A stretch of DNA of 64,000 nt, taken from the NCBI GenBank assembly GCA_946546945.1, contig CAMNOU010000015.1:1-64000 (forward strand), read 5' to 3'. The DNA is from an uncultured Lachnospiraceae bacterium. Lineage in GTDB: Bacteria; Bacillota; Clostridia; Lachnospirales; Lachnospiraceae. Under the pieces are notes generated by a model. It had not been told where the DNA came from, searched no databases, and worked only from the letters and a program-made list of their open reading frames with translations. This document shows, in pieces, positions 1-64,000 of the stretch. Position numbers and translations under genes: made by a program. Each line of letters starts with the position of its first letter. Positions within the stretch are counted from its first letter, which is position 1.

Positions 1-723
1 TCGAACAAGAAGCCCCCACTTCTTAGCCTGGGCGAAAGTGGTGGGAGTATGTCACTCGATCCGCTATTTTATCTTCTGGCAATGGGATTCGGCGTAGGCG
101 CCTATCTGAACAACATTAATGGCATGTCCTATACAACATTTGTGATCACCGGATTAATCGGGGCAACAGCCATGACAGCCTCTACCTCCGAGGCAACAGT
201 CAATGCATTTATTCAATACAAGATTGAAAAGACCTATGATGCAATGCTGATGACGCCGGTCAATTTGCAGGATATAGTTGTCGGCCAGGCAATCTGGGCC
301 GGCATGAGAGCTGTAATTTTTGGCGGAATATTCTGGATTGTTTCTGTGATCATAAGCGGCACGTTTCATATCACAATGCTGATAATCCTACCGCTTTTGT
401 TCCTGATCGGGCTGATTTTCGGACTAATCGGCCTGACCTTTACTTATATGGCTCCCTCAAGAGAATTCCTAAATTATTACAATACACTGGTTATCCGGCC
501 TCTCTATATGTTTTCGGATACCTTTTTCCCGATCAGCTCGATTCCTGAAATGTTCCAGAAAGTAACCTGGATTTCGCCACTGTATCATGCCACCAATATT
601 GTCAGGGCAATCTGGCTGAACCAGTACGCTGCAGTGCCCCTGCATCTGGCCTGGCTGCTCTGCTGTACAGCCATATTCTATTTTCTTCCGATTTGGGTAA
701 TATACAAAAAACACTACAAATAA
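1..723 (+). CDS. ABC-2 type transporter permease, 5' end missing or disrupted
   Basis: Integral membrane subunit of an ABC-2 (NodJ-like) exporter. About six hydrophobic segments are visible, and the protein ends in a basic IYKKHYK tail. The reading frame is open to the window edge; the first ATG is at 49. Family members normally carry about 25-30 residues, including an amphipathic interface helix, before the first membrane span (here DPLFYLLAMGFGVG). In this window those residues are replaced by a low-complexity stretch that coincides with a DNA hairpin at 13-45. Either the true N-terminus lies further upstream with the hairpin read in frame, or the gene has been broken here. The partner ATPase would be expected upstream, outside the window. 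Confidence 0.75.
   Translation, partial: SNKKPPLLSLGESGGSMSLDPLFYLLAMGFGVGAYLNNINGMSYTTFVITGLIGATAMTASTSEATVNAFIQYKIEKTYDAMLMTPVNLQDIVVGQAIWAGMRAVIFGGIFWIVSVIISGTFHITMLIILPLLFLIGLIFGLIGLTFTYMAPSREFLNYYNTLVIRPLYMFSDTFFPISSIPEMFQKVTWISPLYHATNIVRAIWLNQYAAVPLHLAWLLCCTAIFYFLPIWVIYKKHYK
13..45. repeat. hairpin at the 5' edge of the ABC-2 permease gene
   Basis: CCACTT and AAGTGG arms, extended by CCC/GGG with a one-base bulge, surround a 14-base loop. No T-tract follows, so it does not look like a terminator. It lies exactly where the permease reading frame stops resembling its family. Confidence 0.45.
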
Positions 724-753
724 AACCTTTTTTCAGATGCAGGGGAGTTTCCT

Positions 754-1710
754 TTACGGATTCACTACGTTGATCGGCGTTCCTGCCAGAAAACTGCGGA
801 TGTCGTCCGCCACAACGGACACCAGCCGCTGCCGGGTCTCAAATCCTTTCCATCCCATATGGGGCGTGATAATGACGTTGTCCAGAGTATAAAGAGGACT
901 GTCCCCGGCAGGCGGCTCCGTCTCCTGCACATCCAGGCCCGCACCTGCGATCTCATGCTTTTCCAGTGCCGCGATGAGCGCCTTCTCATCTACCAGGCCT
1001 CCCCGGGCCGTGTTGATCAGAAAGGCGGTCGGTTTCATCATGCGCAGCGTGTCTGCATTGATCAGATGCTGCGTCTGCGGTGTCAGGGGACAGTGCAGCG
1101 ACACATAATCACTTTCTCTCAATACATTCTCCAGAGTATCATAATGAAGATTATCTTCATCTTCACGCGGTGTGCGGTTGAATGCAATCACCCGCATACC
1201 CAGGGCCTGTCCGACTTTGATCACTTCTTTCCCGATGTGTCCGGCACCGATCACGCCCAAAGTCTTTCCGTTTAATTCTACATGAGGCACCAGCAGATGC
1301 TCTGTAAAATTCCGATGATCCTTCACGGCAAGCATCTTCATCTGCACCTGCATCGCAGATGACAGATTGAGCATCAGCATAATGGCTGTATGAGCCACGC
1401 GCTGCGAGCTGTAGGCCGGCACATTACATACGGTGATTCCCTTTTCTTTTGCCGCATCGATTGCTATATTGTTGAATCCGGTTCCCGCCTCACAGATCAG
1501 CTTCACCGAATCCGGGAACCTGCGAATCAAGTCTGCCGGAACCGGCATCTCTTTCGTAACCACCACTGCTGCTCCCTGAATCCGCTCTAAGATCTGCCCG
1601 TCAGCGGTATCATCATAAACAACTGTGTCCGGTGACAGAACCGAAAAATCGAGCTTTCCGTCATAATTCATCTTTGCTGCATTCAAAACCACAACCTTGT
1701 TCATCTTCAT
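754..1710 (-). CDS. D-isomer specific 2-hydroxyacid dehydrogenase
   Basis: Cytosolic NAD(P)-dependent oxidoreductase that interconverts a 2-keto acid and a D-2-hydroxy acid; the substrate cannot be told from sequence. It has 318 residues. The nucleotide-binding motif GAGHIG is at about 155-160, the substrate-binding and catalytic Arg in NTARGG at 236, Glu265 in VQETEPP and the proton-donor His284 in ITPHMGW. The ATG at 1710 was chosen because AGGAGG precedes it by 5-6 bases; a longer reading would run 27 residues into the preceding acetyltransferase gene. It lies 19 bp downstream of that gene and probably shares its transcript. Confidence 0.88.
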   Translation of the reverse strand: MKMNKVVVLNAAKMNYDGKLDFSVLSPDTVVYDDTADGQILERIQGAAVVVTKEMPVPADLIRRFPDSVKLICEAGTGFNNIAIDAAKEKGITVCNVPAYSSQRVAHTAIMLMLNLSSAMQVQMKMLAVKDHRNFTEHLLVPHVELNGKTLGVIGAGHIGKEVIKVGQALGMRVIAFNRTPREDEDNLHYDTLENVLRESDYVSLHCPLTPQTQHLINADTLRMMKPTAFLINTARGGLVDEKALIAALEKHEIAGAGLDVQETEPPAGDSPLYTLDNVIITPHMGWKGFETRQRLVSVVADDIRSFLAGTPINVVNP

Positions 1711-1729
1711 TCTGTCCTCCTTGCAAAAT

Positions 1730-2371
1730 TTATTGTATCCATATTTCCTCTTCCAGATAAGACTCCAGTGTCTGGAAAAATTTACCCACATGATAGCCGT
1801 CTGTCAGTCCGTGATGGGTCTGCGAAGAGAATGGAATCAGAACCTTTCCGTCGGCTTTTACATATTTTCCCATAGACAGCTTCGGCACACAATCCACTCC
1901 GTCTTCCTTAATGGTACGCACGAAATGTGTATAGCGGATCCAGGGAATGCAGGTAAAATTCAGAATGTCCAGCCTGCCTTCCATCGCGGTCTGCCCGTGT
2001 CTCGGCTGCGGAATATCCGCTTTCACGCGGTTCTTTTCCGCAAACTCTTTCATGGTCGGGTAGTGATCACACTCCACCATGGTAAAGACATCATCTCCCG
2101 GCGTCAGATGCGTTGCAAAAGCGGTATTGCGGTCAATCACGAACGGCTGCCCGTTTTCAAAGCGGTAACGGTAGTTTTCCACCGCATCCGCCGCTTTTGT
2201 TGCCACGTAGATCATGGAAAAATATAGAGAGAGCCCCTCCTGCTTTACATAACGGTAAAGCTTCGTAATATCCAGTTCACATCCGATATTGACATAGGGA
2301 AAATCCGTCCCGAGATACACATCAAAAATATCACTGCGATTCCAGGTTGACAAATCAATCTTCTTTCTCAT
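1730..2371 (-). CDS. chloramphenicol acetyltransferase-family (CAT-like) protein
   Basis: A 213-residue protein of the trimeric CAT fold, which transfers acetyl from acetyl-CoA to a hydroxyl group. The C-terminal catalytic motif HHxxxDG is present as HHGLTDG at about 186-192. Classical drug-modifying CATs usually read HHAVCDG, so this is probably one of the chromosomal CAT-like proteins whose substrate is unknown. The N-terminus IDLSTWNR matches the usual family start, and length is normal. It sits upstream of, and is probably cotranscribed with, the 2-hydroxyacid dehydrogenase. Confidence 0.85.
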   Translation of the reverse strand: MRKKIDLSTWNRSDIFDVYLGTDFPYVNIGCELDITKLYRYVKQEGLSLYFSMIYVATKAADAVENYRYRFENGQPFVIDRNTAFATHLTPGDDVFTMVECDHYPTMKEFAEKNRVKADIPQPRHGQTAMEGRLDILNFTCIPWIRYTHFVRTIKEDGVDCVPKLSMGKYVKADGKVLIPFSSQTHHGLTDGYHVGKFFQTLESYLEEEIWIQ

Positions 2372-2425
2372 TTGTAAAAAATTCCGCCTTTCTGCGATTT
2401 CCTTTGCCTTCTTTTAAGACCTCTC

Positions 2426-4129
2426 CTACTCAATCCCGGTAAGATCATAGTTCTCCAGCCACTTCTTCGCCTTTTCGCAGACGCCTCTTAAGCAGCTTTC
2501 ATCAAACGGGCTTTCCAGGCCGGCGTTTTCCAAAAGCTCTGTAAATACATGGCTCCCGCCCTGTCTGGTGTATGCCATGTAACGCTCCCAGGCAGCCTTC
2601 GGATCCTCCTGGATCATCTTCCAGAATTCCAGGGAGACGGTCTGTGCCAGACAGTAATCAATATAGTAAAACGGCACTTCATAGATGTGGCTCTGGCGCT
2701 GCCATGCCTCTCCCTCGGAATAGAAGGGGATGTCCCCGTCCATCTTTGCCCAGGGCATATATTCCGCACAAAGTTTCTTCCAGACAGCGTGTCTCTCCTG
2801 CGGTGTCATTTCCGGTTTTTCATAGACGATATGCTGGAAATGATCCACCATGGTTCCATACGGGATGAACTTTAAGGCGTCGGCCAGATGACTGTATCGA
2901 TACTTTCTGGCGTCATCCCCGAAGAATTCTTCCGTCCACGGCCACGCCATGAACTCCATCGACATGGAATGCACCTCACAGGCTTCCATGCCCGGCTGGA
3001 CATACTGCGAAGGGATCCGATTGCGGTTCACATAATATGCGAAGGCATGTCCCGCCTCGTGTGTCACCACCGCAACGTCCCCCATTGTTCCGTTGAAATT
3101 AGCGAAAATGAACGGCGCCTCGTAATCCGGCAGAGAGGTACAGTATCCGCCTCCTTCCTTGCCTTCCGTCGAGAGCACATCCATCAGCTCATCGTTTAAC
3201 ATTCTGTCGAAAAATTCACTCGTCTCCGGACTCAGGGCCTCGTAGAATTTCTTCCCGGCCATCAGGATGTCATCCGGCGTGCCCTGCGGTTTGGGATTGC
3301 CGGAACGAAAGGCAAGCACATTGTCCGCGAAACTCATGGGGTATTCTTTCCCCAGACGCTTCGCCTGCTCCCGGTAAATGGAATCTGCCACCGGCACCAG
3401 ATACTTTCTGACCGCGGCGCGGAATTTCTCCACATCATCCTTCGTATAGCAGTTTCTGCCCATCCGGTAATATCCCAGCTGCGTAAATCCATCATAGCCG
3501 AGCTTTTTCCCCATTTTGTCGCGGAGCTTCACCAGCTTATCGTAAATCTCATCCAGTTCGGCCTGCTTCTCTTTGAACCAGTTGCCTTCCGCTTTCCACG
3601 CCGCAAGCCGGCGCGCATCATCCGGGTCATTCTTAAACGGGGAAAGCTGTGACAGCGTATAGGTTTCCCCCTCAAAGGGAACCTGCGCGGAGGCGATCAG
3701 TTTTGCATAGCGCACCGTCAGTTCATTTTCCTGCTGCAGCTCCGGAATGATTTCCGGAGAAAATGCTTTCAGCGCGATCTCCGCGTTCAAAAACATCAAA
3801 TTCCCGTATTCCTTTTCAAAATCAGGCCGGAACTTTGACGCAAGCAGCGCCTTCGTCCACGCCTCCTCATACTCCTGAAGTTCCGGCAGCGCCGCATTCC
3901 AGAAATTCTGTTCCCCATCATAGAACTTATCTCTGGTGTCAATCGAATGGCGGATGTACACCAGGTTCGCATCCGTCTCCAGATGCTTCGACATTTCCTC
4001 AGATTCGAGGAAAACCGCTTTCGCCTCCTCGTACGAAGAAGCCGTTTTCAGCCTCTCTGTCTGATCTGTCATCTTTTTCTTCAACAGCTCCAGATCGGGC
4101 CGTTCATATTTCATCTCAGAAAACTTCAT
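2426..4129 (-). CDS. pepF: M3 family oligoendopeptidase (PepF-like)
   Basis: Cytosolic zinc metallopeptidase that degrades oligopeptides. It has 567 residues, normal for M3 oligoendopeptidases. The zinc site HEAGHA (HExxH) is at about residue 357, and the mostly helical N-terminal lid domain precedes it. The in-frame GTG at 4144 would add five residues, but the ATG at 4129 is preferred: AGGAAAGG lies just upstream and the MKFSEMKYERP start is typical. The next gene upstream on the same strand, an M42 peptidase, ends 30 bp away, so the two peptidases probably form one peptide-scavenging operon. Confidence 0.92.
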   Translation of the reverse strand: MKFSEMKYERPDLELLKKKMTDQTERLKTASSYEEAKAVFLESEEMSKHLETDANLVYIRHSIDTRDKFYDGEQNFWNAALPELQEYEEAWTKALLASKFRPDFEKEYGNLMFLNAEIALKAFSPEIIPELQQENELTVRYAKLIASAQVPFEGETYTLSQLSPFKNDPDDARRLAAWKAEGNWFKEKQAELDEIYDKLVKLRDKMGKKLGYDGFTQLGYYRMGRNCYTKDDVEKFRAAVRKYLVPVADSIYREQAKRLGKEYPMSFADNVLAFRSGNPKPQGTPDDILMAGKKFYEALSPETSEFFDRMLNDELMDVLSTEGKEGGGYCTSLPDYEAPFIFANFNGTMGDVAVVTHEAGHAFAYYVNRNRIPSQYVQPGMEACEVHSMSMEFMAWPWTEEFFGDDARKYRYSHLADALKFIPYGTMVDHFQHIVYEKPEMTPQERHAVWKKLCAEYMPWAKMDGDIPFYSEGEAWQRQSHIYEVPFYYIDYCLAQTVSLEFWKMIQEDPKAAWERYMAYTRQGGSHVFTELLENAGLESPFDESCLRGVCEKAKKWLENYDLTGIE

Positions 4130-4159
4130 GAATCCTTTCCTCACTTTCTTTTTTCGTCA

Positions 4160-5206
4160 TCAAAGTGCATAGGCGATCAGGAGCCGGAGCACATTTTCCG
4201 CGCCGTCTCTGTGACTGCGCTCATAGCCATGCGACGCGTAGACACCTGCGCCGATGAGGCCGTGCCGAAGATCGTTTCCCGCGCCAAGCGTTGCCTCCAC
4301 ATCACTGCCATAGTGCGGATAGATATCAACAGCATAGTCAGCCCCGCTGTTCTTTGCAGCTTCAATCAATCCCCGTACGACCGGATAGCTGTACGGTCCG
4401 CCGCTGTCCTTCGCACAGATCGATACCTGCTTTTCCGTGCATTCCAAGCCTTCGCCGACACATCCCATGTCGACAGAAATTGCCTCGGTGCAGCCTTCCG
4501 GCACATTTCCGCAGCCGCCGTGTCCGACCTCCTCAAACACCGTGATATGTGCATAGAGCGCCCGTTTCGGAATCACCCGGTTCTCCTGCATGTATTTCGC
4601 AAGTCCCAGAAGAATGCCGACGCTCAGCTTGTCATCAAGAAAACGGGACTTAATATAGCCCGACTTCGTAATCCGCACATTCGGCTCAAAGCAGACAATA
4701 TCGCCGACCGCAATGCCAAGCTTTTCTGTGTCTTTCTTTTCTTTTACATCCTCATCGAGAACAACCTCGCAGGTGTCCCAGTCACGTTTTGTATCATTAT
4801 ATTCTCCGTTGACATGAATGGATGCGTTGCACAGCTGGAAGGTGCCCTCATAAGTACCGTCAAATTTTGTAATAACGCGCACGTTCTCAGTTTCCGCATT
4901 ATTCGGATTCATGCCGCCAAGATTCGTCAGCCGGAGACGGCCGTTTCCCTTGATCTCCGCCACCATGCCGCCCAGCGTGTCGAGATGCGCCTCAAGAAGC
5001 AGGCCGTTTTCTTTATCCTCCCCGCCGAAAGATACCAGAACGCCGCCTTTATTCGTAATCTTCGCGTCAAACCCGAGTTTTTCAAACTCCTCTTTTACCC
5101 AGGCGGCCGCTTCCTCCGTATAGCCCGTCGGCGAATCTATATTCAGCAGAGTTTCCGTTTCCTTTAAAAGAAAATCCGTATATTGTTTTAATTCTGTTTT
5201 TTCCAT
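4160..5206 (-). CDS. M42 family metallopeptidase (aminopeptidase)
   Basis: Binuclear-metal aminopeptidase of the tetrahedral TET/M42 family, 348 residues and cytosolic. Metal and catalytic motifs are seen in order: EAHLDTLGG (first metal His/Asp), DDKLSV (bridging Asp), EEVGHGG (catalytic Glu pair), SVDMGCVGEG and a C-terminal SHGYERSH (last His ligand). AGGAGTGT precedes the ATG. It lies immediately upstream of the M3 peptidase on the same strand. Some older annotations of this family read endoglucanase; the metal ligands argue for a peptidase. Confidence 0.92.
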   Translation of the reverse strand: MEKTELKQYTDFLLKETETLLNIDSPTGYTEEAAAWVKEEFEKLGFDAKITNKGGVLVSFGGEDKENGLLLEAHLDTLGGMVAEIKGNGRLRLTNLGGMNPNNAETENVRVITKFDGTYEGTFQLCNASIHVNGEYNDTKRDWDTCEVVLDEDVKEKKDTEKLGIAVGDIVCFEPNVRITKSGYIKSRFLDDKLSVGILLGLAKYMQENRVIPKRALYAHITVFEEVGHGGCGNVPEGCTEAISVDMGCVGEGLECTEKQVSICAKDSGGPYSYPVVRGLIEAAKNSGADYAVDIYPHYGSDVEATLGAGNDLRHGLIGAGVYASHGYERSHRDGAENVLRLLIAYAL

Positions 5207-5245
5207 TGTACACTCCTAAAATCTATCGCTGATTGCGAACCATAG

Positions 5246-6376
5246 TTATACCAGATACCTGCGCAAACGCTCTTTTACACAATCACGAACATCATTTGCG
5301 ATCCTTCGTGCCTTTCTGCTTCCAATCCCAATTGCCGATGCAACGCTTAAAATGTCTTCCATCCCGGGATTTCTTCCATTTCCATGTACCGTTGTTGCGT
5401 GCTCCCCGCCAATTGAATTGCTATAGGTCAAATCGTATGCAGGAGAAAGAATCCATCTGCTTTCTTCTTCCAAATATAACCAGGTAAAGTTTCTGGAATG
5501 ATCATCTCTGTTATGGGCAAATACATTGAAACACATCCGTCGATACAGCTTTTCACACTCTGCCATGTCGTTTGTCAATTGTAATGTCAAACGCATCAAA
5601 AGATCATAATCCAGGTTCGGAATCCGATGTGATGTTTCCAAAAGTCCGGCAGCAGACACCATATGAACTTTGATTTCTTCCCGTCCATCTTTCTTGCGGT
5701 CAAATCTTCTCGTTCCAAAATATCCCGAACAGATTTCAGACGGAAATAATCGCACTTCTTCCATTTCTATACCGCATTCTTTCGCACAAAGTGCGTATTC
5801 ATATTCCTGCAGTCCAATATCTTCCCGGTCTCCGGCCGAAGCAAACTTGATTATCCACTCCTCGTTTTCAATACTGGTTAGAATCTTTGGCCTTGCCCCT
5901 CCGGATGAACCGCCAAGCATAAAAAGATGATCCAGATCATCCGTATATTCTGTTTTTAAAAGATTCCGGCAGGCCAGTGCCATTTCATCAAGCGTCATGT
6001 CAGATGACCGCTCACTCAAATTCCATTCCGGCCGGTAGCAAAGCGCTCCCATCCCTGTTTCTCCCACGATTGCCAGCCGGTCCAGATTCCCTGCTGCTGC
6101 AGGATCATATCCTTTTCGTCTCATCAGCCGGTCAACCAAAAGCCTGCCCCACCCATCCGGAAGACTGTCAGCAAAAACGCCGTGCAAGCCTTCTAATGGA
6201 TCTATTTTGGGGAGAAAAAGTTTCTGCTCCAAAGGCAGCGAAAAGGGGCTGATGGAAAATCCATCAGCCAGCCAGTCCTTATGATATTCGAATGCCGCAA
6301 ACCGGTTTTTATATAACGCCAGCGTCCCAACCAATCGATCATGATACAGAACAGATAGCTGTTTAACCCTGTCCAC
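5246..6376 (-). CDS. hipA: HipA family kinase toxin
   Basis: Toxin of a hipBA type II toxin-antitoxin pair, a Ser/Thr kinase of the HipA fold that in characterised systems phosphorylates glutamyl-tRNA synthetase. It has 376 residues. The HipA N-terminal segment (LPDGWGRLLVDRLM), the glycine-rich loop LGGSSGGARPK and the catalytic NRDDHSRNF (Asp of HxD type) followed by SPAYDLTYS metal-binding motif are all present, so the kinase looks intact. Start is a GTG at 6376 behind AGGAGG; it overlaps the 3' end of hipB by 14 bases, which indicates translational coupling. Confidence 0.9.
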   Translation of the reverse strand: MDRVKQLSVLYHDRLVGTLALYKNRFAAFEYHKDWLADGFSISPFSLPLEQKLFLPKIDPLEGLHGVFADSLPDGWGRLLVDRLMRRKGYDPAAAGNLDRLAIVGETGMGALCYRPEWNLSERSSDMTLDEMALACRNLLKTEYTDDLDHLFMLGGSSGGARPKILTSIENEEWIIKFASAGDREDIGLQEYEYALCAKECGIEMEEVRLFPSEICSGYFGTRRFDRKKDGREEIKVHMVSAAGLLETSHRIPNLDYDLLMRLTLQLTNDMAECEKLYRRMCFNVFAHNRDDHSRNFTWLYLEEESRWILSPAYDLTYSNSIGGEHATTVHGNGRNPGMEDILSVASAIGIGSRKARRIANDVRDCVKERLRRYLV

Positions 6377-6641
6377 GAATAACCTCCTCTATAGATAACG
6401 GAGGAATCTCTGAAAATAAAACCATCAGCTCTTCTTCTGCTTCCAGCGCAATTGCCAGTTTTGTCAGTGATCGAAGCGAGATTTCTCCCTCCTGCTCAAA
6501 CCTCTTTAATGATCCCAGACTGACACCTGCCTTTGCAGCCAGTTCTTTTTGTGAAAAACCTCTGCGTTTTCTGAGCAGTGCCAATCGATCCGCTATCCCT
6601 GTGTTGATTTCTTTTGCCGTCTGTTTATTTAAAAGAATCAT
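6363..6641 (-). CDS. hipB: HipB-like XRE family antitoxin
   Basis: A 92-residue helix-turn-helix antitoxin and repressor that pairs with the downstream HipA. The XRE domain spans about residues 17-75 (RLALLRKRRGFSQKELAAKAGVSLGSLKRFEQ). The first ATG has no Shine-Dalgarno sequence: the -10 element of the only convincing promoter ends six bases before it, so the mRNA would be nearly leaderless. Two copies of the same imperfect palindrome lie over the promoter, as expected for an autoregulated antitoxin. Confidence 0.88.
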   Translation of the reverse strand: MILLNKQTAKEINTGIADRLALLRKRRGFSQKELAAKAGVSLGSLKRFEQEGEISLRSLTKLAIALEAEEELMVLFSEIPPLSIEEVIRGQG

Positions 6642-6698
6642 GCTAATATTTTAGTCCATTTTGGGTTAAAATGCAAGTAATGGCTAATATTTTAGTCC
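6641..6698 (-). promoter_or_regulatory. hipBA promoter with two operator copies
   Basis: The 12-mer CTAATATTTTAG (arms CTAA/TTAG around four bases) occurs at 6643-6654 and again at 6684-6695, 41 bp apart and nearly four helical turns, each within a longer shared GCTAATATTTTAGTCC. On the minus strand a -35 TTGCAT and -10 TAAAAT with a 17-bp spacer overlap the proximal copy. Spacing fits cooperative HipB binding. Confidence 0.7.
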
Positions 6699-6734
6699 TG
6701 ACCGATCAGCGTTTTGCCTCATCATCACTTATCC

Positions 6735-7676
6735 TTATGCTTTATTGAACTTTTCCTTCGGCTGTTTGCACCGCGGGCATTTCCAGTCATCGGGCAGGTC
6801 TTCAAATGCAACGCCGTCATGTTCCGCGGGATCGTACACATACCCGCAGACGGAGCATACGTACTTTCCGGTCGTCTCCTGATTGGAAAAATCAACTTCC
6901 CCGAAGATGGTCTCTTCCGGATGATCCAGATCCATCACGCGCTTTGCCTCCAGGTTCTCATATCCCTGCGGCGTGTGTGTCGATACATAAACCGTAGGAT
7001 GATTCCGGATGAACTCCCGCACACGGTCGAGCGTCTCGCGGGCAGCTGCGACATCATCAAACACGACAGACAGCTTATTCTCATACAAAGCCTCATCCAC
7101 ATATGTAATGTCGCCGTGGATCATATAAAACAGTCCGTCCATTTCCACGATGACAATACTGTTCCCATTTGTATGTCCCTTGGCTTTGATGAAATAGATT
7201 CCATCGGTAATCTTCTGGCAGGCGGGGAAATTATAATATGCGCCGTCAGTGAATTTTACCGGAACCAGATTCGAAAGTCCCTGAAGCTCATCGGCGGAAA
7301 GCTCCTCCTCATTCACGTAAACCTTCGCGTTCGGGAAGGATTTCAGTTCTCCCGAATGATCAATATGCTTATGTGTCAGCAAAATCTTTGTCACCTGCTC
7401 CGGCTGATAACCGAGGGCTGCAAACGCTTCCATATAGCTGCTGATATCATGACCGGTAAAGGCAAGACTGTTTTCATCCGGTTTCTCTTCCGGTGTCCCT
7501 GCCGGGAGTCCGGTATCCACAAGGATCACCTCATCCCCGGTATCGATCAGATAATTCTGCAGGCTGCCCCGGTAGCGGATGTTCTTATCAAATTTCTCTG
7601 GTCCCTCTTCCCCGCCAAAGGCAAAGGGCTGTGAATAAAATCCGTGGTTCCTGAACTTGATTGCTTTGATTGTCAT
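6735..7676 (-). CDS. MBL-fold metallo-hydrolase with C-terminal rubredoxin domain
   Basis: A 313-residue cytosolic fusion. Residues 1-260 form a lactonase-like metallo-beta-lactamase fold with the zinc motif HKHIDHSG and the later HGD and STHTP metal ligands. Residues 272-310 are a rubredoxin domain with two CxxC knuckles (CSVCGY and CPRCK). The fused iron centre suggests a redox-coupled role rather than simple lactone hydrolysis, though the MBL part resembles N-acyl homoserine lactonases more than flavodiiron proteins. It is separated from the EFR1 gene upstream by 40 bp and is probably cotranscribed. Confidence 0.85.
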
Positions 7677-7716
7677 GTCTGTTTCCTCCTCTTTCTGTTG
7701 CTATTATTTCTAAATC

Positions 7717-8475
7717 TTAATCATTCGCGCGGATAATGTCCGCCACAGTCACATGTTCATTGCGAAAGCGGACTTCACTCGCTTCTTTTTTCAAGTGAAT
7801 CGCATTCTTCGGGCAGTTGTGAAGGCAGGCATAGCAGACCTCACAGTGATTGGAAAACTCTACTTTGTCTGTCACCGTGATATTGTTGGCCGGGCAGACT
7901 TTCGCGCAGATGCCGCACAAAATACAATCATCGTTAACGATATATTCCAGTGCTGTTTCCTTCCTCAGAATCGGCACGGCAAGGCTCTCTTTGTACTCTG
8001 CCATCTGCCTCCTTGTCTCCTCTGTGACCGGGACGTCCACCGTCTTTCGTTCCCTGATATCCTGACATACCTTCTCGATCTGTCCCTCCACATTCTTCCG
8101 GGGAAGGGTATTGATCTGCTCCTGCATCTTGAAAATCGGCAGGTAATTGTCCACCATCTGAATGGCGTTGATGTAGGAAAGATGCAGCCCTGCATCCTCT
8201 GCCGCCAGTTTTACGTGCGCGAAAGCTTCTCCATATCCCATGCCATAGGTATAAATAAAGAAGAAATAATCCGTCTGAATATGAGCCTTCGCCATAAACT
8301 CCCGAACCATCATCGGCATTTCCACAGCATACACGGGCGCAACGATTCCCACCGCATCATCCGTGATTTCAATGGTCTCCTGCCGCATCAGCTGCGGAAT
8401 AGAAAGAAGCGTTCCTCCTATCCTGCGGGCAGCGTACAGACAATTCCCGCTTGCTGTAAAGTAACAAACCGTCAT
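7717..8475 (-). CDS. EFR1 family ferredoxin-flavodoxin protein
   Basis: A 252-residue electron-transfer protein typical of anaerobic Firmicutes. The N-terminus (CYFTASGNCLYAAR) is a flavodoxin-like FMN site. The C-terminal third carries two 4Fe-4S clusters, with CILCGICAKVCP and CEVCYACLHNCP motifs. It probably shuttles electrons to an unknown partner; the rubredoxin-MBL gene directly downstream is a candidate. Two tandem perfect palindromes upstream suggest control by a TetR-type repressor. Confidence 0.88.
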   Translation of the reverse strand: MTVCYFTASGNCLYAARRIGGTLLSIPQLMRQETIEITDDAVGIVAPVYAVEMPMMVREFMAKAHIQTDYFFFIYTYGMGYGEAFAHVKLAAEDAGLHLSYINAIQMVDNYLPIFKMQEQINTLPRKNVEGQIEKVCQDIRERKTVDVPVTEETRRQMAEYKESLAVPILRKETALEYIVNDDCILCGICAKVCPANNITVTDKVEFSNHCEVCYACLHNCPKNAIHLKKEASEVRFRNEHVTVADIIRAND

Positions 8476-8533
8476 CGCGTTCTCCTCTCTTTCATTTCTG
8501 ATCTGATATGATTCTTTTTCAGATATTCATAAA

Positions 8534-8560
8534 CAGACCGTCTGTTTTTCAGACAGTCTG
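8534..8560 (-). promoter_or_regulatory. tandem palindromic operator upstream of the EFR1 gene
   Basis: Two perfect odd palindromes, CAGACCGTCTG at 8534-8544 and CAGACAGTCTG at 8550-8560, separated by TTTTT, lie about 60-85 bp before the EFR1 start. The 16-bp centre spacing and CAGAC/GTCTG arms resemble TetR-family operators. The TetR genes at 9.7-10.8 kb are candidate regulators, but nothing in the sequence proves it. Confidence 0.5.
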
Positions 8561-8637
8561 CTCATATTGTCCAGACTCTTCCTTCAAATCCTTTGATCCC
8601 GGGACACGGTAAAGCATTTCTTTTTACACTGGTCAAA

Positions 8638-9039
8638 TCAGAACTCCACTGTCTCCGGTGCTTCTGTAAATGAGCTGAAGGTTGCTTTTGCATTTTTCAT
8701 GTAAAGCATCTGCATGTTGTCATCATCTGCGCTGTACATCGCCTTCAGGCTCGGCATTTTCTCCAGCATGGCCTCTTTTACCTCATGACTGTCATCATTC
8801 ACGAGTTCGCACGCAATGCGCAGCCATTTTCCTTCTTTAAACGCACAGATTTCCGCTTTCGGATTTGCAGCAATCTGTTTGGAAACATCCTTGATCTTTC
8901 CGGTCTGAATGTAAAGCTTTCCATCCGACAGAAGAATCGTTCCGAAGGGTCTTACCCTCGGCTGATCGCCCTCTGCAGTAGCCAGATAATAGGTGGCTGC
9001 CTTGTCTAAAAACTGATAAACTCTTTCGATTCCTTCCAT
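8638..9039 (-). CDS. pyridoxamine 5'-phosphate oxidase family protein
   Basis: A 133-residue split-barrel flavin-binding protein of the PNPOx-like superfamily (AATYYLATAEGDQPRVRPFG at the N-terminus is the characteristic first strand). Such proteins bind FMN or F420 and reduce small molecules, or act as heme/flavin binding proteins; the substrate is unknown. AGGAG precedes the ATG. The ferritin-like gene upstream ends 18 bp away, so both likely belong to one oxidative-stress transcript. Confidence 0.85.
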   Translation of the reverse strand: MEGIERVYQFLDKAATYYLATAEGDQPRVRPFGTILLSDGKLYIQTGKIKDVSKQIAANPKAEICAFKEGKWLRIACELVNDDSHEVKEAMLEKMPSLKAMYSADDDNMQMLYMKNAKATFSSFTEAPETVEF

Positions 9040-9057
9040 AATGTAAAACTCCTTTCT

Positions 9058-9507
9058 TTAGTCGCTCAGCTGCTCGATCAGGTAGTTCTCCATTCCGATT
9101 TCCTCGATCAGAGAAAGATGCTGTTTTACCCAGTTGAAATGATCCTGCTCATCCACGATGAACTCTTCGATCATATTTTTCGATATATAATCATCCTCGA
9201 ACAGTGCTAAAGCCTTGCTCATTTCCGGAAGTGCCTGCGCTGCATCCTTGCAGTCATACTCCAGCATTTCTTTCACATCTGTGAAAACAGGGTATTCAAC
9301 CAGTTCCACCTTCGGTGTCTCGCCGAGTTCAATCAGACGTGCGTTCACTTTTTTAGCTTCATCCCACTCTTCATCCGACTCACTCGCAATCTTGTCAGCC
9401 AGTTTACCGAAACCGCGCTGCTTCAGGATCTCTGCCTGAATAGAATGCTGCTGAGAATTTCCAAACCATCCTTTTGCCAGTGACTGTAAAAACTCGATCT
9501 TTGTCAT
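9058..9507 (-). CDS. ferritin-like diiron domain protein
   Basis: A 149-residue four-helix bundle with carboxylate/His residues spaced as in the ferritin-like family (ILKQRGFGKLADKIASESDEEWDEA, MLEYDCKDA, EEFIVDEQDHFNWVKQH, the last resembling ExxH). It could store iron or detoxify peroxide; it also resembles bacterioferritin-type demethoxyubiquinone-like proteins, so the specific role is open. The ATG at 9507 follows GGAGGG; an upstream in-frame ATG (9522) lies inside that ribosome site and is rejected. Confidence 0.75.
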   Translation of the reverse strand: MTKIEFLQSLAKGWFGNSQQHSIQAEILKQRGFGKLADKIASESDEEWDEAKKVNARLIELGETPKVELVEYPVFTDVKEMLEYDCKDAAQALPEMSKALALFEDDYISKNMIEEFIVDEQDHFNWVKQHLSLIEEIGMENYLIEQLSD

Positions 9508-9531
9508 TTTGAATCCCTCCATCTTTCTTTT

Positions 9532-9562
9532 TAGTTGTGTAAAATTTAGTTGTGTTCAACTA
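9532..9562 (-). promoter_or_regulatory. TAGTTG palindrome upstream of the ferritin-like gene
   Basis: A perfect inverted repeat TAGTTG-N4-CAACTA is at 9547-9562, with an extra half-site TAGTTG at 9532-9537 (both followed by TGT). It lies 25-55 bp before the start codon at 9507. Its shape suits a MarR- or Fur-type dimeric regulator; no such gene is in this window. Confidence 0.45.
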
Positions 9563-9665
9563 TATTTATCATTTTACTTATCCGGAGGGATATTTCAATT
9601 CATAATCGCACGAAGTATTCTCATTATGAGATATTTTTATCTTTTTCTCTCATTTTTATATTCTC

Positions 9666-10220
9666 TTATTTGTGCAGCAGGTACGGATGGAGCGGCAGAG
9701 GCAGCGACTTCTCATAGATATCGGCCAGCTCTTCCGGTGTTTCCCCATACTTTCCGAGAATCCACTCACAGGTCAGGCAGACGGTTCCCATACAATAGAG
9801 ACGGGCACACAGCGCAATCTCCTTATCGAGTTCTTTTCTTCCATTCGTTTTTTTCAGATACTTCATCAGCTCCGCGTAGTTGATCTCAGTCATGTAACGA
9901 ATAAAGGAATCATGTCCGCTGGTGTGAAGCAGCAGATTTGTCAGATAATCCTTTTCCTCCTGAAAACGCTTCGCTCCGTCCAGAAGCGTCTGCTTCCATT
10001 CATATTCATCGACCCCGATCCGGTCCATGATTTCGACAACTCCCCTGGCATATTCCCAGGCAACGAGATCATATTTATCCGAAAAATGCCGGTAAAAAGT
10101 GGCCGTGGAGTAACCGCAGTTATCTGTAATGTCTCTGATTGTGATCTTATCGATCTTTTTTTGTCCCGCAAGTTCCCGGAAGGAATCTGCCAGGATTTCT
10201 TTTGCTGTTTTTCGTTTCAT
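9666..10220 (-). CDS. TetR/AcrR family transcriptional regulator
   Basis: A 184-residue repressor. The N-terminal helix-turn-helix (residues about 5-50, KKIDKITIRDITDNCGYSTATFYRHF) is canonical; the C-terminal helical part would bind a ligand or partner. The ATG overlaps the TGA of the upstream TetR gene by one base (TGATG), so the two regulators are translationally coupled. The C-terminal domain resembles the TetR_C_11-type found in fatty-acid or efflux regulators, but the ligand is unknown. Confidence 0.85.
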   Translation of the reverse strand: MKRKTAKEILADSFRELAGQKKIDKITIRDITDNCGYSTATFYRHFSDKYDLVAWEYARGVVEIMDRIGVDEYEWKQTLLDGAKRFQEEKDYLTNLLLHTSGHDSFIRYMTEINYAELMKYLKKTNGRKELDKEIALCARLYCMGTVCLTCEWILGKYGETPEELADIYEKSLPLPLHPYLLHK

Positions 10221-10780
10221 CAGGTCCCCTCTTTATATCCAATCAGCCGCAGATAATCATCTGCCAGTTCTTCCGGGCGCAGCTTCATCCTCGTTTTGAT
10301 CCACCACCTCACAGCCTCCGCAAAGCTGCCGACCAGATGATTCAGCGCAAGCTCCCTGGGCACATCCGGCCTGATGCAGTCCGGATATTCTTCATACATA
10401 ACCGTCAGATATTCCTTAAAATACCGCAGAAACAGCTCACTGCTTTCTCCGGAAAGCATCCCGGCCGCATTCCCTTTGTTATCCCTCAGATGATAAAGCA
10501 GATGCGTGATTCTTTCCTTCAATCCGTGACCGCTGCCGGAAAAGTCATGCGTCTTTTCCGAGTGAAGATCCTCTGAAAAAACATGGTCAAAGATCTCCGT
10601 ACACATTTCTTTGAGCAGGGCTTCCTTCGTTTCGAAATGCGCGTAAAAGGTACTCCTGCCCACATTTGCCTCGTTCAGGATTTCCTGTACGGTAATGTTG
10701 TTGAAATGCTTTGTCTCCAGGAGCTTGGTAAACGCCTGAAAGATTGCCGTTCGCGTCTTCTGTTGTCTTCTGTCCATCAT
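10220..10780 (-). CDS. TetR/AcrR family transcriptional regulator, coupled to a second TetR
   Basis: A 186-residue TetR with HTH at about residues 10-55 (TKLLETKHFNNITVQEILNEANVGRSTFYAHF). It is transcribed divergently from the EamA exporter gene across a 138-bp region that holds two matching palindromes, so it probably represses both itself and the exporter. Two adjacent ATGs (10780 and 10777) follow GGAGG; the second has the better spacing. It is unusual to find two TetR genes coupled in one operon. Confidence 0.87.
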   Translation of the reverse strand: MMDRRQQKTRTAIFQAFTKLLETKHFNNITVQEILNEANVGRSTFYAHFETKEALLKEMCTEIFDHVFSEDLHSEKTHDFSGSGHGLKERITHLLYHLRDNKGNAAGMLSGESSELFLRYFKEYLTVMYEEYPDCIRPDVPRELALNHLVGSFAEAVRWWIKTRMKLRPEELADDYLRLIGYKEGT

Positions 10781-10804
10781 TGCCTCCGAACAAAATCGCC
10801 AAAA

Positions 10805-10896
10805 TGTTCCGTATCGAACAAAAGCAGGTTTCTGATTCTTGTTTTCATGTTTCTATTGATTATAATTATAACAAACATTTTGTTCTGTATCAAACA
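10805..10896. promoter_or_regulatory. divergent tetR-eamA operator pair and eamA promoter
   Basis: TGTTC-N6-GAACA at 10805-10820 and TGTTC-N6-AAACA at 10881-10896 share the core pattern TGTTCyGTATCrAACA. Between them is a plus-strand promoter: -35 TTGTTT at 10839-10844, 16-bp spacer, -10 TATAAT at 10861-10866. The downstream site would block RNA polymerase escape toward the exporter gene, the other site the tetR transcript. Confidence 0.65.
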
Positions 10897-10918
10897 TTTT
10901 ATTCAGGAGATTCCATTT

Positions 10919-11851
10919 ATGAAAGCCAACATGAAACACGGTATTGCTCTGGCGGTTCTTGCCGCTTCCTTATATGCTCTCAACGCACCTTTTTCCAAGA
11001 TGCTTCTTCCATACCTTCCTCCCACACTGATGGCGGGATTCCTCTATATCGGGGCAGGGCTTGGCATGGTATGGATTGCAGTCATCCAAAAAGCGGCCCG
11101 CCGCTCCAGGCCCGAAAAAAACCTTACCAGAAAGGAGATGCCTTTTACCATCGCCATGATCCTGCTCGACATAGCCGCACCGATCTTTCTGATGCTGGGG
11201 CTGTCCCTGACCACAGCTGCCAATGTCTCCCTTCTCAACAATTTTGAAATTGTCGCGACAGCAATCATCGCCCTGATGGTCTTTAAGGAAAGTATTTCTC
11301 CCCGCTTATGGGCAGGCATCCTCTTTGTGACAGCCTCCTGTCTGCTGCTTTCTTTCGAAGACATTACAAGCCTTTCGTTCAATACCGGTTCGCTCTTTGT
11401 CCTCCTCGCCTGTGTCTGCTGGGGGATTGAAAATAACTGCACCAGAAAATTATCTTCCCGGGATCCCCTGCAGATTGTCATGCTCAAAGGCATTTTCTCC
11501 GGGCTCGGTTCTCTGATCATCGGACTTCTCATCGGAGAACGGATCTCCTTTTGGGCAAGTGTCCCTCTGGTACTTCTGCTCGGATTCGCAGCTTATGGCC
11601 TGAGCATCTATTTTTACATCTATGCCCAGCGGATACTCGGAGCCGCCAGGACCAGCGCGTACTATGCCGTCGCTCCATTCATCGGCGTCCTCCTGTCCCT
11701 TTTGAGCTTCCGCGAGATCCCCGGCATCCTTTTCCTTGCCGCCCTGCTGTTCATGCTCGTCGGGGCATGGCTTTCCTCCGGAGATAAACCGCTCAGAAAA
11801 GCCGGAAAAATCTCTCCTGTCAGGAAGGAGCCTGTCAAACAGGGAATGTAA
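10919..11851 (+). CDS. EamA/DMT family transporter
   Basis: A 310-residue drug/metabolite-type exporter in the inner membrane, with ten predicted membrane segments arranged as two EamA repeats (about 10-150 and 165-300). The ATG at 10919 follows CAGGAG; a much longer in-frame reading upstream runs through the tetR gene and the operator region and is rejected. Substrate is unknown; control by the divergent TetR suggests export of a small toxic molecule or metabolite. The C-terminal tail is basic. Confidence 0.87.
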   Translation: MKANMKHGIALAVLAASLYALNAPFSKMLLPYLPPTLMAGFLYIGAGLGMVWIAVIQKAARRSRPEKNLTRKEMPFTIAMILLDIAAPIFLMLGLSLTTAANVSLLNNFEIVATAIIALMVFKESISPRLWAGILFVTASCLLLSFEDITSLSFNTGSLFVLLACVCWGIENNCTRKLSSRDPLQIVMLKGIFSGLGSLIIGLLIGERISFWASVPLVLLLGFAAYGLSIYFYIYAQRILGAARTSAYYAVAPFIGVLLSLLSFREIPGILFLAALLFMLVGAWLSSGDKPLRKAGKISPVRKEPVKQGM

Positions 11852-11877
11852 CGGATCGTCACGGGAGCGAATATGGC

Positions 11878-11906
11878 TTTACCCAAAAGAAAAAAGAGGA
11901 TATAAT
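11878..11906 (+). promoter_or_regulatory. promoter of the orphan permease gene
   Basis: -35 TTTACC at 11878-11883, 17-bp spacer, -10 TATAAT at 11901-11906, 30 bp ahead of the permease ATG. The gene therefore does not depend on the eamA transcript. Confidence 0.6.
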
Positions 11907-11935
11907 AGGTTCAGATTAATTTCCAGGAGATTATT

Positions 11936-12733
11936 ATGAAAAAACCATCTGCCATGAGAATGGCTTCCTATTATATCATCCTTATCATAGCCTCCCTGTT
12001 TTTCGTTTTTCCGCTCTATTATATGCTTTGTGCTGCCAGCGGAGGCAATCTGGATTTCCACAACGGACTTCTGATTCCGGGAACACATCTTTTTGAAAAC
12101 ATTGCCTATATCCTGACAGACTCCCCGTTCATGGACTCCTTCCTGTTTTCCCTGAAATACACACTGATCCAGACTGTCATCACGCTCCTGATCTGCGCGA
12201 TGGCCGGCTATGCCTTCGAGATGTTCCACGACAGAATCAAAGATCATGTGTTTCAGGCTTTTTTGTTTGCCCTGATGATTCCCTTTACGGGAACCCTGAT
12301 TCCGCTTTATAAAATGTATGCCCGCATGGGTCTGATCAATACGACTGCAGGCCTGATCCTGCCGTTTCTGGCCAGCCCCCTGATCGTCATGATCTTCAGG
12401 CAGAACACCCGCACCTTCCCAAAGGAACTGATCGAGGCAGCACGCCTGGACGGGCTGCGCGAATTCGGCATATTCTTCCGCATTTATCTGCCCAATATGA
12501 AGGGAACCGTCTCATGCGGAATCATCATCGCCTTCCTGAATGCCTGGAACTCCTACCAGTGGCCCCGCGTCGTCATCACAGAACGGGTAAAAATCCCAAT
12601 GACCATGTACCTCACCCTGATGGGGAAAGGCGACCGGATGACACTGGTACTCTTAAGCATGATCCCGACAATGATTGTATTTTTCATCTTCCAGAAATTC
12701 TTTGTGGAGGGATTGTCCGGGGCACTGGACTGA
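11936..12733 (+). CDS. carbohydrate ABC transporter permease (MalG-like), orphan
   Basis: A 265-residue inner-membrane permease with six predicted spans and the EAA loop (ELIEAARLDGLREFGIFFRIYLPNMKG) that docks on the ATPase. MalG-type proteins normally sit beside a binding protein and a MalF partner; here neither is within several kb, and the gene has its own promoter. It ends in the family-typical FVEGLSGALD. It may be a remnant of a sugar transporter or borrow components from elsewhere in the chromosome. Confidence 0.85.
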   Translation: MKKPSAMRMASYYIILIIASLFFVFPLYYMLCAASGGNLDFHNGLLIPGTHLFENIAYILTDSPFMDSFLFSLKYTLIQTVITLLICAMAGYAFEMFHDRIKDHVFQAFLFALMIPFTGTLIPLYKMYARMGLINTTAGLILPFLASPLIVMIFRQNTRTFPKELIEAARLDGLREFGIFFRIYLPNMKGTVSCGIIIAFLNAWNSYQWPRVVITERVKIPMTMYLTLMGKGDRMTLVLLSMIPTMIVFFIFQKFFVEGLSGALD

Positions 12734-12756
12734 CACCCCTGCACATCCTCAAACCA

Positions 12757-12978
12757 TTACTGTACAAAATTCCAAATCAAGGTTCTTACAGTACCAAAAA
12801 CAAACTCAAAAATAGTTGCTACTGTAAGAACCTGGATTTTTTTGTATGTACAGTAAGGCAAAAATTCCATTTCCTTTTTCTTACTGTTGATTCTCAATTC
12901 TTCCATTTCCTACAGTAAGGTTAAAAAAGAGCCTCCTTCCGGGATGTTTACTTTGCTATCCAATGTATATTACAGTAA
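12757..12978. promoter_or_regulatory. cluster of seven TTACWGTAA-type palindromes
   Basis: The 311-bp gap between the orphan permease and the methyltransferase-MTHFR gene holds seven copies of a TTACWGTAA-like 9-mer: near 12757, 12786, 12819, 12849, 12881, 12911 and 12970 (the last is perfect; the others differ at one or two end bases). The second and third form a long inverted repeat, AGGTTCTTACAGTA (12780-12793) with TACTGTAAGAACCT (12820-12833), around a 26-base loop. TTCCATTTCC is also repeated. No coding frame fits. The density suggests an operator array for the downstream gene. Confidence 0.5.
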
Positions 12979-13044
12979 ACCCAAAACCGGCCCGCCAATT
13001 TTTATCCGCAGCGGACATAAAGAAGGGAGAAGGAGGCATCCCGA

Positions 13045-14805
13045 ATGAAGATCCGAGACTATCTGAAAGATCACATATTATTGTTTGACGGCGGCATGGG
13101 GACCTGCTATGCCGAGCGCAGTCATCAGGTGGGCATGAACTGTGAGCTCGCCAGTCTGCGTCAGCCGGAACTCATTACACAGATTCACAGAGATTTTCTG
13201 AAGGCAGGCTGCAAAGCGATTAAGACAAACAGCTTTGCCGCAAACCGCATGACTTTTCAGGGGGATGAAACGCTTGTCCAAAAAACAATCAAAGCAGCAT
13301 GGGATCTGGCGGAGACGGCCGCGGCAGAATATGATGCCTTTGTTTTTGCGGACATCGGCCCTATCACGATTTCAGATGCCGAAGAAGATATCTTTGAAGA
13401 ATACCGGTTTGTGACCGATCTGTTTTTAGAATATGGCGCACAGAATTTCCTGTTTGAGACGAATGCCTCCGCGGAGGGGCTCCCGCAGATTGCGGGCTAT
13501 CTGAAAAAAAAGAATCCGGATGCCTTTATCATTGTCAGCTTCGCCGTCCAGGCGGACGGCTTTACGAGAAGCGGGAACCACATCGGAGATCTGTTTGACG
13601 AGATGAGGCGCTGTCCGGATGTGGATTCCCTGGGTCTGAACTGCATCTGCGGCACTCACCATATGCTGGAACTGATCCGCGGCATCGACCACGCAGGAAT
13701 CTGCCTTTCTCTCATGCCGAATGCCGGCTACCCCATCGTCATCAGCAACCGGACCCTGTATGAAAGTGATCCGGTGTACTATGCTTCTCAGATCCGGAAA
13801 ATGGTAGCCGAAGGGGCCGCGATCACGGGCGGCTGCTGCGGTGCGACTCCGGCATATATCGAAAAAATCAAAGAAGCCCTGAGCGATCCGGTCGGTCAAA
13901 AGAGCCGCCGCACATCACCCAGGGGCAAACAGCCTGCACATGAGCAAGTGGAAAGCCGGTTCTGGAACAAGCTCCAGAACGGCGAAAAAGTCATCGCGGT
14001 AGAACTCGACTCCCCGGCAGATGCATCGCTGGACAAATTCATGAAAGGTGCACGCAGGCTCTATGAGGCCGGCACCGACATCATCACCATCGCAGACTGC
14101 CCAATCGCCAGAGCACACATGGACTCCAGCCTGCTGGCCTGCAAGCTGCAGCGGGAGCTTGGTAAAGAAGCACTGCCGCACATGACCTGTCGGGACCGGA
14201 ATCTGAATGCGTCCAAGGCACTTCTTCTAGGCCTGCATGCAGAAGGGATCCGCAACATCCTGCTAGTCACCGGCGACCCGATCCCCACCGCTGAGCGGGA
14301 TGAGGTCAAGAGCGTCTATCAGTTCAATTCCAGAAAGCTGGCATCCTTTGTCACTTCCCTCGGAAAGACAACCCTTTCCTCTCCCTTTCACCTGTTCGGA
14401 GCCCTGAATGTCAACGCGCGCAATTTTGAATCGCAGCTTCGTTTTGCCCGCGAAAAGCAGGAAAAAGGCATCGTCGGTTTTCTGACTCAGCCGATCCTGA
14501 CTCCGCAGGCCTTTGAAAATCTGAAACGGGCCAGATCAGAACTGAAAAACAGTTACATCCTGGGCGGAGTCATCCCTGTTGTCAGTGCCAGAAACGCCCG
14601 CTTCATGGACAGCGAGATCAGCGGCATACGTGTCGACGCGCGCATCACAGAACTCTATGAGGGCAAAGACCGCGAAGAAAGTGAGCAGCTGGCCGTAACG
14701 ATTTCAAAAGAAATCATGCACAAAATCGAACCCTTTACAGACGGATACTATCTCATGACCCCCTTCGGAAGAGCGGAACTGATCGCAAAAATCATTCGTG
14801 AATAA
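13045..14805 (+). CDS. homocysteine S-methyltransferase / methylenetetrahydrofolate reductase fusion
   Basis: A 586-residue cytosolic bifunctional protein like Bacillus YitJ. The N-terminal half (about 1-285) is a homocysteine methyltransferase barrel with its zinc ligands in LNCICG (Cys) and GGCCG (Cys-Cys). The C-terminal half (about 305-586) is a MetF-like flavin barrel that reduces methylene-THF (DSPADASLDKF, LLVTGDP, GILTQP-like FLTQPILTP). Together the halves can make methyl-THF and methylate homocysteine to methionine. The ATG is chosen by AGGAGG at the usual spacing. The TTACWGTAA cluster lies directly upstream. Confidence 0.9.
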   Translation: MKIRDYLKDHILLFDGGMGTCYAERSHQVGMNCELASLRQPELITQIHRDFLKAGCKAIKTNSFAANRMTFQGDETLVQKTIKAAWDLAETAAAEYDAFVFADIGPITISDAEEDIFEEYRFVTDLFLEYGAQNFLFETNASAEGLPQIAGYLKKKNPDAFIIVSFAVQADGFTRSGNHIGDLFDEMRRCPDVDSLGLNCICGTHHMLELIRGIDHAGICLSLMPNAGYPIVISNRTLYESDPVYYASQIRKMVAEGAAITGGCCGATPAYIEKIKEALSDPVGQKSRRTSPRGKQPAHEQVESRFWNKLQNGEKVIAVELDSPADASLDKFMKGARRLYEAGTDIITIADCPIARAHMDSSLLACKLQRELGKEALPHMTCRDRNLNASKALLLGLHAEGIRNILLVTGDPIPTAERDEVKSVYQFNSRKLASFVTSLGKTTLSSPFHLFGALNVNARNFESQLRFAREKQEKGIVGFLTQPILTPQAFENLKRARSELKNSYILGGVIPVVSARNARFMDSEISGIRVDARITELYEGKDREESEQLAVTISKEIMHKIEPFTDGYYLMTPFGRAELIAKIIRE

Positions 14806-14812
14806 TCACCGC

Positions 14813-15415
14813 TCATGACTGCGACGATGAAGATCCCGCCGACGCTGCCGCATTTTCCCTGTCCCGGATCATATGCTGCAGCGTAACGAGAATTGCGACC
14901 ACCGTTTCTTCCGATTCCGGTTTGTAGATATCGACACAATACTTATCATGCATGGAAATCATCTTCTGCGCAATGACAGCAATGATACAGTCGTTCCGGT
15001 CATACAACTCAAAATTCAGTCCCAGAATATTTCCTCTGAGCTGCCATCCCAGTTCTTTAATATTCGTAATGTCTTTCACAATATGAAACAGCTCATTCGA
15101 AAGTTCAAATTTCGTTCCGTCTGCCATGGTAATCATGTGCTTTTCATGCAGCGTGACCAGTTTTTTCTCAATATGAGCAACCTGAGCCCCCGCCGCAGTA
15201 AAGATATCCGTTTTATCATGGATAGACGGAAAATTTGTCTTCACCCGGTACACAACATTGTCCATGTTATCCGTAATCTCAATCCTGTGGTGAAGCGTCA
15301 TCACTTTTGTGCTTGTAAACAGCGACCTGGCCGGTTCACCAAACCGGGCCACATTATTCACATTTGCCGACTCTCCCTTTTCACGGTAACGATGAATCTT
15401 TGAAAATACTCCCAT
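14813..15415 (-). CDS. LURP-one-related / YxjI family protein
   Basis: A 200-residue protein of the LURP-one-related (tubby-C-terminal-like beta barrel) family: repeated beta strands such as HHRIEITDNMDNVVYRVKTNFPSIHDKTDIFTAAG and QLRGNILGLNFELYDRN. Function in bacteria is unknown; phospholipid scrambling or membrane binding is proposed for relatives. A Ser-rich C-terminus (SAGSSSSQS) follows. Its stop is 8 bp from the convergent MTHFR gene. The left 33-bp direct repeat that bounds the CRISPR-Cas block is 22 bp upstream of its start. Confidence 0.75.
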   Translation of the reverse strand: MGVFSKIHRYREKGESANVNNVARFGEPARSLFTSTKVMTLHHRIEITDNMDNVVYRVKTNFPSIHDKTDIFTAAGAQVAHIEKKLVTLHEKHMITMADGTKFELSNELFHIVKDITNIKELGWQLRGNILGLNFELYDRNDCIIAVIAQKMISMHDKYCVDIYKPESEETVVAILVTLQHMIRDRENAAASAGSSSSQS

Positions 15416-15436
15416 AGAAGAATCCCTCCTTCGTTT

Positions 15437-15469
15437 TCCTAAGATGTTTTTATGATATCATAGATTATC
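15437..15469. repeat. left copy of 33-bp direct repeat bounding the CRISPR-Cas block
   Basis: Identical over 33 bases to 23380-23412 (begins TCCTAAGATGTTTTTATG, ends TAGATTATC). It contains the perfect palindrome TATGATATCATA. Flanking bases diverge immediately on both sides. Confidence 0.9.
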
Positions 15470-15493
15470 CTGATATAATAATCACCTTATGGA

Positions 15494-16911
15494 AGTTATC
15501 AATCCTTATAAATTACATTACTCTCAAACCCTTTACGGAGTAGCCCTGTAGGACGGCGAATTTGACTATCCTTATGAATTACATTGCTCTCAAACAAGTG
15601 ATGTTGAGTTAGCCAGAAAGACCAGTTTGACTATCCTTATGAATTACATTGCTCTCAAACCGAATGCCATGAACTCCGGAAGGGAGGTTGGTTTGACTAT
15701 CCTTATGAATTACATTGCTCTCAAACACATCCGAAGCAGTAATATGAATCTTGATAGTTTGACTATCCTTATGAATTACATTGCTCTCAAACTACCAGAA
15801 TTAAATCTTAGAAGGATCAGTGAGTTTGACTATCCTTATGAATTACATTGCTCTCAAACAAGAGTCACGCCCTTGAACACCCAGATATAGTTTGACTATC
15901 CTTATGAATTACATTGCTCTCAAACAAGATTCATGACCTGACGGCGGATCAGTTAGTTTGACTATCCTTATGAATTACATTGCTCTCAAACGCCTATGGA
16001 TGTGAAGGCTCCACAGATAAGTTTGACTATCCTTATGAATTACATTGCTCTCAAACGTAAATTTCTGTTTGCAGTACAACGAGTTAGTTTGACTATCCTT
16101 ATGAATTACATTGCTCTCAAACTGAATGTGACCAATGAGAAGCTGACGAAAGGTTTGACTATCCTTATGAATTACATTGCTCTCAAACTGATCTGAATAC
16201 CGCTTATCAATATGTAATGTTTGACTATCCTTATGAATTACATTGCTCTCAAACTACGATGTGATTTCTACTGTCTGGGAAGCAGTTTGACTATCCTTAT
16301 GAATTACATTGCTCTCAAACCGTCCCATCATCGTTTTCGCCAATGGCGATGTTTGACTATCCTTATGAATTACATTGCTCTCAAACGTTGACTGTTTTTG
16401 TAAGCTTGGAAATCGAGTTTGACTATCCTTATGAATTACATTGCTCTCAAACACTGGTCTGTCGTCTTCTGACGAATCATCGTTTGACTATCCTTATGAA
16501 TTACATTGCTCTCAAACAGGCGCGGGAACTGCCAGAACGACACCTGAGTTTGACTATCCTTATGAATTACATTGCTCTCAAACGTTGTTGAGATCATTAA
16601 GCACTGGTCAGAAGTTTGACTATCCTTATGAATTACATTGCTCTCAAACCAAATAATCCCTGGTTTACAACATACGACGGTTTGACTATCCTTATGAATT
16701 ACATTGCTCTCAAACGCGCCGTCCGGAACTGTCGTTTCGTCATAGTTTGACTATCCTTATGAATTACATTGCTCTCAAACGCCTCTCCAACGTAGTACAC
16801 TTATAAGGAGTTTGACTATCCTTATGAATTACATTGCTCTCAAACCGGATCGGCGTTGAGCTTGCCAGCCATTAAGTTTGACTATCCTTATGAATTACAT
16901 TGCTCTCAAAC
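15494..16911 (-). CRISPR. type II-A CRISPR array, 22 repeats, 21 spacers
   Basis: A 36-bp repeat (plus strand starts GTTTGACTATCC and ends TTGCTCTCAAAC) recurs with 29-31-bp spacers from 15560 to 16911, about every 66 bp. On the minus strand it reads GTTTGAGAGCAATG..., the usual II-A crRNA orientation, so transcription runs leftward from the csn2 side. The copy at 15560 has one changed base. A further degenerate copy at 15494-15529, with about seven mismatches, marks the old (trailer) end. All other repeats are identical, which fits a recently active array. I saw no spacer that matches another part of this window, but could not search exhaustively. Confidence 0.97.
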
Positions 16912-16969
16912 CCCAAATCATAATTCAAGGAAAGTGCTTGCAACACTGAACAATATAATTCTCTTAATT
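16912..16969 (-). promoter_or_regulatory. CRISPR leader
   Basis: The 58 bp between the csn2 stop and the first repeat, AT-rich and non-coding, is the leader (minus strand). It ends TTATGATTTGGG at the repeat junction; TTGCAA and TATGAT with a 15-bp gap are possible, poorly spaced promoter elements. New spacers would enter here. Confidence 0.7.
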
Positions 16970-17638
16970 CTAGCATGAAATTTCACACAAATCACTATCT
17001 ATTATATAACATTTTTCATTGCTAAGATGTACATGTTCGCAATTCTCTATCGTTAAAACATGATACTTATGACGTAAAATTGTATCAAAAAAAAGTTCTG
17101 CTTCTTCATCGTCAATAAAACTTCTGAAATTTAACAAAATGAACAATTTTTCTTTGTCATATTCTCGAACCAGTTCAAAATAATCTATTATTTTTTCTCC
17201 CAGGCTTTCATAATCTTCATTAAACCCCAGTCCAAATGCTTTCACCAAGGCATCCAGAGTAATCTTTTGGAAATAAATGTCTCCAGCTAGGTTTACCGAT
17301 TGTTTAAGCAAAAATGATTCCACCTCAGCTAGGATAGCCATTGTCTTCTCATACTCATTTTCAATGGCTTGGTTAACAAGCGAAGTAGCAGCTCTTGTTA
17401 ATAGCATTTTTTTATTGATTTTAAAAGGGAAAAAGTCTGTTAACCCCTCAACGTTCTTTTCAATAGGTATTGCTTTCTCCTCTTTTGAAACAACCGCATC
17501 TCCATCATAACCATCTATTTGTCCAACGATATCACTGATCATTTTTGTGAGTAATTTTTGATTTTCAACCACTATGGTATTTACTCTGTCTATTTCAGTA
17601 TTAAACACCTGGTTGATTCCGGGATAAACAAACTTCAT
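16970..17638 (-). CDS. csn2: type II-A CRISPR adaptation protein Csn2
   Basis: A 222-residue ring-forming, DNA-end-binding protein that assists Cas1-Cas2 during spacer acquisition and marks the system as subtype II-A. The start MKFVYPGINQVFNTE, the degenerate ATPase-like core and the C-terminal LLNFRSFIDDEEAELFF...LTIENC are typical. Its ATG overlaps the cas2 TGA (ATGA). It is AT-rich like the rest of the cas block. Confidence 0.92.
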   Translation of the reverse strand: MKFVYPGINQVFNTEIDRVNTIVVENQKLLTKMISDIVGQIDGYDGDAVVSKEEKAIPIEKNVEGLTDFFPFKINKKMLLTRAATSLVNQAIENEYEKTMAILAEVESFLLKQSVNLAGDIYFQKITLDALVKAFGLGFNEDYESLGEKIIDYFELVREYDKEKLFILLNFRSFIDDEEAELFFDTILRHKYHVLTIENCEHVHLSNEKCYIIDSDLCEISC

Positions 17639-17958
17639 ATAATCACCAACTTTTCGGGACTATCAATAATATCACTTTTCCTTTTCCCAATAATAAAATC
17701 CATTTTTGCATATTGCTTCTCAGTCACAATTAGTGTTTGCACTAAACCATCAGGTGGTTTATTAGTGCTCAGCAAATGCTTCACGGAGTTTTCTACTGAT
17801 GGTGTAGTAAGCAATTTACAGTATACAGACTCCTGCAACATAATAAATCCATTTTTTATAAGAAGCTTTCTAAATGCACGATAATTTTTCTTGTCTTCAT
17901 TTGTGATAGTAGGCAAATCAAAAAACACTAACATTCTCATAAATCTTAGACTACTCAT
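17635..17958 (-). CDS. cas2: CRISPR-associated endonuclease Cas2
   Basis: A 107-residue ferredoxin-fold protein, partner of Cas1 in the spacer integrase. The characteristic first strand MRMLVFFDLP with its Asp is present; length is normal for II-A Cas2. The ribosome site is weak (AAGAAATT), and the alternative ATG at 17940 would keep the conserved strand intact. A multi-hairpin repeat of about 125 bp separates it from cas1, an unusual break in an otherwise overlapping operon. Confidence 0.93.
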   Translation of the reverse strand: MSSLRFMRMLVFFDLPTITNEDKKNYRAFRKLLIKNGFIMLQESVYCKLLTTPSVENSVKHLLSTNKPPDGLVQTLIVTEKQYAKMDFIIGKRKSDIIDSPEKLVII

Positions 17959-17979
17959 AATTTCTTATTCTTTAAGTTC

Positions 17980-18104
17980 AAGTCTCGCTCCAGCTAGACT
18001 TGATGCGGGATTCGGGTTTATTTCAGCGGACATCATTTAAATCCGAATCCCGGTACATCCTAGCGGAGCCTGTATCAAATGGGAGTCATCTCCCATCTGA
18101 TATA
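17980..18104. repeat. multi-hairpin intergenic repeat, copy D (inside the cas operon)
   Basis: Three hairpins in a row: AAGTCT/AGACTT arms at 17980-18001; GGGATTCGG (18007-18015) with CCGAATCCC (18043-18051); and TATCA...GGGAG/CTCCC...TGATA at about 18073-18102. The last hairpin contains the cas1 stop codon (18086-18088). It matches copies near 32.85, 42.05 and 54.75 kb in order and arm sequence. Confidence 0.7.
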
Positions 18105-18970
18105 AAATAATAAAATTTCAATAACGCTATATCTGAATCATTAATTGCATCAAATACACTGCGGGTATATATTTTAATTGCATTCCTTACAGATTGTTTT
18201 TTCGAATCGATATACACAGTATCTTCTAAAATCCCCCAAAGTGAATGCTTTTCTTCTTTCGAAAAATCTTCTATCTGCATTCCTACAACTGCTCGATCAA
18301 CAATAATACGAAACGGTTCCATCAAATCACTTCCGAGATTAAAATGATTAAACATATTGTCATGAAATATCCCCAACTGAGTAAGGTAACCATTTGCGGT
18401 AATCTCTCGGTTAAATACAGACAATATTAAACTATACCCATAGTTTAAAGCAGCATTGACCGGCGTTTCTGAGCTTCTCGTAAAGTGCATCCCAAATAAT
18501 GCATTAAAATATACTTTTGCAGCATGTCCTTCTCGATTAGTGGAATCAAGTCGCTCCACCTGCCCAATATATGAGTCTAGCAATGCAGCTTCTTCTTCCT
18601 TGCAGAGATTCTCTAAAAACTCCTTTTGCTTTCGTATCTTTTCTGTCACAATTTCCTGCCAGACAATAGCCTTGATATCATTCGACCAGCCAAATTGGGA
18701 ACGGATTTTAGCAGAACTGTCATGGCTTCCGTGATGAGAAACCAATTCCGCACATGGGTTATGTTTTGAATCGCAAAATATAACTTTAACTTTTTTCTCT
18801 ACCAATGCTTCAATTAAGCATCCTGTGAGAGCCACTGCAGGATTCTCAAGCAGAAGAACAGATATTTCATCTATTAAAATCCGCTTTGTTTCTGTCCCTC
18901 TGACAACCACATATCCCATTTTATAATCAAGTTTTGCCTGTGAACTTATAATTACAGTCCTCCAACTCAT
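18086..18970 (-). CDS. cas1: CRISPR-associated endonuclease Cas1
   Basis: A 294-residue metal-dependent integrase that inserts new spacers with Cas2. Start MSWRTVIISSQAKLDYKMGYVVVRG and the conserved NREGHAAKVYFNALFG (metal-binding Glu in the helical domain), NYGYSLIL, and GIFHDNMFNHFNLGSDLMEPFR (His and Glu ligands) are all present, so it looks active. It overlaps the cas9 stop by four bases (ATGA). Its last codons and TGA come from the intergenic hairpin repeat, which suggests the repeat landed at the 3' end and replaced the original C-terminal residues. Confidence 0.95.
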   Translation of the reverse strand: MSWRTVIISSQAKLDYKMGYVVVRGTETKRILIDEISVLLLENPAVALTGCLIEALVEKKVKVIFCDSKHNPCAELVSHHGSHDSSAKIRSQFGWSNDIKAIVWQEIVTEKIRKQKEFLENLCKEEEAALLDSYIGQVERLDSTNREGHAAKVYFNALFGMHFTRSSETPVNAALNYGYSLILSVFNREITANGYLTQLGIFHDNMFNHFNLGSDLMEPFRIIVDRAVVGMQIEDFSKEEKHSLWGILEDTVYIDSKKQSVRNAIKIYTRSVFDAINDSDIALLKFYYFISDGR

Positions 18971-21204
18971 AACAGACTCAATATATTATCAGACTGCTTC
19001 ATCCATAATCCGGACGAAGATTGATCTATAATTCGGATATCTTTATATTGTTTCCTCCAGTTAGAGACATTAGCGCTAAAACTTATCGTTGCGGCAGCTT
19101 TAGGGGCACCGCCTATTAGTTTTAAATCACAACCGCCAGCCACTCTGCCAAATGTCATATGAATATTAAGTAATGCTTTCGCTTGTTTTTTTATATCCAA
19201 TGACAGAAACAATTCTCTTCCACTTAATAATGTTTGCAGTGGTTTGTTTATACGCTTTGCATAAATAGATCTTTCATATTTCTCTATATAGAGATCATAT
19301 AATGCTATATTATTCTCTTTAGAAACATGATCAAAAGATTCATCGTACAAATATTTGGGATTCTTATCACATTTCTCGACAAACTTCTCTATTTTCTTCA
19401 AATAATATTGCCACTCTCCTTTAGCAGAAAACTGCATCACAGGCTGTGCTATTAAACACTTTCCTCCACTGCTTATTCCTGCAATACAAACACGAAATCC
19501 ATCTAAAGACAACATTGTGTTTACTTTCCACGGCCGCATTCCCATTGGAAATTCTACGCGCTCAACCTGCTTTCCAAATATTTTTTTTAATCGTATTTTC
19601 GCATATTTCACGGCAAAATCTGTGTCAGAAAGAAATTGATCGCCATATAACATTTCAACCGACATGATACATATATCTGTTTTTTTCCCGGTTTCATATC
19701 TAACTGGAATGTAAAACATGGCACTGGCCTTATTGTAGCCACCGTATCGTTCTGTATCCAATCCTTTCTTCAAAGGAATCAAACCCTTTGCTGCCGGCAG
19801 CGGCATTTGATCGAACAGTCCTCCTCTTTTGAAAAATGCATATTTTGTGAAATGAGCATTGTTTTTTACTGCAATTTTTTTCACTTTCTGCAGTGTCTGC
19901 TGACCATCCCACACCACTATACCATTACATACCTGCTTCCGAGTAAAAAGCGTTTCTGTCTTAATGCTATATTTGCCAGTCACATCAAACCAAGGCTTGG
20001 TAAATTTCATATTGTATACATTCCCTGTAACAATATTCAAATATGCATCTACTGCATGATGCAGGTCATTAAACAATCTGGATTTTGGAATATCGAATAT
20101 TTGCCGGAATTCAGAAACTAACCGCGCTTTACTATATATAATTTCTGTATTCTGATATTTCTCTTTTAATATGGCTGCTATTGCCTTAACAGAATGGGAT
20201 GTTTCTGTAAGCTGACGGTTAATAAATCCCATCTTTTCATCTGGCATAAATGGTGTACTTCGAGTCAGTCGCTTGTACTTTTCTTCACTGATAAAGGATT
20301 TTTCTTTTAAAAAGTGCCAATATCCACCCATTTTATTTCGGATAGATGCATCAATAGGGTATACGTCTTGTTTTTTCCCGTTCACTTCCGAGAGACATAA
20401 TACTTTATTATTAATAATACTATCGTCTTTTACATACGCTTGCGGGTAAATATGATCAATATCATATGCTTTCGAAAACAGTTGCTCTAACTCAATTGTG
20501 CGTCCAGTGTACATACATTTACCAAGTTGCATATAGTAAAGAAAAAGTTTATCGCTCTGTAGACGATTATCGGCATAATCTCCCATAGCATCAATCTGTG
20601 CAGTCAATGCTCTGACGTCTTCTTCACAAGTGCTATATAAATCCAGTATTTGCTGTTTCCTGGTTTTTGTTCGTCTTCCTTTCTGATCTGGATCTGCTCC
20701 CCTGGTTGTCTCCACAAATATTTTTTTCGGTTCGCCAAAGGCTTTTACCACATCTTTCACAATATCCAGAGTCCTGTAAACCGGACGCTTTACAGCATTC
20801 GACACATACATATCATTCATACGATCCTCTAACGTAACAGGATGCTCTGCATAATACTCGTGCGAAAATGATTCTATCTCCTGCCTGAACGTAAACCGGC
20901 CTGAAAGCAATTCCATTAAGTTATTCTGTGTTTTCCATAAAGCATCAATTATAGAATATACTTCTCCTGTCTCTATATCCGCTCCTTCTATTTCAGTGAG
21001 GAATCGTCTCGACAAACGCCCAAAATCTTTAAACTTTAACTTACAAATATATCTTTGATCATCCTCACTTAAATGCGGATATGTGAGTTTAAGCCATCTG
21101 TGAAGCCGTGTTTTGTCCTCTGCATAAGAAGATCTCTCAATAATTGTTTCGACATCTTTCTCTGACAGGACACCTTTTGATAATAAATTCTTAAAGGATA
21201 CCAT
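18967..21204 (-). CDS. cas9: Cas9, C-terminal part (HNH, RuvC-III, PI domain), out of frame with N-terminal part
   Basis: Carries the rest of a type II-A Cas9: RuvC-II Glu in IFVETTRGADPD, the HNH nuclease (KCMYTGRTIE...YDIDHIYPQ, catalytic His in DIDH), RuvC-III HHAVDA and a C-terminal PAM-interacting region. The first ATG at 21204 has no ribosome site, and the homologous frame continues upstream to about 21319, so this is not an independent gene. Its frame joins the N-terminal part by a -1 shift at the A7 run. All nuclease residues look intact. Confidence 0.9.
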   Translation of the reverse strand: MVSFKNLLSKGVLSEKDVETIIERSSYAEDKTRLHRWLKLTYPHLSEDDQRYICKLKFKDFGRLSRRFLTEIEGADIETGEVYSIIDALWKTQNNLMELLSGRFTFRQEIESFSHEYYAEHPVTLEDRMNDMYVSNAVKRPVYRTLDIVKDVVKAFGEPKKIFVETTRGADPDQKGRRTKTRKQQILDLYSTCEEDVRALTAQIDAMGDYADNRLQSDKLFLYYMQLGKCMYTGRTIELEQLFSKAYDIDHIYPQAYVKDDSIINNKVLCLSEVNGKKQDVYPIDASIRNKMGGYWHFLKEKSFISEEKYKRLTRSTPFMPDEKMGFINRQLTETSHSVKAIAAILKEKYQNTEIIYSKARLVSEFRQIFDIPKSRLFNDLHHAVDAYLNIVTGNVYNMKFTKPWFDVTGKYSIKTETLFTRKQVCNGIVVWDGQQTLQKVKKIAVKNNAHFTKYAFFKRGGLFDQMPLPAAKGLIPLKKGLDTERYGGYNKASAMFYIPVRYETGKKTDICIMSVEMLYGDQFLSDTDFAVKYAKIRLKKIFGKQVERVEFPMGMRPWKVNTMLSLDGFRVCIAGISSGGKCLIAQPVMQFSAKGEWQYYLKKIEKFVEKCDKNPKYLYDESFDHVSKENNIALYDLYIEKYERSIYAKRINKPLQTLLSGRELFLSLDIKKQAKALLNIHMTFGRVAGGCDLKLIGGAPKAAATISFSANVSNWRKQYKDIRIIDQSSSGLWMKQSDNILSLL

Positions 21205-21284
21205 AGGGGCAAGATTTGAATGTATATTATCGTCAATTCCACCCAGTGTTTCCTCATTCCCTTTTTTTATATATCCATTACTAA

Positions 21285-23030
21285 TCAGGTAATCTGTAAG
21301 TGTTCTCCTGGTAATTTTTTTCTGTTAAGGAAAACATTATTATAAATTTCCTGCTTCAATTCTACAGATATGCGAACGCCTTCTATTCGTATATTATTGA
21401 TTTCATTTAATACCATGTAGCGATGATATAACAGTGAGTCTTTGGGCAATACTGGTTCCCCGGGTAAATAAGAACACTGATTTGTCATCCGTTGTATAAA
21501 TGCCTGTTCACTCGCGTCAAAGTCCACTATCTTTTCAAAATTCCATGGAAATATTTTCTCATTTTTCCGCACTAGCCATGCATTATTTGAATTACGATTC
21601 AATGGTCCGACAAAATAAGGAACACGAAACATAAATATAGATAAAATTTTTTCATGAACAGTCAGCCCATCTCTATCCTTTTCATTAAGAAATGGTAAAT
21701 AATTTGCACAAGTATTTAATAATTGATTTAATTCATGCCAATATAATTGATAAGGAATTACTCGATTATCAGTATTTTTCTGTTTGGGAAGAAATGTGCA
21801 GTTTTTTAAACGCTCACACATATCCGCATAAGCATACTGATCATTTATATCAGGTGTAATATTTTTTACAATTGCTTCCATCTTCTTGGAAAAAACTTCT
21901 ATATCAGCTTTCTTTATTAATGATGTATCTTTTCCATCTACATGATAAGAATATGCCACATAATTATCTTTCTCATTCGGATTCCGAAATACTTCATTAT
22001 ATTTATCCGGTAAGTATTTTTTTATCATATGTTTCAATGTGGCTAAGTCACTCTTATGCTGTTCATATATAGCAACCTTTGCCTCAGAAATAGTATCAGC
22101 TGTTCCAATCACATCGACTAACAAAGCCCAGTCAGAAACTGCTCGAAGTGCAAGAATTAGTTCACTGTCATCTCCAATGCCAGAAAGAACCTCATTCATT
22201 TTGTCGTCATCCATTCGTAAAGAAACAGAACCAATCTCATCATATTCTTCTTTTCCAAAAACATCTTTCAGTTTACAGCTTCCACCTGCAAGCAATTTAA
22301 CTATGCTTATGCGACTGAAAGGAAAGCTCTCTGTGTTTTCTCTAGATGGCTTGCTCTCTCCGTACAACTCTTTTGTCAATAATTTTGTCTTTTCATTTAC
22401 ACCAATATGCTTTTTAAGCGCAATTGAAAGTTTCGAAAGATCGGGAGATTCCCAAGGAGCATCGTATCCATTTTCTTTGAAATAATTCATCAGCGAATTA
22501 TATACAGACTCAAAATCTTTAATCGCAGAAAGATTTTCTTTTTGGATATTGCTGAAAAAATGACCTCTGTGAGACACAAGCCAGCTACATGCCAAATAAA
22601 CCAAACGTATATCGTGAGCTTTAGAATTTCTCATTAACTCCACAATAAGATGATGGATGGTTGGATACTTTTTATAATAGTCTTTATCAGTGAATTCAGA
22701 ATCATTAAAAAACACAAAAGCATCCCCTGCCTCATCTCTATAAAGACGGCTTTCTTGTAGACGAACGAAGAATTTCGGGTCCACTTTTGCAATCTCCTCG
22801 GCAAAAAGGCTCTGTAAAAAAGAAATCCTTTGTTTCTTTCGATCTAATCTGCGGCGTGCGGAACGAAACGAACGTCTTTCATCACAAAGACTTGCCGCAT
22901 CAAAAATAGTTACCCCCCAAGCTGGTTCACCATAAAATTTTATCAAATTATACTCTTCATCTGTAACAGCATAACCAACAGAATCTGTCCCAATATCTAA
23001 CCCCAAATAATAATCTTTTGTTTTTCCCAT
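21285..23030 (-). CDS. cas9: Cas9, N-terminal part (RuvC-I, bridge helix, REC), frameshifted
   Basis: First 581 residues of a type II-A Cas9. RuvC-I with catalytic Asp is LGLDIGTDSVGYAV; the Arg-rich bridge helix RRSFRSARRRLDRKKQRISFLQ follows, then the REC lobe (SWLVSHRGHFF). The ATG at 23030 (MGKTKDYYLG) is preferred to an upstream in-frame ATG that lies in the tracrRNA region. It terminates early because the run of A at 21315-21321 has seven instead of the eight bases needed; with one more A the full protein would be about 1354 residues, a normal II-A size. Confidence 0.92.
   Translation of the reverse strand: MGKTKDYYLGLDIGTDSVGYAVTDEEYNLIKFYGEPAWGVTIFDAASLCDERRSFRSARRRLDRKKQRISFLQSLFAEEIAKVDPKFFVRLQESRLYRDEAGDAFVFFNDSEFTDKDYYKKYPTIHHLIVELMRNSKAHDIRLVYLACSWLVSHRGHFFSNIQKENLSAIKDFESVYNSLMNYFKENGYDAPWESPDLSKLSIALKKHIGVNEKTKLLTKELYGESKPSRENTESFPFSRISIVKLLAGGSCKLKDVFGKEEYDEIGSVSLRMDDDKMNEVLSGIGDDSELILALRAVSDWALLVDVIGTADTISEAKVAIYEQHKSDLATLKHMIKKYLPDKYNEVFRNPNEKDNYVAYSYHVDGKDTSLIKKADIEVFSKKMEAIVKNITPDINDQYAYADMCERLKNCTFLPKQKNTDNRVIPYQLYWHELNQLLNTCANYLPFLNEKDRDGLTVHEKILSIFMFRVPYFVGPLNRNSNNAWLVRKNEKIFPWNFEKIVDFDASEQAFIQRMTNQCSYLPGEPVLPKDSLLYHRYMVLNEINNIRIEGVRISVELKQEIYNNVFLNRKKLPGEHLQIT
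21315..21321 (-). other. cas9 frameshift site, A7 slippery heptamer
   Basis: On the coding strand the codons read aga-aaa-aaa-tta, so A_AAA_AAA sits in the X_XXY_YYZ phase of a -1 ribosomal frameshift signal. A -1 slip, or RNA polymerase adding one A, restores the homologous frame (ATT ACC AGG AGA ...). A mutation or a homopolymer sequencing error explains it equally well. Confidence 0.85.
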
Positions 23031-23057
23031 ATAGACATTCCCTTCCAATTGTGTTAT

Positions 23058-23165
23058 TATAATTAACGAATTACATTGCGAGTTCAAATAAAAGTTAAAC
23101 TCAAATCGTTGGTTTATCCAACTGCACAGAGAGTGCAAAAAGACTTCATCATTGAAGTCTTTTTC
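23058..23165 (+). ncRNA. tracrRNA (with promoter -10) of the II-A system
   Basis: A -10 TATAAT is at 23058-23063. From about 23068 the RNA has an anti-repeat, GAATTACATTGC then TCAAAT, complementary to the 5' half of the crRNA repeat with an internal bulge like that of streptococcal guides. Hairpins follow: GTTGG/CCAAC, TGCAC/GTGCA and the terminator AAAAAGACTTC (23137-23147) with GAAGTCTTTTT (23154-23164). It is transcribed away from cas9, as is common in II-A loci; mature length is about 97 nt. Confidence 0.9.
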
Positions 23166-23233
23166 TTTATAGATAAATCTTCCAACAATTCGTTCAAGTT
23201 ATATTATAATCGATTCTTTCATAAAGTCAACTT

Positions 23234-23261
23234 CATGGTGTCGTTCCTAGCCGACACCATG
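23234..23261. repeat. perfect hairpin upstream of tracrRNA/cas9 region
   Basis: CATGGTGTCG and CGACACCATG, ten-base perfect arms around an eight-base loop. No T-tract. The stretch 23166-23379 otherwise shows no coding frame and no recognised signal. Confidence 0.55.
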
Positions 23262-23379
23262 GCAAATATGCCATTTTCTTTTTCTAATTTTCTCGACAGT
23301 TGCATAATAAACTGCTTTTGAAACTCTGTTTAAAAATCTCTCGTTTACTACTTGACCCTATATTTCTGCAAAATACTTA

Positions 23380-23412
23380 TCCTAAGATGTTTTTATGATA
23401 TCATAGATTATC
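23380..23412. repeat. right copy of 33-bp direct repeat bounding the CRISPR-Cas block
   Basis: Same 33 bases and same orientation as 15437-15469. It lies 7-8 bp upstream of the ECF-type promoter of the sigma factor gene, so it may be the ancestral chromosomal copy. Confidence 0.9.
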
Positions 23413-23419
23413 ATCATTT

Positions 23420-23448
23420 TGTAACCTTTTCCCTTTCCGGATCGTGTT
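23420..23448 (+). promoter_or_regulatory. ECF-type promoter of the sigma factor operon
   Basis: TGTAACC at 23420-23426, 16 bp, then CGTGTT at 23443-23448: the AAC/CGT signature of promoters used by extracytoplasmic sigma factors. It probably makes the sigma gene autoregulated. Confidence 0.6.
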
Positions 23449-23493
23449 ATAAGTGAAAGGCCTTTTAATAAAGAGAAAGCAGGGGATCCCGAC

Positions 23494-23976
23494 ATGAGAA
23501 TCGCAACAGAGATTCTGATAGAAAAATACCGCGACAACCTCTTCGCAGCCGCTTTTCATATCTGTAAAAACCAGGCGGACGCAGAGGATGTTCTGCAGGA
23601 CACCTTCCTGCTGTATCATCTGTCAGAAAAAGAATTTAAAAATGAGCAGCACATCCGCGCATGGCTGTTCCGGGTGGTAATCAACAAATCAAAAGATGTT
23701 GTCAGGTCCTTCTGGAGACGAAACAGGATTTCCCTGGAGGACTACATGCAGACGCTGACCTTCGGGACACCGGAGTCCAGAGACCTGTTCTCCACGGTCA
23801 TGGATCTTCCGGAAAAGTACCGTATCGTCATACACTTATTTTATTATGAGGATTACAGCATCCGGGAAATTGCAGAAATCATGAATCTGTCCGAAAACAA
23901 TGTCAAGGTCAGGTTATCGCGGGGGCGAAAATTGCTCAAAGAAAAACTGAAGGAGGGATGGAACGATGACGAATAA
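23494..23976 (+). CDS. RNA polymerase sigma factor, ECF subfamily
   Basis: A 160-residue sigma-70 family factor with region 2 at about 15-80 (NLFAAAFHICKNQADAEDVLQDTFLLYHL, AWLFRVVINKSKD) and region 4 at about 105-155 (LPEKYRIVIHLFYYEDYSIREIAEIMNLSENNVKVRLSRGRKLLK). No region 3, hence ECF. It overlaps the next gene by 11 bases; that gene encodes a membrane protein with anti-sigma layout. The signal sensed is unknown. Confidence 0.92.
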   Translation: MRIATEILIEKYRDNLFAAAFHICKNQADAEDVLQDTFLLYHLSEKEFKNEQHIRAWLFRVVINKSKDVVRSFWRRNRISLEDYMQTLTFGTPESRDLFSTVMDLPEKYRIVIHLFYYEDYSIREIAEIMNLSENNVKVRLSRGRKLLKEKLKEGWNDDE

Positions 23977-24559
23977 GGAAAGGTATAAACAGGCATTTAA
24001 CGCGCTTCATGCCTCCGGTCCTATTTCATTGGAGGCGAATGATATGAAAAAGAGAAGAAGATATATTCCGAAAAGCGCAGTGGCCGCCTGCACGGCAGCC
24101 GCAGTCATCATCGGCAGTTTCGGTGCCGCTTATGCTGCAAACGTGGGAGGTATTCAACGAACTATTCAGATTTGGATTCACGGCAAACAGACAACAGCCG
24201 AGCTCACCGTCTCAGACCAGGGACGTTACAGCATGACCTACGAAAACGAAGATGGTGAAACAATTGAACAGGGAGGCGGCGGAATCGCCATTGATTCTTT
24301 CGGAAAAGAAAGACCTCTGACAGAAGAAGAAATTATGGAAAATATGAACACTCCGGATGTTTCCTTCGAAGACGACGGCCGTGTCCTTGTTTCCTATATG
24401 GACCAGCAGCTTGATATCACAGACAAATTTGATGAAGAAGGCTTCTGTTATGTGGAATTGCATGCACAGGGCGAGACCACATACCTGACCGTCAATCATG
24501 CAAACGGGCATTTCGCCTGGAGCAAGAATCATTATATTCAGCCGAAGGAGTTTAAGTAG
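23966..24559 (+). CDS. putative membrane anti-sigma / sigma-associated protein
   Basis: A 197-residue single-pass membrane protein: short cytosolic N-terminus (about 1-35, with KKRRRY), one membrane helix (about 36-60, SAVAACTAAAVIIGSFGAAYAA) and an extracytoplasmic domain rich in acidic residues and Gly. I do not recognise the outer domain. Position and translational overlap with an ECF sigma factor are the case for an anti-sigma role; the cytosolic part is too short for a classic zinc anti-sigma domain and lacks HxxxCxxC. Confidence 0.65.
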   Translation: MTNKERYKQAFNALHASGPISLEANDMKKRRRYIPKSAVAACTAAAVIIGSFGAAYAANVGGIQRTIQIWIHGKQTTAELTVSDQGRYSMTYENEDGETIEQGGGGIAIDSFGKERPLTEEEIMENMNTPDVSFEDDGRVLVSYMDQQLDITDKFDEEGFCYVELHAQGETTYLTVNHANGHFAWSKNHYIQPKEFK

Positions 24560-24726
24560 GAATGACGCCTGTACGTATCATGTAACTTTTTACTGACTTT
24601 TTTACTCCATTTTGCTCTCCGCGTTAGTAAGATGTGATTCAATTTCTGATAAAATCAAACATATTTTTTGTGGAAATTGCTGATAAGCAGTTTCCCGGGA
24701 GTAATCACTACAAGGAGGTAAAGAAA

Positions 24727-26121
24727 GTGAAAAAGAAATTACTATCCATGGTACTGGCAGCAGGCCTGATCACAGGTGTTCTGGCCGGATGCGGAAACAG
24801 CACAGGCGGGGGCGGAAACTCGCCGGGAAGCAGCGGACCGGAGACGTCTCAGGGAAGCGAGGAACAGACGGCCGAGAATCTGACCGGTATCGACGCGATT
24901 ATTGCCGAGGCGCAGACGATGTCGATGGAAGAGCTTGCGCAGAAGGCAATCGAGGAGTCCAACGGGAAGACGTTTTACGGTGTCGGGAACTCAAGCCGCG
25001 GCAAGTCGGCACTTCCGACATTTATCGAATATCTGCAGACGATCGATCCTTCCTATACGATGGACTTTGAGTGGCAGCAGCCAAAGAACAACAAGATTTT
25101 CGAGCAGCTGACTTCGGATTCGCTTAAGAGCACCGGAACGTTTGCCATGACCCTGATCCAGGATGGCAATCAGATCCAGTCCAAGATGGTGGATACAGGC
25201 GTTCTCAAGACCTTTATCCCGAAGGAATGGGCAGAAGCCAACGAAACAACGCCGGACAGCTACGAAGGCTTCCTCCCGCTGCAGACGCTGAATAAAGTGT
25301 TCATGTTTAACAATACCGGCGATGCGCAGTATAACAACTGCTGGGACTTCGTTTATGAAGGTTCCCACCCGCTGGTAATGGGCATCGATTCCGAGATCGT
25401 CGGGAAAAACTTCCTGATGATGCTTACGGAAGACAAATATGCCGGCTGGCTGAAGGATGCGTATGAGAATCTGGATGAGAGCAAAAAAGCATATTTCGAT
25501 CCCGTGATCAAAGAAATGGAAACAGATGCCGCTGATCTCGGACTTGGCGAAAACGGCGCGTATGCTCTGGCATGGATCAAGCTCTGGGTGAACAACTACA
25601 ATGAGCAGACCGATGACGGCCCGATCTGCAATACGCTGGTAGATGCTTCCGCGACAGATCAGTCAGGACTTCTGGTATACTCCAAACTTCGTTCTGTAGA
25701 AGAGTCCTCCTCTGTATCGGTCAATAATGTGAACGTAGCTGCATATCAGGATGACTATGAGGGCATCGGCGGTTTCGGATACTGCCATTACCTTTTCCTG
25801 ACAAAGAACAGTCCGCTTCCCTGGACCTCCTGTGCATTCATTGCCTATATGACCTGCACGGAAGAAGGCTTTGATGCCTGGGGCAAAGACATGGGCGGAT
25901 ATTCTTCCAATCCGGAAGTGGCAGTTGCTGTTGAGGAAAAATACCACCACAGCGAAGGCGGCGGAGAAGAATTCCCTGCTAAAAATGACCGCGGATATGA
26001 CTGGTGGACAGCTGAAGATGAAGGCGAGCTGGTACTGGAGGACCCGCAGTACTGCGCAGACGTTTCATATACGGTAGGAAGCTGGATCGATGTTCTGGAT
26101 CGGTATTCTGCCGGCCAATAA
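24727..26121 (+). CDS. ABC transporter substrate-binding lipoprotein (AfuA/Fe3+-type family)
   Basis: A 464-residue extracellular solute-binding protein. The signal peptide ends in the lipobox VLAGC, followed by a Gly/Ser/Glu linker, so it is a membrane-anchored lipoprotein. The GTG at 24727 with AAGGAGGT ahead is the start; an open frame reaches back to 24634 but lacks a ribosome site. It heads a transporter operon with a fused double permease and an ATPase. The family covers iron, polyamine and, in AfuA, hexose-phosphate binders; the phosphosugar-type phosphatase in the operon favours a sugar phosphate. Confidence 0.85.
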   Translation: MKKKLLSMVLAAGLITGVLAGCGNSTGGGGNSPGSSGPETSQGSEEQTAENLTGIDAIIAEAQTMSMEELAQKAIEESNGKTFYGVGNSSRGKSALPTFIEYLQTIDPSYTMDFEWQQPKNNKIFEQLTSDSLKSTGTFAMTLIQDGNQIQSKMVDTGVLKTFIPKEWAEANETTPDSYEGFLPLQTLNKVFMFNNTGDAQYNNCWDFVYEGSHPLVMGIDSEIVGKNFLMMLTEDKYAGWLKDAYENLDESKKAYFDPVIKEMETDAADLGLGENGAYALAWIKLWVNNYNEQTDDGPICNTLVDASATDQSGLLVYSKLRSVEESSSVSVNNVNVAAYQDDYEGIGGFGYCHYLFLTKNSPLPWTSCAFIAYMTCTEEGFDAWGKDMGGYSSNPEVAVAVEEKYHHSEGGGEEFPAKNDRGYDWWTAEDEGELVLEDPQYCADVSYTVGSWIDVLDRYSAGQ

Positions 26122-26136
26122 GCATTTGCTTTCCCG

Positions 26137-26164
26137 GGCGCCGCTTTTCCTGCGGCGCCTTTTT
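26137..26164 (+). terminator. intercistronic terminator after the binding-protein gene
   Basis: GGCGCCGC (26137-26144) and GCGGCGCC (26152-26159) arms, loop CTTTTCCT-like, then TTTTT. Partial termination here would give more binding protein than permease, as in many ABC operons. Confidence 0.85.
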
Positions 26165-26173
26165 AAAGCAGAC

Positions 26174-26222
26174 GGGAGTACTCGCTCCCATCCGGTCAGG
26201 ACACACTCCTGGGCGTCCTGAC
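26174..26222. repeat. two hairpins between binding-protein and permease genes
   Basis: GGGAG/CTCCC at 26174-26189 and GTCAGGAC/GTCCTGAC at 26195-26222. No T-tracts. They may protect the 3' end of the binding-protein mRNA or belong to the genome's dispersed hairpin repeats. Confidence 0.5.
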
Positions 26223-26256
26223 CACAGTAAAACTTTGATCAAAGGGGATGAAGTTT

Positions 26257-28083
26257 ATGACAGAAAGACAAGCATCAAAAAGAGGGGCTCTAACGCTGAA
26301 CCGCCTGAAAACCTGGGCGTCCCAGCCTCAGAATATTATCCTTCTGATTTTCGGAATCGTGCTCACCTTCAGTACAGTGGCTCCGATCATTGCCATTGTC
26401 CGGGATACCTTCATCATCCATCCCGGCACGATCGATCAGCATCTGACCGGACGTGTGGAAGGCCTCACGATCGTCAACTACCTGGATCTGTTCACCAGCC
26501 GGCTGGCCCGTGCCAATCTGTGGGTCCCGCTGTTTAACACACTTGCGCTTTCCGTGCTGACCTGTGTGATCTCTATCCTGTTCGGCGGAATCTTTGCATT
26601 CCTGGTTACGCGCACAAACATGAAACTCAAGAAATACCTGAGTTCCGTTTTTATTTTCCCTTATATCATGCCGCAGTGGACGCTCGCCGTTGTGTGGCAG
26701 CACATGTTTTACAGCAACCGGGTCACCGGGACATCAGACGGACTGATTGCCACGCTGTTTCACGTTTATTTCCCTCACTGGTGGTGCCAGGGAATATTCC
26801 CCAGCGCTGTCGTTCTGGGACTGCACTACGCACCGTTTGCCTACATCCTGATCGGGGGCATTTTCAAAAACATGGACGCGAATCTGGAGGAAGCCGCAAC
26901 CATTCTGGACACCCCGAAATGGAGGATCATGACCCGTGTTACCCTGCCGATGATCAAGCCGGGTATCCTTTCAACGATCCTGCTGGTATTCGGAAGCGCG
27001 ATGGGAAGCTACCCGGTTCCGCATTACCTGAACCTGACGACGCTTTCCACCAAATACATCTCCATGAACAGCACCTATACGGGTGAAGCGAGTATTCTGG
27101 CCATCATCATGATGATCTTCGGCGTGCTGTTTCTGGGCGCGAACCAGCTGAGCTTAAAGAGCCGGAAAAACTATACGACGGTAACCGGAAAGTCCGGTCA
27201 GCTGACGAAAATCAACATCGGACGTGTCGGGAAATATGTGGTCGCTGCAGTGTTTGCTGTCATCACATTTTTCACCAGCATCTGGCCCATTTTCCTTTTT
27301 GCCCTGGAGACATTTCTCCCCAATCCCGGAGATTACAGTTTCCTGTATACGCGCGACTTCTCGCACCTGACCACCAAGTGGTGGATTACCAATGAAAACA
27401 TCACGGAGAGCGGCATGTACGGGCAGCCGGGAATTCTTTACAACGGAACTATCTGGCACGCGTTTTTCGGCACACTGTTCCTGGCACTCGCCTGCGCACT
27501 GATCGCCGGAACCATCGGAACACTGATCGGGTATTCCGTGGCCAGAAAACGCCGCAGCAAATGGGCTTCCTATGTCAACAATGTAGCGTTTCTTCCTTAC
27601 CTGATGCCGTCTATCGCAGTGGGCGCGGCGTTTTTTATCCTGTTCTCCAATGAACATATCAACCTGTTCAATACCTATACCCTGCTGATTATTGCGGGCG
27701 TGGTGAAATATATTCCGTTTGCTTCGCGAAGCTCACTGAACTCCATGCTGCAGCTGTCCGGGGAATTGGAGGAGGCAGCCATTATACAGAACACGCCGTG
27801 GATCCGCCGCATGACGAGAATCATCATACCGATTCAGAAATCATCCATCATCAGCGGTTACATGCTTCCGTTTATGACCTGTCTGAGGGAGCTGTCGCTG
27901 TTCCTGCTGCTTTGTACACAGGGCTTTATCCTGTCTACAACACTGGACTACTTTGATGAAATGGGATTGTATGCATTCTCAAGTGCGATCAATCTGATCC
28001 TGATCGTCACCATTCTGATTTTCAATACTTTGGTAAACAAACTGACGGGCGCCAGCCTGGACAGTGGAATAGGAGGAAACTAA
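26257..28083 (+). CDS. ABC transporter permease, two fused permease domains
   Basis: A 608-residue inner-membrane protein with two tandem BPD-type permease domains, each with an EAA docking loop: EEAATILDTPKWRIMTRVTLPMIKPG at about 210 and EEAAIIQNTPWIRRMTRIIIPIQKSS at about 510. Such fusions are typical of FbpB/AfuB-type importers. The ATG at 26257 is preferred over that at 26248, which would sit against the AAAGGGG ribosome site. The ATPase gene follows one base later. Confidence 0.9.
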   Translation: MTERQASKRGALTLNRLKTWASQPQNIILLIFGIVLTFSTVAPIIAIVRDTFIIHPGTIDQHLTGRVEGLTIVNYLDLFTSRLARANLWVPLFNTLALSVLTCVISILFGGIFAFLVTRTNMKLKKYLSSVFIFPYIMPQWTLAVVWQHMFYSNRVTGTSDGLIATLFHVYFPHWWCQGIFPSAVVLGLHYAPFAYILIGGIFKNMDANLEEAATILDTPKWRIMTRVTLPMIKPGILSTILLVFGSAMGSYPVPHYLNLTTLSTKYISMNSTYTGEASILAIIMMIFGVLFLGANQLSLKSRKNYTTVTGKSGQLTKINIGRVGKYVVAAVFAVITFFTSIWPIFLFALETFLPNPGDYSFLYTRDFSHLTTKWWITNENITESGMYGQPGILYNGTIWHAFFGTLFLALACALIAGTIGTLIGYSVARKRRSKWASYVNNVAFLPYLMPSIAVGAAFFILFSNEHINLFNTYTLLIIAGVVKYIPFASRSSLNSMLQLSGELEEAAIIQNTPWIRRMTRIIIPIQKSSIISGYMLPFMTCLRELSLFLLLCTQGFILSTTLDYFDEMGLYAFSSAINLILIVTILIFNTLVNKLTGASLDSGIGGN

Positions 28084-28084
28084 T

Positions 28085-29407
28085 ATGCCGGAAATTATAC
28101 TGGAGCACGTAACAAAACGCTGGGGAAACTTCTACGGGGTCGATGATGTAAGCCTGAATATTCCCGACAATTCATTCATCACACTGCTGGGGCCCTCCGG
28201 CTGCGGAAAGACAACGATTCTTCGTATGATTGCCGGCCTGGAGACGCCCACGGAAGGCCGGATTTTGATCGGGGATCAGGTGGTATTTGACAGCGCGACC
28301 GGAGTCAATATACCGCCGAACCGCCGCAATGTCGGTTTCCTTTTTCAGAACTATGCGCTGTGGCCGAACATGACCGTGTATGAAAACATTTCTTTCGGTC
28401 TGAAAAACATACGGAAAAACGGCCGCAAGCTGACAAAAGAAGAGATTGACGAGCGTGTACAGGCGGTTTCCCGCGTTGTAAAAATCGGGATGTTTATGGA
28501 CCGCTATCCCGCAGAACTCTCCGGCGGCCAGCAGCAGCGTGTAGCGATTGCCCGCACCCTGGCGCCGGGACCGCAGGTTCTGTTCATGGATGAGCCGCTC
28601 TCCAACCTGGATGCCAAGCTCCGGCTGGAAATGCGTTACGAGCTGCAGCGTCTGCATGTAGAAACCGGAAGTACCTTTGTCTATGTAACGCATGATCAGA
28701 TGGAAGCCATGACGCTGGCCACCAAAATCTGCCTGATCAATAACGGTGTCCTGCAGCAGTTCGAGGCGCCGCTGACGGTCTATGACCGGCCGGCAAACAC
28801 CTTCGTCGGTGATTTTGTGGGAAATCCTTCCATGAATTTTGCAGACGCAAAAGGAACCCCCGGCGGGAACGGTAAACTGACCCTGTCTGTATGGGACGGC
28901 TGCCGCGCTGTGTTCCGACCGAACGAGCCGCTGGATATCCGCGCATGGCAGCGTCAGCGCGATATCGATGCGGAAGAGTTCCAGAAGAAGGAAACAGAAC
29001 GTTTTTCCAAAAAGGGAGCTGTGGAAAAGAGCAACAAAGACGAACTTTTTGATTATCATATCCATATGGTAGATGAACCGGAAGAGAAACCCGGCGGAAA
29101 GTCCGAAGCAACGGATGATGACTTCGTACTGGGCATCCGCCCCGAGGATATCCACCTGGAGGAAAAAGGCGGGATTCCCGTAACCATCTACGGCGCCATG
29201 CCGACCGGCATGGAGTCTACCCTGAAACTGCGCACAGGCCGCTATCTTCTGACCGCCGTGATTTTCGGCAGCGCAATGTTCACGATCGGTCAGGAAGAGC
29301 ACATGATCGTCAAGGGAAATGATATTCTCCTGTTTGATAAAAAGAGCGGGAAACTCATTTCTGCCGGCTCACTGGAATTGATTCCGGATACGAACGCGGC
29401 AGAGTAG
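28085..29407 (+). CDS. ABC transporter ATP-binding protein (FbpC/PotA/AfuC type)
   Basis: A 440-residue ATPase. Walker A GPSGCGKTT at about 37-45, Q-loop FLFQNYALWP, signature LSGGQQQR, Walker B VLFMDEPLSNLDA and the switch His in YVTHDQMEAM are all intact. A C-terminal TOBE-like regulatory domain (from about 250) carries an unusual charged insertion (about 290-345, FQKKETERFSKKGAVEKSNKDELFDY). It completes a three-gene importer and is followed by a phosphatase gene 70 bp on. Confidence 0.92.
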   Translation: MPEIILEHVTKRWGNFYGVDDVSLNIPDNSFITLLGPSGCGKTTILRMIAGLETPTEGRILIGDQVVFDSATGVNIPPNRRNVGFLFQNYALWPNMTVYENISFGLKNIRKNGRKLTKEEIDERVQAVSRVVKIGMFMDRYPAELSGGQQQRVAIARTLAPGPQVLFMDEPLSNLDAKLRLEMRYELQRLHVETGSTFVYVTHDQMEAMTLATKICLINNGVLQQFEAPLTVYDRPANTFVGDFVGNPSMNFADAKGTPGGNGKLTLSVWDGCRAVFRPNEPLDIRAWQRQRDIDAEEFQKKETERFSKKGAVEKSNKDELFDYHIHMVDEPEEKPGGKSEATDDDFVLGIRPEDIHLEEKGGIPVTIYGAMPTGMESTLKLRTGRYLLTAVIFGSAMFTIGQEEHMIVKGNDILLFDKKSGKLISAGSLELIPDTNAAE

Positions 29408-29477
29408 AAAGTTCTTTTCACACGAAGATTCTTCTCTCAAAGGGTTCTGTGTACAGCCTGCATGAAAGGAGGCTTGT

Positions 29478-30128
29478 ATGATACAATTTAACAAGAAAGC
29501 AATTATTTTTGATCTCGACGGCGTAATCTGTTTTACCGACAAATACCACTACCAGGCATGGAAGCAGCTCGCTGACCGCCTGGGGATCTACTTTGACGAA
29601 GAAATCAACAATCGTCTGCGCGGCGTTTCGCGTATGGTAAGCCTCGAGATCCTCCTTGAGCGCTCCAGCCGGACATATTCCCCTGAAGAAAAGAAGGCCT
29701 TCGCGGAACAGAAGAACCATACCTATCGAAACCTGCTCAGCACCATGACCCCGTCGGATCTCTCCGATGAGGTCATGGACACCTTAAAAGAGCTGCGCCG
29801 GCGGCGCTATAAGCTCGCCATCGCCTCATCCAGCCGAAACACCAAATATATTCTCAGACGAATCGGTCTGGATGGCTTTTTTGATGCCGTCGCCGATGGC
29901 ACCGACATCGAACATGCCAAGCCGGATCCGGAAGTATTCTACTGTGCAGCACAGAAACTTGGAGAAGACCCCTCCGACTGCATCGTCGTAGAAGACGCCA
30001 GATCCGGCATTGAAGCGGCCAAAAGCGCCGGCATGACTGCACTTGCATTCTTCGGAGACGCAAAAGTCTGCGGTCTGGAAGACTACAATCTCAGATCTTT
30101 CTCCGATTTGCTGAACGTGCTGCCATAA
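29478..30128 (+). CDS. beta-phosphoglucomutase-like HAD phosphatase/mutase
   Basis: A 216-residue HAD subfamily IA enzyme. Motif I is DLDGVICFTD (nucleophile and acid Asp), motif II IASSSRN, motif III with K in AKPDPEVF, motif IV VVEDARSG. The cap domain contains the beta-PGM-type segment RLRGVSRMVSLEILLER, so it may isomerise beta-glucose 1-phosphate or hydrolyse a sugar phosphate. It sits at the end of the AfuABC-like transporter operon. Its 3' end overlaps the convergent hydrolase gene by 46 bp. Confidence 0.87.
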   Translation: MIQFNKKAIIFDLDGVICFTDKYHYQAWKQLADRLGIYFDEEINNRLRGVSRMVSLEILLERSSRTYSPEEKKAFAEQKNHTYRNLLSTMTPSDLSDEVMDTLKELRRRRYKLAIASSSRNTKYILRRIGLDGFFDAVADGTDIEHAKPDPEVFYCAAQKLGEDPSDCIVVEDARSGIEAAKSAGMTALAFFGDAKVCGLEDYNLRSFSDLLNVLP

Positions 30129-30865
30129 GAATTCTCCCTGAACCAGCGGCGGATGGCATCTTCTACTTCGTTCAGATGATAATCATAACAGTGTGTGTCG
30201 CCGGCAATTACAGCAAACTGTGCATTTTTATAGCGGGCCGCAGCAGCCCGGCCAACCTCCACAGGGACCGTATCATCCGCGTCCCCATGGACGATCAGGA
30301 CCGGCCCTTCGAACCGGTCAATAGCATCCTCCACATGGATGGTCTGTGCTGCCCGGATGTAATTTCCATCCAGCGGCCCGGCATCAAATTCACCGATGAC
30401 ATCCGGTATGTGTACCGGGTCAAAATGCACACCCAGAAGTTCCCCCCGTCTGGCTCCTTCCGGAATCATGCAGGCCGGCGAAAGGGGGATGATGCCTTTA
30501 ATCAGATCCGGAGTCATACCGGCTGCAAGCATCACCAGCAGGCCTCCCTGGGAATGCCCGCACAGATAAAGACCGGTCACAAAATCAAGTTTTTTCGCGT
30601 AATCAATCACCGTCAGCGCATTCGTCAGCCATTTATACAGTGTATGTTTGCGAAATTCTCCATCACTTTTTCCATGACCATACAGCTCCACTCTCAGCAC
30701 AGCCAGCCCGAGCCCGTTCAGCGTCCGGGCCACCCCGACAATATGCGTCTCCTCCATGTGCCCTGTAAACCCGTGAAAAACAATCGCCAGCGGGCACCTG
30801 TCCGGATTGCCCTCCGGCATGTTGAGTTCTGCATGCAGGCGGATGCCGTCTTCTGTAATGTACAT
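30083..30865 (-). CDS. alpha/beta hydrolase
   Basis: A 260-residue serine hydrolase of the peptidase S9-like or acylglycerol-lipase-like kind. The oxyanion region FHGFTGHMEE, nucleophile elbow GHSQGG (Ser at about 104), Asp in VHGDADDTVP and the final His near DTHCYDYH form a normal triad. No signal peptide. Substrate unknown. Converges on, and overlaps, the beta-PGM gene. Confidence 0.87.
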   Translation of the reverse strand: MYITEDGIRLHAELNMPEGNPDRCPLAIVFHGFTGHMEETHIVGVARTLNGLGLAVLRVELYGHGKSDGEFRKHTLYKWLTNALTVIDYAKKLDFVTGLYLCGHSQGGLLVMLAAGMTPDLIKGIIPLSPACMIPEGARRGELLGVHFDPVHIPDVIGEFDAGPLDGNYIRAAQTIHVEDAIDRFEGPVLIVHGDADDTVPVEVGRAAAARYKNAQFAVIAGDTHCYDYHLNEVEDAIRRWFRENSYGSTFSKSEKDLRL

Positions 30866-30960
30866 AGATCTCTCCTTTATATCAGACGCCAGATTTTTTT
30901 CTATTCTAGCACATTCTGATATTTATTGGAATATCGACGATTCGCGAAGATTTTGCTCTT

Positions 30961-31269
30961 TTATTTCTTCAAACTCTTTTTTTCTATCCTGCAGAGCACT
31001 CCCTGCGGCAGCACATGCACCACCCTGGCTTTTGCCTTTTTCCCGATCCGGTCATATAAACGGCCCGCACTCAGACTGTCTCCGATCACGGTATACGGAC
31101 TGTTCGCCACATGTCCGACCGTGCCGAGACCCTTCTTCTCAATCCGGATTGCCTCTTTGTCATATTCGTTCTCCGGCTCCTTCACAAGCCTCAGCTTCAT
31201 ACCAGGCTTTAAAAAATCCTGTCCAAAATAGTATTTTGTCCCTGTCAGTGTTACATAAATCTCAGCCAT
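30961..31269 (-). CDS. HIRAN domain small protein
   Basis: A 102-residue protein that is almost entirely a HIRAN-type beta-barrel (VTLTGTKYYFGQDFLKPGMKLRLVKEPENEYDKEAIRIE). In larger proteins this domain binds DNA 3' ends; free-standing bacterial copies have no proven role. It is 3 bp downstream of a small membrane-protein gene and likely cotranscribed with it. Confidence 0.8.
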   Translation of the reverse strand: MAEIYVTLTGTKYYFGQDFLKPGMKLRLVKEPENEYDKEAIRIEKKGLGTVGHVANSPYTVIGDSLSAGRLYDRIGKKAKARVVHVLPQGVLCRIEKKSLKK

Positions 31270-31272
31270 ATC

Positions 31273-31470
31273 TTAACCCTCCTTCATCCAGATCCTGCAG
31301 ATCGCAGCTGCCGCAAACGACACCATCGCGGTAAGCAGAGGCACAACCTCCGCCGGACCAATACCGTCTCCTATCTCTGTCCTGAGCATTACAGACATCC
31401 ATTTTATGATGCAAAGTATCGTAATTCCCGAAAAAACAGCAGACGCCTGATATTCCATCTGTGTATACAT
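31273..31470 (-). CDS. small membrane protein, unknown function
   Basis: A 65-residue protein with two hydrophobic segments (FSGITILCIIKWMSVML and LLTAMVSFAAAAICRIW). I chose the ATG at 31470 because AGGAGG lies nine bases upstream; a longer frame to 31581 has no ribosome site and a polar, unlikely N-terminus. I do not recognise a family. The HIRAN gene follows immediately. Confidence 0.6.
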   Translation of the reverse strand: MYTQMEYQASAVFSGITILCIIKWMSVMLRTEIGDGIGPAEVVPLLTAMVSFAAAAICRIWMKEG

Positions 31471-31678
31471 TCTGTAAGTCCTCCTGTTCTGCTGCAGGCC
31501 AACCGCCCTGTCGCTCATCTGTGTTATCCTGATTATGCCAAAAATGCTGTCCGTTTTTTGGGACATTTCGGTGAGACTCACTCGAAGCCTTCAAAATATG
31601 TGACTTTTTTCAGCAATTGTGATATGCTGACCTTAAGATCATTTATGTGTGGTGAATATATGTGAAGGAGTGATTTTT

Positions 31679-32797
31679 ATGGCACACAAAAAGTATGATT
31701 ACAAACTGCTGATTGATTTTTGTGAGAAGGCGTTTCAGAAGTTTGGTTTTACAGAAGAGGAAAGCAAAAAGATTACGGATGTTCTGATTACATCCGACCT
31801 GTACGGCATTGAGTCGCACGGCATGCAAAGACTCACCCGCTATGATAAGGGGATTGCCAAAGGATTGATTCAAGTGCATGCAAAGCCGGAGGTGGTATTT
31901 GAAACTCCTGTTTCCGCTGTTATGGATGCCCATGCATGCATGGGGCAGCTGGCCGGGATCAAGGCCATGGAGCTTGCCATTGAAAAAGCGAAGACGACCG
32001 GAATTGGTATTGTAACCGTCCGGAATTCAAATCATTACGGTATCGCAGGCTATTATGCAAAAATGGCGTCTGCTCAGGGAATGATTGGATTTTCCTGCAC
32101 GAATTCGGAAGCGATCATGGTTCCGACACATGCGAAAAAAGCGATGCTTGGGTCGAACCCGATTGCCATTGCGATGCCTGCAGAACCGTATCCCTTCTGT
32201 TTTGATGCTTCCACAACCGTCGTAACCAGAGGGAAGCTTGAAATGTATAACAAGGCGGAAGAAGAGCTTCCCGGCAACTGGGCGCTCGGAAAAGAAGGTC
32301 TGCCCTCTGTAAATGCCAGAGAAGTGCTGGAAGATATTGTCGCAAAAGCCGGCGGAGGCATCCTTCCTCTCGGAGGACATACCGAAAAGAGCGGCGGTCA
32401 CAAGGGCTATGGATATGGCATGATCTGCGAGATTTTCTCATCCATCCTCTCCATGGGATTAACATCGAACCACACCCATATTGGCGGAGTAGGCGGCACC
32501 TGTCATGGCTTTGCTGCCATTAATCTTAATATTTTCGGGGATCCGGCAGAAATCACATCTCACCTGAGTACCTATCTGCAGGAGCTCAGAGATGCACCGA
32601 AAGCGTACGGCCAGGAACGCATTTATACCCATGGGGAAAAAGAAGCCGAGTCCATTGAGCGCATCAAAAAAGATGGCGTTCCGGTCGACATCAAAACTCT
32701 TTTTGAAATGAAACAGATGGCGGAACATGCCGGAATTGATTTTGAGTCCTATTTTGGGAAAATAGAAGATTCCGAAGGCTACGAAACTTTATATTAA
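31679..32797 (+). CDS. Ldh family oxidoreductase (malate/L-lactate/ureidoglycolate dehydrogenase type)
   Basis: A 372-residue NAD(P)-dependent dehydrogenase of the L-sulfolactate/malate dehydrogenase-2 fold, which lacks a Rossmann GxGxxG. Family motifs are ESHGMQRLTRY (substrate Arg and catalytic His), RNSNHYGIAGYYA (His), GSNPIAIAMPA and GGHKGYGYGM (nucleotide site). It reduces or oxidises a 2-keto/2-hydroxy acid; substrate open. AAGGAG precedes the ATG at 31679. It has its own transcript, ending at a strong terminator. Confidence 0.9.
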   Translation: MAHKKYDYKLLIDFCEKAFQKFGFTEEESKKITDVLITSDLYGIESHGMQRLTRYDKGIAKGLIQVHAKPEVVFETPVSAVMDAHACMGQLAGIKAMELAIEKAKTTGIGIVTVRNSNHYGIAGYYAKMASAQGMIGFSCTNSEAIMVPTHAKKAMLGSNPIAIAMPAEPYPFCFDASTTVVTRGKLEMYNKAEEELPGNWALGKEGLPSVNAREVLEDIVAKAGGGILPLGGHTEKSGGHKGYGYGMICEIFSSILSMGLTSNHTHIGGVGGTCHGFAAINLNIFGDPAEITSHLSTYLQELRDAPKAYGQERIYTHGEKEAESIERIKKDGVPVDIKTLFEMKQMAEHAGIDFESYFGKIEDSEGYETLY

Positions 32798-32830
32798 ATA
32801 CCTGAAGAGGCATACCTGATCACATTCAGG

Positions 32831-32866
32831 GCGTTTATCTCAGTGGGGGTCTCTCACACTGAGATG
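32831..32866. repeat. multi-hairpin intergenic repeat, copy A
   Basis: The 36 bases here (arms ATCTCAGTG at 32837-32845 and CACTGAGAT at 32857-32865) are identical, in opposite orientation, to 54692-54727. It lies 34 bp behind the Ldh gene and just before its terminator. Confidence 0.9.
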
Positions 32867-32872
32867 AAAACG

Positions 32873-32917
32873 GCGAGTCCCGGTTCCTTTTTAAGGATCC
32901 GGGACTCGCAGCTTTTT
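32873..32917 (+). terminator. Ldh gene terminator
   Basis: GCGAGTCCCGG (32873-32883) and CCGGGACTCGC (32899-32909), perfect 11-bp arms, followed by AGCTTTTT. Confidence 0.85.
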
Positions 32918-32939
32918 CTGTCAGCAGGGATGTGCCGTA

Positions 32940-33370
32940 TTATCTTGTTCTTATTCTGCGTCTCTCAATGAGCAGCAATGTAAGAGCTCCTGCCGCGATG
33001 ACCATCATAGCAAGCCATCCGCCAATGGAGGATTCGTCTCCTGTCTTTACGCTGCTGAGCGCAGAGGTTCCGTTTGTTCCTGTGCTGCTTCCGCCTCCGA
33101 GGCTGCTTCCTCGCCCTTCTCGCGGATCGTATATACCGCATAGTTGTATTTCCCGGCTAGGTCACCGCGTGTAATTGTGACTTTTTCCCATTTCTCCGTG
33201 ATGTCTGTTACTTTCACGGTCGGGATCGGGATAACTGCATTATTTGCTGATATCCTCAACAGATTAGCAACTATGTCTGCCAATACTGTAGAAGGCACAA
33301 TAGCAACTACCATAGCCGATGCAAGAAATGCGATCAACAATCTTTTCGCATACTTTTTCATGTCCTCCAT
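32940..33370 (-). pseudogene. small secreted, wall-anchored protein with frameshift
   Basis: The N-terminal reading frame (start 33370 or 33361, stop 33047) encodes a signal peptide (KRLLIAFLASAMVVAIVPSTVLA) and a short domain ending ...YNYAVYTIREKGEE. The -1 frame, open from about 33110 to the stop at 32940, continues with a Gly/Ser linker and a sortase-like anchor: VKTGDESS, a hydrophobic span and a positively charged RRRIRTR tail. Together they would make a normal anchored protein of about 143 residues. One missing base in the Gly/Ala-rich stretch near 33110-33130 explains the break. No sortase is in the window. Confidence 0.6.
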
Positions 33371-33557
33371 TTCTCCTTTCCTTTAGGGAACCTCCCCTTT
33401 TCTTTCATCATTCTGTATGCTTCTCTTATAATAATTTTTTTGCAAGCTCCAACTTGTTTTATAATAGAGATAGTGAATAACCTTTCAGCACATTTTAGTT
33501 CTGCTATTACCACTCATTTTCAGGGCTCAAATGCATGAAAGCCTTTCACATTTCCTG

Positions 33558-33615
33558 ACAGATATAACTGACCTCTTGATCGCTACTCATGAACTGTCAG
33601 TTATACCTGTTTTTT
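33558..33615 (+). repeat. terminator-like inverted repeat
   Basis: ACAGATATAACTGAC (33558-33572) and GTCAGTTATACCTGT (33596-33610) followed by T6 on the plus strand. It lies between the start of the wall-anchored pseudogene and the stop of the ABC exporter gene; no plus-strand gene ends here, so its role is unclear. Confidence 0.6.
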
Positions 33616-33621
33616 CTATCC

Positions 33622-35349
33622 TCACGATACTCTCCCATTCTCCATCTCCACAATGACATCCGCGATGTTGAGTGTCGACTTCCGGTGCGATACGAGCACG
33701 ACGGTCTCATCGCCCGTGGATTCCTTTAAGGACTTCAGGATGATGCCTTCGTTGAGGGAATCCAGGTTGCTGGTGGGTTCATCCAGCAGCACGAAGGGCG
33801 CGTCATGCAGGAAGGCCCGCGCGATGCCGATGCGCTGGCGTTCGCCTCCGGAGAGGGTGTCGCCGAGCTCGCCGACGTTGGTGTCGTAGCCTTTCGGCAG
33901 AGTGAGGATGAAGTCGTGGATGGAGGCTTTTTTCGCTGCCTCCTCGATCTCTTCCCTCGTCGCGTCCGGCTTGCCGACGGCGATGTTGTTCGCGATGGTG
34001 TCGTGGAAGAGCCAGGTCTCCTGTGTGACGTAGGATTCCATGTCCCTTAAGTCTGCGGTATTGACGCTCCGGATGTCTTTTCCGGAGATCTGCACCTGTC
34101 CCTCCTGTACATCCCAGAACCGCATCAGCAGCTTTAGGAGAGTCGACTTTCCGGAGCCGCTGGCTCCGTGGATGCCGATGATCTTTCCCTTCGGGATGGT
34201 GACGGAGTAGTCGCTTAGGATCTGCTCTTCTTCATACGAGAAGCATACGTCCTCGGCCGCCGCTCCGGTGAATGCGGTCGTCTCCTGTCCTGTCACTTCT
34301 TCCACCTGGGGTTCCTCTTCTAACAGGGAAAGGACGCGCTCGCCGCTGGCGAGGGTCTGGTTTAAGTTGTTCGACAGGTTCGAGAGGGCCACGACCGGTC
34401 CGAAGGAGCCCATCATGGCGATGGTCGCGATCAGCATCTGCGCGAAGTCGGCTCTGCCCGTGCGGTACTGCATCAGCATCAGGAAGAACATCCCCAGCGA
34501 GAAGAGCTGGATCACGAGGTTCGTGGTGGAACGCTGGGAGGATTCGAAGCGGTTCAGCGCTTTCTGCATGCCGCCGAGCTCCCGGGAGCGTCTGTCGATT
34601 TCTTCCTTCTGCTCTTCCCCCGCGCCGTACTGGATCGTCTCGTCCAGCCCGTAGAGGGCGCCGAGGACGAAGCTGTTCAGGTCGGCGAAGGCGCTGCGGA
34701 ACTTCATGCCTTCTCTGGCTCCGCGCCTGCCGTTCCAGAGGGGGATCACCAGTCCCACGACCAGATAGCCGCACAGGGCGAGGATGCCGGCGAAGAGGTT
34801 CTGATGCCCGATGAAGATGACCATGATCACCGATACGATCATGCCGATGGCGATCGGCGAGATAGTGTGGGCGTAGAAGACCTCCAGCAGTTCGATGTCC
34901 GAGGTGATGAGCGAGATCAGGTCGCCCTTGTCCCTGCCCTCGAGCTTAGCCGGGCACAGCTTCCGAAGCTTCGCGAACACCTTGTGGCGGATGATCGCCA
35001 GCAGTCGGAACGCGATGAAGTGGTTGCAGTACTGTTCACCGTAATGGAGGAAGCCCCTTGCCACTGCCATGACGAGCAGGAGAAGGAAAAATTCCTTCGG
35101 CTCCATGGCGACCAGCGGTGAGAGGGATGCCCCCGCGGTCTCGACACCCAGCAGCATCAGGATGCCGTGGATGATCCCGTAACCTCCGAAGATGGTGACG
35201 AAGATCGCGCACAGGTAGCCGATGATGCCGAGGAAGATGGCGAGCAGCATGATCGGGATCAGGGGCCTGACAAGACCGATCAGGGCGCCCATCACGGCTG
35301 CGCCGGAGCGGCGGGTGGACTGATTTTCAGCTTGTGTTGATCCATTCAT
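33622..35349 (-). CDS. ABC transporter ATP-binding/permease protein (half-transporter 2)
   Basis: A 575-residue fused membrane-ATPase half-transporter: six membrane spans in about 1-310, then an ATPase with Walker A GASGSGKST, Q-loop VTQETWLFHD, signature LSGGERQR and Walker B FVLLDEPTS. It forms a heterodimer with the gene upstream, whose stop it overlaps by four bases. CydC-like annotations are common, but the DtxR-like regulator and DUF454 neighbours fit siderophore/heme transporters of the YbtPQ/IrtAB type better. The gene is clearly more GC-rich than the genes around it. Confidence 0.88.
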   Translation of the reverse strand: MNGSTQAENQSTRRSGAAVMGALIGLVRPLIPIMLLAIFLGIIGYLCAIFVTIFGGYGIIHGILMLLGVETAGASLSPLVAMEPKEFFLLLLVMAVARGFLHYGEQYCNHFIAFRLLAIIRHKVFAKLRKLCPAKLEGRDKGDLISLITSDIELLEVFYAHTISPIAIGMIVSVIMVIFIGHQNLFAGILALCGYLVVGLVIPLWNGRRGAREGMKFRSAFADLNSFVLGALYGLDETIQYGAGEEQKEEIDRRSRELGGMQKALNRFESSQRSTTNLVIQLFSLGMFFLMLMQYRTGRADFAQMLIATIAMMGSFGPVVALSNLSNNLNQTLASGERVLSLLEEEPQVEEVTGQETTAFTGAAAEDVCFSYEEEQILSDYSVTIPKGKIIGIHGASGSGKSTLLKLLMRFWDVQEGQVQISGKDIRSVNTADLRDMESYVTQETWLFHDTIANNIAVGKPDATREEIEEAAKKASIHDFILTLPKGYDTNVGELGDTLSGGERQRIGIARAFLHDAPFVLLDEPTSNLDSLNEGIILKSLKESTGDETVVLVSHRKSTLNIADVIVEMENGRVS

Positions 35350-37118
35350 GTCGGCACCTCCTTTCTGCTGTTCCGTGCGTACTGCTCCAGCATCCGCTGC
35401 TGTTCGTAGAGTTCCTTATATGCGCCGCCCCGGGCAATGAGCTGGTCATGGGTGCCGGACTGGGCAATGGTGCCTTTGTCGAGCATGTTGATCTGATCAG
35501 AGGCTGTCACATTTGCCAGGCGGTGTGAGATGAGGATCACGGTCTTCGTATGCGCCATGCGGCGGATGACCTGCATGATCATCTCCTCGCTCTCGATGTC
35601 GATGTTGCTGGTGGCCTCATCGAAGATGTAGACCGGTGTGTCATGCAGCAATGCCCTTGCGAGGGCGAGGCGCTGGCACTGGCCTCCGGAGAGGTTCGCG
35701 CCTTTTTCGAGGAGCTTCGTGTCAAGGCCTTCCTGCTGTTCGAGAAAGGCGAGCAGGTTGACTTCTCTCAGTGCCTGTTCCATCTCTTCCTCTGTTGCGT
35801 CGGGCTTTGCCATCTGCAGGTTCTCGCGGACGGTTCCCTTGAAGAGGTAGCTGTCGTGGCTGACCAGGGTGATGGTCCGCATGAGGCTGTCCTCTGTGAT
35901 GTCGGAGAGCTCGTGGCCGCCAATGGTGATGCTGCCCTGATAGTTCTTGTTGCGCCCCATGAGGATGCCGGCGATGGTGCTCTTGCCGCTGCCGGAAGTG
36001 CCCACCAGGGAGGTGAAGCTGCCGGGCGGGAAGGAGAGGTCTACGCCGTGCAGGATCTCGCGGTCTGCATCGTAGGAGAAGCTTACGTCCGTCAGACGGA
36101 TGGGGTAGCCGTCTGCGGATGTTTTTTTCTGCTCTGTATGCATCAGGTCGACCGTGCCCGCTTCCGGTTCCGGCAGATCCAGCAGTGCGAAGATCCGGTC
36201 GCTGGCCGCCATGCCGTTCATGGCGATGTGGAAGTAGGAGCCCAGGATCCGCATCGGTATGAAGAACTCCGCTGCCAGAAGTACCAGCATGAGTGCGCCG
36301 GCCAGGGTCACATTCCCCTGGAAGAACTGGCGGATGGTGATGATGATGCCCACCGCTGCTCCGCCGTAGGCGATGATGTCCATGACGCTGGTCGAGTTGA
36401 GCTGCATGGTCAGGACTTTCATGGTGATGCGACGGAAGTGCTCGGACTCCGCGTCCATCTCTTCTGCCTTTTTCGCGTCGGCCCGGTAGATCTTGAGTGT
36501 CGTCAGCCCCTGGAGATTCTCCAGGAAGGAATCGCCGAGCTCGGTGTAGGCGCCCCAGTAGTTCAAGAGCAGGCGCTTTGCGATCTTCTGCACCATCATG
36601 ATCGTGCCCGGGATCAGCGGGACACAGATGAGCAGGATGAGCGATGCCCGGAAGTTCTGGAAGCTTAAGATGATGAACAGTGTGACCGGTGCCAGCAGTG
36701 CGTAGAAGAACTGCGGCAGGTATCGTCCGAAGTAGGTCTCGAGCTGTTCCACGCCCTCCGCCGCCATCTGTACGACGCCGGAAGTAGCAGTCTGCTCGCG
36801 GTAGGAGGCACCCAGGGCGAGCAGTTTGTCGTAGATCCTGCCTCTTAAGATACGCTTCACGTCCACGCTGGCTGCATAGGATGCCTGCGAGGCGCGCCGG
36901 TCACACACGAACCGGAGCACGATGCCCACGGCCGCCATCACGATGTACTGCGTGATCAGGGCGTTCGTCAGGGTGCCCGCGAAGGCTCCTTCGATCAGAT
37001 GGGCGATACTGTAGATAATCAGGACCTGGCAGAGGAGTCCGATCCACTGCCAGAGAACCTGAAAGATGATGTGCTTCTTTGCGTTTGATAATAGTTTGAT
37101 CAGTCTTGTCTTGATCAA
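35346..37118 (-). CDS. ABC transporter ATP-binding/permease protein (half-transporter 1)
   Basis: A 590-residue half-transporter. The membrane part spans about 15-320; the ATPase has Walker A GTSGSGKST, signature LSGGQCQR, Walker B VYIFDEATSNID and switch His in LISHRLAN. It overlaps both neighbours by four bases, so the three genes are translationally coupled. Possible roles are iron-siderophore or heme import or export; substrate cannot be read from sequence. GC-rich like its partner. Confidence 0.88.
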   Translation of the reverse strand: MIKTRLIKLLSNAKKHIIFQVLWQWIGLLCQVLIIYSIAHLIEGAFAGTLTNALITQYIVMAAVGIVLRFVCDRRASQASYAASVDVKRILRGRIYDKLLALGASYREQTATSGVVQMAAEGVEQLETYFGRYLPQFFYALLAPVTLFIILSFQNFRASLILLICVPLIPGTIMMVQKIAKRLLLNYWGAYTELGDSFLENLQGLTTLKIYRADAKKAEEMDAESEHFRRITMKVLTMQLNSTSVMDIIAYGGAAVGIIITIRQFFQGNVTLAGALMLVLLAAEFFIPMRILGSYFHIAMNGMAASDRIFALLDLPEPEAGTVDLMHTEQKKTSADGYPIRLTDVSFSYDADREILHGVDLSFPPGSFTSLVGTSGSGKSTIAGILMGRNKNYQGSITIGGHELSDITEDSLMRTITLVSHDSYLFKGTVRENLQMAKPDATEEEMEQALREVNLLAFLEQQEGLDTKLLEKGANLSGGQCQRLALARALLHDTPVYIFDEATSNIDIESEEMIMQVIRRMAHTKTVILISHRLANVTASDQINMLDKGTIAQSGTHDQLIARGGAYKELYEQQRMLEQYARNSRKEVPT

Positions 37119-37582
37119 GGGGCGTCACCCCCTTCCTGCGCAGCTTCCTTTGCCTCTGTGGCGGCTTCCATCTCTGCAGCTTCCCCGGGCGAGATAGTTT
37201 TTACCCGCAGGAAGAAATACAGCAGGTGGCAGACCCACACGATGGCGAGGATGATGCGGGCAATGGGCACGCGGCTCATCATGAAGAATCCGAATCCCAT
37301 CACGATGGTGACCGTGATGACGATCTTCAGCTTGGTCGCCATGGTCATGCCGCGCTTTTCTACGAAGCCGGCAAGGTTCTTTTTGTAGAGCTTTGTTCCG
37401 ACGAACCAGTCGTGAAGCTTTTTCGAGCTCCTGGTGTAGGCGTAGATCGTCACGAGAAAGAACGGCACGGAGGGCAGGATTGGGAGCACGACGCCGATGG
37501 CACCGAGCACCAGGCACAGAGTGCCGAGGAAAATCCAGAAAAATTTTGCAGGTTTTTTTATATTGTTCGGATTGTTTTTCAT
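37115..37582 (-). CDS. DUF454 (YbaN family) membrane protein
   Basis: A 155-residue protein with three or four membrane helices and the YbaN pattern (FWIFLGTLCLVLGAIGVVLPILPSVPFFLVTIYAYTRSSKKLHDWF). Function is unknown, but in many Firmicutes it travels with iron/heme transport genes, as here. The C-terminus is Glu/Ala-rich and cytosolic. Two bases separate it from the upstream chimeric gene. Confidence 0.85.
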   Translation of the reverse strand: MKNNPNNIKKPAKFFWIFLGTLCLVLGAIGVVLPILPSVPFFLVTIYAYTRSSKKLHDWFVGTKLYKKNLAGFVEKRGMTMATKLKIVITVTIVMGFGFFMMSRVPIARIILAIVWVCHLLYFFLRVKTISPGEAAEMEAATEAKEAAQEGGDAP

Positions 37583-37584
37583 GT

Positions 37585-38175
37585 TTATGTCTCCTCCGAT
37601 GCCGTCTGCTCTGTTTCTTCCTGTATCTCTTCCGGAATCATCCGGCTGGTTTCGTTTCGCACTTCAGAAATCGGTGCGGAGGTCATCACAATTCTCTGCC
37701 CTTCAATATCCCGAACCGGCAGGTGGATGCCATAGAGGTCCCGGATACTTGACTCAGTGACAGCTTCTTCCGGCGCCCCCTGCATGATGACATAGCCGTC
37801 CTTCAGCCCGATGACCCGGTCCGGAAGGGCATGGGCGGTTCTCAGGATGATATCCGGCTCTTTCGTCTTCATATCCTCCGTGTTGACATTTAAGAATTGT
37901 TTGTCTGTGCCGGCATAAACATTTTCTCCCCCCGCCATTTCCACAAGACTTCCTACATAAGAATTCTCGGCGGCAATGATATAGGATCCAGGAAGCCCCA
38001 TGAGAATCATGACCTTCGGGTGTTCTTCGTCTTTGTTCTGCTCTTTATATGCTGTGTAGTAGGTGTTGAACTCGTCCATCGGGGCATACGCCTGCTCTGT
38101 ATGCAGCAGGCTGACTGCCGTCAGCACAAGGGCCGCCGTCAGCATACCGCTCAGAATTTTTCTGATTTTTGACAT
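37585..38175 (-). CDS. chimeric remnant: heme-binding-protein (IsdE-like) fused to ABC ATPase tail
   Basis: A 196-residue open frame. Residues 1-30 are a signal peptide without lipobox Cys. Residues about 33-120 match the C-terminal lobe of an IsdE-like heme/siderophore binding protein (DEFNTYYTAYKEQ, GLPGSYIIAAENSYVGSLVEMAGGENVYAG, DIILRTAHALPD). From about 121 (DRVIGLKDGYVIMQGAPEEAVTESSIRDLYG) the sequence is the C-terminal end of a FecE/FepC-type ATPase. The N-lobe, the permease and the ATPase core are absent. It looks like two in-frame deletions in an ancestral SBP-permease-ATPase operon. It cannot work as a transporter by itself. Confidence 0.7.
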   Translation of the reverse strand: MSKIRKILSGMLTAALVLTAVSLLHTEQAYAPMDEFNTYYTAYKEQNKDEEHPKVMILMGLPGSYIIAAENSYVGSLVEMAGGENVYAGTDKQFLNVNTEDMKTKEPDIILRTAHALPDRVIGLKDGYVIMQGAPEEAVTESSIRDLYGIHLPVRDIEGQRIVMTSAPISEVRNETSRMIPEEIQEETEQTASEET

Positions 38176-38192
38176 ATTCTCAATCTCCCTAC

Positions 38193-39023
38193 TTAAATTA
38201 ACAGTGTAAAAATAGCCACCGATTCCGGCATATGCTTCAGCCCTACGGTACAGGTCATCTTCAGCCCGATGGTGCCGTGGATGATCTGCCCGGACCCCGA
38301 CCCGATATTCTGGAACTGGATATTATCCGCGGGAAAAGTCAGAAAACCTCCATTCTTTTCCGCAAGAAGATACTGCCCGTTGTCAAAATACTTCATGCTG
38401 TTCACGCGGCCGCTCATCTTCTGATGAGTCTGTCCGGACTCCGCCGTCATATCGACCGCCTGCAAAAAGATTTTCCCGGCTCCATTTTCCACCCGCAGGG
38501 TGCAGGGGTGTTCAAACCCGTCATTGGCCATGGAAATATTACTTCCGTTTTTGACCTGCTCCCGGTAAATCAGATAAGGGAATGTATAGGAGCCATCCCG
38601 CAGTTTGCTGCACAGAGAAGCTCCGCTGAAAAATTTTCTCTCCCGGAATTCATAGCGGATCCGGTAGCTCTCTTCCATATTGCGGATCATGTCCAGCGTC
38701 TCGTCTGAGCTGAACACTGCCCAGTAAAACGCGTCCCTTCGCGCCGTCTCTCCGTCAAGGCCCTCATAAATCAGATGCTTCTGGATGATATCGATCCGTT
38801 CTGCATACTTCTGTGCCTCTCTCCTGCCGAAATTGGTCAGGTAGGGATAGCGGGATCTCTGCTTGTTCAGCAGTCCTTCCTTCTCCATCAAAGTCATCAC
38901 CCGGCTGATTGTATATTTTTCTTCTCCCAGCGTGTGGGCAATCTTCGTACAGCCAATACTGCCAGTCTCGCTGTGCAAGAACAGCAGCAGGACACGGATG
39001 ATTAAAAAATCGCGTTCTTCCAT
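38193..39023 (-). CDS. DtxR/MarR-like winged-helix transcriptional regulator
   Basis: A 276-residue protein with an N-terminal winged helix (about 5-75: LLFLHSETGSIGCTKIAHTLGEEKYTISRVMTLMEKEGLLNKQRSRYPYLTNFGRREA) and a helical segment about 80-120 like the DtxR dimer/metal domain (DIIQKHLIYEGLDGETARRDAFYWAVFSS). The remaining half is beta-rich and unrecognised. It leads the iron/heme-type operon. The ATG at 39023 follows GGGAG; the upstream TTG is rejected. Confidence 0.72.
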   Translation of the reverse strand: MEERDFLIIRVLLLFLHSETGSIGCTKIAHTLGEEKYTISRVMTLMEKEGLLNKQRSRYPYLTNFGRREAQKYAERIDIIQKHLIYEGLDGETARRDAFYWAVFSSDETLDMIRNMEESYRIRYEFRERKFFSGASLCSKLRDGSYTFPYLIYREQVKNGSNISMANDGFEHPCTLRVENGAGKIFLQAVDMTAESGQTHQKMSGRVNSMKYFDNGQYLLAEKNGGFLTFPADNIQFQNIGSGSGQIIHGTIGLKMTCTVGLKHMPESVAIFTLLI

Positions 39024-39129
39024 TTTCAATCTCCCTTCCTCTATTCATGTACTTAGTAAAGTCTCCCTGCACCGGTCCTTTTTTCAGGAACGCGCCTTTG
39101 AAAATTGTTGCAGAGTTGCACATATCTTC

Positions 39130-39205
39130 CTCAAGTTAGATAAGCCGAACTTTACAGTATAACTATACATTCTTATACCTGAAAATGGAAGTAAAAATTT
39201 GTTGC
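39130..39205 (-). promoter_or_regulatory. iron-type operon promoter, near-copy of 48384-48460
   Basis: Over about 70 bp this region aligns with the promoter of the methyltransferase operon: both have CTTCCT, then AGTATAACTATACATTC (palindrome GTATA/TATAC), then TGAAAATGGAAG. On the minus strand TTTTCA and TATACT, 18 bp apart, may be -35/-10. A shared regulator, perhaps the DtxR-like protein, is likely. Confidence 0.6.
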
Positions 39206-39307
39206 TTTACAGCTACAAGATACAAAATCTGACATCGAGGATCATCCCGGAAACGGGAAAATATTAGAAACATAGAAATTTTGCAGATTTGCTACAACTT
39301 TCTGACG

Positions 39308-39359
39308 GGGCTCCGCATCAACATTTATGAATGTTGACACAAAGCCCCGTCCCTTTTTT
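39308..39359. terminator. long two-part hairpin after the acetate transporter gene
   Basis: GACGGGGCT and AGCCCCGTC enclose a second stem CAACATT/AATGTTG. The T-tract (CCCTTTTTT) follows on the plus strand, while on the minus strand the hairpin lies just behind the transporter stop. The rest of 39024-39370 holds the promoter above and no coding frame. Confidence 0.55.
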
Positions 39360-39370
39360 AATCCGAATCT

Positions 39371-39988
39371 TTATTTTCTTGTCAGAATCGCTTTCCCCAG
39401 CGGCAGCTGTTTACAGCCGCCAAACACAAGCATCTGTCCCACTACGGTGTAAAAGCCAACGATTCCATCAATCAGAAGCGCCCATGCTCCCAGATAGTTG
39501 AGCCCGGCAGGTGCCAGACCGGCTCCGGTCAGGCCGTAGCAGAGTACGCCGATTCCGCCCGAGAGAAAGCAGATAAAATCTGCTTTGGTCGTATACAGGA
39601 CAGCCGGAATCATCAGAAGAAGCAGGATGCCTGCTACGATAAAGGAAACTCCGAGGATCTGATAGCACAGGGTGATTCCTTTTTCGGCCAGAAGCGACAT
39701 GGATACATGCGTCGCGCCTCCGACTCCGCCGAAGACCGTGGCAAATACCATGAACATATTTCCTCCGAAAGAGTTGCCGTTGCGAAGCAGGATGACGCCC
39801 CCGATGGTGTAGGACGCAAAGACCGCAAGCTGGAGCACACCGATCGCCAATACTGCTCCCTCGCCAAAGAATCCCATCGTGTTTGCCCAGAAGCAATAAC
39901 AGAGGGTGGCAAAAATCGTCGTCAGGACCGGAGACGGATCTCCGAACAAAGGTGTGGCTGTGACTTTGACACTCATATCTTTTTCCAT
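39371..39988 (-). CDS. acetate uptake transporter (GPR1/FUN34/YaaH family)
   Basis: A 205-residue membrane protein with six predicted helices and the family signature at the start, DPSPVLTTIFATLCYCFWANTMGF (usually NPAPLGL...). It moves acetate or succinate with protons. It is the last gene of the sigma-54-driven operon (dehydrogenase, cyclase, transporter); acetate release fits with acetyl-CoA-dependent cleavage chemistry nearby. AGGAGG precedes the ATG. Confidence 0.88.
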   Translation of the reverse strand: MEKDMSVKVTATPLFGDPSPVLTTIFATLCYCFWANTMGFFGEGAVLAIGVLQLAVFASYTIGGVILLRNGNSFGGNMFMVFATVFGGVGGATHVSMSLLAEKGITLCYQILGVSFIVAGILLLLMIPAVLYTTKADFICFLSGGIGVLCYGLTGAGLAPAGLNYLGAWALLIDGIVGFYTVVGQMLVFGGCKQLPLGKAILTRK

Positions 39989-40002
39989 GCTGTACCTCCT
40001 CG

Positions 40003-40977
40003 TTAAGCAATTGCGATCGGGCGGATAAACATACCTGTGCCGCCGCGAAATTTGTTCGATGCGACCATAAAGCAGAATTCATACACTTTATCTTTTTCCA
40101 GTTCATCCATCTGCACCGCTTCCATAAAATGTACGCCCTGCTGGGTCAGGCAGTAATGATGTACCGGATGAAGATGATTGGGGAAAGACATATTTCCTTC
40201 TGCATCATTCATCTCAAACGCGACCATATCATCTCCCAGGAGCACAGCTCCCTTTTCTTCTACCAGGTATCTGGCCGCTGCCAGCGTCATGCCCGCTCCC
40301 GGACAGTTGTCCAGTTCCGGCCAGCGCTCTCCGCAGCGCAGGAGAACACAGTCATTTTTCCGGAGCTCCACGCCTTCCCATGCAGCACATCCTTCGATAT
40401 CTTCTGGTGTGATCCCATAGTTTGCAGGCACATGATCCAGCCCCTTATATCCTGCGATATCCAGCAGCACACCGCGCAGTACGATCGGCGGAATGGTCGT
40501 GGCGTCCGTCTTCAGCGGGCCGTAATCTCCCCAGTGCTCTGCCACATTGTAGCCATTGTACCAGTGCGCATCCTCCCCGGAGGTAATATGACAGAATCCG
40601 TCAATATGAGTTCCCACATGGAGCGGTGTGATCATGATTTCCGTGTTGGCGTCGGTCTGATACCCGTTCCGGCTGTCTGCAAGCCAGCCGCCTTCTTTGT
40701 GCCAGGCATATGCCGGATCATATTTGGAATGGTTCATGTTTCTCCGGCCCATCGGAGACGCATAGGTCAGCATCTCAAATCCGCAGTGCCCGTTCCAGAT
40801 CGGCATCCCTTTGAAACGTTCTGTCTCCAGATCATATACTTTTCCGGTTTTAATCAGCGAAGCCGCCTTCACGACATCCGCAGGAGTGACCTCATTCAGT
40901 GCTCCGATTTCGTCATCCTCACCCCATTTTCCCCATACATTATTCTCCAGCCATGATGCGTCATTATAATCCTTCAT
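40003..40977 (-). CDS. cyclase family protein (kynurenine formamidase-like)
   Basis: A 324-residue metal hydrolase of the cyclase/arylformamidase family. The metal-binding motif HVGTHIDGFCH (HxGTHxDxxxH) is at about 120-130. Longer than the 210-residue KynB type; it resembles the subgroup seen in bacterial aromatic and carnitine-like catabolism clusters. It may open a lactam, lactone or amide. It is between the dehydrogenase and the acetate transporter in one operon. Confidence 0.85.
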   Translation of the reverse strand: MKDYNDASWLENNVWGKWGEDDEIGALNEVTPADVVKAASLIKTGKVYDLETERFKGMPIWNGHCGFEMLTYASPMGRRNMNHSKYDPAYAWHKEGGWLADSRNGYQTDANTEIMITPLHVGTHIDGFCHITSGEDAHWYNGYNVAEHWGDYGPLKTDATTIPPIVLRGVLLDIAGYKGLDHVPANYGITPEDIEGCAAWEGVELRKNDCVLLRCGERWPELDNCPGAGMTLAAARYLVEEKGAVLLGDDMVAFEMNDAEGNMSFPNHLHPVHHYCLTQQGVHFMEAVQMDELEKDKVYEFCFMVASNKFRGGTGMFIRPIAIA

Positions 40978-41023
40978 TTCGTTCCTCCTCCTTTTGCTGT
41001 CATCTGAAAAAATAGATTCTTCT

Positions 41024-41971
41024 TTATTTTTTATAGTTTTTACTTGCCTTCAGCTGTACAATCAGGCGTTTATTGAATTCGTTTACGATCTCTCCTCTGG
41101 TCTCCTCCGGGTAATCATAAAATCCTTTTCCGGTCTTCACACCAAGATTCCCCTCTTCGACCAGCGCGCGCATGGCATCGTTCGCTTTCGTCGAATTATC
41201 CAGAGCCGGGAAAAAATTATCCTCAGCAGCGGTCCAGACATCCAGTCCCCCCATATCCGCCACTTCCAGCATGCCGGTCGTCGCGTTGCGGAAGCAGGGT
41301 CCGAACATCAGCGCCTTATCAATATCCTCGGGAGACGCAGCGCCAATCGAATTGAGGTAAAATACCTCTCTGGCCTGCGCGTGAAGCAAACGGTTCGCAA
41401 TCATCCCCGGAATGTCCTTCAGCACTTTGATGGGAGCTTTTCCGCAGGCTTCATACAGCTCATAGACCTGATTGAAATCGTCCTCAGACATATTCCCGAA
41501 GAAGGAAAGCTCCGCGATCGGAATCAGATGCCCCGGATTATACCAGTGACAGATCATCGTCTTGGCCTTTCTCGCATCGGGCAGCTTTGCGATCATATCG
41601 CCCAGCTTCAGGCTGGACGTGTTGCTTCCGAAAATTGTGTGTGCCGGACAGAACTCATCCAGCTGCTCCAGAATATTCTGCTTCAGTTCCAGATTTTCCG
41701 GAGTAGCCTCAATCACATAATCAACATCCTTCACTGCCTCTTGGAGGTCGGCGAACAATGTGATCCTGCTGATCGACTCTTCCACCTTCTCTTCCGGAAT
41801 ATAGTCCTGTGCGGCCATAAATTCCAGTTCTCCCCGGATCTTATCCAGAACCGTTTCCCGCACCCGGTCAAATGATTCATAAAGGTTGACAGGGTAACCA
41901 TGCATTGCAAATGTATTTGCAATCGTGTGTCCCATCGTACCTGCTCCTAATACTGCTATCGTTTTGATCAT
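41024..41971 (-). CDS. 3-hydroxyacyl-CoA dehydrogenase family protein (L-carnitine dehydrogenase-like size)
   Basis: A 315-residue NAD-dependent dehydrogenase. The Rossmann motif VLGAGTMGHTIA is at residues 7-18, catalytic region SNTSSLKLGDM and C-terminal helix with HWYNPGHLIPIAEL. It lacks a crotonase domain and has the length of L-carnitine dehydrogenase and 3-hydroxybutyryl-CoA dehydrogenase. The ATG at 41971 sits behind GGAGG; an upstream frame to 42025 includes the sigma-54 promoter and is rejected. In context it could oxidise a 3-hydroxy acid to the 3-keto acid cleaved by the BKACE enzyme. Confidence 0.85.
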   Translation of the reverse strand: MIKTIAVLGAGTMGHTIANTFAMHGYPVNLYESFDRVRETVLDKIRGELEFMAAQDYIPEEKVEESISRITLFADLQEAVKDVDYVIEATPENLELKQNILEQLDEFCPAHTIFGSNTSSLKLGDMIAKLPDARKAKTMICHWYNPGHLIPIAELSFFGNMSEDDFNQVYELYEACGKAPIKVLKDIPGMIANRLLHAQAREVFYLNSIGAASPEDIDKALMFGPCFRNATTGMLEVADMGGLDVWTAAEDNFFPALDNSTKANDAMRALVEEGNLGVKTGKGFYDYPEETRGEIVNEFNKRLIVQLKASKNYKK

Positions 41972-42008
41972 ATCCTCCACCTCTTTCTCTGATTCTGCTC
42001 TTTTATAT

Positions 42009-42024
42009 TGCAAAGCGCGTGCCA
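42009..42024 (-). promoter_or_regulatory. sigma-54 promoter of dehydrogenase-cyclase-transporter operon
   Basis: Minus strand TGGCAC-N5-TTGCA: -24 element at 42019-42024 and -12 element at 42009-42013, a perfect consensus, 38 bp before the dehydrogenase ATG. It abuts hairpin repeat copy C. Confidence 0.9.
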
Positions 42025-42111
42025 AGTCTCGCGAGCGAGACTTAAAAAGAACCTGAATTCCCGCTTCTGAGTTATTATATCATATGTGAGATGACTCCCG
42101 CTTTCAATACG
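42021..42111. repeat. multi-hairpin intergenic repeat, copy C (degenerate)
   Basis: AAGTCTCG/CGAGACTT hairpin at 42024-42043 is the same as in copy B at 54793-54812; GAATTCCCGC and GAGATGACTCCC remnants follow. The first bases coincide with the -24 box of the minus-strand sigma-54 promoter. Confidence 0.7.
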
Positions 42112-42121
42112 TAGAATATTA

Positions 42122-42178
42122 AGTGTGCACACTCCTGTGTCCAATTTTTTAGACACCTGTGTTGTGCATTACACACTT
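42122..42178. promoter_or_regulatory. candidate activator (UAS) binding sites
   Basis: Three dyads in 57 bp: AGTGTGCACACT (perfect, 42122-42133), GTGTC-N10-GACAC (42137-42156) and TGTGT-N8-ACACA (about 42158-42176). They lie 100-165 bp from the minus-strand sigma-54 promoter, typical for enhancer-binding proteins; the last overlaps the activator's own -35. Confidence 0.55.
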
Positions 42179-42190
42179 TTCCTGTATAAT
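42162..42190 (+). promoter_or_regulatory. sigma-70 promoter of the activator gene
   Basis: -35 TTGTGC (42162-42167), 17 bp, -10 TATAAT (42185-42190), 26 bp before the ATG. Overlap with a candidate activator site implies autorepression. Confidence 0.65.
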
Positions 42191-42216
42191 GAAGGTACTT
42201 ATGAGGGGGTGAAAAA

Positions 42217-43584
42217 ATGGATTCGAAACTAATCTATGCTGCTCTGGAATCCATGCCGAATTTTATCATCGTGGATCATAAAGGGCTGATCGTATACATA
42301 AACCGCATTTACTCGGAACTGCTGGGCGTTTCCCCGGAAGAGGTCATTGGAAAGCCGGTGCAGGACGTGATTCCGAACACGAAACTGATGGAAGTCCTCT
42401 CCGCCGGCAAAGCGATGACCGGTGACATCATGACCTTTTATCATCATAAAACGCAGCAGCAAATTGACCTGGTATGCAATCGCCTTCCGCTTTTTGAAGA
42501 CGGAAAAATCATCGGCGCAGCTGCAATCACGACATTCGAAACGCTTTCTGATCTGAGCCATCTCTACGCAGAACTGGACCGGATCAAGAAGGAAAACGAA
42601 CAGTATAAACAGAAGCTCCGGCAAATAAAAGACAACCCGCTGAGCAAAGTCATTGGCTCCTCTCCTGCCATGGTAGAAATCAAACAAACCATCGCAGACT
42701 TTGCGAAGTCCAATCTGACAATCCTCCTGACCGGAGAGACCGGTGTCGGCAAGGAAGTTTTTGCCACAGCGATCCATGAGCTCAGCCCCCGAAAACTGAA
42801 TGCATTTGTAAAGATCAATTGTGCGGCGATTCCGAAAGATCTGCTGGAATCGGAGCTGTTCGGCTATGAAGAGGGTGCTTTCACCGGTGCGAAAAAACAT
42901 GGAAAGCCCGGCAAATTTGAACTGGCTGACAACGGCACCCTTCTTCTGGATGAGATTGGTGAAATGCCCATTGATCTGCAGTCAAAGCTCCTGCGAGTTT
43001 TGCAGGAACGGGAGATTGAACGTCTCGGAAGCACAAAGTCCAAAAAGATCAACGTCCGCCTGATTTGCAGCACCAACAGGGATGTTGTGCAGCTTGTAAA
43101 AGAAGGAAAGTTCCGGGAGGATCTCTACTATAGAATTAATACCGTGGAATTAGCCATCCCGCCGCTGCGTGATCGGCTTTCTGATCTGCCCGCTCTGTGC
43201 AGCTTTTTTATTCAGAAAAACAATGAAGAGTACGGATTTCATACCCGGGGAATCGACAGAGATGTCCTGGCACTCTTTGAGCGCTATTCCTGGCCCGGCA
43301 ATATCCGCGAACTGCAGCACACCATTGAGCGGCTGTCCTTTCTCAACCAGGATACCGTCATTTCCATGCGGCACTGTGCTTTTCTGGAAAAAAAGATGGC
43401 TGCTGACCCGGATCTGGCGGTCACGCTCACCAATGACCTTCACATCAACCGTGATCAGGCCGATATGGAAAGCATCCGAAAAGCACTCAGGGAAGCAGAC
43501 GGGAACCGAACAAAAGCGGCTAAGCTTCTGGGAATCAGCCGATCCATGCTGTATAACAAATTAAAACAATACGATATCAAATAA
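42217..43584 (+). CDS. sigma-54-dependent activator (PAS, AAA+, Fis-type HTH)
   Basis: A 455-residue enhancer-binding protein. PAS sensor at about 1-120 (NFIIVDHKGLIVYINRIYSELLG); AAA+ domain about 145-385 with Walker A GETGVGKE, GAFTGA loop that contacts sigma-54, Walker B LLLDEIGE and Arg finger region; Fis-type helix-turn-helix at the end (NRTKAAKLLGISRSMLYNKLKQY). No receiver domain, so a ligand sensed by PAS probably triggers it. It stands between the two sigma-54 promoters it is likely to activate. Confidence 0.95.
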   Translation: MDSKLIYAALESMPNFIIVDHKGLIVYINRIYSELLGVSPEEVIGKPVQDVIPNTKLMEVLSAGKAMTGDIMTFYHHKTQQQIDLVCNRLPLFEDGKIIGAAAITTFETLSDLSHLYAELDRIKKENEQYKQKLRQIKDNPLSKVIGSSPAMVEIKQTIADFAKSNLTILLTGETGVGKEVFATAIHELSPRKLNAFVKINCAAIPKDLLESELFGYEEGAFTGAKKHGKPGKFELADNGTLLLDEIGEMPIDLQSKLLRVLQEREIERLGSTKSKKINVRLICSTNRDVVQLVKEGKFREDLYYRINTVELAIPPLRDRLSDLPALCSFFIQKNNEEYGFHTRGIDRDVLALFERYSWPGNIRELQHTIERLSFLNQDTVISMRHCAFLEKKMAADPDLAVTLTNDLHINRDQADMESIRKALREADGNRTKAAKLLGISRSMLYNKLKQYDIK

Positions 43585-43609
43585 CCGGAAATCCTCACTT
43601 TTTGCATTT

Positions 43610-43625
43610 TGGCACGTAAATTGCA
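43610..43625 (+). promoter_or_regulatory. sigma-54 promoter of the BKACE gene
   Basis: TGGCAC (43610-43615), five bases, TTGCA (43621-43625): perfect -24/-12 consensus, 45 bp before the ATG and 25 bp after the activator's stop. Confidence 0.92.
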
Positions 43626-43670
43626 ACTTAATCAGACATCAAGAAAAACCAGAAAAGTGAGGAAAAGAAA

Positions 43671-44519
43671 ATGAGCAATTTAAAGAACAAGAGAATCATT
43701 ACCGTAGCAACAACCGGTGCATGGCCGAAAAAAGAGAACAATCCGAATGTCCCGACGCAGCCGGCGGAAATCGCAGAAGAAATCTACCAGTGCTGGAAGA
43801 TAGGTGCCGCTGTCGCACATGTACATGTACGAGACGAAAATGACAACGACTCTATGAAAGTGGAGACCTTCAAAAAAGTGATCGATCTGCTTCACGAAAA
43901 CCATCCGGACTGCGACATTATCCTCAACCTGACCGCAGCCGGCGGAATCGCAAACACGGAAGAACAGCGGATGGCGCCTTTTTTGCAGTTAAAACCGGAA
44001 ATGGCAAGTTTTGACTGCGGAACCATGAACTGGATGTACATGGGCGTCTTTAACAACAATCCTGCCTTCCTGAAAAAAATGGGCGTTGAGATGCAGAATG
44101 CCGGTGTAAAGCCCGAGATCGAAGTATTTGACCCGGGCATGATCTACGATGCCGGTTACTATCTGAAAACAGGCGTATTAAAAGCACCTTTGCACTTCCA
44201 GTTCTGTATGGGCTGTGCCGGCGGCATCACTGCAACCGCTGAGAATCTTCTGGTAATGAAGCGCGTACTGAAAGAAGTAGCTCCGGATTCCACATGGAGC
44301 GCGTTCGGCGTCGGGAAAGGTGCCATGGAGATCATGTATACCGCAATCGCAGCCGGCGGACATCTGCGTGTCGGCATGGAAGATAATGTAATGTACAGCA
44401 AAGGTCAGCTCGCAGAAAGCAACATGCAGCTCATCGCCAGGGCAAGACGCGTCATCGAAGAATATGGTCTCGAAGTTGCCACTCCCGATGAGGCAAGACA
44501 GATCCTTGGACTAAAATAA
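43671..44519 (+). CDS. 3-keto-5-aminohexanoate cleavage (BKACE) family protein
   Basis: A 282-residue TIM-barrel, zinc-dependent enzyme that cleaves a beta-keto acid with acetyl-CoA, giving acetoacetate and a new CoA ester. Start ITVATTGAWPKKENNPNVPTQPAEIAEE is characteristic; zinc ligands are the His pair in AHVHVRDEND and Glu in the C-terminal part (HLRVGMEDNVMYSKGQLAESN). Members act on KAH, dehydrocarnitine or other keto acids. Its sigma-54 promoter and the co-regulated dehydrogenase point to a 3-hydroxy-acid substrate such as carnitine. Confidence 0.9.
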   Translation: MSNLKNKRIITVATTGAWPKKENNPNVPTQPAEIAEEIYQCWKIGAAVAHVHVRDENDNDSMKVETFKKVIDLLHENHPDCDIILNLTAAGGIANTEEQRMAPFLQLKPEMASFDCGTMNWMYMGVFNNNPAFLKKMGVEMQNAGVKPEIEVFDPGMIYDAGYYLKTGVLKAPLHFQFCMGCAGGITATAENLLVMKRVLKEVAPDSTWSAFGVGKGAMEIMYTAIAAGGHLRVGMEDNVMYSKGQLAESNMQLIARARRVIEEYGLEVATPDEARQILGLK

Positions 44520-44562
44520 GCCGGAAAATCCGTCCACAGGTTTAAAACAAAGTTCAACTGCG

Positions 44563-44592
44563 CTCCCCTCACTCATGAGGGGAGTTCTTTTT
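44563..44592 (+). terminator. terminator between convergent genes
   Basis: CTCCCCTC (44563-44570) and GAGGGGAG (44577-44584), then TTCTTTTT. The tail runs into the stop of the phosphorylase gene, so it serves the BKACE transcript. Confidence 0.85.
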
Positions 44593-45394
44593 ATGCACGT
44601 TCATCAGTTACTATTGCGGATGCTGTATCGATTTCAAGAACCGCCTCGATGCACAATTCCAACGCATACTCTACCGAATCACTGCCCCAGCTGCGTTCAT
44701 CATAGCATTCTGCATCGGCCAGGGTATCCGCCGTAAAAAGCAGTTCTCCCCAGATTGCGCCGCGCAGTTCGGCACAGGCCGCCAGTGCAGAACACTCCAT
44801 CTCAACCACCGAGCATCCTTCTTCTGTCCGATATGCCACTTTTTTTCTTGTCTCCCGATAGAAACCATCTGTTGACCATGTCACCACTTCCTGATATGAC
44901 AGGTTATGCTGATACAAAGTCTTTTCTATGGCAGACCTTGCCGTTTTCGATACGTCAACAAACCGCGCCGGCGGAAGGTAATGATACGAAGTCCCCTCAT
45001 CTCTCAGTGCTTTAGAGGGTACCAGAAATATATCTTCATCCAGGTCAACCAACACACCGCAGGAACCGCCGCTGATAATCTCCTGAACACCATAGCTAAT
45101 CAGCCAATCCAGAATTTGCGCCGCAGCTGCGGCTCCAACGGGAGCCTGTACCAGGCAGATTTGCTGTCCGCTCACATTCAGAATATAAACAGGATATTTT
45201 TTTGTCGCTGACTCAAAGTGAGAAATAACTTTCGCATGATGTTCTTTCGCGAAACGGTCCACTGCATCGCCCAAAAAAGCGAACACTGCTTTTCTGGGAA
45301 GCGTTATGTCAATCTTCTCATGATCCGGCATGATCACTGCCGATGGATCTGTATCATATTCCAGGATTGGTATTTCATGTTTCATTATACACAT
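44591..45394 (-). CDS. nucleoside phosphorylase family protein
   Basis: A 267-residue PNP/UDP-family enzyme. Hallmarks: QAPVGAAAAAQILDWLISYGVQEIISGGSCG (phosphate and ribose site) and the base-binding EEGCSVVEMECSALAACAELRG (MEMES-type motif). It probably phosphorolyses a purine or uridine nucleoside. The ATG at 45394 follows AAAGGA; 9 further residues upstream have no better site. Probably monocistronic. Confidence 0.87.
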   Translation of the reverse strand: MCIMKHEIPILEYDTDPSAVIMPDHEKIDITLPRKAVFAFLGDAVDRFAKEHHAKVISHFESATKKYPVYILNVSGQQICLVQAPVGAAAAAQILDWLISYGVQEIISGGSCGVLVDLDEDIFLVPSKALRDEGTSYHYLPPARFVDVSKTARSAIEKTLYQHNLSYQEVVTWSTDGFYRETRKKVAYRTEEGCSVVEMECSALAACAELRGAIWGELLFTADTLADAECYDERSWGSDSVEYALELCIEAVLEIDTASAIVTDERA

Positions 45395-45519
45395 CGTTTT
45401 CCTTTTCCCTCCACGAATCATCCGGCATGGATTTCTTCCTTCGCCGTATTGTCTTCAGAGTATATCATGGAAAAGAAACGGATTACAAACTTTTTTGATG
45501 CAGACAAAGAACAGGGAAA

Positions 45520-45548
45520 TTGATTTCATTTCTCCCATTGTGTATACT
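45520..45548 (+). promoter_or_regulatory. promoter of the 45600-46824 gene pair
   Basis: -35 TTGATT (45520-45525), 17 bp, -10 TATACT (45543-45548), about 50 bp before the first ATG. Confidence 0.65.
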
Positions 45549-45599
45549 GAAGAAGAGATATTATGTAAACCCGGTGAATGAACAAGGAGGGACAGACAA

Positions 45600-46391
45600 A
45601 TGACAATGGAAAAAATGGTAATCTTCCACAATCTTCTGGACGAGAATGCGCGCCCGGCTATGGAGCGGTGGTTCCGGCGGTCTCATGTGCCGGATGTTCT
45701 GACACAATTTCCCTGGACGAACCGCTATCTGCTCTATCGTCCGGTTCCCGCACCTGAAGGCGCACAGGATGAAGGGCTTTATACCTATCGTATTCATGAA
45801 AACTGGGCGTATGATTTCCATCATCGAAGAGGCGCGAAGGGGCTGATTCAGATGACTCCGGAGCCAGCTGATCATGCAATCAAAGCAGATATTGTGCATA
45901 TACCGGCAGAACCTACCGAAGACTTCCTCGGCAACGGATGGTCCTATGAGGAACACCCGATTCTTCGTTGGGTCATTGCTTATCGCTATCCGAAAGGAGC
46001 AGATCAGGAAGCATGTGACCGTTTTTTCCTGGAGACACAGGCGAAGGAGATTATGCAGATGCCGGGATTGATCCGTTTTTTCAGTCATAAGGCGATTTCT
46101 TTTGAAGGCAGTGCGCTGCCGCTGACAACATCCGATAATGCCATTACGCAGGATTCTCCTGTCTACGACATGATGATGCGTCATTGGGACCGTCTGTCAG
46201 AACTCTGGTTCGAATGTAATGATGACTGGACAAATGCCGTAATCAAGAATCCCCCGAAGTTCACGAAGCCGGAATGGGCAACTTCGGATAAGTTCCCGTT
46301 CTTGAAACCGGGAGAGGATTTTATACATACTTTCATTCTTGAATCGCCGGACAATGACTTTACAAAGACTTTTTCACCACTTTATTATTAA
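45600..46391 (+). CDS. conserved hypothetical protein, dimeric alpha-beta barrel-like
   Basis: A 263-residue cytosolic protein with no recognised name. It has two similar halves: VIFHNLLDENARPAMERWFRRSHVPDVL at the start and WVIAYRYPKGADQEACDRFFLETQAKEIMQMPGLIRFF in the middle, which look like EthD/Dabb-type ferredoxin-like repeats with a conserved Trp/His. Such folds often serve small-molecule monooxygenases or dehydratases in degradation pathways. It is followed by a VOC gene at 23 bp, in one transcript. Confidence 0.55.
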   Translation: MTMEKMVIFHNLLDENARPAMERWFRRSHVPDVLTQFPWTNRYLLYRPVPAPEGAQDEGLYTYRIHENWAYDFHHRRGAKGLIQMTPEPADHAIKADIVHIPAEPTEDFLGNGWSYEEHPILRWVIAYRYPKGADQEACDRFFLETQAKEIMQMPGLIRFFSHKAISFEGSALPLTTSDNAITQDSPVYDMMMRHWDRLSELWFECNDDWTNAVIKNPPKFTKPEWATSDKFPFLKPGEDFIHTFILESPDNDFTKTFSPLYY

Positions 46392-46413
46392 CACACAAAG
46401 GAGGAAGACAGAC

Positions 46414-46824
46414 ATGTCAAATCACATTTGCAAAACACTTCATGCCGGTATCAGCGTAAAAGACATTGAGCAGTCAACTGCCTGGTACGAAACAAATCTT
46501 GGGTTTGTCAGGATAAAAGACGAATATGCGCCCCCACTTCATGCAAGAGTTGTGTTCCTGCGAAGAGAAGATCTGGATTTTGAAATTGAACTTTTTCAAT
46601 ATGATGATCCAAAAGAGATCCCGGAAGACAGGCTTCTTCCCAATACGGATCTGCAGACCATAGGAACTAAGCACATCGCGTTTCTGACTGATAACATGGA
46701 GGCGCTGAAGGAAGAATTTGTGAAAAACCAGGTGGAAATCGTTCATGAAGTGCACATGGGCAAAGATGCCGTGATGTTTATTCATGATTGCAATGGCGTT
46801 CTGATTGAGTTTATTGAAAAATAA
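46414..46824 (+). CDS. VOC (glyoxalase/bleomycin resistance) family protein
   Basis: A 136-residue vicinal-oxygen-chelate protein with two beta-alpha-beta-beta-beta units; metal ligands His10 (LHAGISVKD), Glu in FEIELFQ, His in GTKHIAFLTD and the C-terminal Glu in GVLIEFIEK. Could be an epimerase, lyase or dioxygenase. The ATG at 46414 follows GGAGG; a frame to 46339 overlaps the upstream gene and is not used. Confidence 0.85.
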   Translation: MSNHICKTLHAGISVKDIEQSTAWYETNLGFVRIKDEYAPPLHARVVFLRREDLDFEIELFQYDDPKEIPEDRLLPNTDLQTIGTKHIAFLTDNMEALKEEFVKNQVEIVHEVHMGKDAVMFIHDCNGVLIEFIEK

Positions 46825-46840
46825 CTACTTCACGGCCCGG

Positions 46841-47494
46841 TCATTCGGATATCCAAGCCCCCTCCCCGTTTTCCTTCTTTGCTACTACGGTGATCCATGG
46901 CTTTTCCGGATGGTGGTCGCACTTTATTTCACAAAAACCAGCGGCTTTCAGTGCAGTCGCGATCGCGTCTGCCGTGTAGTTTTTCATGCCTTCTATGATC
47001 TTCTCGTATTTGAGACTCACGGCATCTGTCCCGTCAGACTCATTGCAGATCATAAAGAAGCCGCCTGGTTTCAGGACCTTTGCCACCTGGGCAAAGCATT
47101 TGTCCAGACCGGGCCAGAAGTAAATGGTCTCAAAGGCTGTTGCGAGGTCAAAAGCCTCTTCTGAAAGGTGCAGGTCGGAGACATCGCCCTGTCTTACATC
47201 GCACCTTCCGGCTTTGATCATCTCCCGGTTGTATTCTGCTGCTTTTTTCACAGAAAGCTCTGAGTAGTCGACAGCAGTCACATGCGCCACCGGGAACCTT
47301 TTCAGAAGTTCTCCGGCATTGCGCCCTCCGCCGCAGCCGAGATCCACGGCTTTTTCCGGTGCAATCTCCATAAGATGCGAGAGGCCCCAGTCGGCCATCT
47401 GCGCATGGCCGGAGTTCATCCCCTTCAGCATCATTTTCCCGAGGACTCCCTCGGGTTTTCTTGTCTGACTTACAAAGTTTTTAAATAATCCCAT
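46841..47494 (-). CDS. class I SAM-dependent methyltransferase
   Basis: A 217-residue methyltransferase with SAM motif I VDLGCGGGRNAGEL at about 60, motif II VTAVDYSELSV and the motif near ATAFETIYFWP. The ATG at 47494 has AAGGAG at good spacing; a GTG two codons earlier is not needed. It is second in an operon with another methyltransferase whose promoter copies that of the iron-type operon, so a link to metal or siderophore metabolism is likely. Confidence 0.87.
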   Translation of the reverse strand: MGLFKNFVSQTRKPEGVLGKMMLKGMNSGHAQMADWGLSHLMEIAPEKAVDLGCGGGRNAGELLKRFPVAHVTAVDYSELSVKKAAEYNREMIKAGRCDVRQGDVSDLHLSEEAFDLATAFETIYFWPGLDKCFAQVAKVLKPGGFFMICNESDGTDAVSLKYEKIIEGMKNYTADAIATALKAAGFCEIKCDHHPEKPWITVVAKKENGEGAWISE

Positions 47495-47534
47495 ACTCAC
47501 TTCTCCTTTCGGATTCCCGGCAAAAGGTTTTCTG

Positions 47535-48326
47535 TTACTTGATCCCTGTCAGAAGAGCCGATCCGGACAGCGCCATCCAGCCGGCTTCCGATTTCTTCAT
47601 GAACATCCCCCTTGTTGTATCGATGAACTCAACTTTCTGATATCCCATGTCCTTAAGCTTTTTCACAAAGGTCTGCATATCGCCGTATTTTGACGCGGAG
47701 AAAATATCATGCAGAGCGAAGGTCCCTCCTTTTTTCAGTGTTCGCAGAGTCTCCAGAAGAATCGCCTGGCGATCTCTGGATGGGATATTGTGATAAACAT
47801 AATTGCTGGTGACGGCATCAAAGGTTTCATCAGGGAAATTCAGATGCGCTGCATCGCCCGTCAGGAAGGAGGTGTTGCTGACGCCTTCCGCCTTTGCGTT
47901 CCGTTCACAGAGGCTTTGGCTAAAGGAAGCGTAGTCCCTGCCCCAGCGGTCAACACCAATGACCTCGGCCTTCGGATTGCGTTTTGCAACGGCAATGGTT
48001 AACGCCCCGCTTCCGCATCCGACATCCAGGCTCTTTGCTCCGGCGGGAAGATTGACGTAAAAAGCAATTCCTTCAATGATATGCCGGGACATCTGCCGTG
48101 TGCCATTGTAATCAAAGGCCCGGTACATCTTAACCCCCCAGATTGTGAGTCCGCAGAAGACGATCGCCGCGAGAACGAACAGGATTGTCAGCACGGTTTT
48201 CGGAGTGCCGGAAGCCAGAAGCGGCGTACAGCCAAAGATAACAGCCACTATCAGAGTGACAACAGCCCCGGCAAGAAAACTTCGGATCATTCCTTTCGGC
48301 ATCCAATTCTTATAATCAGGTTTCAT
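47535..48326 (-). CDS. membrane-anchored class I SAM-dependent methyltransferase
   Basis: A 263-residue protein with two N-terminal membrane helices (about 12-60) and a cytosolic methyltransferase domain: SLDVGCGSGALTIAVAKRNP (motif I, about 105), VIGVDRWGRDYASF and VTSNYVYHNIP. Similar proteins accompany YbtPQ-like iron transporters in Clostridia. It leads the two-gene methyltransferase operon. Confidence 0.87.
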   Translation of the reverse strand: MKPDYKNWMPKGMIRSFLAGAVVTLIVAVIFGCTPLLASGTPKTVLTILFVLAAIVFCGLTIWGVKMYRAFDYNGTRQMSRHIIEGIAFYVNLPAGAKSLDVGCGSGALTIAVAKRNPKAEVIGVDRWGRDYASFSQSLCERNAKAEGVSNTSFLTGDAAHLNFPDETFDAVTSNYVYHNIPSRDRQAILLETLRTLKKGGTFALHDIFSASKYGDMQTFVKKLKDMGYQKVEFIDTTRGMFMKKSEAGWMALSGSALLTGIK

Positions 48327-48383
48327 TTCATGTTTCCTCCTTTTTCTGGTGTCCGCATCAGCTTTTTAAGAGTTTTGTAAACC

Positions 48384-48460
48384 TTCCTTTAGTTAGTTGC
48401 CCCAAACCTTATAGTATAACTATACATTCATTTCCATGAAAATGGAAGAGAAAGTTTACT
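48384..48460 (-). promoter_or_regulatory. methyltransferase operon promoter, near-copy of 39130-39205
   Basis: Shares CTTCCT, AGTATAACTATACATTC and TGAAAATGGAAG in the same order and spacing as the DtxR-like regulator's upstream region. On the minus strand TTTTCA and TATACT at 18 bp are possible promoter boxes. Confidence 0.6.
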
Positions 48461-48468
48461 TATCATGC

Positions 48469-48972
48469 CTAAACCAGCTTCAGCTCTGCTGCCGGCAGTT
48501 CATTTTCTTTGATCGTCAGAATCGCATAGGTTGCCTTCCGCGGCGTCTGCCGCGGCCTTGCCGCGCTTCCCGGATTCAGCAAAAGCATCCCGTCTGCCGG
48601 TAGATTATGCGGTACGTGCGTGTGCCCAAAGCAAACCACATCTGCCTGCTTTTCTTTCCCGGCATAACAGATCAGATCATCCCGCCAGTCCACAGCGTAT
48701 CGATGTCCATGCGTGATAAAAATTTTGTATTTTCCGACCTTGATGACACGTTCTTCCGGATAGCTTCCGCGGCTGTCACAATTTCCGGCCACGACACAGA
48801 CCGGTATCCCGCCTTCTATAGCCGCCTCCAGATCTCCGCAGACATCCCCGCAGTGAATGAGCATATCAATATCCGGTTCCTTTTTCAGAATACGGCTGAT
48901 GATTCTGTTCTCTCCATGCGTATCCGATACCACAAGAATCCTGTACTCTGTCTTTTTCGAAAGCCGTATCAT
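48469..48972 (-). CDS. YfcE/MJ0936-type metallophosphoesterase
   Basis: A 167-residue calcineurin-like phosphodiesterase. Metal motifs in order: VVSDTHGE, HCGDVCGD, VAGNCDSRG, ITHGHRYAV and FGHTHVPH. Substrate unknown (bis-pNPP-type activity in relatives). It overlaps the upstream acetyltransferase stop by four bases. Confidence 0.9.
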   Translation of the reverse strand: MIRLSKKTEYRILVVSDTHGENRIISRILKKEPDIDMLIHCGDVCGDLEAAIEGGIPVCVVAGNCDSRGSYPEERVIKVGKYKIFITHGHRYAVDWRDDLICYAGKEKQADVVCFGHTHVPHNLPADGMLLLNPGSAARPRQTPRKATYAILTIKENELPAAELKLV

Positions 48973-49580
48973 TTCCTGTCCTTTCTGCTCATTGCATCTT
49001 CTTCAGTAATCGGTCTGATCACTCTGCATGGCACACCGGCCGCAAAAGAATTGTCCGGGATATCTCCAGTCACAACACTTCCGGCCCCGATCACACATCC
49101 GCTTCCGATAACGGCTCCGCCGCAGATTGTCACATTTCCGGCAATCCAGCAATTATCTCCAATCACAACCGGCCTTGCATACTCCAGATCCGTCATCACT
49201 CCTGCATCATTTCGAAACTGGTTTCTTTCCTGCCAGCGCATCGGATGCACCGGCGTCAAAATGCTGACATTCGGTCCGAAAAAAACATTCTCTCCGATCT
49301 GCACCGGGCAGCAGTCAATACAGGTAAAATTGAAATTTACATAAGTGTTTTTCCCGATTGTTGTATAGGTGCCATAATCAAATTGAACCGGTCCCTGGAG
49401 ATACACATTCTCTGCCATATGAGGGAGAAGCTCTCTCAAAACATCCGCTCTTTTCTCATCCGTTTCCGACAGCTGATTATATGCGCGGCACAGATCATGC
49501 GCCCGTGCCCGCTGCATGGGCAGTCCGTCCCCGGACGGGTCATACAGCTCTCCGGCAAGCATTTTCTCTAATTCATTCAT
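48969..49580 (-). CDS. sugar O-acetyltransferase (maltose/galactoside acetyltransferase type)
   Basis: A 203-residue left-handed beta-helix transferase. The Mac-type N-terminal domain (MNELEKMLAGELYDPSGDGLPMQRARAHDLCRAYN) precedes hexapeptide repeats (VTICGGAVIGSGCVIGAGSVVTGDI). Catalytic His in LTPVHPM. It acetylates sugars at the 6-hydroxyl. The ATG at 49580 was taken from the conserved family start; an upstream frame of 40 codons has no support. Confidence 0.9.
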   Translation of the reverse strand: MNELEKMLAGELYDPSGDGLPMQRARAHDLCRAYNQLSETDEKRADVLRELLPHMAENVYLQGPVQFDYGTYTTIGKNTYVNFNFTCIDCCPVQIGENVFFGPNVSILTPVHPMRWQERNQFRNDAGVMTDLEYARPVVIGDNCWIAGNVTICGGAVIGSGCVIGAGSVVTGDIPDNSFAAGVPCRVIRPITEEDAMSRKDRK

Positions 49581-49955
49581 CTTCCTGTATCTCCATTCAT
49601 CTATTCCTCTGATTCCTTCACTTCTGATTAATTTATTACTTCCGCTCGCCATTTTAACCCTCGGTCGGCTAAGACAGCGAATCACTTCTTTTTCACCCAC
49701 ACTTTTTGCAGACCCTTTCGGCTAAGATTTCTTCTTTTTTTCTTCTCCAGGCTGACTTGATCTCCGTAAACCATCAGCCTGCTGTAAATAAAGTGAATAT
49801 TAGCCAACACTTGATCAAAAAAAGTAAGGCCTGTGAAAATAAGTTGATTTCTTAGCCATTCGCATCTCTGAAAAACGTCAGCCTGTCAGATATTCTCTGC
49901 CTTTTAGCCGCAGAGAATTGTCGTTTTGAGTGAAGTCTCCATTTTCACCTGGTTT
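49581..49955. other. 375-bp gap with short repeats, no gene seen
   Basis: AT-rich, non-coding. GGCTAAGA occurs twice (about 49667 and 49722), and AGGCTGA/TCAGCCT form a short inverted repeat at 49749-49780, with CAGCCTG again near 49878. I recognise no promoter or RNA with confidence. Confidence 0.5.
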
Positions 49956-50501
49956 TCATTCCTCCAGCAGCGGAAGGATAACGTCGCAGACTTCTTTTGC
50001 CACGGCCAGCTTGTATGCAAGTCTCGTCGGCTGCGGTTCCAGCTCAAGATGATACGACCGGATTGCTCCCCGGAAAAATACCGCAAAAAAAACCTGTCCG
50101 GGGACCGATGTTTCCGGATTTGCCGGATCTGTATTCCCCATCGTCCCCGTAACGCCTATTCCGATATCAGCGGAATAGGCTCCGGCGCAGACTTCAGCCA
50201 TGGCTTCGGCTGTCTGTCTGGAATAGACGGTATATTGATCAATGATTTCCGCAGGAACCCCCTGCATGATCTTTGCTTCATTGCTGTAGGTGATAAATGC
50301 TCCTTTTAAAACAGCAGAAGCGCCCTCTGTGTCGGTAATCAGGGACGCAATCTGCCCCGAAGTCGCGGATTCCATGGTCGTAATGGTCATCTGCTTCTCA
50401 ATCAGCAGGTTTGTAAGCCTTCTGTAGTCATTTCTGATGTCGGCTTCTATATACGCTCTGCTGCCGCCCGTGTCGGGCAGTCCGGTTTTTTTCTTCTTCA
50501 T
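49956..50501 (-). CDS. CinA C-terminal domain protein (nicotinamide-nucleotide amidase-like)
   Basis: A 181-residue protein equivalent to the C-terminal, amidohydrolase part of CinA: TTMESATSGQIASLITDTEGASAVLKGAFITYSNEAK and DIGIGVTGTMGNTDP. Deamidates NMN in pyridine nucleotide recycling. There is no N-terminal molybdopterin-binding-like domain. GGAGG precedes the ATG at 50501. Confidence 0.82.
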   Translation of the reverse strand: MKKKKTGLPDTGGSRAYIEADIRNDYRRLTNLLIEKQMTITTMESATSGQIASLITDTEGASAVLKGAFITYSNEAKIMQGVPAEIIDQYTVYSRQTAEAMAEVCAGAYSADIGIGVTGTMGNTDPANPETSVPGQVFFAVFFRGAIRSYHLELEPQPTRLAYKLAVAKEVCDVILPLLEE

Positions 50502-50641
50502 AAATACCTCCGGTGAAAAACAGTGTGAGATCTCTTGTCTGTTTGTAAAACCCAAGCCTCTTCATTACCTCTTGCGTTATATGTTGTCAACCCAAATAGT
50601 ACACTAGATGTCCTTCTGAGTCAATGCTGCAAAAATGTCCT

Positions 50642-51679
50642 TTAAAAGCATTTTTCCCTGCGCTCTTTTTTGCAGCTTTCAATATGTCCGCAGCGATAGC
50701 ACAGCTCGTTGTCACAGATTCCGTCGTTTTCGAAAAATGACAGGATATTGTTTACCGTCGTCTCGGCAATATTATTCAGCGCCTCTTCTGTCAGGAACGC
50801 CTGATGGGATGTGACGATGACGTTCGGCATCGAAATCAGGCGGGAGAGCAGCTCATCGTTAAGGATATGTCCGGACCGGTCCTCAAAGAAGATATCCGCC
50901 TCTTCCTCATAGACATCCAGGCAGGCTGCCCCGACCTTTCGGGCCTTGATGCCCTCCAGCAAGGCCTCTGTATCGATGAGACCTCCCCGGGATGTATTAA
51001 TGATGATGACTCCTTTCTTCATTTTCCCGATCGCATCCGCATTGATCGTGTGCCGCGTCTCCTCCGTCAAAGGGCAATGCAGAGAAATGATGTCGCTTCG
51101 CCGGAACAGTTCCTCCAACGACACATACGCAATGCCACTGTCTTTTGCCGGAAATTGATCATAGGCGATGATGTTCATGCCGAATCCGCGGCATATATCC
51201 ATGAAGATTCTGCCAATTCTCCCGGTTCCGATCACTCCCACCGTCTTCCCGTGCAGATCAAACCCCGTCAGTCCGCTCAGAGAGAAATTGAATTCCCGTG
51301 TCCGGTTATACGCCTTGTGAATGCGGCGGACAGATGTGAGCAGCAGCGCAATGGCGTGTTCCGCCACAGCATAAGGCGAGTAGGATGGAACATGAACGAC
51401 ATGAATCTTTCCGAACGCAGCTCGCACGTCTACATTATTATAGCCGGCCGAGCGAAGTGCAATCAGCTTCACTCCCAACTCATAGAGCCTGTCGATCACC
51501 CTCTCATTTACCGTGTCATTTACAAAAACACATACGGCATCGCAGCCTCTGGCCAGCTCGACTGTATCTTCATTCAGCTTTGTTTCCAGAAAGCGGAACT
51601 GAACATTATGCAGATGCCCGTAATTCTCAAAGGAAGGCTTATCATACGCCTTCGCATCATAAAATGCAGTTTTTATCAT
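50642..51679 (-). CDS. D-lactate dehydrogenase-like 2-hydroxyacid dehydrogenase with Cys-rich tail
   Basis: A 345-residue NAD-dependent enzyme of the fermentative D-LDH group: AVAEHAIALLL, GVIGTGRIGRIF (Rossmann, about 148-159), INTSRGGLIDT (Arg), DVYEEEAD (Glu) and VTSHQAFLT (His). The C-terminal tail has four Cys in CYRCGHIESCKKERREKC, which most D-LDHs lack. In the Clostridia this variant recurs with an unknown, maybe metal-binding, role. Reduces pyruvate to D-lactate; a link to D-Ala-D-Lac synthesis by the ligase at 53.1 kb was considered but the ligase looks D-Ser type. Confidence 0.87.
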   Translation of the reverse strand: MIKTAFYDAKAYDKPSFENYGHLHNVQFRFLETKLNEDTVELARGCDAVCVFVNDTVNERVIDRLYELGVKLIALRSAGYNNVDVRAAFGKIHVVHVPSYSPYAVAEHAIALLLTSVRRIHKAYNRTREFNFSLSGLTGFDLHGKTVGVIGTGRIGRIFMDICRGFGMNIIAYDQFPAKDSGIAYVSLEELFRRSDIISLHCPLTEETRHTINADAIGKMKKGVIIINTSRGGLIDTEALLEGIKARKVGAACLDVYEEEADIFFEDRSGHILNDELLSRLISMPNVIVTSHQAFLTEEALNNIAETTVNNILSFFENDGICDNELCYRCGHIESCKKERREKCF

Positions 51680-51873
51680 CCTTTCCCTCCCCTGTCTGCC
51701 TGCTTTGTTGTTTTCTGCGCAGGCTCCGACAGCAAACTATTCTTCCATAGTTTACTCCGGAGTGCCTAATTTCTTACAAACAAAGACGTATATCCTCCAG
51801 GAATAACAAAGTTGACCTTGACAATCGGGTATACTTCACGATACCCTGAATGTAGAATTGTTATGTCCATTGA

Positions 51874-52173
51874 TTTCTGGAGGAGTACGATGATCCGGAC
51901 TACTATAACCGCAATTATCTGTACGACACCTATAAAGTAACGGTCACGCGCCACGACGGAACAACACTGACCAACTACGCGGCTTGCCTGTACTCACAGC
52001 TGAAACTCCCCTCCAGCGGCGGGCTCACGGCGGATTACGGAAGCCTCATGGGATTCCATCTCGGCTATTTATATGGATTTTCGCCATCATCCTCTTTCTC
52101 CGGTTGGCTGGATGCCCTGGAGATGGAAGCCGACCTGCGTGAAGTAAGAGACGGCTGCACGCTCATGCCATAG
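51874..52173 (+). pseudogene. C-terminal gene fragment, no start
   Basis: An open frame of 99 codons without start codon or N-terminus, rich in Tyr, Gly and Ser (DPDYYNRNYLYDTYKVTV ... SPSSSFSGWLDALE), ending at TAG 52171-52173. Codon use is that of a real gene. I do not recognise the family. It is followed by a good terminator, as a real gene would be, so a 3' gene remnant is likely. Confidence 0.5.
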
Positions 52174-52260
52174 AGAGGCTCTTTTCAGAAAACTCTGTGT
52201 CTGCCGGCTCGCATTAAGAATATTTTAATCATATGTTAATGGGAACTTTGAGATTATTTC

Positions 52261-52298
52261 CCCCTTATTCAGTACTATGGAACTGGATAAGGGGTTTT
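52261..52298 (+). terminator. terminator behind the gene fragment
   Basis: CCCCTTAT and ATAAGGGG arms about 20 bases apart, followed by T7. Confidence 0.75.
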
Positions 52299-52323
52299 TT
52301 TATTTTAAAGGAGGGATTGTCGT

Positions 52324-53145
52324 ATGGCGAGAAAACGGCTCACACAGGTTTTTCCATGGCTGCTGCCTGTCCGGCGAAAACAGCGCACGCTGTTTTTTTA
52401 TACGCAGATGAGGTTTGACAAAAACAGGTATGCCGCGAAACAGGATATTTCCATGCTTCCGCATCAGCTGTTTACTTCCAGCTGTCCGATGCGGAACACC
52501 GAGACAGGCTTTGCTATGATCTATCAGGAAAATAAGGTTCACAACCTGAAGCTGGCTGCCGCCAGTCTGCATGGACTTGTGATCGGACCAGGTGAGACTT
52601 TTTCCTTCTGGCAGTGTGTCAAAGACGCGGACCGGACGATTCCCTACAAAGATGCGCTGGCAGAGGTAGACGGACGTCTTGTAACGGAATACGGCGGCGG
52701 TCTGTGCATGCTGAGCAATCTTCTTTGCTGGCTGTTTCTCCATACGCCGCTGACGATTACAGAACGTCACGGCCACAGAACAAAGGACTTTCCCGAGCCG
52801 CCCAGTGATGCTCCGCTGGGCGTCGACGCAACAGTGGCCGAGGGCTGGCTGGATTTAAAGGCCGCCAATCACACTGAGCAGAAAATACAGCTCTCCCTGA
52901 CTTTCGACGAGGAACACATCATCGGCGCTGTCTATACAGAGCAGAATCCCCATCAGACATGGAAAGTCTTGAATAAAAATCTGCTCTATTACCGCAAACA
53001 GGGCAAAATCTATGAAGAAGTGGATGTTGTCCGACAGGTATTTGACGATCACGGATGGATGCTGTCCGAGGAAACGGCATATCGAAACTGCTGCCGGATC
53101 GGATATCCGCTGCCGGAGAACATCACGGTCATTGAGAAAGGGTAA
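52324..53145 (+). CDS. vanW: VanW family protein
   Basis: A 273-residue protein with the VanW core: YQENKVHNLKLAAASLHGLVIGPGETFSFWQCV and VTEYGGGLCMLSNLLCWLFLHTP. VanW accompanies vanB and vanG glycopeptide resistance clusters, but its biochemical role is unknown. It precedes a VanG-like ligase by zero bases, so the two are translationally coupled. AGGAGG is at the right distance from the ATG. Confidence 0.9.
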   Translation: MARKRLTQVFPWLLPVRRKQRTLFFYTQMRFDKNRYAAKQDISMLPHQLFTSSCPMRNTETGFAMIYQENKVHNLKLAAASLHGLVIGPGETFSFWQCVKDADRTIPYKDALAEVDGRLVTEYGGGLCMLSNLLCWLFLHTPLTITERHGHRTKDFPEPPSDAPLGVDATVAEGWLDLKAANHTEQKIQLSLTFDEEHIIGAVYTEQNPHQTWKVLNKNLLYYRKQGKIYEEVDVVRQVFDDHGWMLSEETAYRNCCRIGYPLPENITVIEKG

Positions 53146-54207
53146 GTGTATCAGAATATGAAGAAGAAAAATGTTGCTGTGATTTTCGGAGGCTGCTCCC
53201 CGGAATATGAAGTTTCCCTCGCCTCAGCCAGTGCGGTGATCGAACACATAGATCCGGACTGCTTTCGCCCCATCCTGATCGGGATTACCAGACAGGGCGA
53301 CTGGCTCTATTATCAAGGCGAAATCAATCGCATCGAAAAGAACACCTGGCAGGATGCAGACTGTTTTCCGGCCTGCCTCTCTCCCGACCGGAGCCGCCAC
53401 GAATTATTTGTCTTCCGTGAAAAGGAAATGGAGCGCATTCCGATCGATCTTGTTTTTCCTGTACTGCACGGACAAAACGGAGAGGATGGAACGGTACAGG
53501 GGCTGTGTGAACTGGCGGGCATCCCTCTTGCCGGATGCGGCACGCTGGCCTCTGCCCTCTGTATGGACAAAGACCGCGCACACAAGCTGGTGTCTCTGGC
53601 CGGCATCCGCGTCCCTGCCTCTGCACAGATACTGCCCGGTTTTCGGCTGGAACAAGTGGAAGCATTGGCAGAAAAGATCGGATATCCGCTGTTTGTCAAG
53701 CCCGTCAGGGCGGGATCCTCTTATGGGATTGCAAAGCTGGACACAAAAGACAGGCTGCAAACTGCAGTCAAAACGGCGTTTCAGTTTGATGACTGTGTGC
53801 TGTTGGAGGAAGCGATCCCGGGCTTTGAAGTCGGATGTGCGATTCTGGGAAATCGCAGCCTGACAGCAGGAGAACCGGATGAAATTGAATTGGAAGATGG
53901 CTTTTTTGACTTTACAGAGAAATATAATCTGATCACATCAAAGATTCATGTTCCTGCACGTATTTCGCCGGAAAAGGCGGCAGAGATCAAAAATACTGCC
54001 AAAAAGATCTACCGGACGCTTGGATGCAGCGGGTTTGCCCGGGTCGATCTCTTTTTACAGCCCGACGGCGCTCTTGTTTTCAACGAAGTCAACACCATAC
54101 CGGGCTTTACCGCGCACAGCCGGTATCCCGGCATGATAAAAGCTGCGGGAATCTCCTTTGAAGAGCTGATCCGTAAAATTCTTTCTCTCGCAGAGGAAAA
54201 TAACTGA
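53146..54207 (+). CDS. D-alanine-D-X ligase, VanG/VanC (D-Ser) type
   Basis: A 353-residue ATP-grasp ligase of the VanG-like family. N-terminus KNVAVIFGGCSPEYEVSLASA, ATP-binding FVKPVRAGSSYGI, VGCAILGN and metal site FNEVNTIPGFTAHSRYPGM. The specificity loop is FFDFTEKYNLITSKIHVPA, close to the FFDFxEKY of D-Ala-D-Ser ligases (VanC, VanG) and unlike the VanA/B D-Lac type. Start is GTG at 53146 after GAAAGGG; the ATG at 53158 is an alternative. Without vanXY its product may be minor or cryptic. Confidence 0.85.
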   Translation: MYQNMKKKNVAVIFGGCSPEYEVSLASASAVIEHIDPDCFRPILIGITRQGDWLYYQGEINRIEKNTWQDADCFPACLSPDRSRHELFVFREKEMERIPIDLVFPVLHGQNGEDGTVQGLCELAGIPLAGCGTLASALCMDKDRAHKLVSLAGIRVPASAQILPGFRLEQVEALAEKIGYPLFVKPVRAGSSYGIAKLDTKDRLQTAVKTAFQFDDCVLLEEAIPGFEVGCAILGNRSLTAGEPDEIELEDGFFDFTEKYNLITSKIHVPARISPEKAAEIKNTAKKIYRTLGCSGFARVDLFLQPDGALVFNEVNTIPGFTAHSRYPGMIKAAGISFEELIRKILSLAEENN

Positions 54208-54245
54208 TCTAAAGAACCGGACACACAAAGGGAAGGAGGCAGGAT

Positions 54246-54704
54246 ATGCGTTTCCGACGGAAAATAATTGAGTATTCCAGAGGGAATAATCTGCAAGGAT
54301 TCTGGCGTTTTTACCGGCTGCAAAAGGCAGCGAAACATCTGTACTCCCGTAACATTTTTACATTCCTGATGAGCCGTTCGGCCCACCGGCACGGCGGATA
54401 TGTCGGCCCGGATACGGTTTTTCAGGACATCCCAACTCTCCCCCACGGGCTGCACGGCATTTTCATTTCCCGCTATGCCGTGATTGGGAAGAATTGCTGG
54501 ATTTACCAGAATGTGACGATTGGAGAAGTGAACCGGAAAGCGCCCGTAATCGGCGACGGCTGTATCATTGGAGCCGGCGCGGTCATTGTCGGGGATATCC
54601 GGATCGGCAGCAATGTGAAAATCGGTGCCGGGGCTGTTGTCAGCACCGATATTGCAGAAGGCTGTACGGTTGTAGCACAGCCGCCTCGCATCATCTCAGT
54701 GTGA
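54246..54704 (+). CDS. serine acetyltransferase-like hexapeptide-repeat protein
   Basis: A 152-residue left-handed beta-helix protein similar to the C-terminal half of CysE: LPHGLHGIFISRYAVIGKNCWIYQNVTIGE, APVIGDGCIIGAGAVIVGDI. It lacks the N-terminal CysE helical domain. In this cluster it may supply or modify serine for the D-Ser branch, an inference. Its last codons and TGA (54702-54704) lie inside hairpin repeat copy B, which seems to have trimmed the original C-terminus. Confidence 0.8.
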   Translation: MRFRRKIIEYSRGNNLQGFWRFYRLQKAAKHLYSRNIFTFLMSRSAHRHGGYVGPDTVFQDIPTLPHGLHGIFISRYAVIGKNCWIYQNVTIGEVNRKAPVIGDGCIIGAGAVIVGDIRIGSNVKIGAGAVVSTDIAEGCTVVAQPPRIISV

Positions 54705-54812
54705 GAGACCCCCACTGAGATAAACGCTCCGCGAGGATGCGCAGGAATTCGGTTTGGAAGATGTCAGCTGACGCTGACCCGAATTCCGCGCCAAGTCTCG
54801 CGAGCGAGACTT
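54692..54812. repeat. multi-hairpin intergenic repeat, copy B
   Basis: Hairpins in order: ATCTCAGTG/CACTGAGAT (54692-54727, identical to copy A reversed); GGAATTCGG (54744-54752) with CCGAATTCC (54779-54787), enclosing GTCAGCTGAC; AAGTCTCG/CGAGACTT (54793-54812, as in copy C). It fills the gap between the acetyltransferase and racemase genes and ends 21 bp before the racemase ATG. Confidence 0.85.
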
Positions 54813-54833
54813 GAAAAGAAAGAAGGGACCCAT

Positions 54834-55961
54834 ATGAACAGAACTTTTGAACAGGGAAGGGCCTGGATTGAACTGGACAGAAAAAATCTGCAGCATAATA
54901 TACATGTGTTAAGCACTCTGCTTCCGGCCGGCTGCTCGTTCATGCCGGCAATCAAAGCAAATGCCTATGGGCATGGGGCCGTGCTCATCGCAAAAGAATT
55001 GAATCACCTGGGTATTCGCGCGTTTTGTACAGCCTCCGCAGCAGAAGCTGTCCAGCTCCGGGAAAACGGAATCGCCGGTGACATTCTGGTTTTGGGCTGG
55101 ACACACCCTTCTGATTTCCCGCTGCTGATGAAATACGATCTGACGCAGGCCGTTTTGAACTGTGAATACGCAGATTTGCTGGATGCATTTCACGGCAAAA
55201 TAAAGGCACATATCGCTGTAGATACAGGGATGCACCGTGTGGGGGAACCGGCAGAAAACAGGGACGCAATCTTTCACATACTGAACAGGAAGCACCTTCT
55301 GGTCACAGGCATGTATACACATCTCTGCGCCGATGACAGTCCTGATGAAAAGGATGTCGCCTTTACAAAAAAACAGGCGGCCGCCTTTGCCCGCATAACA
55401 AAACAGGTCCTGGCTGCCGGATATACGGTGAAAACACATATCCTCGGCAGCTATGGCCTGCTGAATTACCCGGAGCTTGGCGGAGATTATGCCAGGATCG
55501 GAATCGCTTTGTATGGTGTGCTGAGCAATCGGGGCGACCTGCGTTTTTGCCCGGTCGAACTGCGGCCTGTCCTGTCAGTAAAAGCGCGAGTCATGACGGT
55601 CAGAACGATTCCGGCCGGCGACTCCGTCGGATATGGTCTTGCCTACACTGCTGAAGGGAAAAGAAAAATCGCCTCGCTGTCAATCGGATACGCGGACGGG
55701 CTTCCGCGCAGCTTATCCTGCGGGCGGGGAAGGGTTTTGTTCCATGGGCAGTCCGCCCCTGTCGCAGGGCGAATCTGCATGGATCAGATGATGGTCGATG
55801 TGACCGGCATTGAAAACATAAAATCCGGTGATGCCGCTGTCATACTCGGAAAGTCCGGCAGCCAGGAACTTACAGCCTATGATCTGGCCGGGCAGTCAGA
55901 CACCATCACCAATGAGATTCTGAGCAGAATGGGAAATCGCCTGAACAGAATGTTCGTCTGA
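54834..55961 (+). CDS. alanine/serine racemase (VanT racemase-domain type)
   Basis: A 375-residue PLP-dependent fold-III racemase. PLP Lys is in AIKANAYGHGA at about 43; the second catalytic Tyr is in the GYGLAYTAEGKRKIASLSIGYADGLPRS region; AGRICMDQMMVDVT follows. Sequence details (ILVLGWTHPSDFPLLMKYDLTQAV, HILGSYGLLNYPELGGDYARIGIALYG) resemble the racemase half of VanT more than housekeeping Alr. No N-terminal membrane domain as in VanT. Likely makes D-Ser or D-Ala for the ligase. Confidence 0.85.
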   Translation: MNRTFEQGRAWIELDRKNLQHNIHVLSTLLPAGCSFMPAIKANAYGHGAVLIAKELNHLGIRAFCTASAAEAVQLRENGIAGDILVLGWTHPSDFPLLMKYDLTQAVLNCEYADLLDAFHGKIKAHIAVDTGMHRVGEPAENRDAIFHILNRKHLLVTGMYTHLCADDSPDEKDVAFTKKQAAAFARITKQVLAAGYTVKTHILGSYGLLNYPELGGDYARIGIALYGVLSNRGDLRFCPVELRPVLSVKARVMTVRTIPAGDSVGYGLAYTAEGKRKIASLSIGYADGLPRSLSCGRGRVLFHGQSAPVAGRICMDQMMVDVTGIENIKSGDAAVILGKSGSQELTAYDLAGQSDTITNEILSRMGNRLNRMFV

Positions 55962-55991
55962 TCCGGTTTCCCGGGCTTTTGTAAACCCCCT

Positions 55992-56393
55992 TCAATTGTT
56001 GGTGCCGTAAAGAAAACACAAGGTGTACTCCTCATATTCGCAGAACATCATGTCAAAGACAAAAAAGAACGGCGCTAACCCGTCCGGGCCGTCCAGCTCT
56101 TCCCTCAGGCGCTTAACATCCTCAAAATACATCACGCGGGAAGGCAAACCGAACAGCTCTTTCGTCTTCCCGGCAATTTCCTTCCACCTGTACTCACCGG
56201 TCATGCTTCTTAAAGCCCCGTCAAAGTCTTCCTCTGAAGGGACCAGTTTCGAAGTCCTGTCCTTTACCTCGTAAAAATCATAAAATTCATTCAGATAATC
56301 CTGTTTAAACAGGGGGATGACAGCAACCTCGTACCCCATGGCAATGTCATCAAGCAAATCCAGTTTTTCCTGAAAAATCTGATCGGCAATCAT
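55992..56393 (-). CDS. conserved hypothetical protein, 133 residues
   Basis: A soluble acidic protein without recognised family. It has paired segments rich in Phe, Tyr and Asp (DYLNEFYDFYEVKDRTSKLVPSEEDFDG; APFFFVFDMMFCEYEEYTLCFLYG). The ATG at 56393 follows GGAGG; longer frames extend into the tandem hairpin array upstream and are artefacts. The array of 53-bp units sits directly in its 5' region, a possible regulatory leader. Confidence 0.6.
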   Translation of the reverse strand: MIADQIFQEKLDLLDDIAMGYEVAVIPLFKQDYLNEFYDFYEVKDRTSKLVPSEEDFDGALRSMTGEYRWKEIAGKTKELFGLPSRVMYFEDVKRLREELDGPDGLAPFFFVFDMMFCEYEEYTLCFLYGTNN

Positions 56394-56414
56394 TCCTGCA
56401 TTCCTCCTCAACGG

Positions 56415-56760
56415 TTTGACACGTATGGGGGATGGCGTCATACGTGGCATTTCTTGAAATTAGCTTCTTTGACACGTACAGAGGATGGCATCGTACGTGG
56501 CATTTCTTGAAATTAGCTTCTTTGACATGTACGGAGGATGGCATCGTACGTGGCATTTCTTGAAATTAGCTTCTTTGACACGTACGGAGAATGGCGTCGT
56601 ACGTGGCATTTCTTTATTTTCGCTTCTTTGACACGTATGGAGGATGGCGTCGTACGTGGCATTTCTTTATTTTCGCTTCTTTGACACGTATGGAGGGTGG
56701 CATCGTACGTGGCATTTCTTGAAATTAGCTTCTTTGACATGTACGAAAGATGCCGCCGCA
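56415..56760. repeat. tandem 53-bp hairpin repeat array, six full units plus one partial
   Basis: Units start at 56415, 56468, 56521, 56574, 56627 and 56680, with a partial one at 56733. Each begins TTTGACACGTACGGAGG, contains arms CACGTACG and CGTACGTG around an 11-base loop, and ends either GAAATTAGCTTC or TATTTTCGCTTC. Stem changes are paired in unit 1 (CACGTATG with CATACGTG) and mostly wobble-compatible elsewhere, so structure is conserved. 53 bp is not a multiple of three, so it is non-coding. No unique spacers, so it is not a CRISPR. Confidence 0.9.
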
Positions 56761-56808
56761 TCCATGCTTTTTTATCATAATACGACGGCTCCTTATAATA
56801 TTTCATAT

Positions 56809-57633
56809 TTATTCCACGCTCAGTGTCAGCACGACATCTCCGTTTCCAAGCAGTTCCTCCATTTCATCTTGAGACAGGTTCACATGACCAAGCCGGGTAT
56901 AGGCCCATGAATTGGAACCGTAAAAAATGACGATCTGATCGCCGGAGTACAAAACAATATCACCGGCTTCTGTGGTGGTCTGTTCATCTTCCCGCACGAT
57001 GCTCTGCCCAAGCGGTCCGACCTGCTCAAATCCGCCGTACATGGACATCTGTATTGATAAGGGTTCCTCTTCTGTCAGTTTCATCAGTGTATCTACAGAA
57101 TCATTCTCTTCCCAGGTTACCGGGACTTCCGTGTCTCCGATTCTCAATTTCAACAATGGATTCTCCCCCTCTTCGCCCGGCGTTTCCAACAAATTTTCCT
57201 CTGCCGTTTCTGCATCCGGGGTACCGGTTACGATTTCACCGGTCCAGTCGTTGATTCCTCCGAACTCGTAAACCTTGGTATATCCGATATCAAACAGCTT
57301 TTCAGCGGCCTGCTTACTGCGGTTTCCGCTCCGGCAGTAAACCAGAATAATCTGATTGAGATCCGGCAGTTCTTCCGGCTGCTCGGTCCCAATACTTTCA
57401 TTCGGAATACAGATCGCTCCGGGAATATGTCCGGTCTCAAATTCATCCGTTCTGCGGACATCAACAATAATATGTCCATCGTCTTTTTCCATCATTTCCT
57501 TCGCTTCATCCTGAGAAATCTGTGTATAGCTGCGTACCATATCCGGACCATCCATATAACTGCTGGAAGAACAAGCCGGAAGCAGCAGGATAAGCACTGT
57601 CATTATGAGAAGCACACTGATTTTTTTGTTCAT
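56809..57633 (-). CDS. rhodanese-cyclophilin-like lipoprotein
   Basis: A 274-residue lipoprotein (signal peptide with lipobox LLPAC). Residues about 40-125 are a rhodanese domain with active Cys in VYCRSGNRSKQAA; residues about 155-274 are a cyclophilin-like domain (LRIGDTEVPVTWEENDSVDTLMKL ... GDIVLYSGDQIVIFYGSNSWAYTRLGHV). The fusion suggests an extracytoplasmic sulfur-handling or thiol enzyme. No partner gene beside it. Confidence 0.85.
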   Translation of the reverse strand: MNKKISVLLIMTVLILLLPACSSSSYMDGPDMVRSYTQISQDEAKEMMEKDDGHIIVDVRRTDEFETGHIPGAICIPNESIGTEQPEELPDLNQIILVYCRSGNRSKQAAEKLFDIGYTKVYEFGGINDWTGEIVTGTPDAETAEENLLETPGEEGENPLLKLRIGDTEVPVTWEENDSVDTLMKLTEEEPLSIQMSMYGGFEQVGPLGQSIVREDEQTTTEAGDIVLYSGDQIVIFYGSNSWAYTRLGHVNLSQDEMEELLGNGDVVLTLSVE

Positions 57634-57652
57634 GTAGAATCCTCTCGCTTAA

Positions 57653-58111
57653 TTAAGATAATTTTTCGAGTTCCTTCCGCAAACGCTGTTTCATCGCTTC
57701 CAGTTCGTCACTGTCCGGTCTGCTGTCCTCGGAATACATTTTCTCCATGGGATACCACCAGACAGGGCCTTTCCCATTATTCCCATATTCTCCAAGGTCT
57801 CCCGTTATCCTCGGGAATAAATGCCAGTGAATGTGCGCATCTCCGTTACCCAGACATTCATAGTTCATCTTTTCTGCACCAAAAGCTCTTGAAACGGCTT
57901 TCGCCGTAAGCGTCATTTCTTCCAGAAACCTTGCTTTCACACTGCTTTCCAGATCAAATAATTCTGTCTGATGTTCTTTCAGTAAAAAGAGTGTATAGCC
58001 TGTGAAGTGCTGATGATCTCCCAAGACAACATATCCCGTATCAAGCTCTTTCACAAAATACGGATTTGTCCCTTTTTTAATCATTTCTATTCTTTCACAT
58101 ATGATACACAT
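57653..58111 (-). CDS. HIT family hydrolase
   Basis: A 152-residue histidine-triad nucleotide hydrolase: MCIICERI start with Cys pair, GHFTGYTLFLLKEH-like core and the triad HIHWHLFPR. Hydrolyses dinucleoside polyphosphates or nucleoside phosphoramidates. The ATG at 58111 fits the CxxC start; an open frame to 58222 overlaps nothing known and is not supported. Confidence 0.87.
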   Translation of the reverse strand: MCIICERIEMIKKGTNPYFVKELDTGYVVLGDHQHFTGYTLFLLKEHQTELFDLESSVKARFLEEMTLTAKAVSRAFGAEKMNYECLGNGDAHIHWHLFPRITGDLGEYGNNGKGPVWWYPMEKMYSEDSRPDSDELEAMKQRLRKELEKLS

Positions 58112-58222
58112 CTGAAGCACCTGTCCCTTTGCGGATCTGTGGTTTTTGTTTCTTTCACTTCCCACTGTAACATGAAAAATCAAGTTTGTCATCAAAGATA
58201 TCAAGTATGCCTGCGATTCCAT

Positions 58223-59470
58223 CTAAGAATCCATTCCATTGAAGCTCGGATATGCGTTTTCGCCGTGTTGTGAAAGATCCATACCGACCTGTTCTGCTCT
58301 TTTATCCACACGGAAAGGAACAAACAGTTTTACAATACCGGCAGCGATCAGAGTACCGAGTACAGCAACACCGATTGTGATGACCATTCCAAGCATCTGC
58401 GCTCTAAACAGATGCCAGTCGCCAAACACAAGTCCATCCCATCTGGCTGCCTCGTTGATGGATTGCTTTGTGAATAGTCCGGTCGCAATGCATCCCCAGA
58501 TTCCGCCTATTCCATGGCAGCCAAAGGCATCCAGTGTGTCGTCTACTTTTAATTTTTTCTTGATCAGGGAGACGGCAAAATAACAGATTGGGCTTGCCAG
58601 ACCGCCGATGACAAAGGCCGCCCACAAAGGGATGAATCCGGAAGCCTGCGTTACAGAGGCAAGTCCTACCACCAATCCGGTAGATGCCCCCACAAGTGTA
58701 GTTTTCCCATGCAGTACAGCATCCAGAATCATCCACATGATCAGAGCAGCCGCCGCTGATATGGACGAGGTCATGAAAGCATGTACGGCCAGCCCGTCCG
58801 CTTTCAGTGCACTTCCGGCATTGAATCCGAACCAGCCGAACCAGAGCATAAATGCACCCAGGGCCACAAAAGGCACATTATGGGTCTTATAGAGACTCTC
58901 ATATTCATAACCATATCGTTTCCCCAGCAGGATTGCCAGAACGAACGCACTGACACCGGAGGCGATGTGCACTGCATATCCTCCAGCAAAATCAACAGCG
59001 CCAATTCTGGCAAGCAGGCCGTTCTGTCCCCAGATCATATGAACCAGCGGGTAATATACAATCAGAGACCACAAAATCACAAAGGGGATCAATGCACGAA
59101 ACCGTACCCGCCCGACCAGAGAACCGGTAAACAGCGCCGGCGTGATCATGGCAAACATCATCTGAAATGCGCAAAAGAGCAGTGCCGGGATCGAATCTGC
59201 ATAAAGCCCGGGCTCCCAGCCCACATCTTTTAAAAATATCCAGCTAAAATCGCCGATGAGGCCTGCATGGTCTGTCCCGAAAGAAAGAGAAAACCCCACT
59301 GCCACCCACATCACGATAGATATTCCCATGATCGCCACACAGTTCATCATCGTACTGATTACATTCTTCCTCCGTACCAGACCTCCATAGAAAAAAGCAA
59401 GCCCCGGCGTCATAAAAAACACAAATGCCGTACATATAATCATAAAAGCAGTATCACCTGACTGTATCAT
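58223..59470 (-). CDS. amt: ammonium transporter
   Basis: A 415-residue Amt/Rh channel with 11 spans. Family motifs: MTPGLAFFYGGLVRRKN, DFAGGYAVHIASGVSAFVLAILLG (pore His), GCHGIGGIWGCIATGLF (second pore His). The ATG at 59470 follows AAGGGAGG, one base behind the PII stop: glnK-amt pair. Imports ammonium when nitrogen is scarce, controlled by the PII protein. Confidence 0.95.
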   Translation of the reverse strand: MIQSGDTAFMIICTAFVFFMTPGLAFFYGGLVRRKNVISTMMNCVAIMGISIVMWVAVGFSLSFGTDHAGLIGDFSWIFLKDVGWEPGLYADSIPALLFCAFQMMFAMITPALFTGSLVGRVRFRALIPFVILWSLIVYYPLVHMIWGQNGLLARIGAVDFAGGYAVHIASGVSAFVLAILLGKRYGYEYESLYKTHNVPFVALGAFMLWFGWFGFNAGSALKADGLAVHAFMTSSISAAAALIMWMILDAVLHGKTTLVGASTGLVVGLASVTQASGFIPLWAAFVIGGLASPICYFAVSLIKKKLKVDDTLDAFGCHGIGGIWGCIATGLFTKQSINEAARWDGLVFGDWHLFRAQMLGMVITIGVAVLGTLIAAGIVKLFVPFRVDKRAEQVGMDLSQHGENAYPSFNGMDS

Positions 59471-59471
59471 G

Positions 59472-59837
59472 CTATTCCTCCCTTTCTTTTGCGTAGATTG
59501 CCTCCGGCCCGGTTTCGCCGGTCCGGATTTTTGTTGCCGTCCGCAGAGCGTAGCTGAAGATTTTCCCATCTCCCACACTGCCGGTACAAGCCGCATTGCG
59601 AATACACGTAATCACTTCCTGCTCCCAGACTTCCGAAGAAACTGCGACCTCAATTTTCAACTTTGGCATCAGTGCCAGCTGCACCTCACTGCCCCGCACG
59701 ACCTGTTTAAACCCGTGCTGCGTTCCGCATCCCATCACCTGAGAGACAGTCATTCCATTAATATGCATGGCATTCAATGCTTCCTTCACATCTTCAAACT
59801 GTTCCTCCCGGATGATGGCTTCAATCATAATCATCAT
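59472..59837 (-). CDS. glnK: P-II family nitrogen regulatory protein
   Basis: A 121-residue PII protein with the T-loop GCGTQHGFKQVVRGSEVQLALMPKLKIEV and B-loop TGSVGDGKIFSY that binds ATP/ADP. The Tyr that is uridylylated in proteobacterial T-loops (YRG) is Val here (VVRG), so control must be by effectors alone. Starts at 59837 or the next codon. Preceded by a strong terminator that may be an ANTAR-controlled attenuator. Confidence 0.92.
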   Translation of the reverse strand: MMIMIEAIIREEQFEDVKEALNAMHINGMTVSQVMGCGTQHGFKQVVRGSEVQLALMPKLKIEVAVSSEVWEQEVITCIRNAACTGSVGDGKIFSYALRTATKIRTGETGPEAIYAKEREE

Positions 59838-59886
59838 CTTTTTTCTGTCTCCTTTCCGAATAAACATCCAACTGCTGCTCCCAATT

Positions 59887-59933
59887 AAAAAGGCGCTGTA
59901 CGAAAGCATCTTCTGCTCCCATACAGCGCCTTT
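59887..59933 (-). terminator. attenuator-like terminator ahead of glnK-amt
   Basis: Minus strand AAAGGCGCTGTA ... TACAGCGCCTTTTT, a perfect 12-bp stem with U-tract and a smaller AGCA/TGCT hairpin in its loop, between the ANTAR gene stop and the PII ATG. If read through only with antitermination it would make glnK-amt nitrogen-controlled. Confidence 0.85.
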
Positions 59934-59960
59934 GCCGTACCCAATCTCAATCTTTTTCTC

Positions 59961-60542
59961 CTAGTCCTCCAGAATCCGCAGCGCCGCTTTTCTCCGGGAA
60001 ATTCCATGATTCATGGCTTCCTTCAGAATATAGCGGTGTGCTTCATCCTCTGTCATTCCCTGCCGCTCCATCAGCACCAGTTTTGCTTTGCTCACCAGAC
60101 GGATCTCCTCGATTTTGTCCGCAGTATCCGCCAGTTTTTTCTCCAGCCTGCAGATCCGGCTCTGTATCGCACAGAGGAACCGCACGGCCCGGTCAATCCG
60201 TTCTCTTGTTACCGGTCTGGGGATTACAAGGATTCCATGATCCGTCACCTGATCGGATGTCGCTTCGTATACCTCCATGGGAACTGCCAGCAGAACCGAT
60301 GCCTGACTGTTTTGTATCACATCGAATGCAAACTCATGCCCGAACTCATCCGGCAGGGGACAGTTGATTATGACAAGATGATACTCTGTCTCCAGAAATC
60401 TCTGCCTTGCTGCAGATGCGTTCGGCAGAAAGTCCACTGCGGCATAGTCCCTGAAGGACAGCGTGTTTCTGACGACCATATTGAATTTATCTGATCCGGA
60501 CACGACCAGAACCGCGTTTCGTCTGCTGTCCTTTCCCGGCAT
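59961..60542 (-). CDS. ANTAR domain response regulator
   Basis: A 193-residue antiterminator. A pseudo-receiver domain (about 10-120; the phospho-Asp region reads VIINCPLPD, so the usual Asp is replaced) is followed by a coiled coil (CRLEKKLADTADKIEEIRLVSKAKLVLM) and the C-terminal ANTAR RNA-binding helices (MTEDEAHRYILKEAMNHGISRRKAALRIL). Located between glutamine synthetase and PII genes, so it likely controls nitrogen genes like NitR-type proteins in Clostridia. Confidence 0.88.
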   Translation of the reverse strand: MPGKDSRRNAVLVVSGSDKFNMVVRNTLSFRDYAAVDFLPNASAARQRFLETEYHLVIINCPLPDEFGHEFAFDVIQNSQASVLLAVPMEVYEATSDQVTDHGILVIPRPVTRERIDRAVRFLCAIQSRICRLEKKLADTADKIEEIRLVSKAKLVLMERQGMTEDEAHRYILKEAMNHGISRRKAALRILED

Positions 60543-60552
60543 ATGGCTCCTC

Positions 60553-63448
<2,896 letters not shown>

Positions 63449-63459
63449 CCCTTTCATTA

Positions 63460-63488
63460 TTGCATAACACCAAAAAAGGTGCTATAAT
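63460..63488 (+). promoter_or_regulatory. promoter of the alcohol dehydrogenase gene
   Basis: -35 TTGCAT (63460-63465), 17-bp spacer containing CACC-A6-GGTG inverted repeat, -10 TATAAT (63483-63488). The dyad in the spacer is a possible operator. Confidence 0.7.
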
Positions 63489-63568
63489 TAACTTTGATAA
63501 ATTATTAACGAATCGCATCAGGATAACTCATTCACTTTTTTAATCTCACTTTATCAGGAGGTTTCGTT

Positions 63569-64000
63569 ATGCAAAGATTTACAAATCCCAGAGACATTTA
63601 CCATGGAAAAGGTGCTCTTGAAGCGCTGAAAACTTTTGAGGGCAAAAAGGCCGTCATCTGTGTTGGCGGAGGCTCCATGAAGAGATTCGGTTTTCTCGAC
63701 AGAGCGAAGGCTTACCTTGAGGAAGCCGGTATGGAAGTCAGAATATTTGAAGGCATTGAGTCCGACCCTTCCGTTGAGACAGTTATGAAGGGCGCTGCGT
63801 TCATGGCAGAATTTGAACCTGACTGGATCGTGGCGATCGGCGGCGGCTCTCCGATTGATGCAGCCAAGGCGATGTGGATCAAATATGAATATCCCGAAAC
63901 AACTTTTGAAGATATGTGCAAGGTATTCGGGCTTCCGAAACTGAGAACAAAAGCTCATTTCTGTGCGGTTTCCTCCACTTCCGGAACTGCAACAGAGGTA
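63569..64000 (+). CDS. iron-containing alcohol dehydrogenase, 3' end beyond window
   Basis: First 144 residues of a group III alcohol dehydrogenase, NADH-dependent and active in butanol/ethanol or 1,2-diol fermentation. MQRFTNPRDIYHGKGALEAL, the NAD loop VVGGGS-like CVGGGSMKRFG, GGGSPIDAAKAMW and SSTSGTATEV are diagnostic. Fe ligands would lie after the window edge. AGGAGG at seven bases fixes the start. Confidence 0.92.
   Translation, partial: MQRFTNPRDIYHGKGALEALKTFEGKKAVICVGGGSMKRFGFLDRAKAYLEEAGMEVRIFEGIESDPSVETVMKGAAFMAEFEPDWIVAIGGGSPIDAAKAMWIKYEYPETTFEDMCKVFGLPKLRTKAHFCAVSSTSGTATEV

Follow-up and report, generated by a model that had tools for sequence, protein, structure and literature searches.

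A type II-A CRISPR-Cas locus framed by identical 33-bp direct repeats in an uncultured Lachnospiraceae bacterium: a plausible but unproven case of mobility

The spread of small stand-alone CRISPR-Cas loci between chromosomes has mostly been inferred from gene trees. Among the described systems closest to the locus studied here are genomic islands of Vibrio (GI-24, VPI-6 and others), in which CRISPR-Cas lies within attL and attR and several of which are lower in GC than their host; as described in parts of PMC6360697, VPI-6 is stated to be excised whole, and the GI-24 island is termed excisable in a section heading. A second class is that of the CIMEs, defined in parts of PMC5704250 as elements without integration and transfer genes that have kept both att sites, and direct repeats of 8-60 bp, a range covering 33 bp, are given there for elements that use tyrosine recombinases.

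Our locus resembles the Vibrio islands in that CRISPR-Cas sits in a unit bounded by direct repeats and of lower GC, and the CIMEs in that att-like ends are kept without the unit's own integration and transfer genes. It differs from the islands, which in those parts of PMC6360697 are 18-63 kb long, usually have an integrase and often have island-free strains, whereas here a CRISPR module stands alone and neither an integrase nor an empty site was found; that source names type II systems of the II-B kind, while ours is II-A. CIMEs, in the corresponding parts of PMC5704250, are decayed ICEs or IMEs in tandem with integrase-bringing elements, whereas we found neither such a relative nor a tandem arrangement. 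Of the hallmarks of an island or CIME, att-like direct repeats are present at both ends, and an integrase, or a related integrase element with the same site, was not found. A literature search at title and abstract level, which is no proof of absence, did not find a II-A locus standing alone between att-like repeats, and as far as it showed, a bare II-A module as a whole unit would be new.

The locus lies in a window of 64,000 nucleotides, the whole stretch of DNA analysed. Read from left to right, a LURP-one-related gene (14813..15415, minus strand; PF04525, 3.6e-11) is followed by 21 bp, repeat copy 1 (15437..15469), 24 bp, a degenerate last CRISPR repeat and 21 further repeats, so that the array (15494..16911; minus strand assumed as for the cas genes) holds 22 copies of a 36-bp repeat, the degenerate terminal one beside copy 1 included. 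Next come csn2 (16970..17638, minus; TIGR01866, 4.4e-42), cas2 (17635..17958, minus; TIGR01573, 5.5e-19), a member (17977..18107, plus, right end approximate) of a dispersed family of structured hairpin repeats, which overlaps the 3' end of cas1, cas1 itself (18086..18970, minus; TIGR03639, 1e-90) and cas9 in two minus-strand frames. The second of these frames (18967..21204) encodes the C-terminal part, with the end of REC, HNH, RuvC and the PAM-interacting domain, and the first (21285..23138) the N-terminal part, with the bridge helix and REC; the latter is listed from a TTG, its likely start being the ATG at 23030. At the right end a probable tracrRNA (23060..23170, plus, ends approximate), about 210 bp, copy 2 (23380..23412) and 81 bp lead to an ECF-type sigma factor gene (23494..23976, plus) with sigma-70 regions 2 and 4. 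The identity and divergent arrangement of the two neighbours, proposed in an earlier sequence-only reading of the window, are borne out by Pfam matches on both, and both are open reading frames.

With cas9, cas1, cas2 and csn2 beside an array, the genes being assigned by NCBIfam and Pfam matches, the locus is type II-A. It has the cas9-cas1-cas2-csn2 order, the 36-bp repeats and the anti-repeat beside cas9 of that type, and departs from its usual form in the two frames of cas9, the hairpin repeat between cas1 and cas2 and the 33-bp frame. It had been called complete, a label that needs qualifying as regards cas9; the absence of a single intact cas9 frame affects intactness, not type membership. 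The overlap of the frames (21285-21330) holds a seven-base homopolymer, and the break may be a sequencing error at this homopolymer, a pseudogene or a case of slippage. In the other 30 of 31 genomes matched, the corresponding part of cas9 belongs to one longer reading frame of 1046-1406 aa, versus 785 aa here; among four further relatives, cas9 is interrupted by a stop in one (G678). The duplex of CRISPR repeat and anti-repeat is predicted at -22.8 kcal/mol on the plus strand (windows starting at 23040-23050), against -17.0 kcal/mol on the minus strand; judging by duplex energy and by a fold in which hairpins and then a T run come after the anti-repeat, 23060..23170 is a probable tracrRNA, a candidate for which Rfam gave no match. 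Between it and copy 2, at 23237-23285, two hairpins recognised by eye precede a T-rich stretch, and the second of them is listed as terminator-like by a scan. Comparison of the array with phages gave no match.

The 33-mer TCCTAAGATGTTTTTATGATATCATAGATTATC was found again as exact copies at both ends of the locus, in the same orientation, as had been reported. In the assembly (2,767,452 bases, or 2.77 Mb, in 65 contigs, 92% complete) these are the only two copies with up to three mismatches allowed, so that a genome-wide search, which had been proposed as a check, revealed no scattered copies. Chance is excluded as the origin of the match, the longest word common to simulated flanks (14870-15493 and 23139-24138; 1000 first-order Markov trials) being 15 bases compared with the 33 observed. 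The flanks had been said to diverge at once; they do so on the right, but on the left three extra bases with one mismatch extend the likeness to 35 of 36. Both copies do lie just outside the module, copy 1 lying 24 bp past the degenerate end of the array and preceding the start codon of the LURP-one gene by 21 bp, and copy 2 lying about 210 bp past the probable tracrRNA, some 350 bp upstream of the likely cas9 start and 81 bp upstream of the ECF-sigma start codon. When the outer flanks are joined over one 33-mer, an ordinary 135-bp region between two divergent genes results (length counted from coordinates), and the site therefore reads as undamaged. A TGTAACC element, promoter-like and taken by us to be an ECF promoter, begins at the eighth base right of copy 2, ahead of the ECF-sigma gene; GTAACC likewise occurs upstream of homologous genes in two other loci (L004 and L005).

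Taken together, these features point to one insertion of the CRISPR-Cas locus at this spot as the best reading, its mobility being plausible but unproven. The 7.9-kb locus would have arrived as one unit at a place where a 33-bp sequence already lay between the LURP-one and ECF-sigma genes, and exchange between this resident sequence and its twin on a circular form of the unit would have left one copy at each end. The likeliest agent would be a site-specific recombinase of the tyrosine type, its gene no longer present at this place, and the unit would be either a remnant of the CIME kind or a passenger that was mobilised in trans. What is observed is a pair of repeats unique in the assembly, the boundaries of the unit and a step in GC; from these we infer the insertion, the circular form, the recombinase and the direction of the event, and we hold this course of events tentatively, at slightly less than an even chance. 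It is favoured by a perfect pair far beyond chance, by its position at the very edges of the module with an ordinary intergenic region remaining when the flanks are joined, by GC steps of 0.49 / 0.36 / 0.50 and by a repeat length within the 8-60 bp range given in the cited part of PMC5704250.

Insertion at one site with target duplication was the proposal of the sequence-only reading. Its first half fits the anatomy, because a unique perfect repeat lies outside the module, the flanking genes are open, there is a GC step and the contig has no PF00589 match. A duplication of the kind made by DDE transposons is unlikely, since such target-site duplications measure about 2-15 bp, well short of 33 bp, and since terminal inverted repeats are lacking, the two ends not being linked by any of the 22 inverted pairs listed. 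The view that the locus contains no integrase or transposase agrees with the scans: PF00589 (tyrosine recombinase) has no match on the window's contig (C15), and no recombinase or transposase family was met among the 28 of 60 window ORFs (at least 100 aa) scanned with Pfam, which is also the scope for serine recombinases. It counts in favour of site-specific exchange that tyrosine recombinases are encoded elsewhere in the genome, with six PF00589 matches on four contigs (C11, C19, C44 and C53), but none of these has the 33-mer beside it, because both copies lie in this window. It speaks further against such exchange that the 33-mer lies neither in a tRNA nor at the end of a gene, where insertion usually takes place; a tRNA as target was rejected, as the window has none. 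A Firmicutes dif consensus matched no site in any of 21 genomes at three mismatches, and thus is no yardstick.

The lack of a recombinase in the unit and of inverted ends, together with a 33-mer not found elsewhere and related cas loci without such repeats, would also suit a one-off insertion that was not site-specific. A staggered break or short homology, by crossover with a circle or by break repair with fill-in, would then have duplicated 33 bp, and the repeats would be a scar rather than the ends of a mobile unit. However, the boundaries hug the module on both sides, the copies are perfectly identical despite signs of age, and in break repair duplications as long as 33 bp are unusual; we consider this origin somewhat unlikely, though a strong rival to site-specific exchange. 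The unit's own Cas1-Cas2 integrase could be imagined to have inserted it while duplicating about one repeat length, but for this there is a coincidence of length only (35 of 36 bp alike, against a 36-bp CRISPR repeat). Cas1-Cas2 joins short prespacers, the ends have no common inverted repeat and no related locus with usable flanks shows such an arrangement, leaving this idea with next to no probability.

It may also be asked whether there was an insertion at all. The 33-mer contains the palindrome TATGATATCATA as well as, read by eye, -10-like hexamers, and both copies lie in the same orientation upstream of minus-strand genes (21 bp from LURP-one and about 350 bp from cas9). The sequence could therefore be a promoter or operator with TATGATATCATA, used twice leftward into LURP-one and the cas operon and kept by selection, which would account for perfect identity despite age signs elsewhere. 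Against such a regulatory role, the assembly holds just two copies, the core occurs in none of 60 relatives, and the copies stand at both ends of the GC step; moreover, the promoter scan lists no leftward promoter in either 33-mer but places a good candidate for the cas operon (11/12 matches) at 23230-23203, inside the unit. We regard this explanation as quite improbable.

The enclosed 7.9 kb had been described as more AT-rich than its neighbours, and it is: its GC content is 0.358, whereas the adjoining 5 kb have 0.492 on the left and 0.497 on the right (0.36 against 0.49-0.50). Among 17 loci tabulated (window included) the contrast on both sides is the largest. In 16 of these 17 loci the GC content of the cas region is below that of the left flank, and in 14 of 17 it is below that of either flank (window included in both counts); the cas regions of L111 and L113 likewise fall below both flanks. 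Since low GC is common in related cas loci, it carries little information on recency, and AT-richness as proof of recent arrival was rejected. GC skew along the window, which is weak evidence on the question of a dif site here, shows no lasting switch: up to 24 kb it is negative, from there to about 38 kb it is mixed, and beyond that it returns to negative values.

The age of the locus bears on how its identical ends are to be understood. The gap between cas1 and cas2 is 130 bp (between alignment ends), compared with 1-40 bp in the 29 other loci where both genes occur. This additional DNA is the copy of the dispersed hairpin repeat at 17977. This repeat has 49 matches in its own genome (itself included, some partial), with a second window copy at 54693-54824 and other copies catalogued as L122-L135 and L138-L156, and it occurs in 7 of 61 genomes, all of one family. 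It is strongly structured and about 90-130 bp long, begins with TTCAA and comprises two hairpins that are conserved and a third, on the 3' side, that varies; a comparison of 20 selected copies showed that 9 of the 30 pairs predicted have changed on both sides with pairing kept. Rfam gave no match to it in the window at gathering score, and for the copy at 17977 none up to E = 1. Nine of 13 copies checked are free of overlap with an ORF (at least 100 aa) and four overlap one, and the repeat may be an RNA or REP-like or MITE-like. Several copies of other genomes lie near contig starts. Elsewhere in the window, at 56456-56740, there is a cluster of short direct repeats, with 20-mers recurring at spacings of 53-212 bp.

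In a selection of 31 hairpin copies (17 from the own genome and 14 from six others), the copy at 17977 is nearest to one own-genome copy (0.871 over the core), the next nearest being those of G029 (0.804 and 0.793), level with other own-genome copies (0.793 and lower); an origin in the own lineage is thus suggested by one near copy. From its nearest relative the copy differs at 11 of 91 positions, with three of 32 pairs broken and four turned to wobbles. The CRISPR-Cas locus is probably ageing, and it looks older than its perfect repeats suggest, and as if it had spent some time in this lineage, because cas9 is split and the hairpin repeat has lost base pairs. If the hairpin copy was intact at its insertion, its changes came afterwards, and equally old neutral 33-mers should therefore differ: at 5% divergence per copy, about 3.5% of pairs are computed to stay identical. 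Such signs of age fit badly with site-specific exchange that left 33 perfectly matched neutral bases. The placement here may be younger than the inner hairpin repeat, the unit having moved within the lineage, or the 33-mers may have been kept alike by selection or exchange. The former would be the case if a minimal, integrase-free II-A module moved as a unit through 33-bp core sites with a recombinase from another element, a recent move within the lineage leaving the ends identical and the interior ageing, a scenario that we judge unlikely.

An empty site with one 33-mer would favour insertion by exchange, and it was not found in the related genomes searched, which come from collections with one genome per species and thus include no conspecific. 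The exact 33-mer had no copy in genome_contigs or viral_contigs (the window's own genome possibly being outside both), and its 24-bp core, with up to three mismatches, was present in one of 61 genomes, its own, and absent from 60 related ones. Nor did a search at three mismatches detect the 33-mer in 19 further genomes of its genus. The search in phages that had been called for was run, and phage and plasmid collections returned weak pieces of the 33-mer only (best E about 1). Carriage of the locus by plasmids was rejected, Cas1 matching two plasmid records at E <= 1e-40, at most 40.5% identical. With the own genome counted, homologues of the LURP-one gene were matched in 12 genomes of one set of 61 and in 93 of another of 397, the five best others being 51-74% identical, and ECF homologues in 52 of 61 (own included). 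By tblastn, the two genes occurred together in none of eight loci of about 3-4 kb each (the five best LURP-one loci and three ECF loci, the latter from two relatives and one paralogue in the own genome), and the stretch nearest to the 33-mer in these loci had at least 12 mismatches.

Related cas loci were sought with the Cas9 C-terminal part in 397 family genomes and 392 order genomes, which are samples of larger groups with some genomes in both. The closest relative, L111, is only about 61% identical in this part and thus there is no near copy of the unit among the genomes searched; a separate search for related loci with this Cas9 part confirmed no relative. Of 34 related cas loci, 19 were usable (at least 1 kb on both sides of the cas9-to-array region), ten had too short a flank and five had been left out beforehand, four (L083, L101, L103 and L104) having no full locus on the contig and one (L112) flanks of at most 150 bp; in L097 the array was not detected and the csn2 end served as boundary. 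Exact repeats between left and right flanks reach 18 bp in L087, while in the other 18 loci the longest measures 10-15 bp (at most 14 bp in L111), against 33 bp in the window. Mismatch-tolerant comparison of the nearer flanks in 16 of the 19 usable loci and L076 (L097, L111 and L113 excluded) extended the L087 repeat, in genome G125, to 32 of 34 alike; one copy there precedes cas9 by about 525 bp, and the other follows the array at a distance of 249 bp. The matches in L088 (29/33) and L078 (19/20), directly beside the array and 87-139 bp before cas9, are apparent pairings of CRISPR repeat with anti-repeat.

The repeat in L087 is terminator-like, with a hairpin plus T run seen by eye, and its presence at both ends of a cas locus raises the question of whether the 33-mer is a common intergenic repeat, terminator-like or dispersed, that flanks the locus on both sides by coincidence. 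This is very improbable, as no terminator is listed by the scan in the window's 33-mers and the assembly has no third copy.

With such matches of CRISPR repeat to anti-repeat set aside, comparable flanking repeats are absent in 18 of the 19 usable loci, and flanking att-like repeats are therefore not general to this CRISPR lineage, as far as these loci represent it. Relatives with cas genes but no such repeats were what the sequence-only reading would have counted against mobility. They were found in part, in 18 of 19 cases, but the closest of them is only about 61% identical, and the comparison lowers the mobility reading. A locus framed by identical, genome-unique repeats nevertheless constitutes a concrete, testable exchange site, and if the frame is a scar instead, neat flanking repeats and a GC step would be insufficient to call a defence locus mobile. 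Among the related loci, in L075 (G255) a partial csn2 match and an array come straight after cas9, with cas1 and cas2 unmatched, an apparent loss of the adaptation pair.
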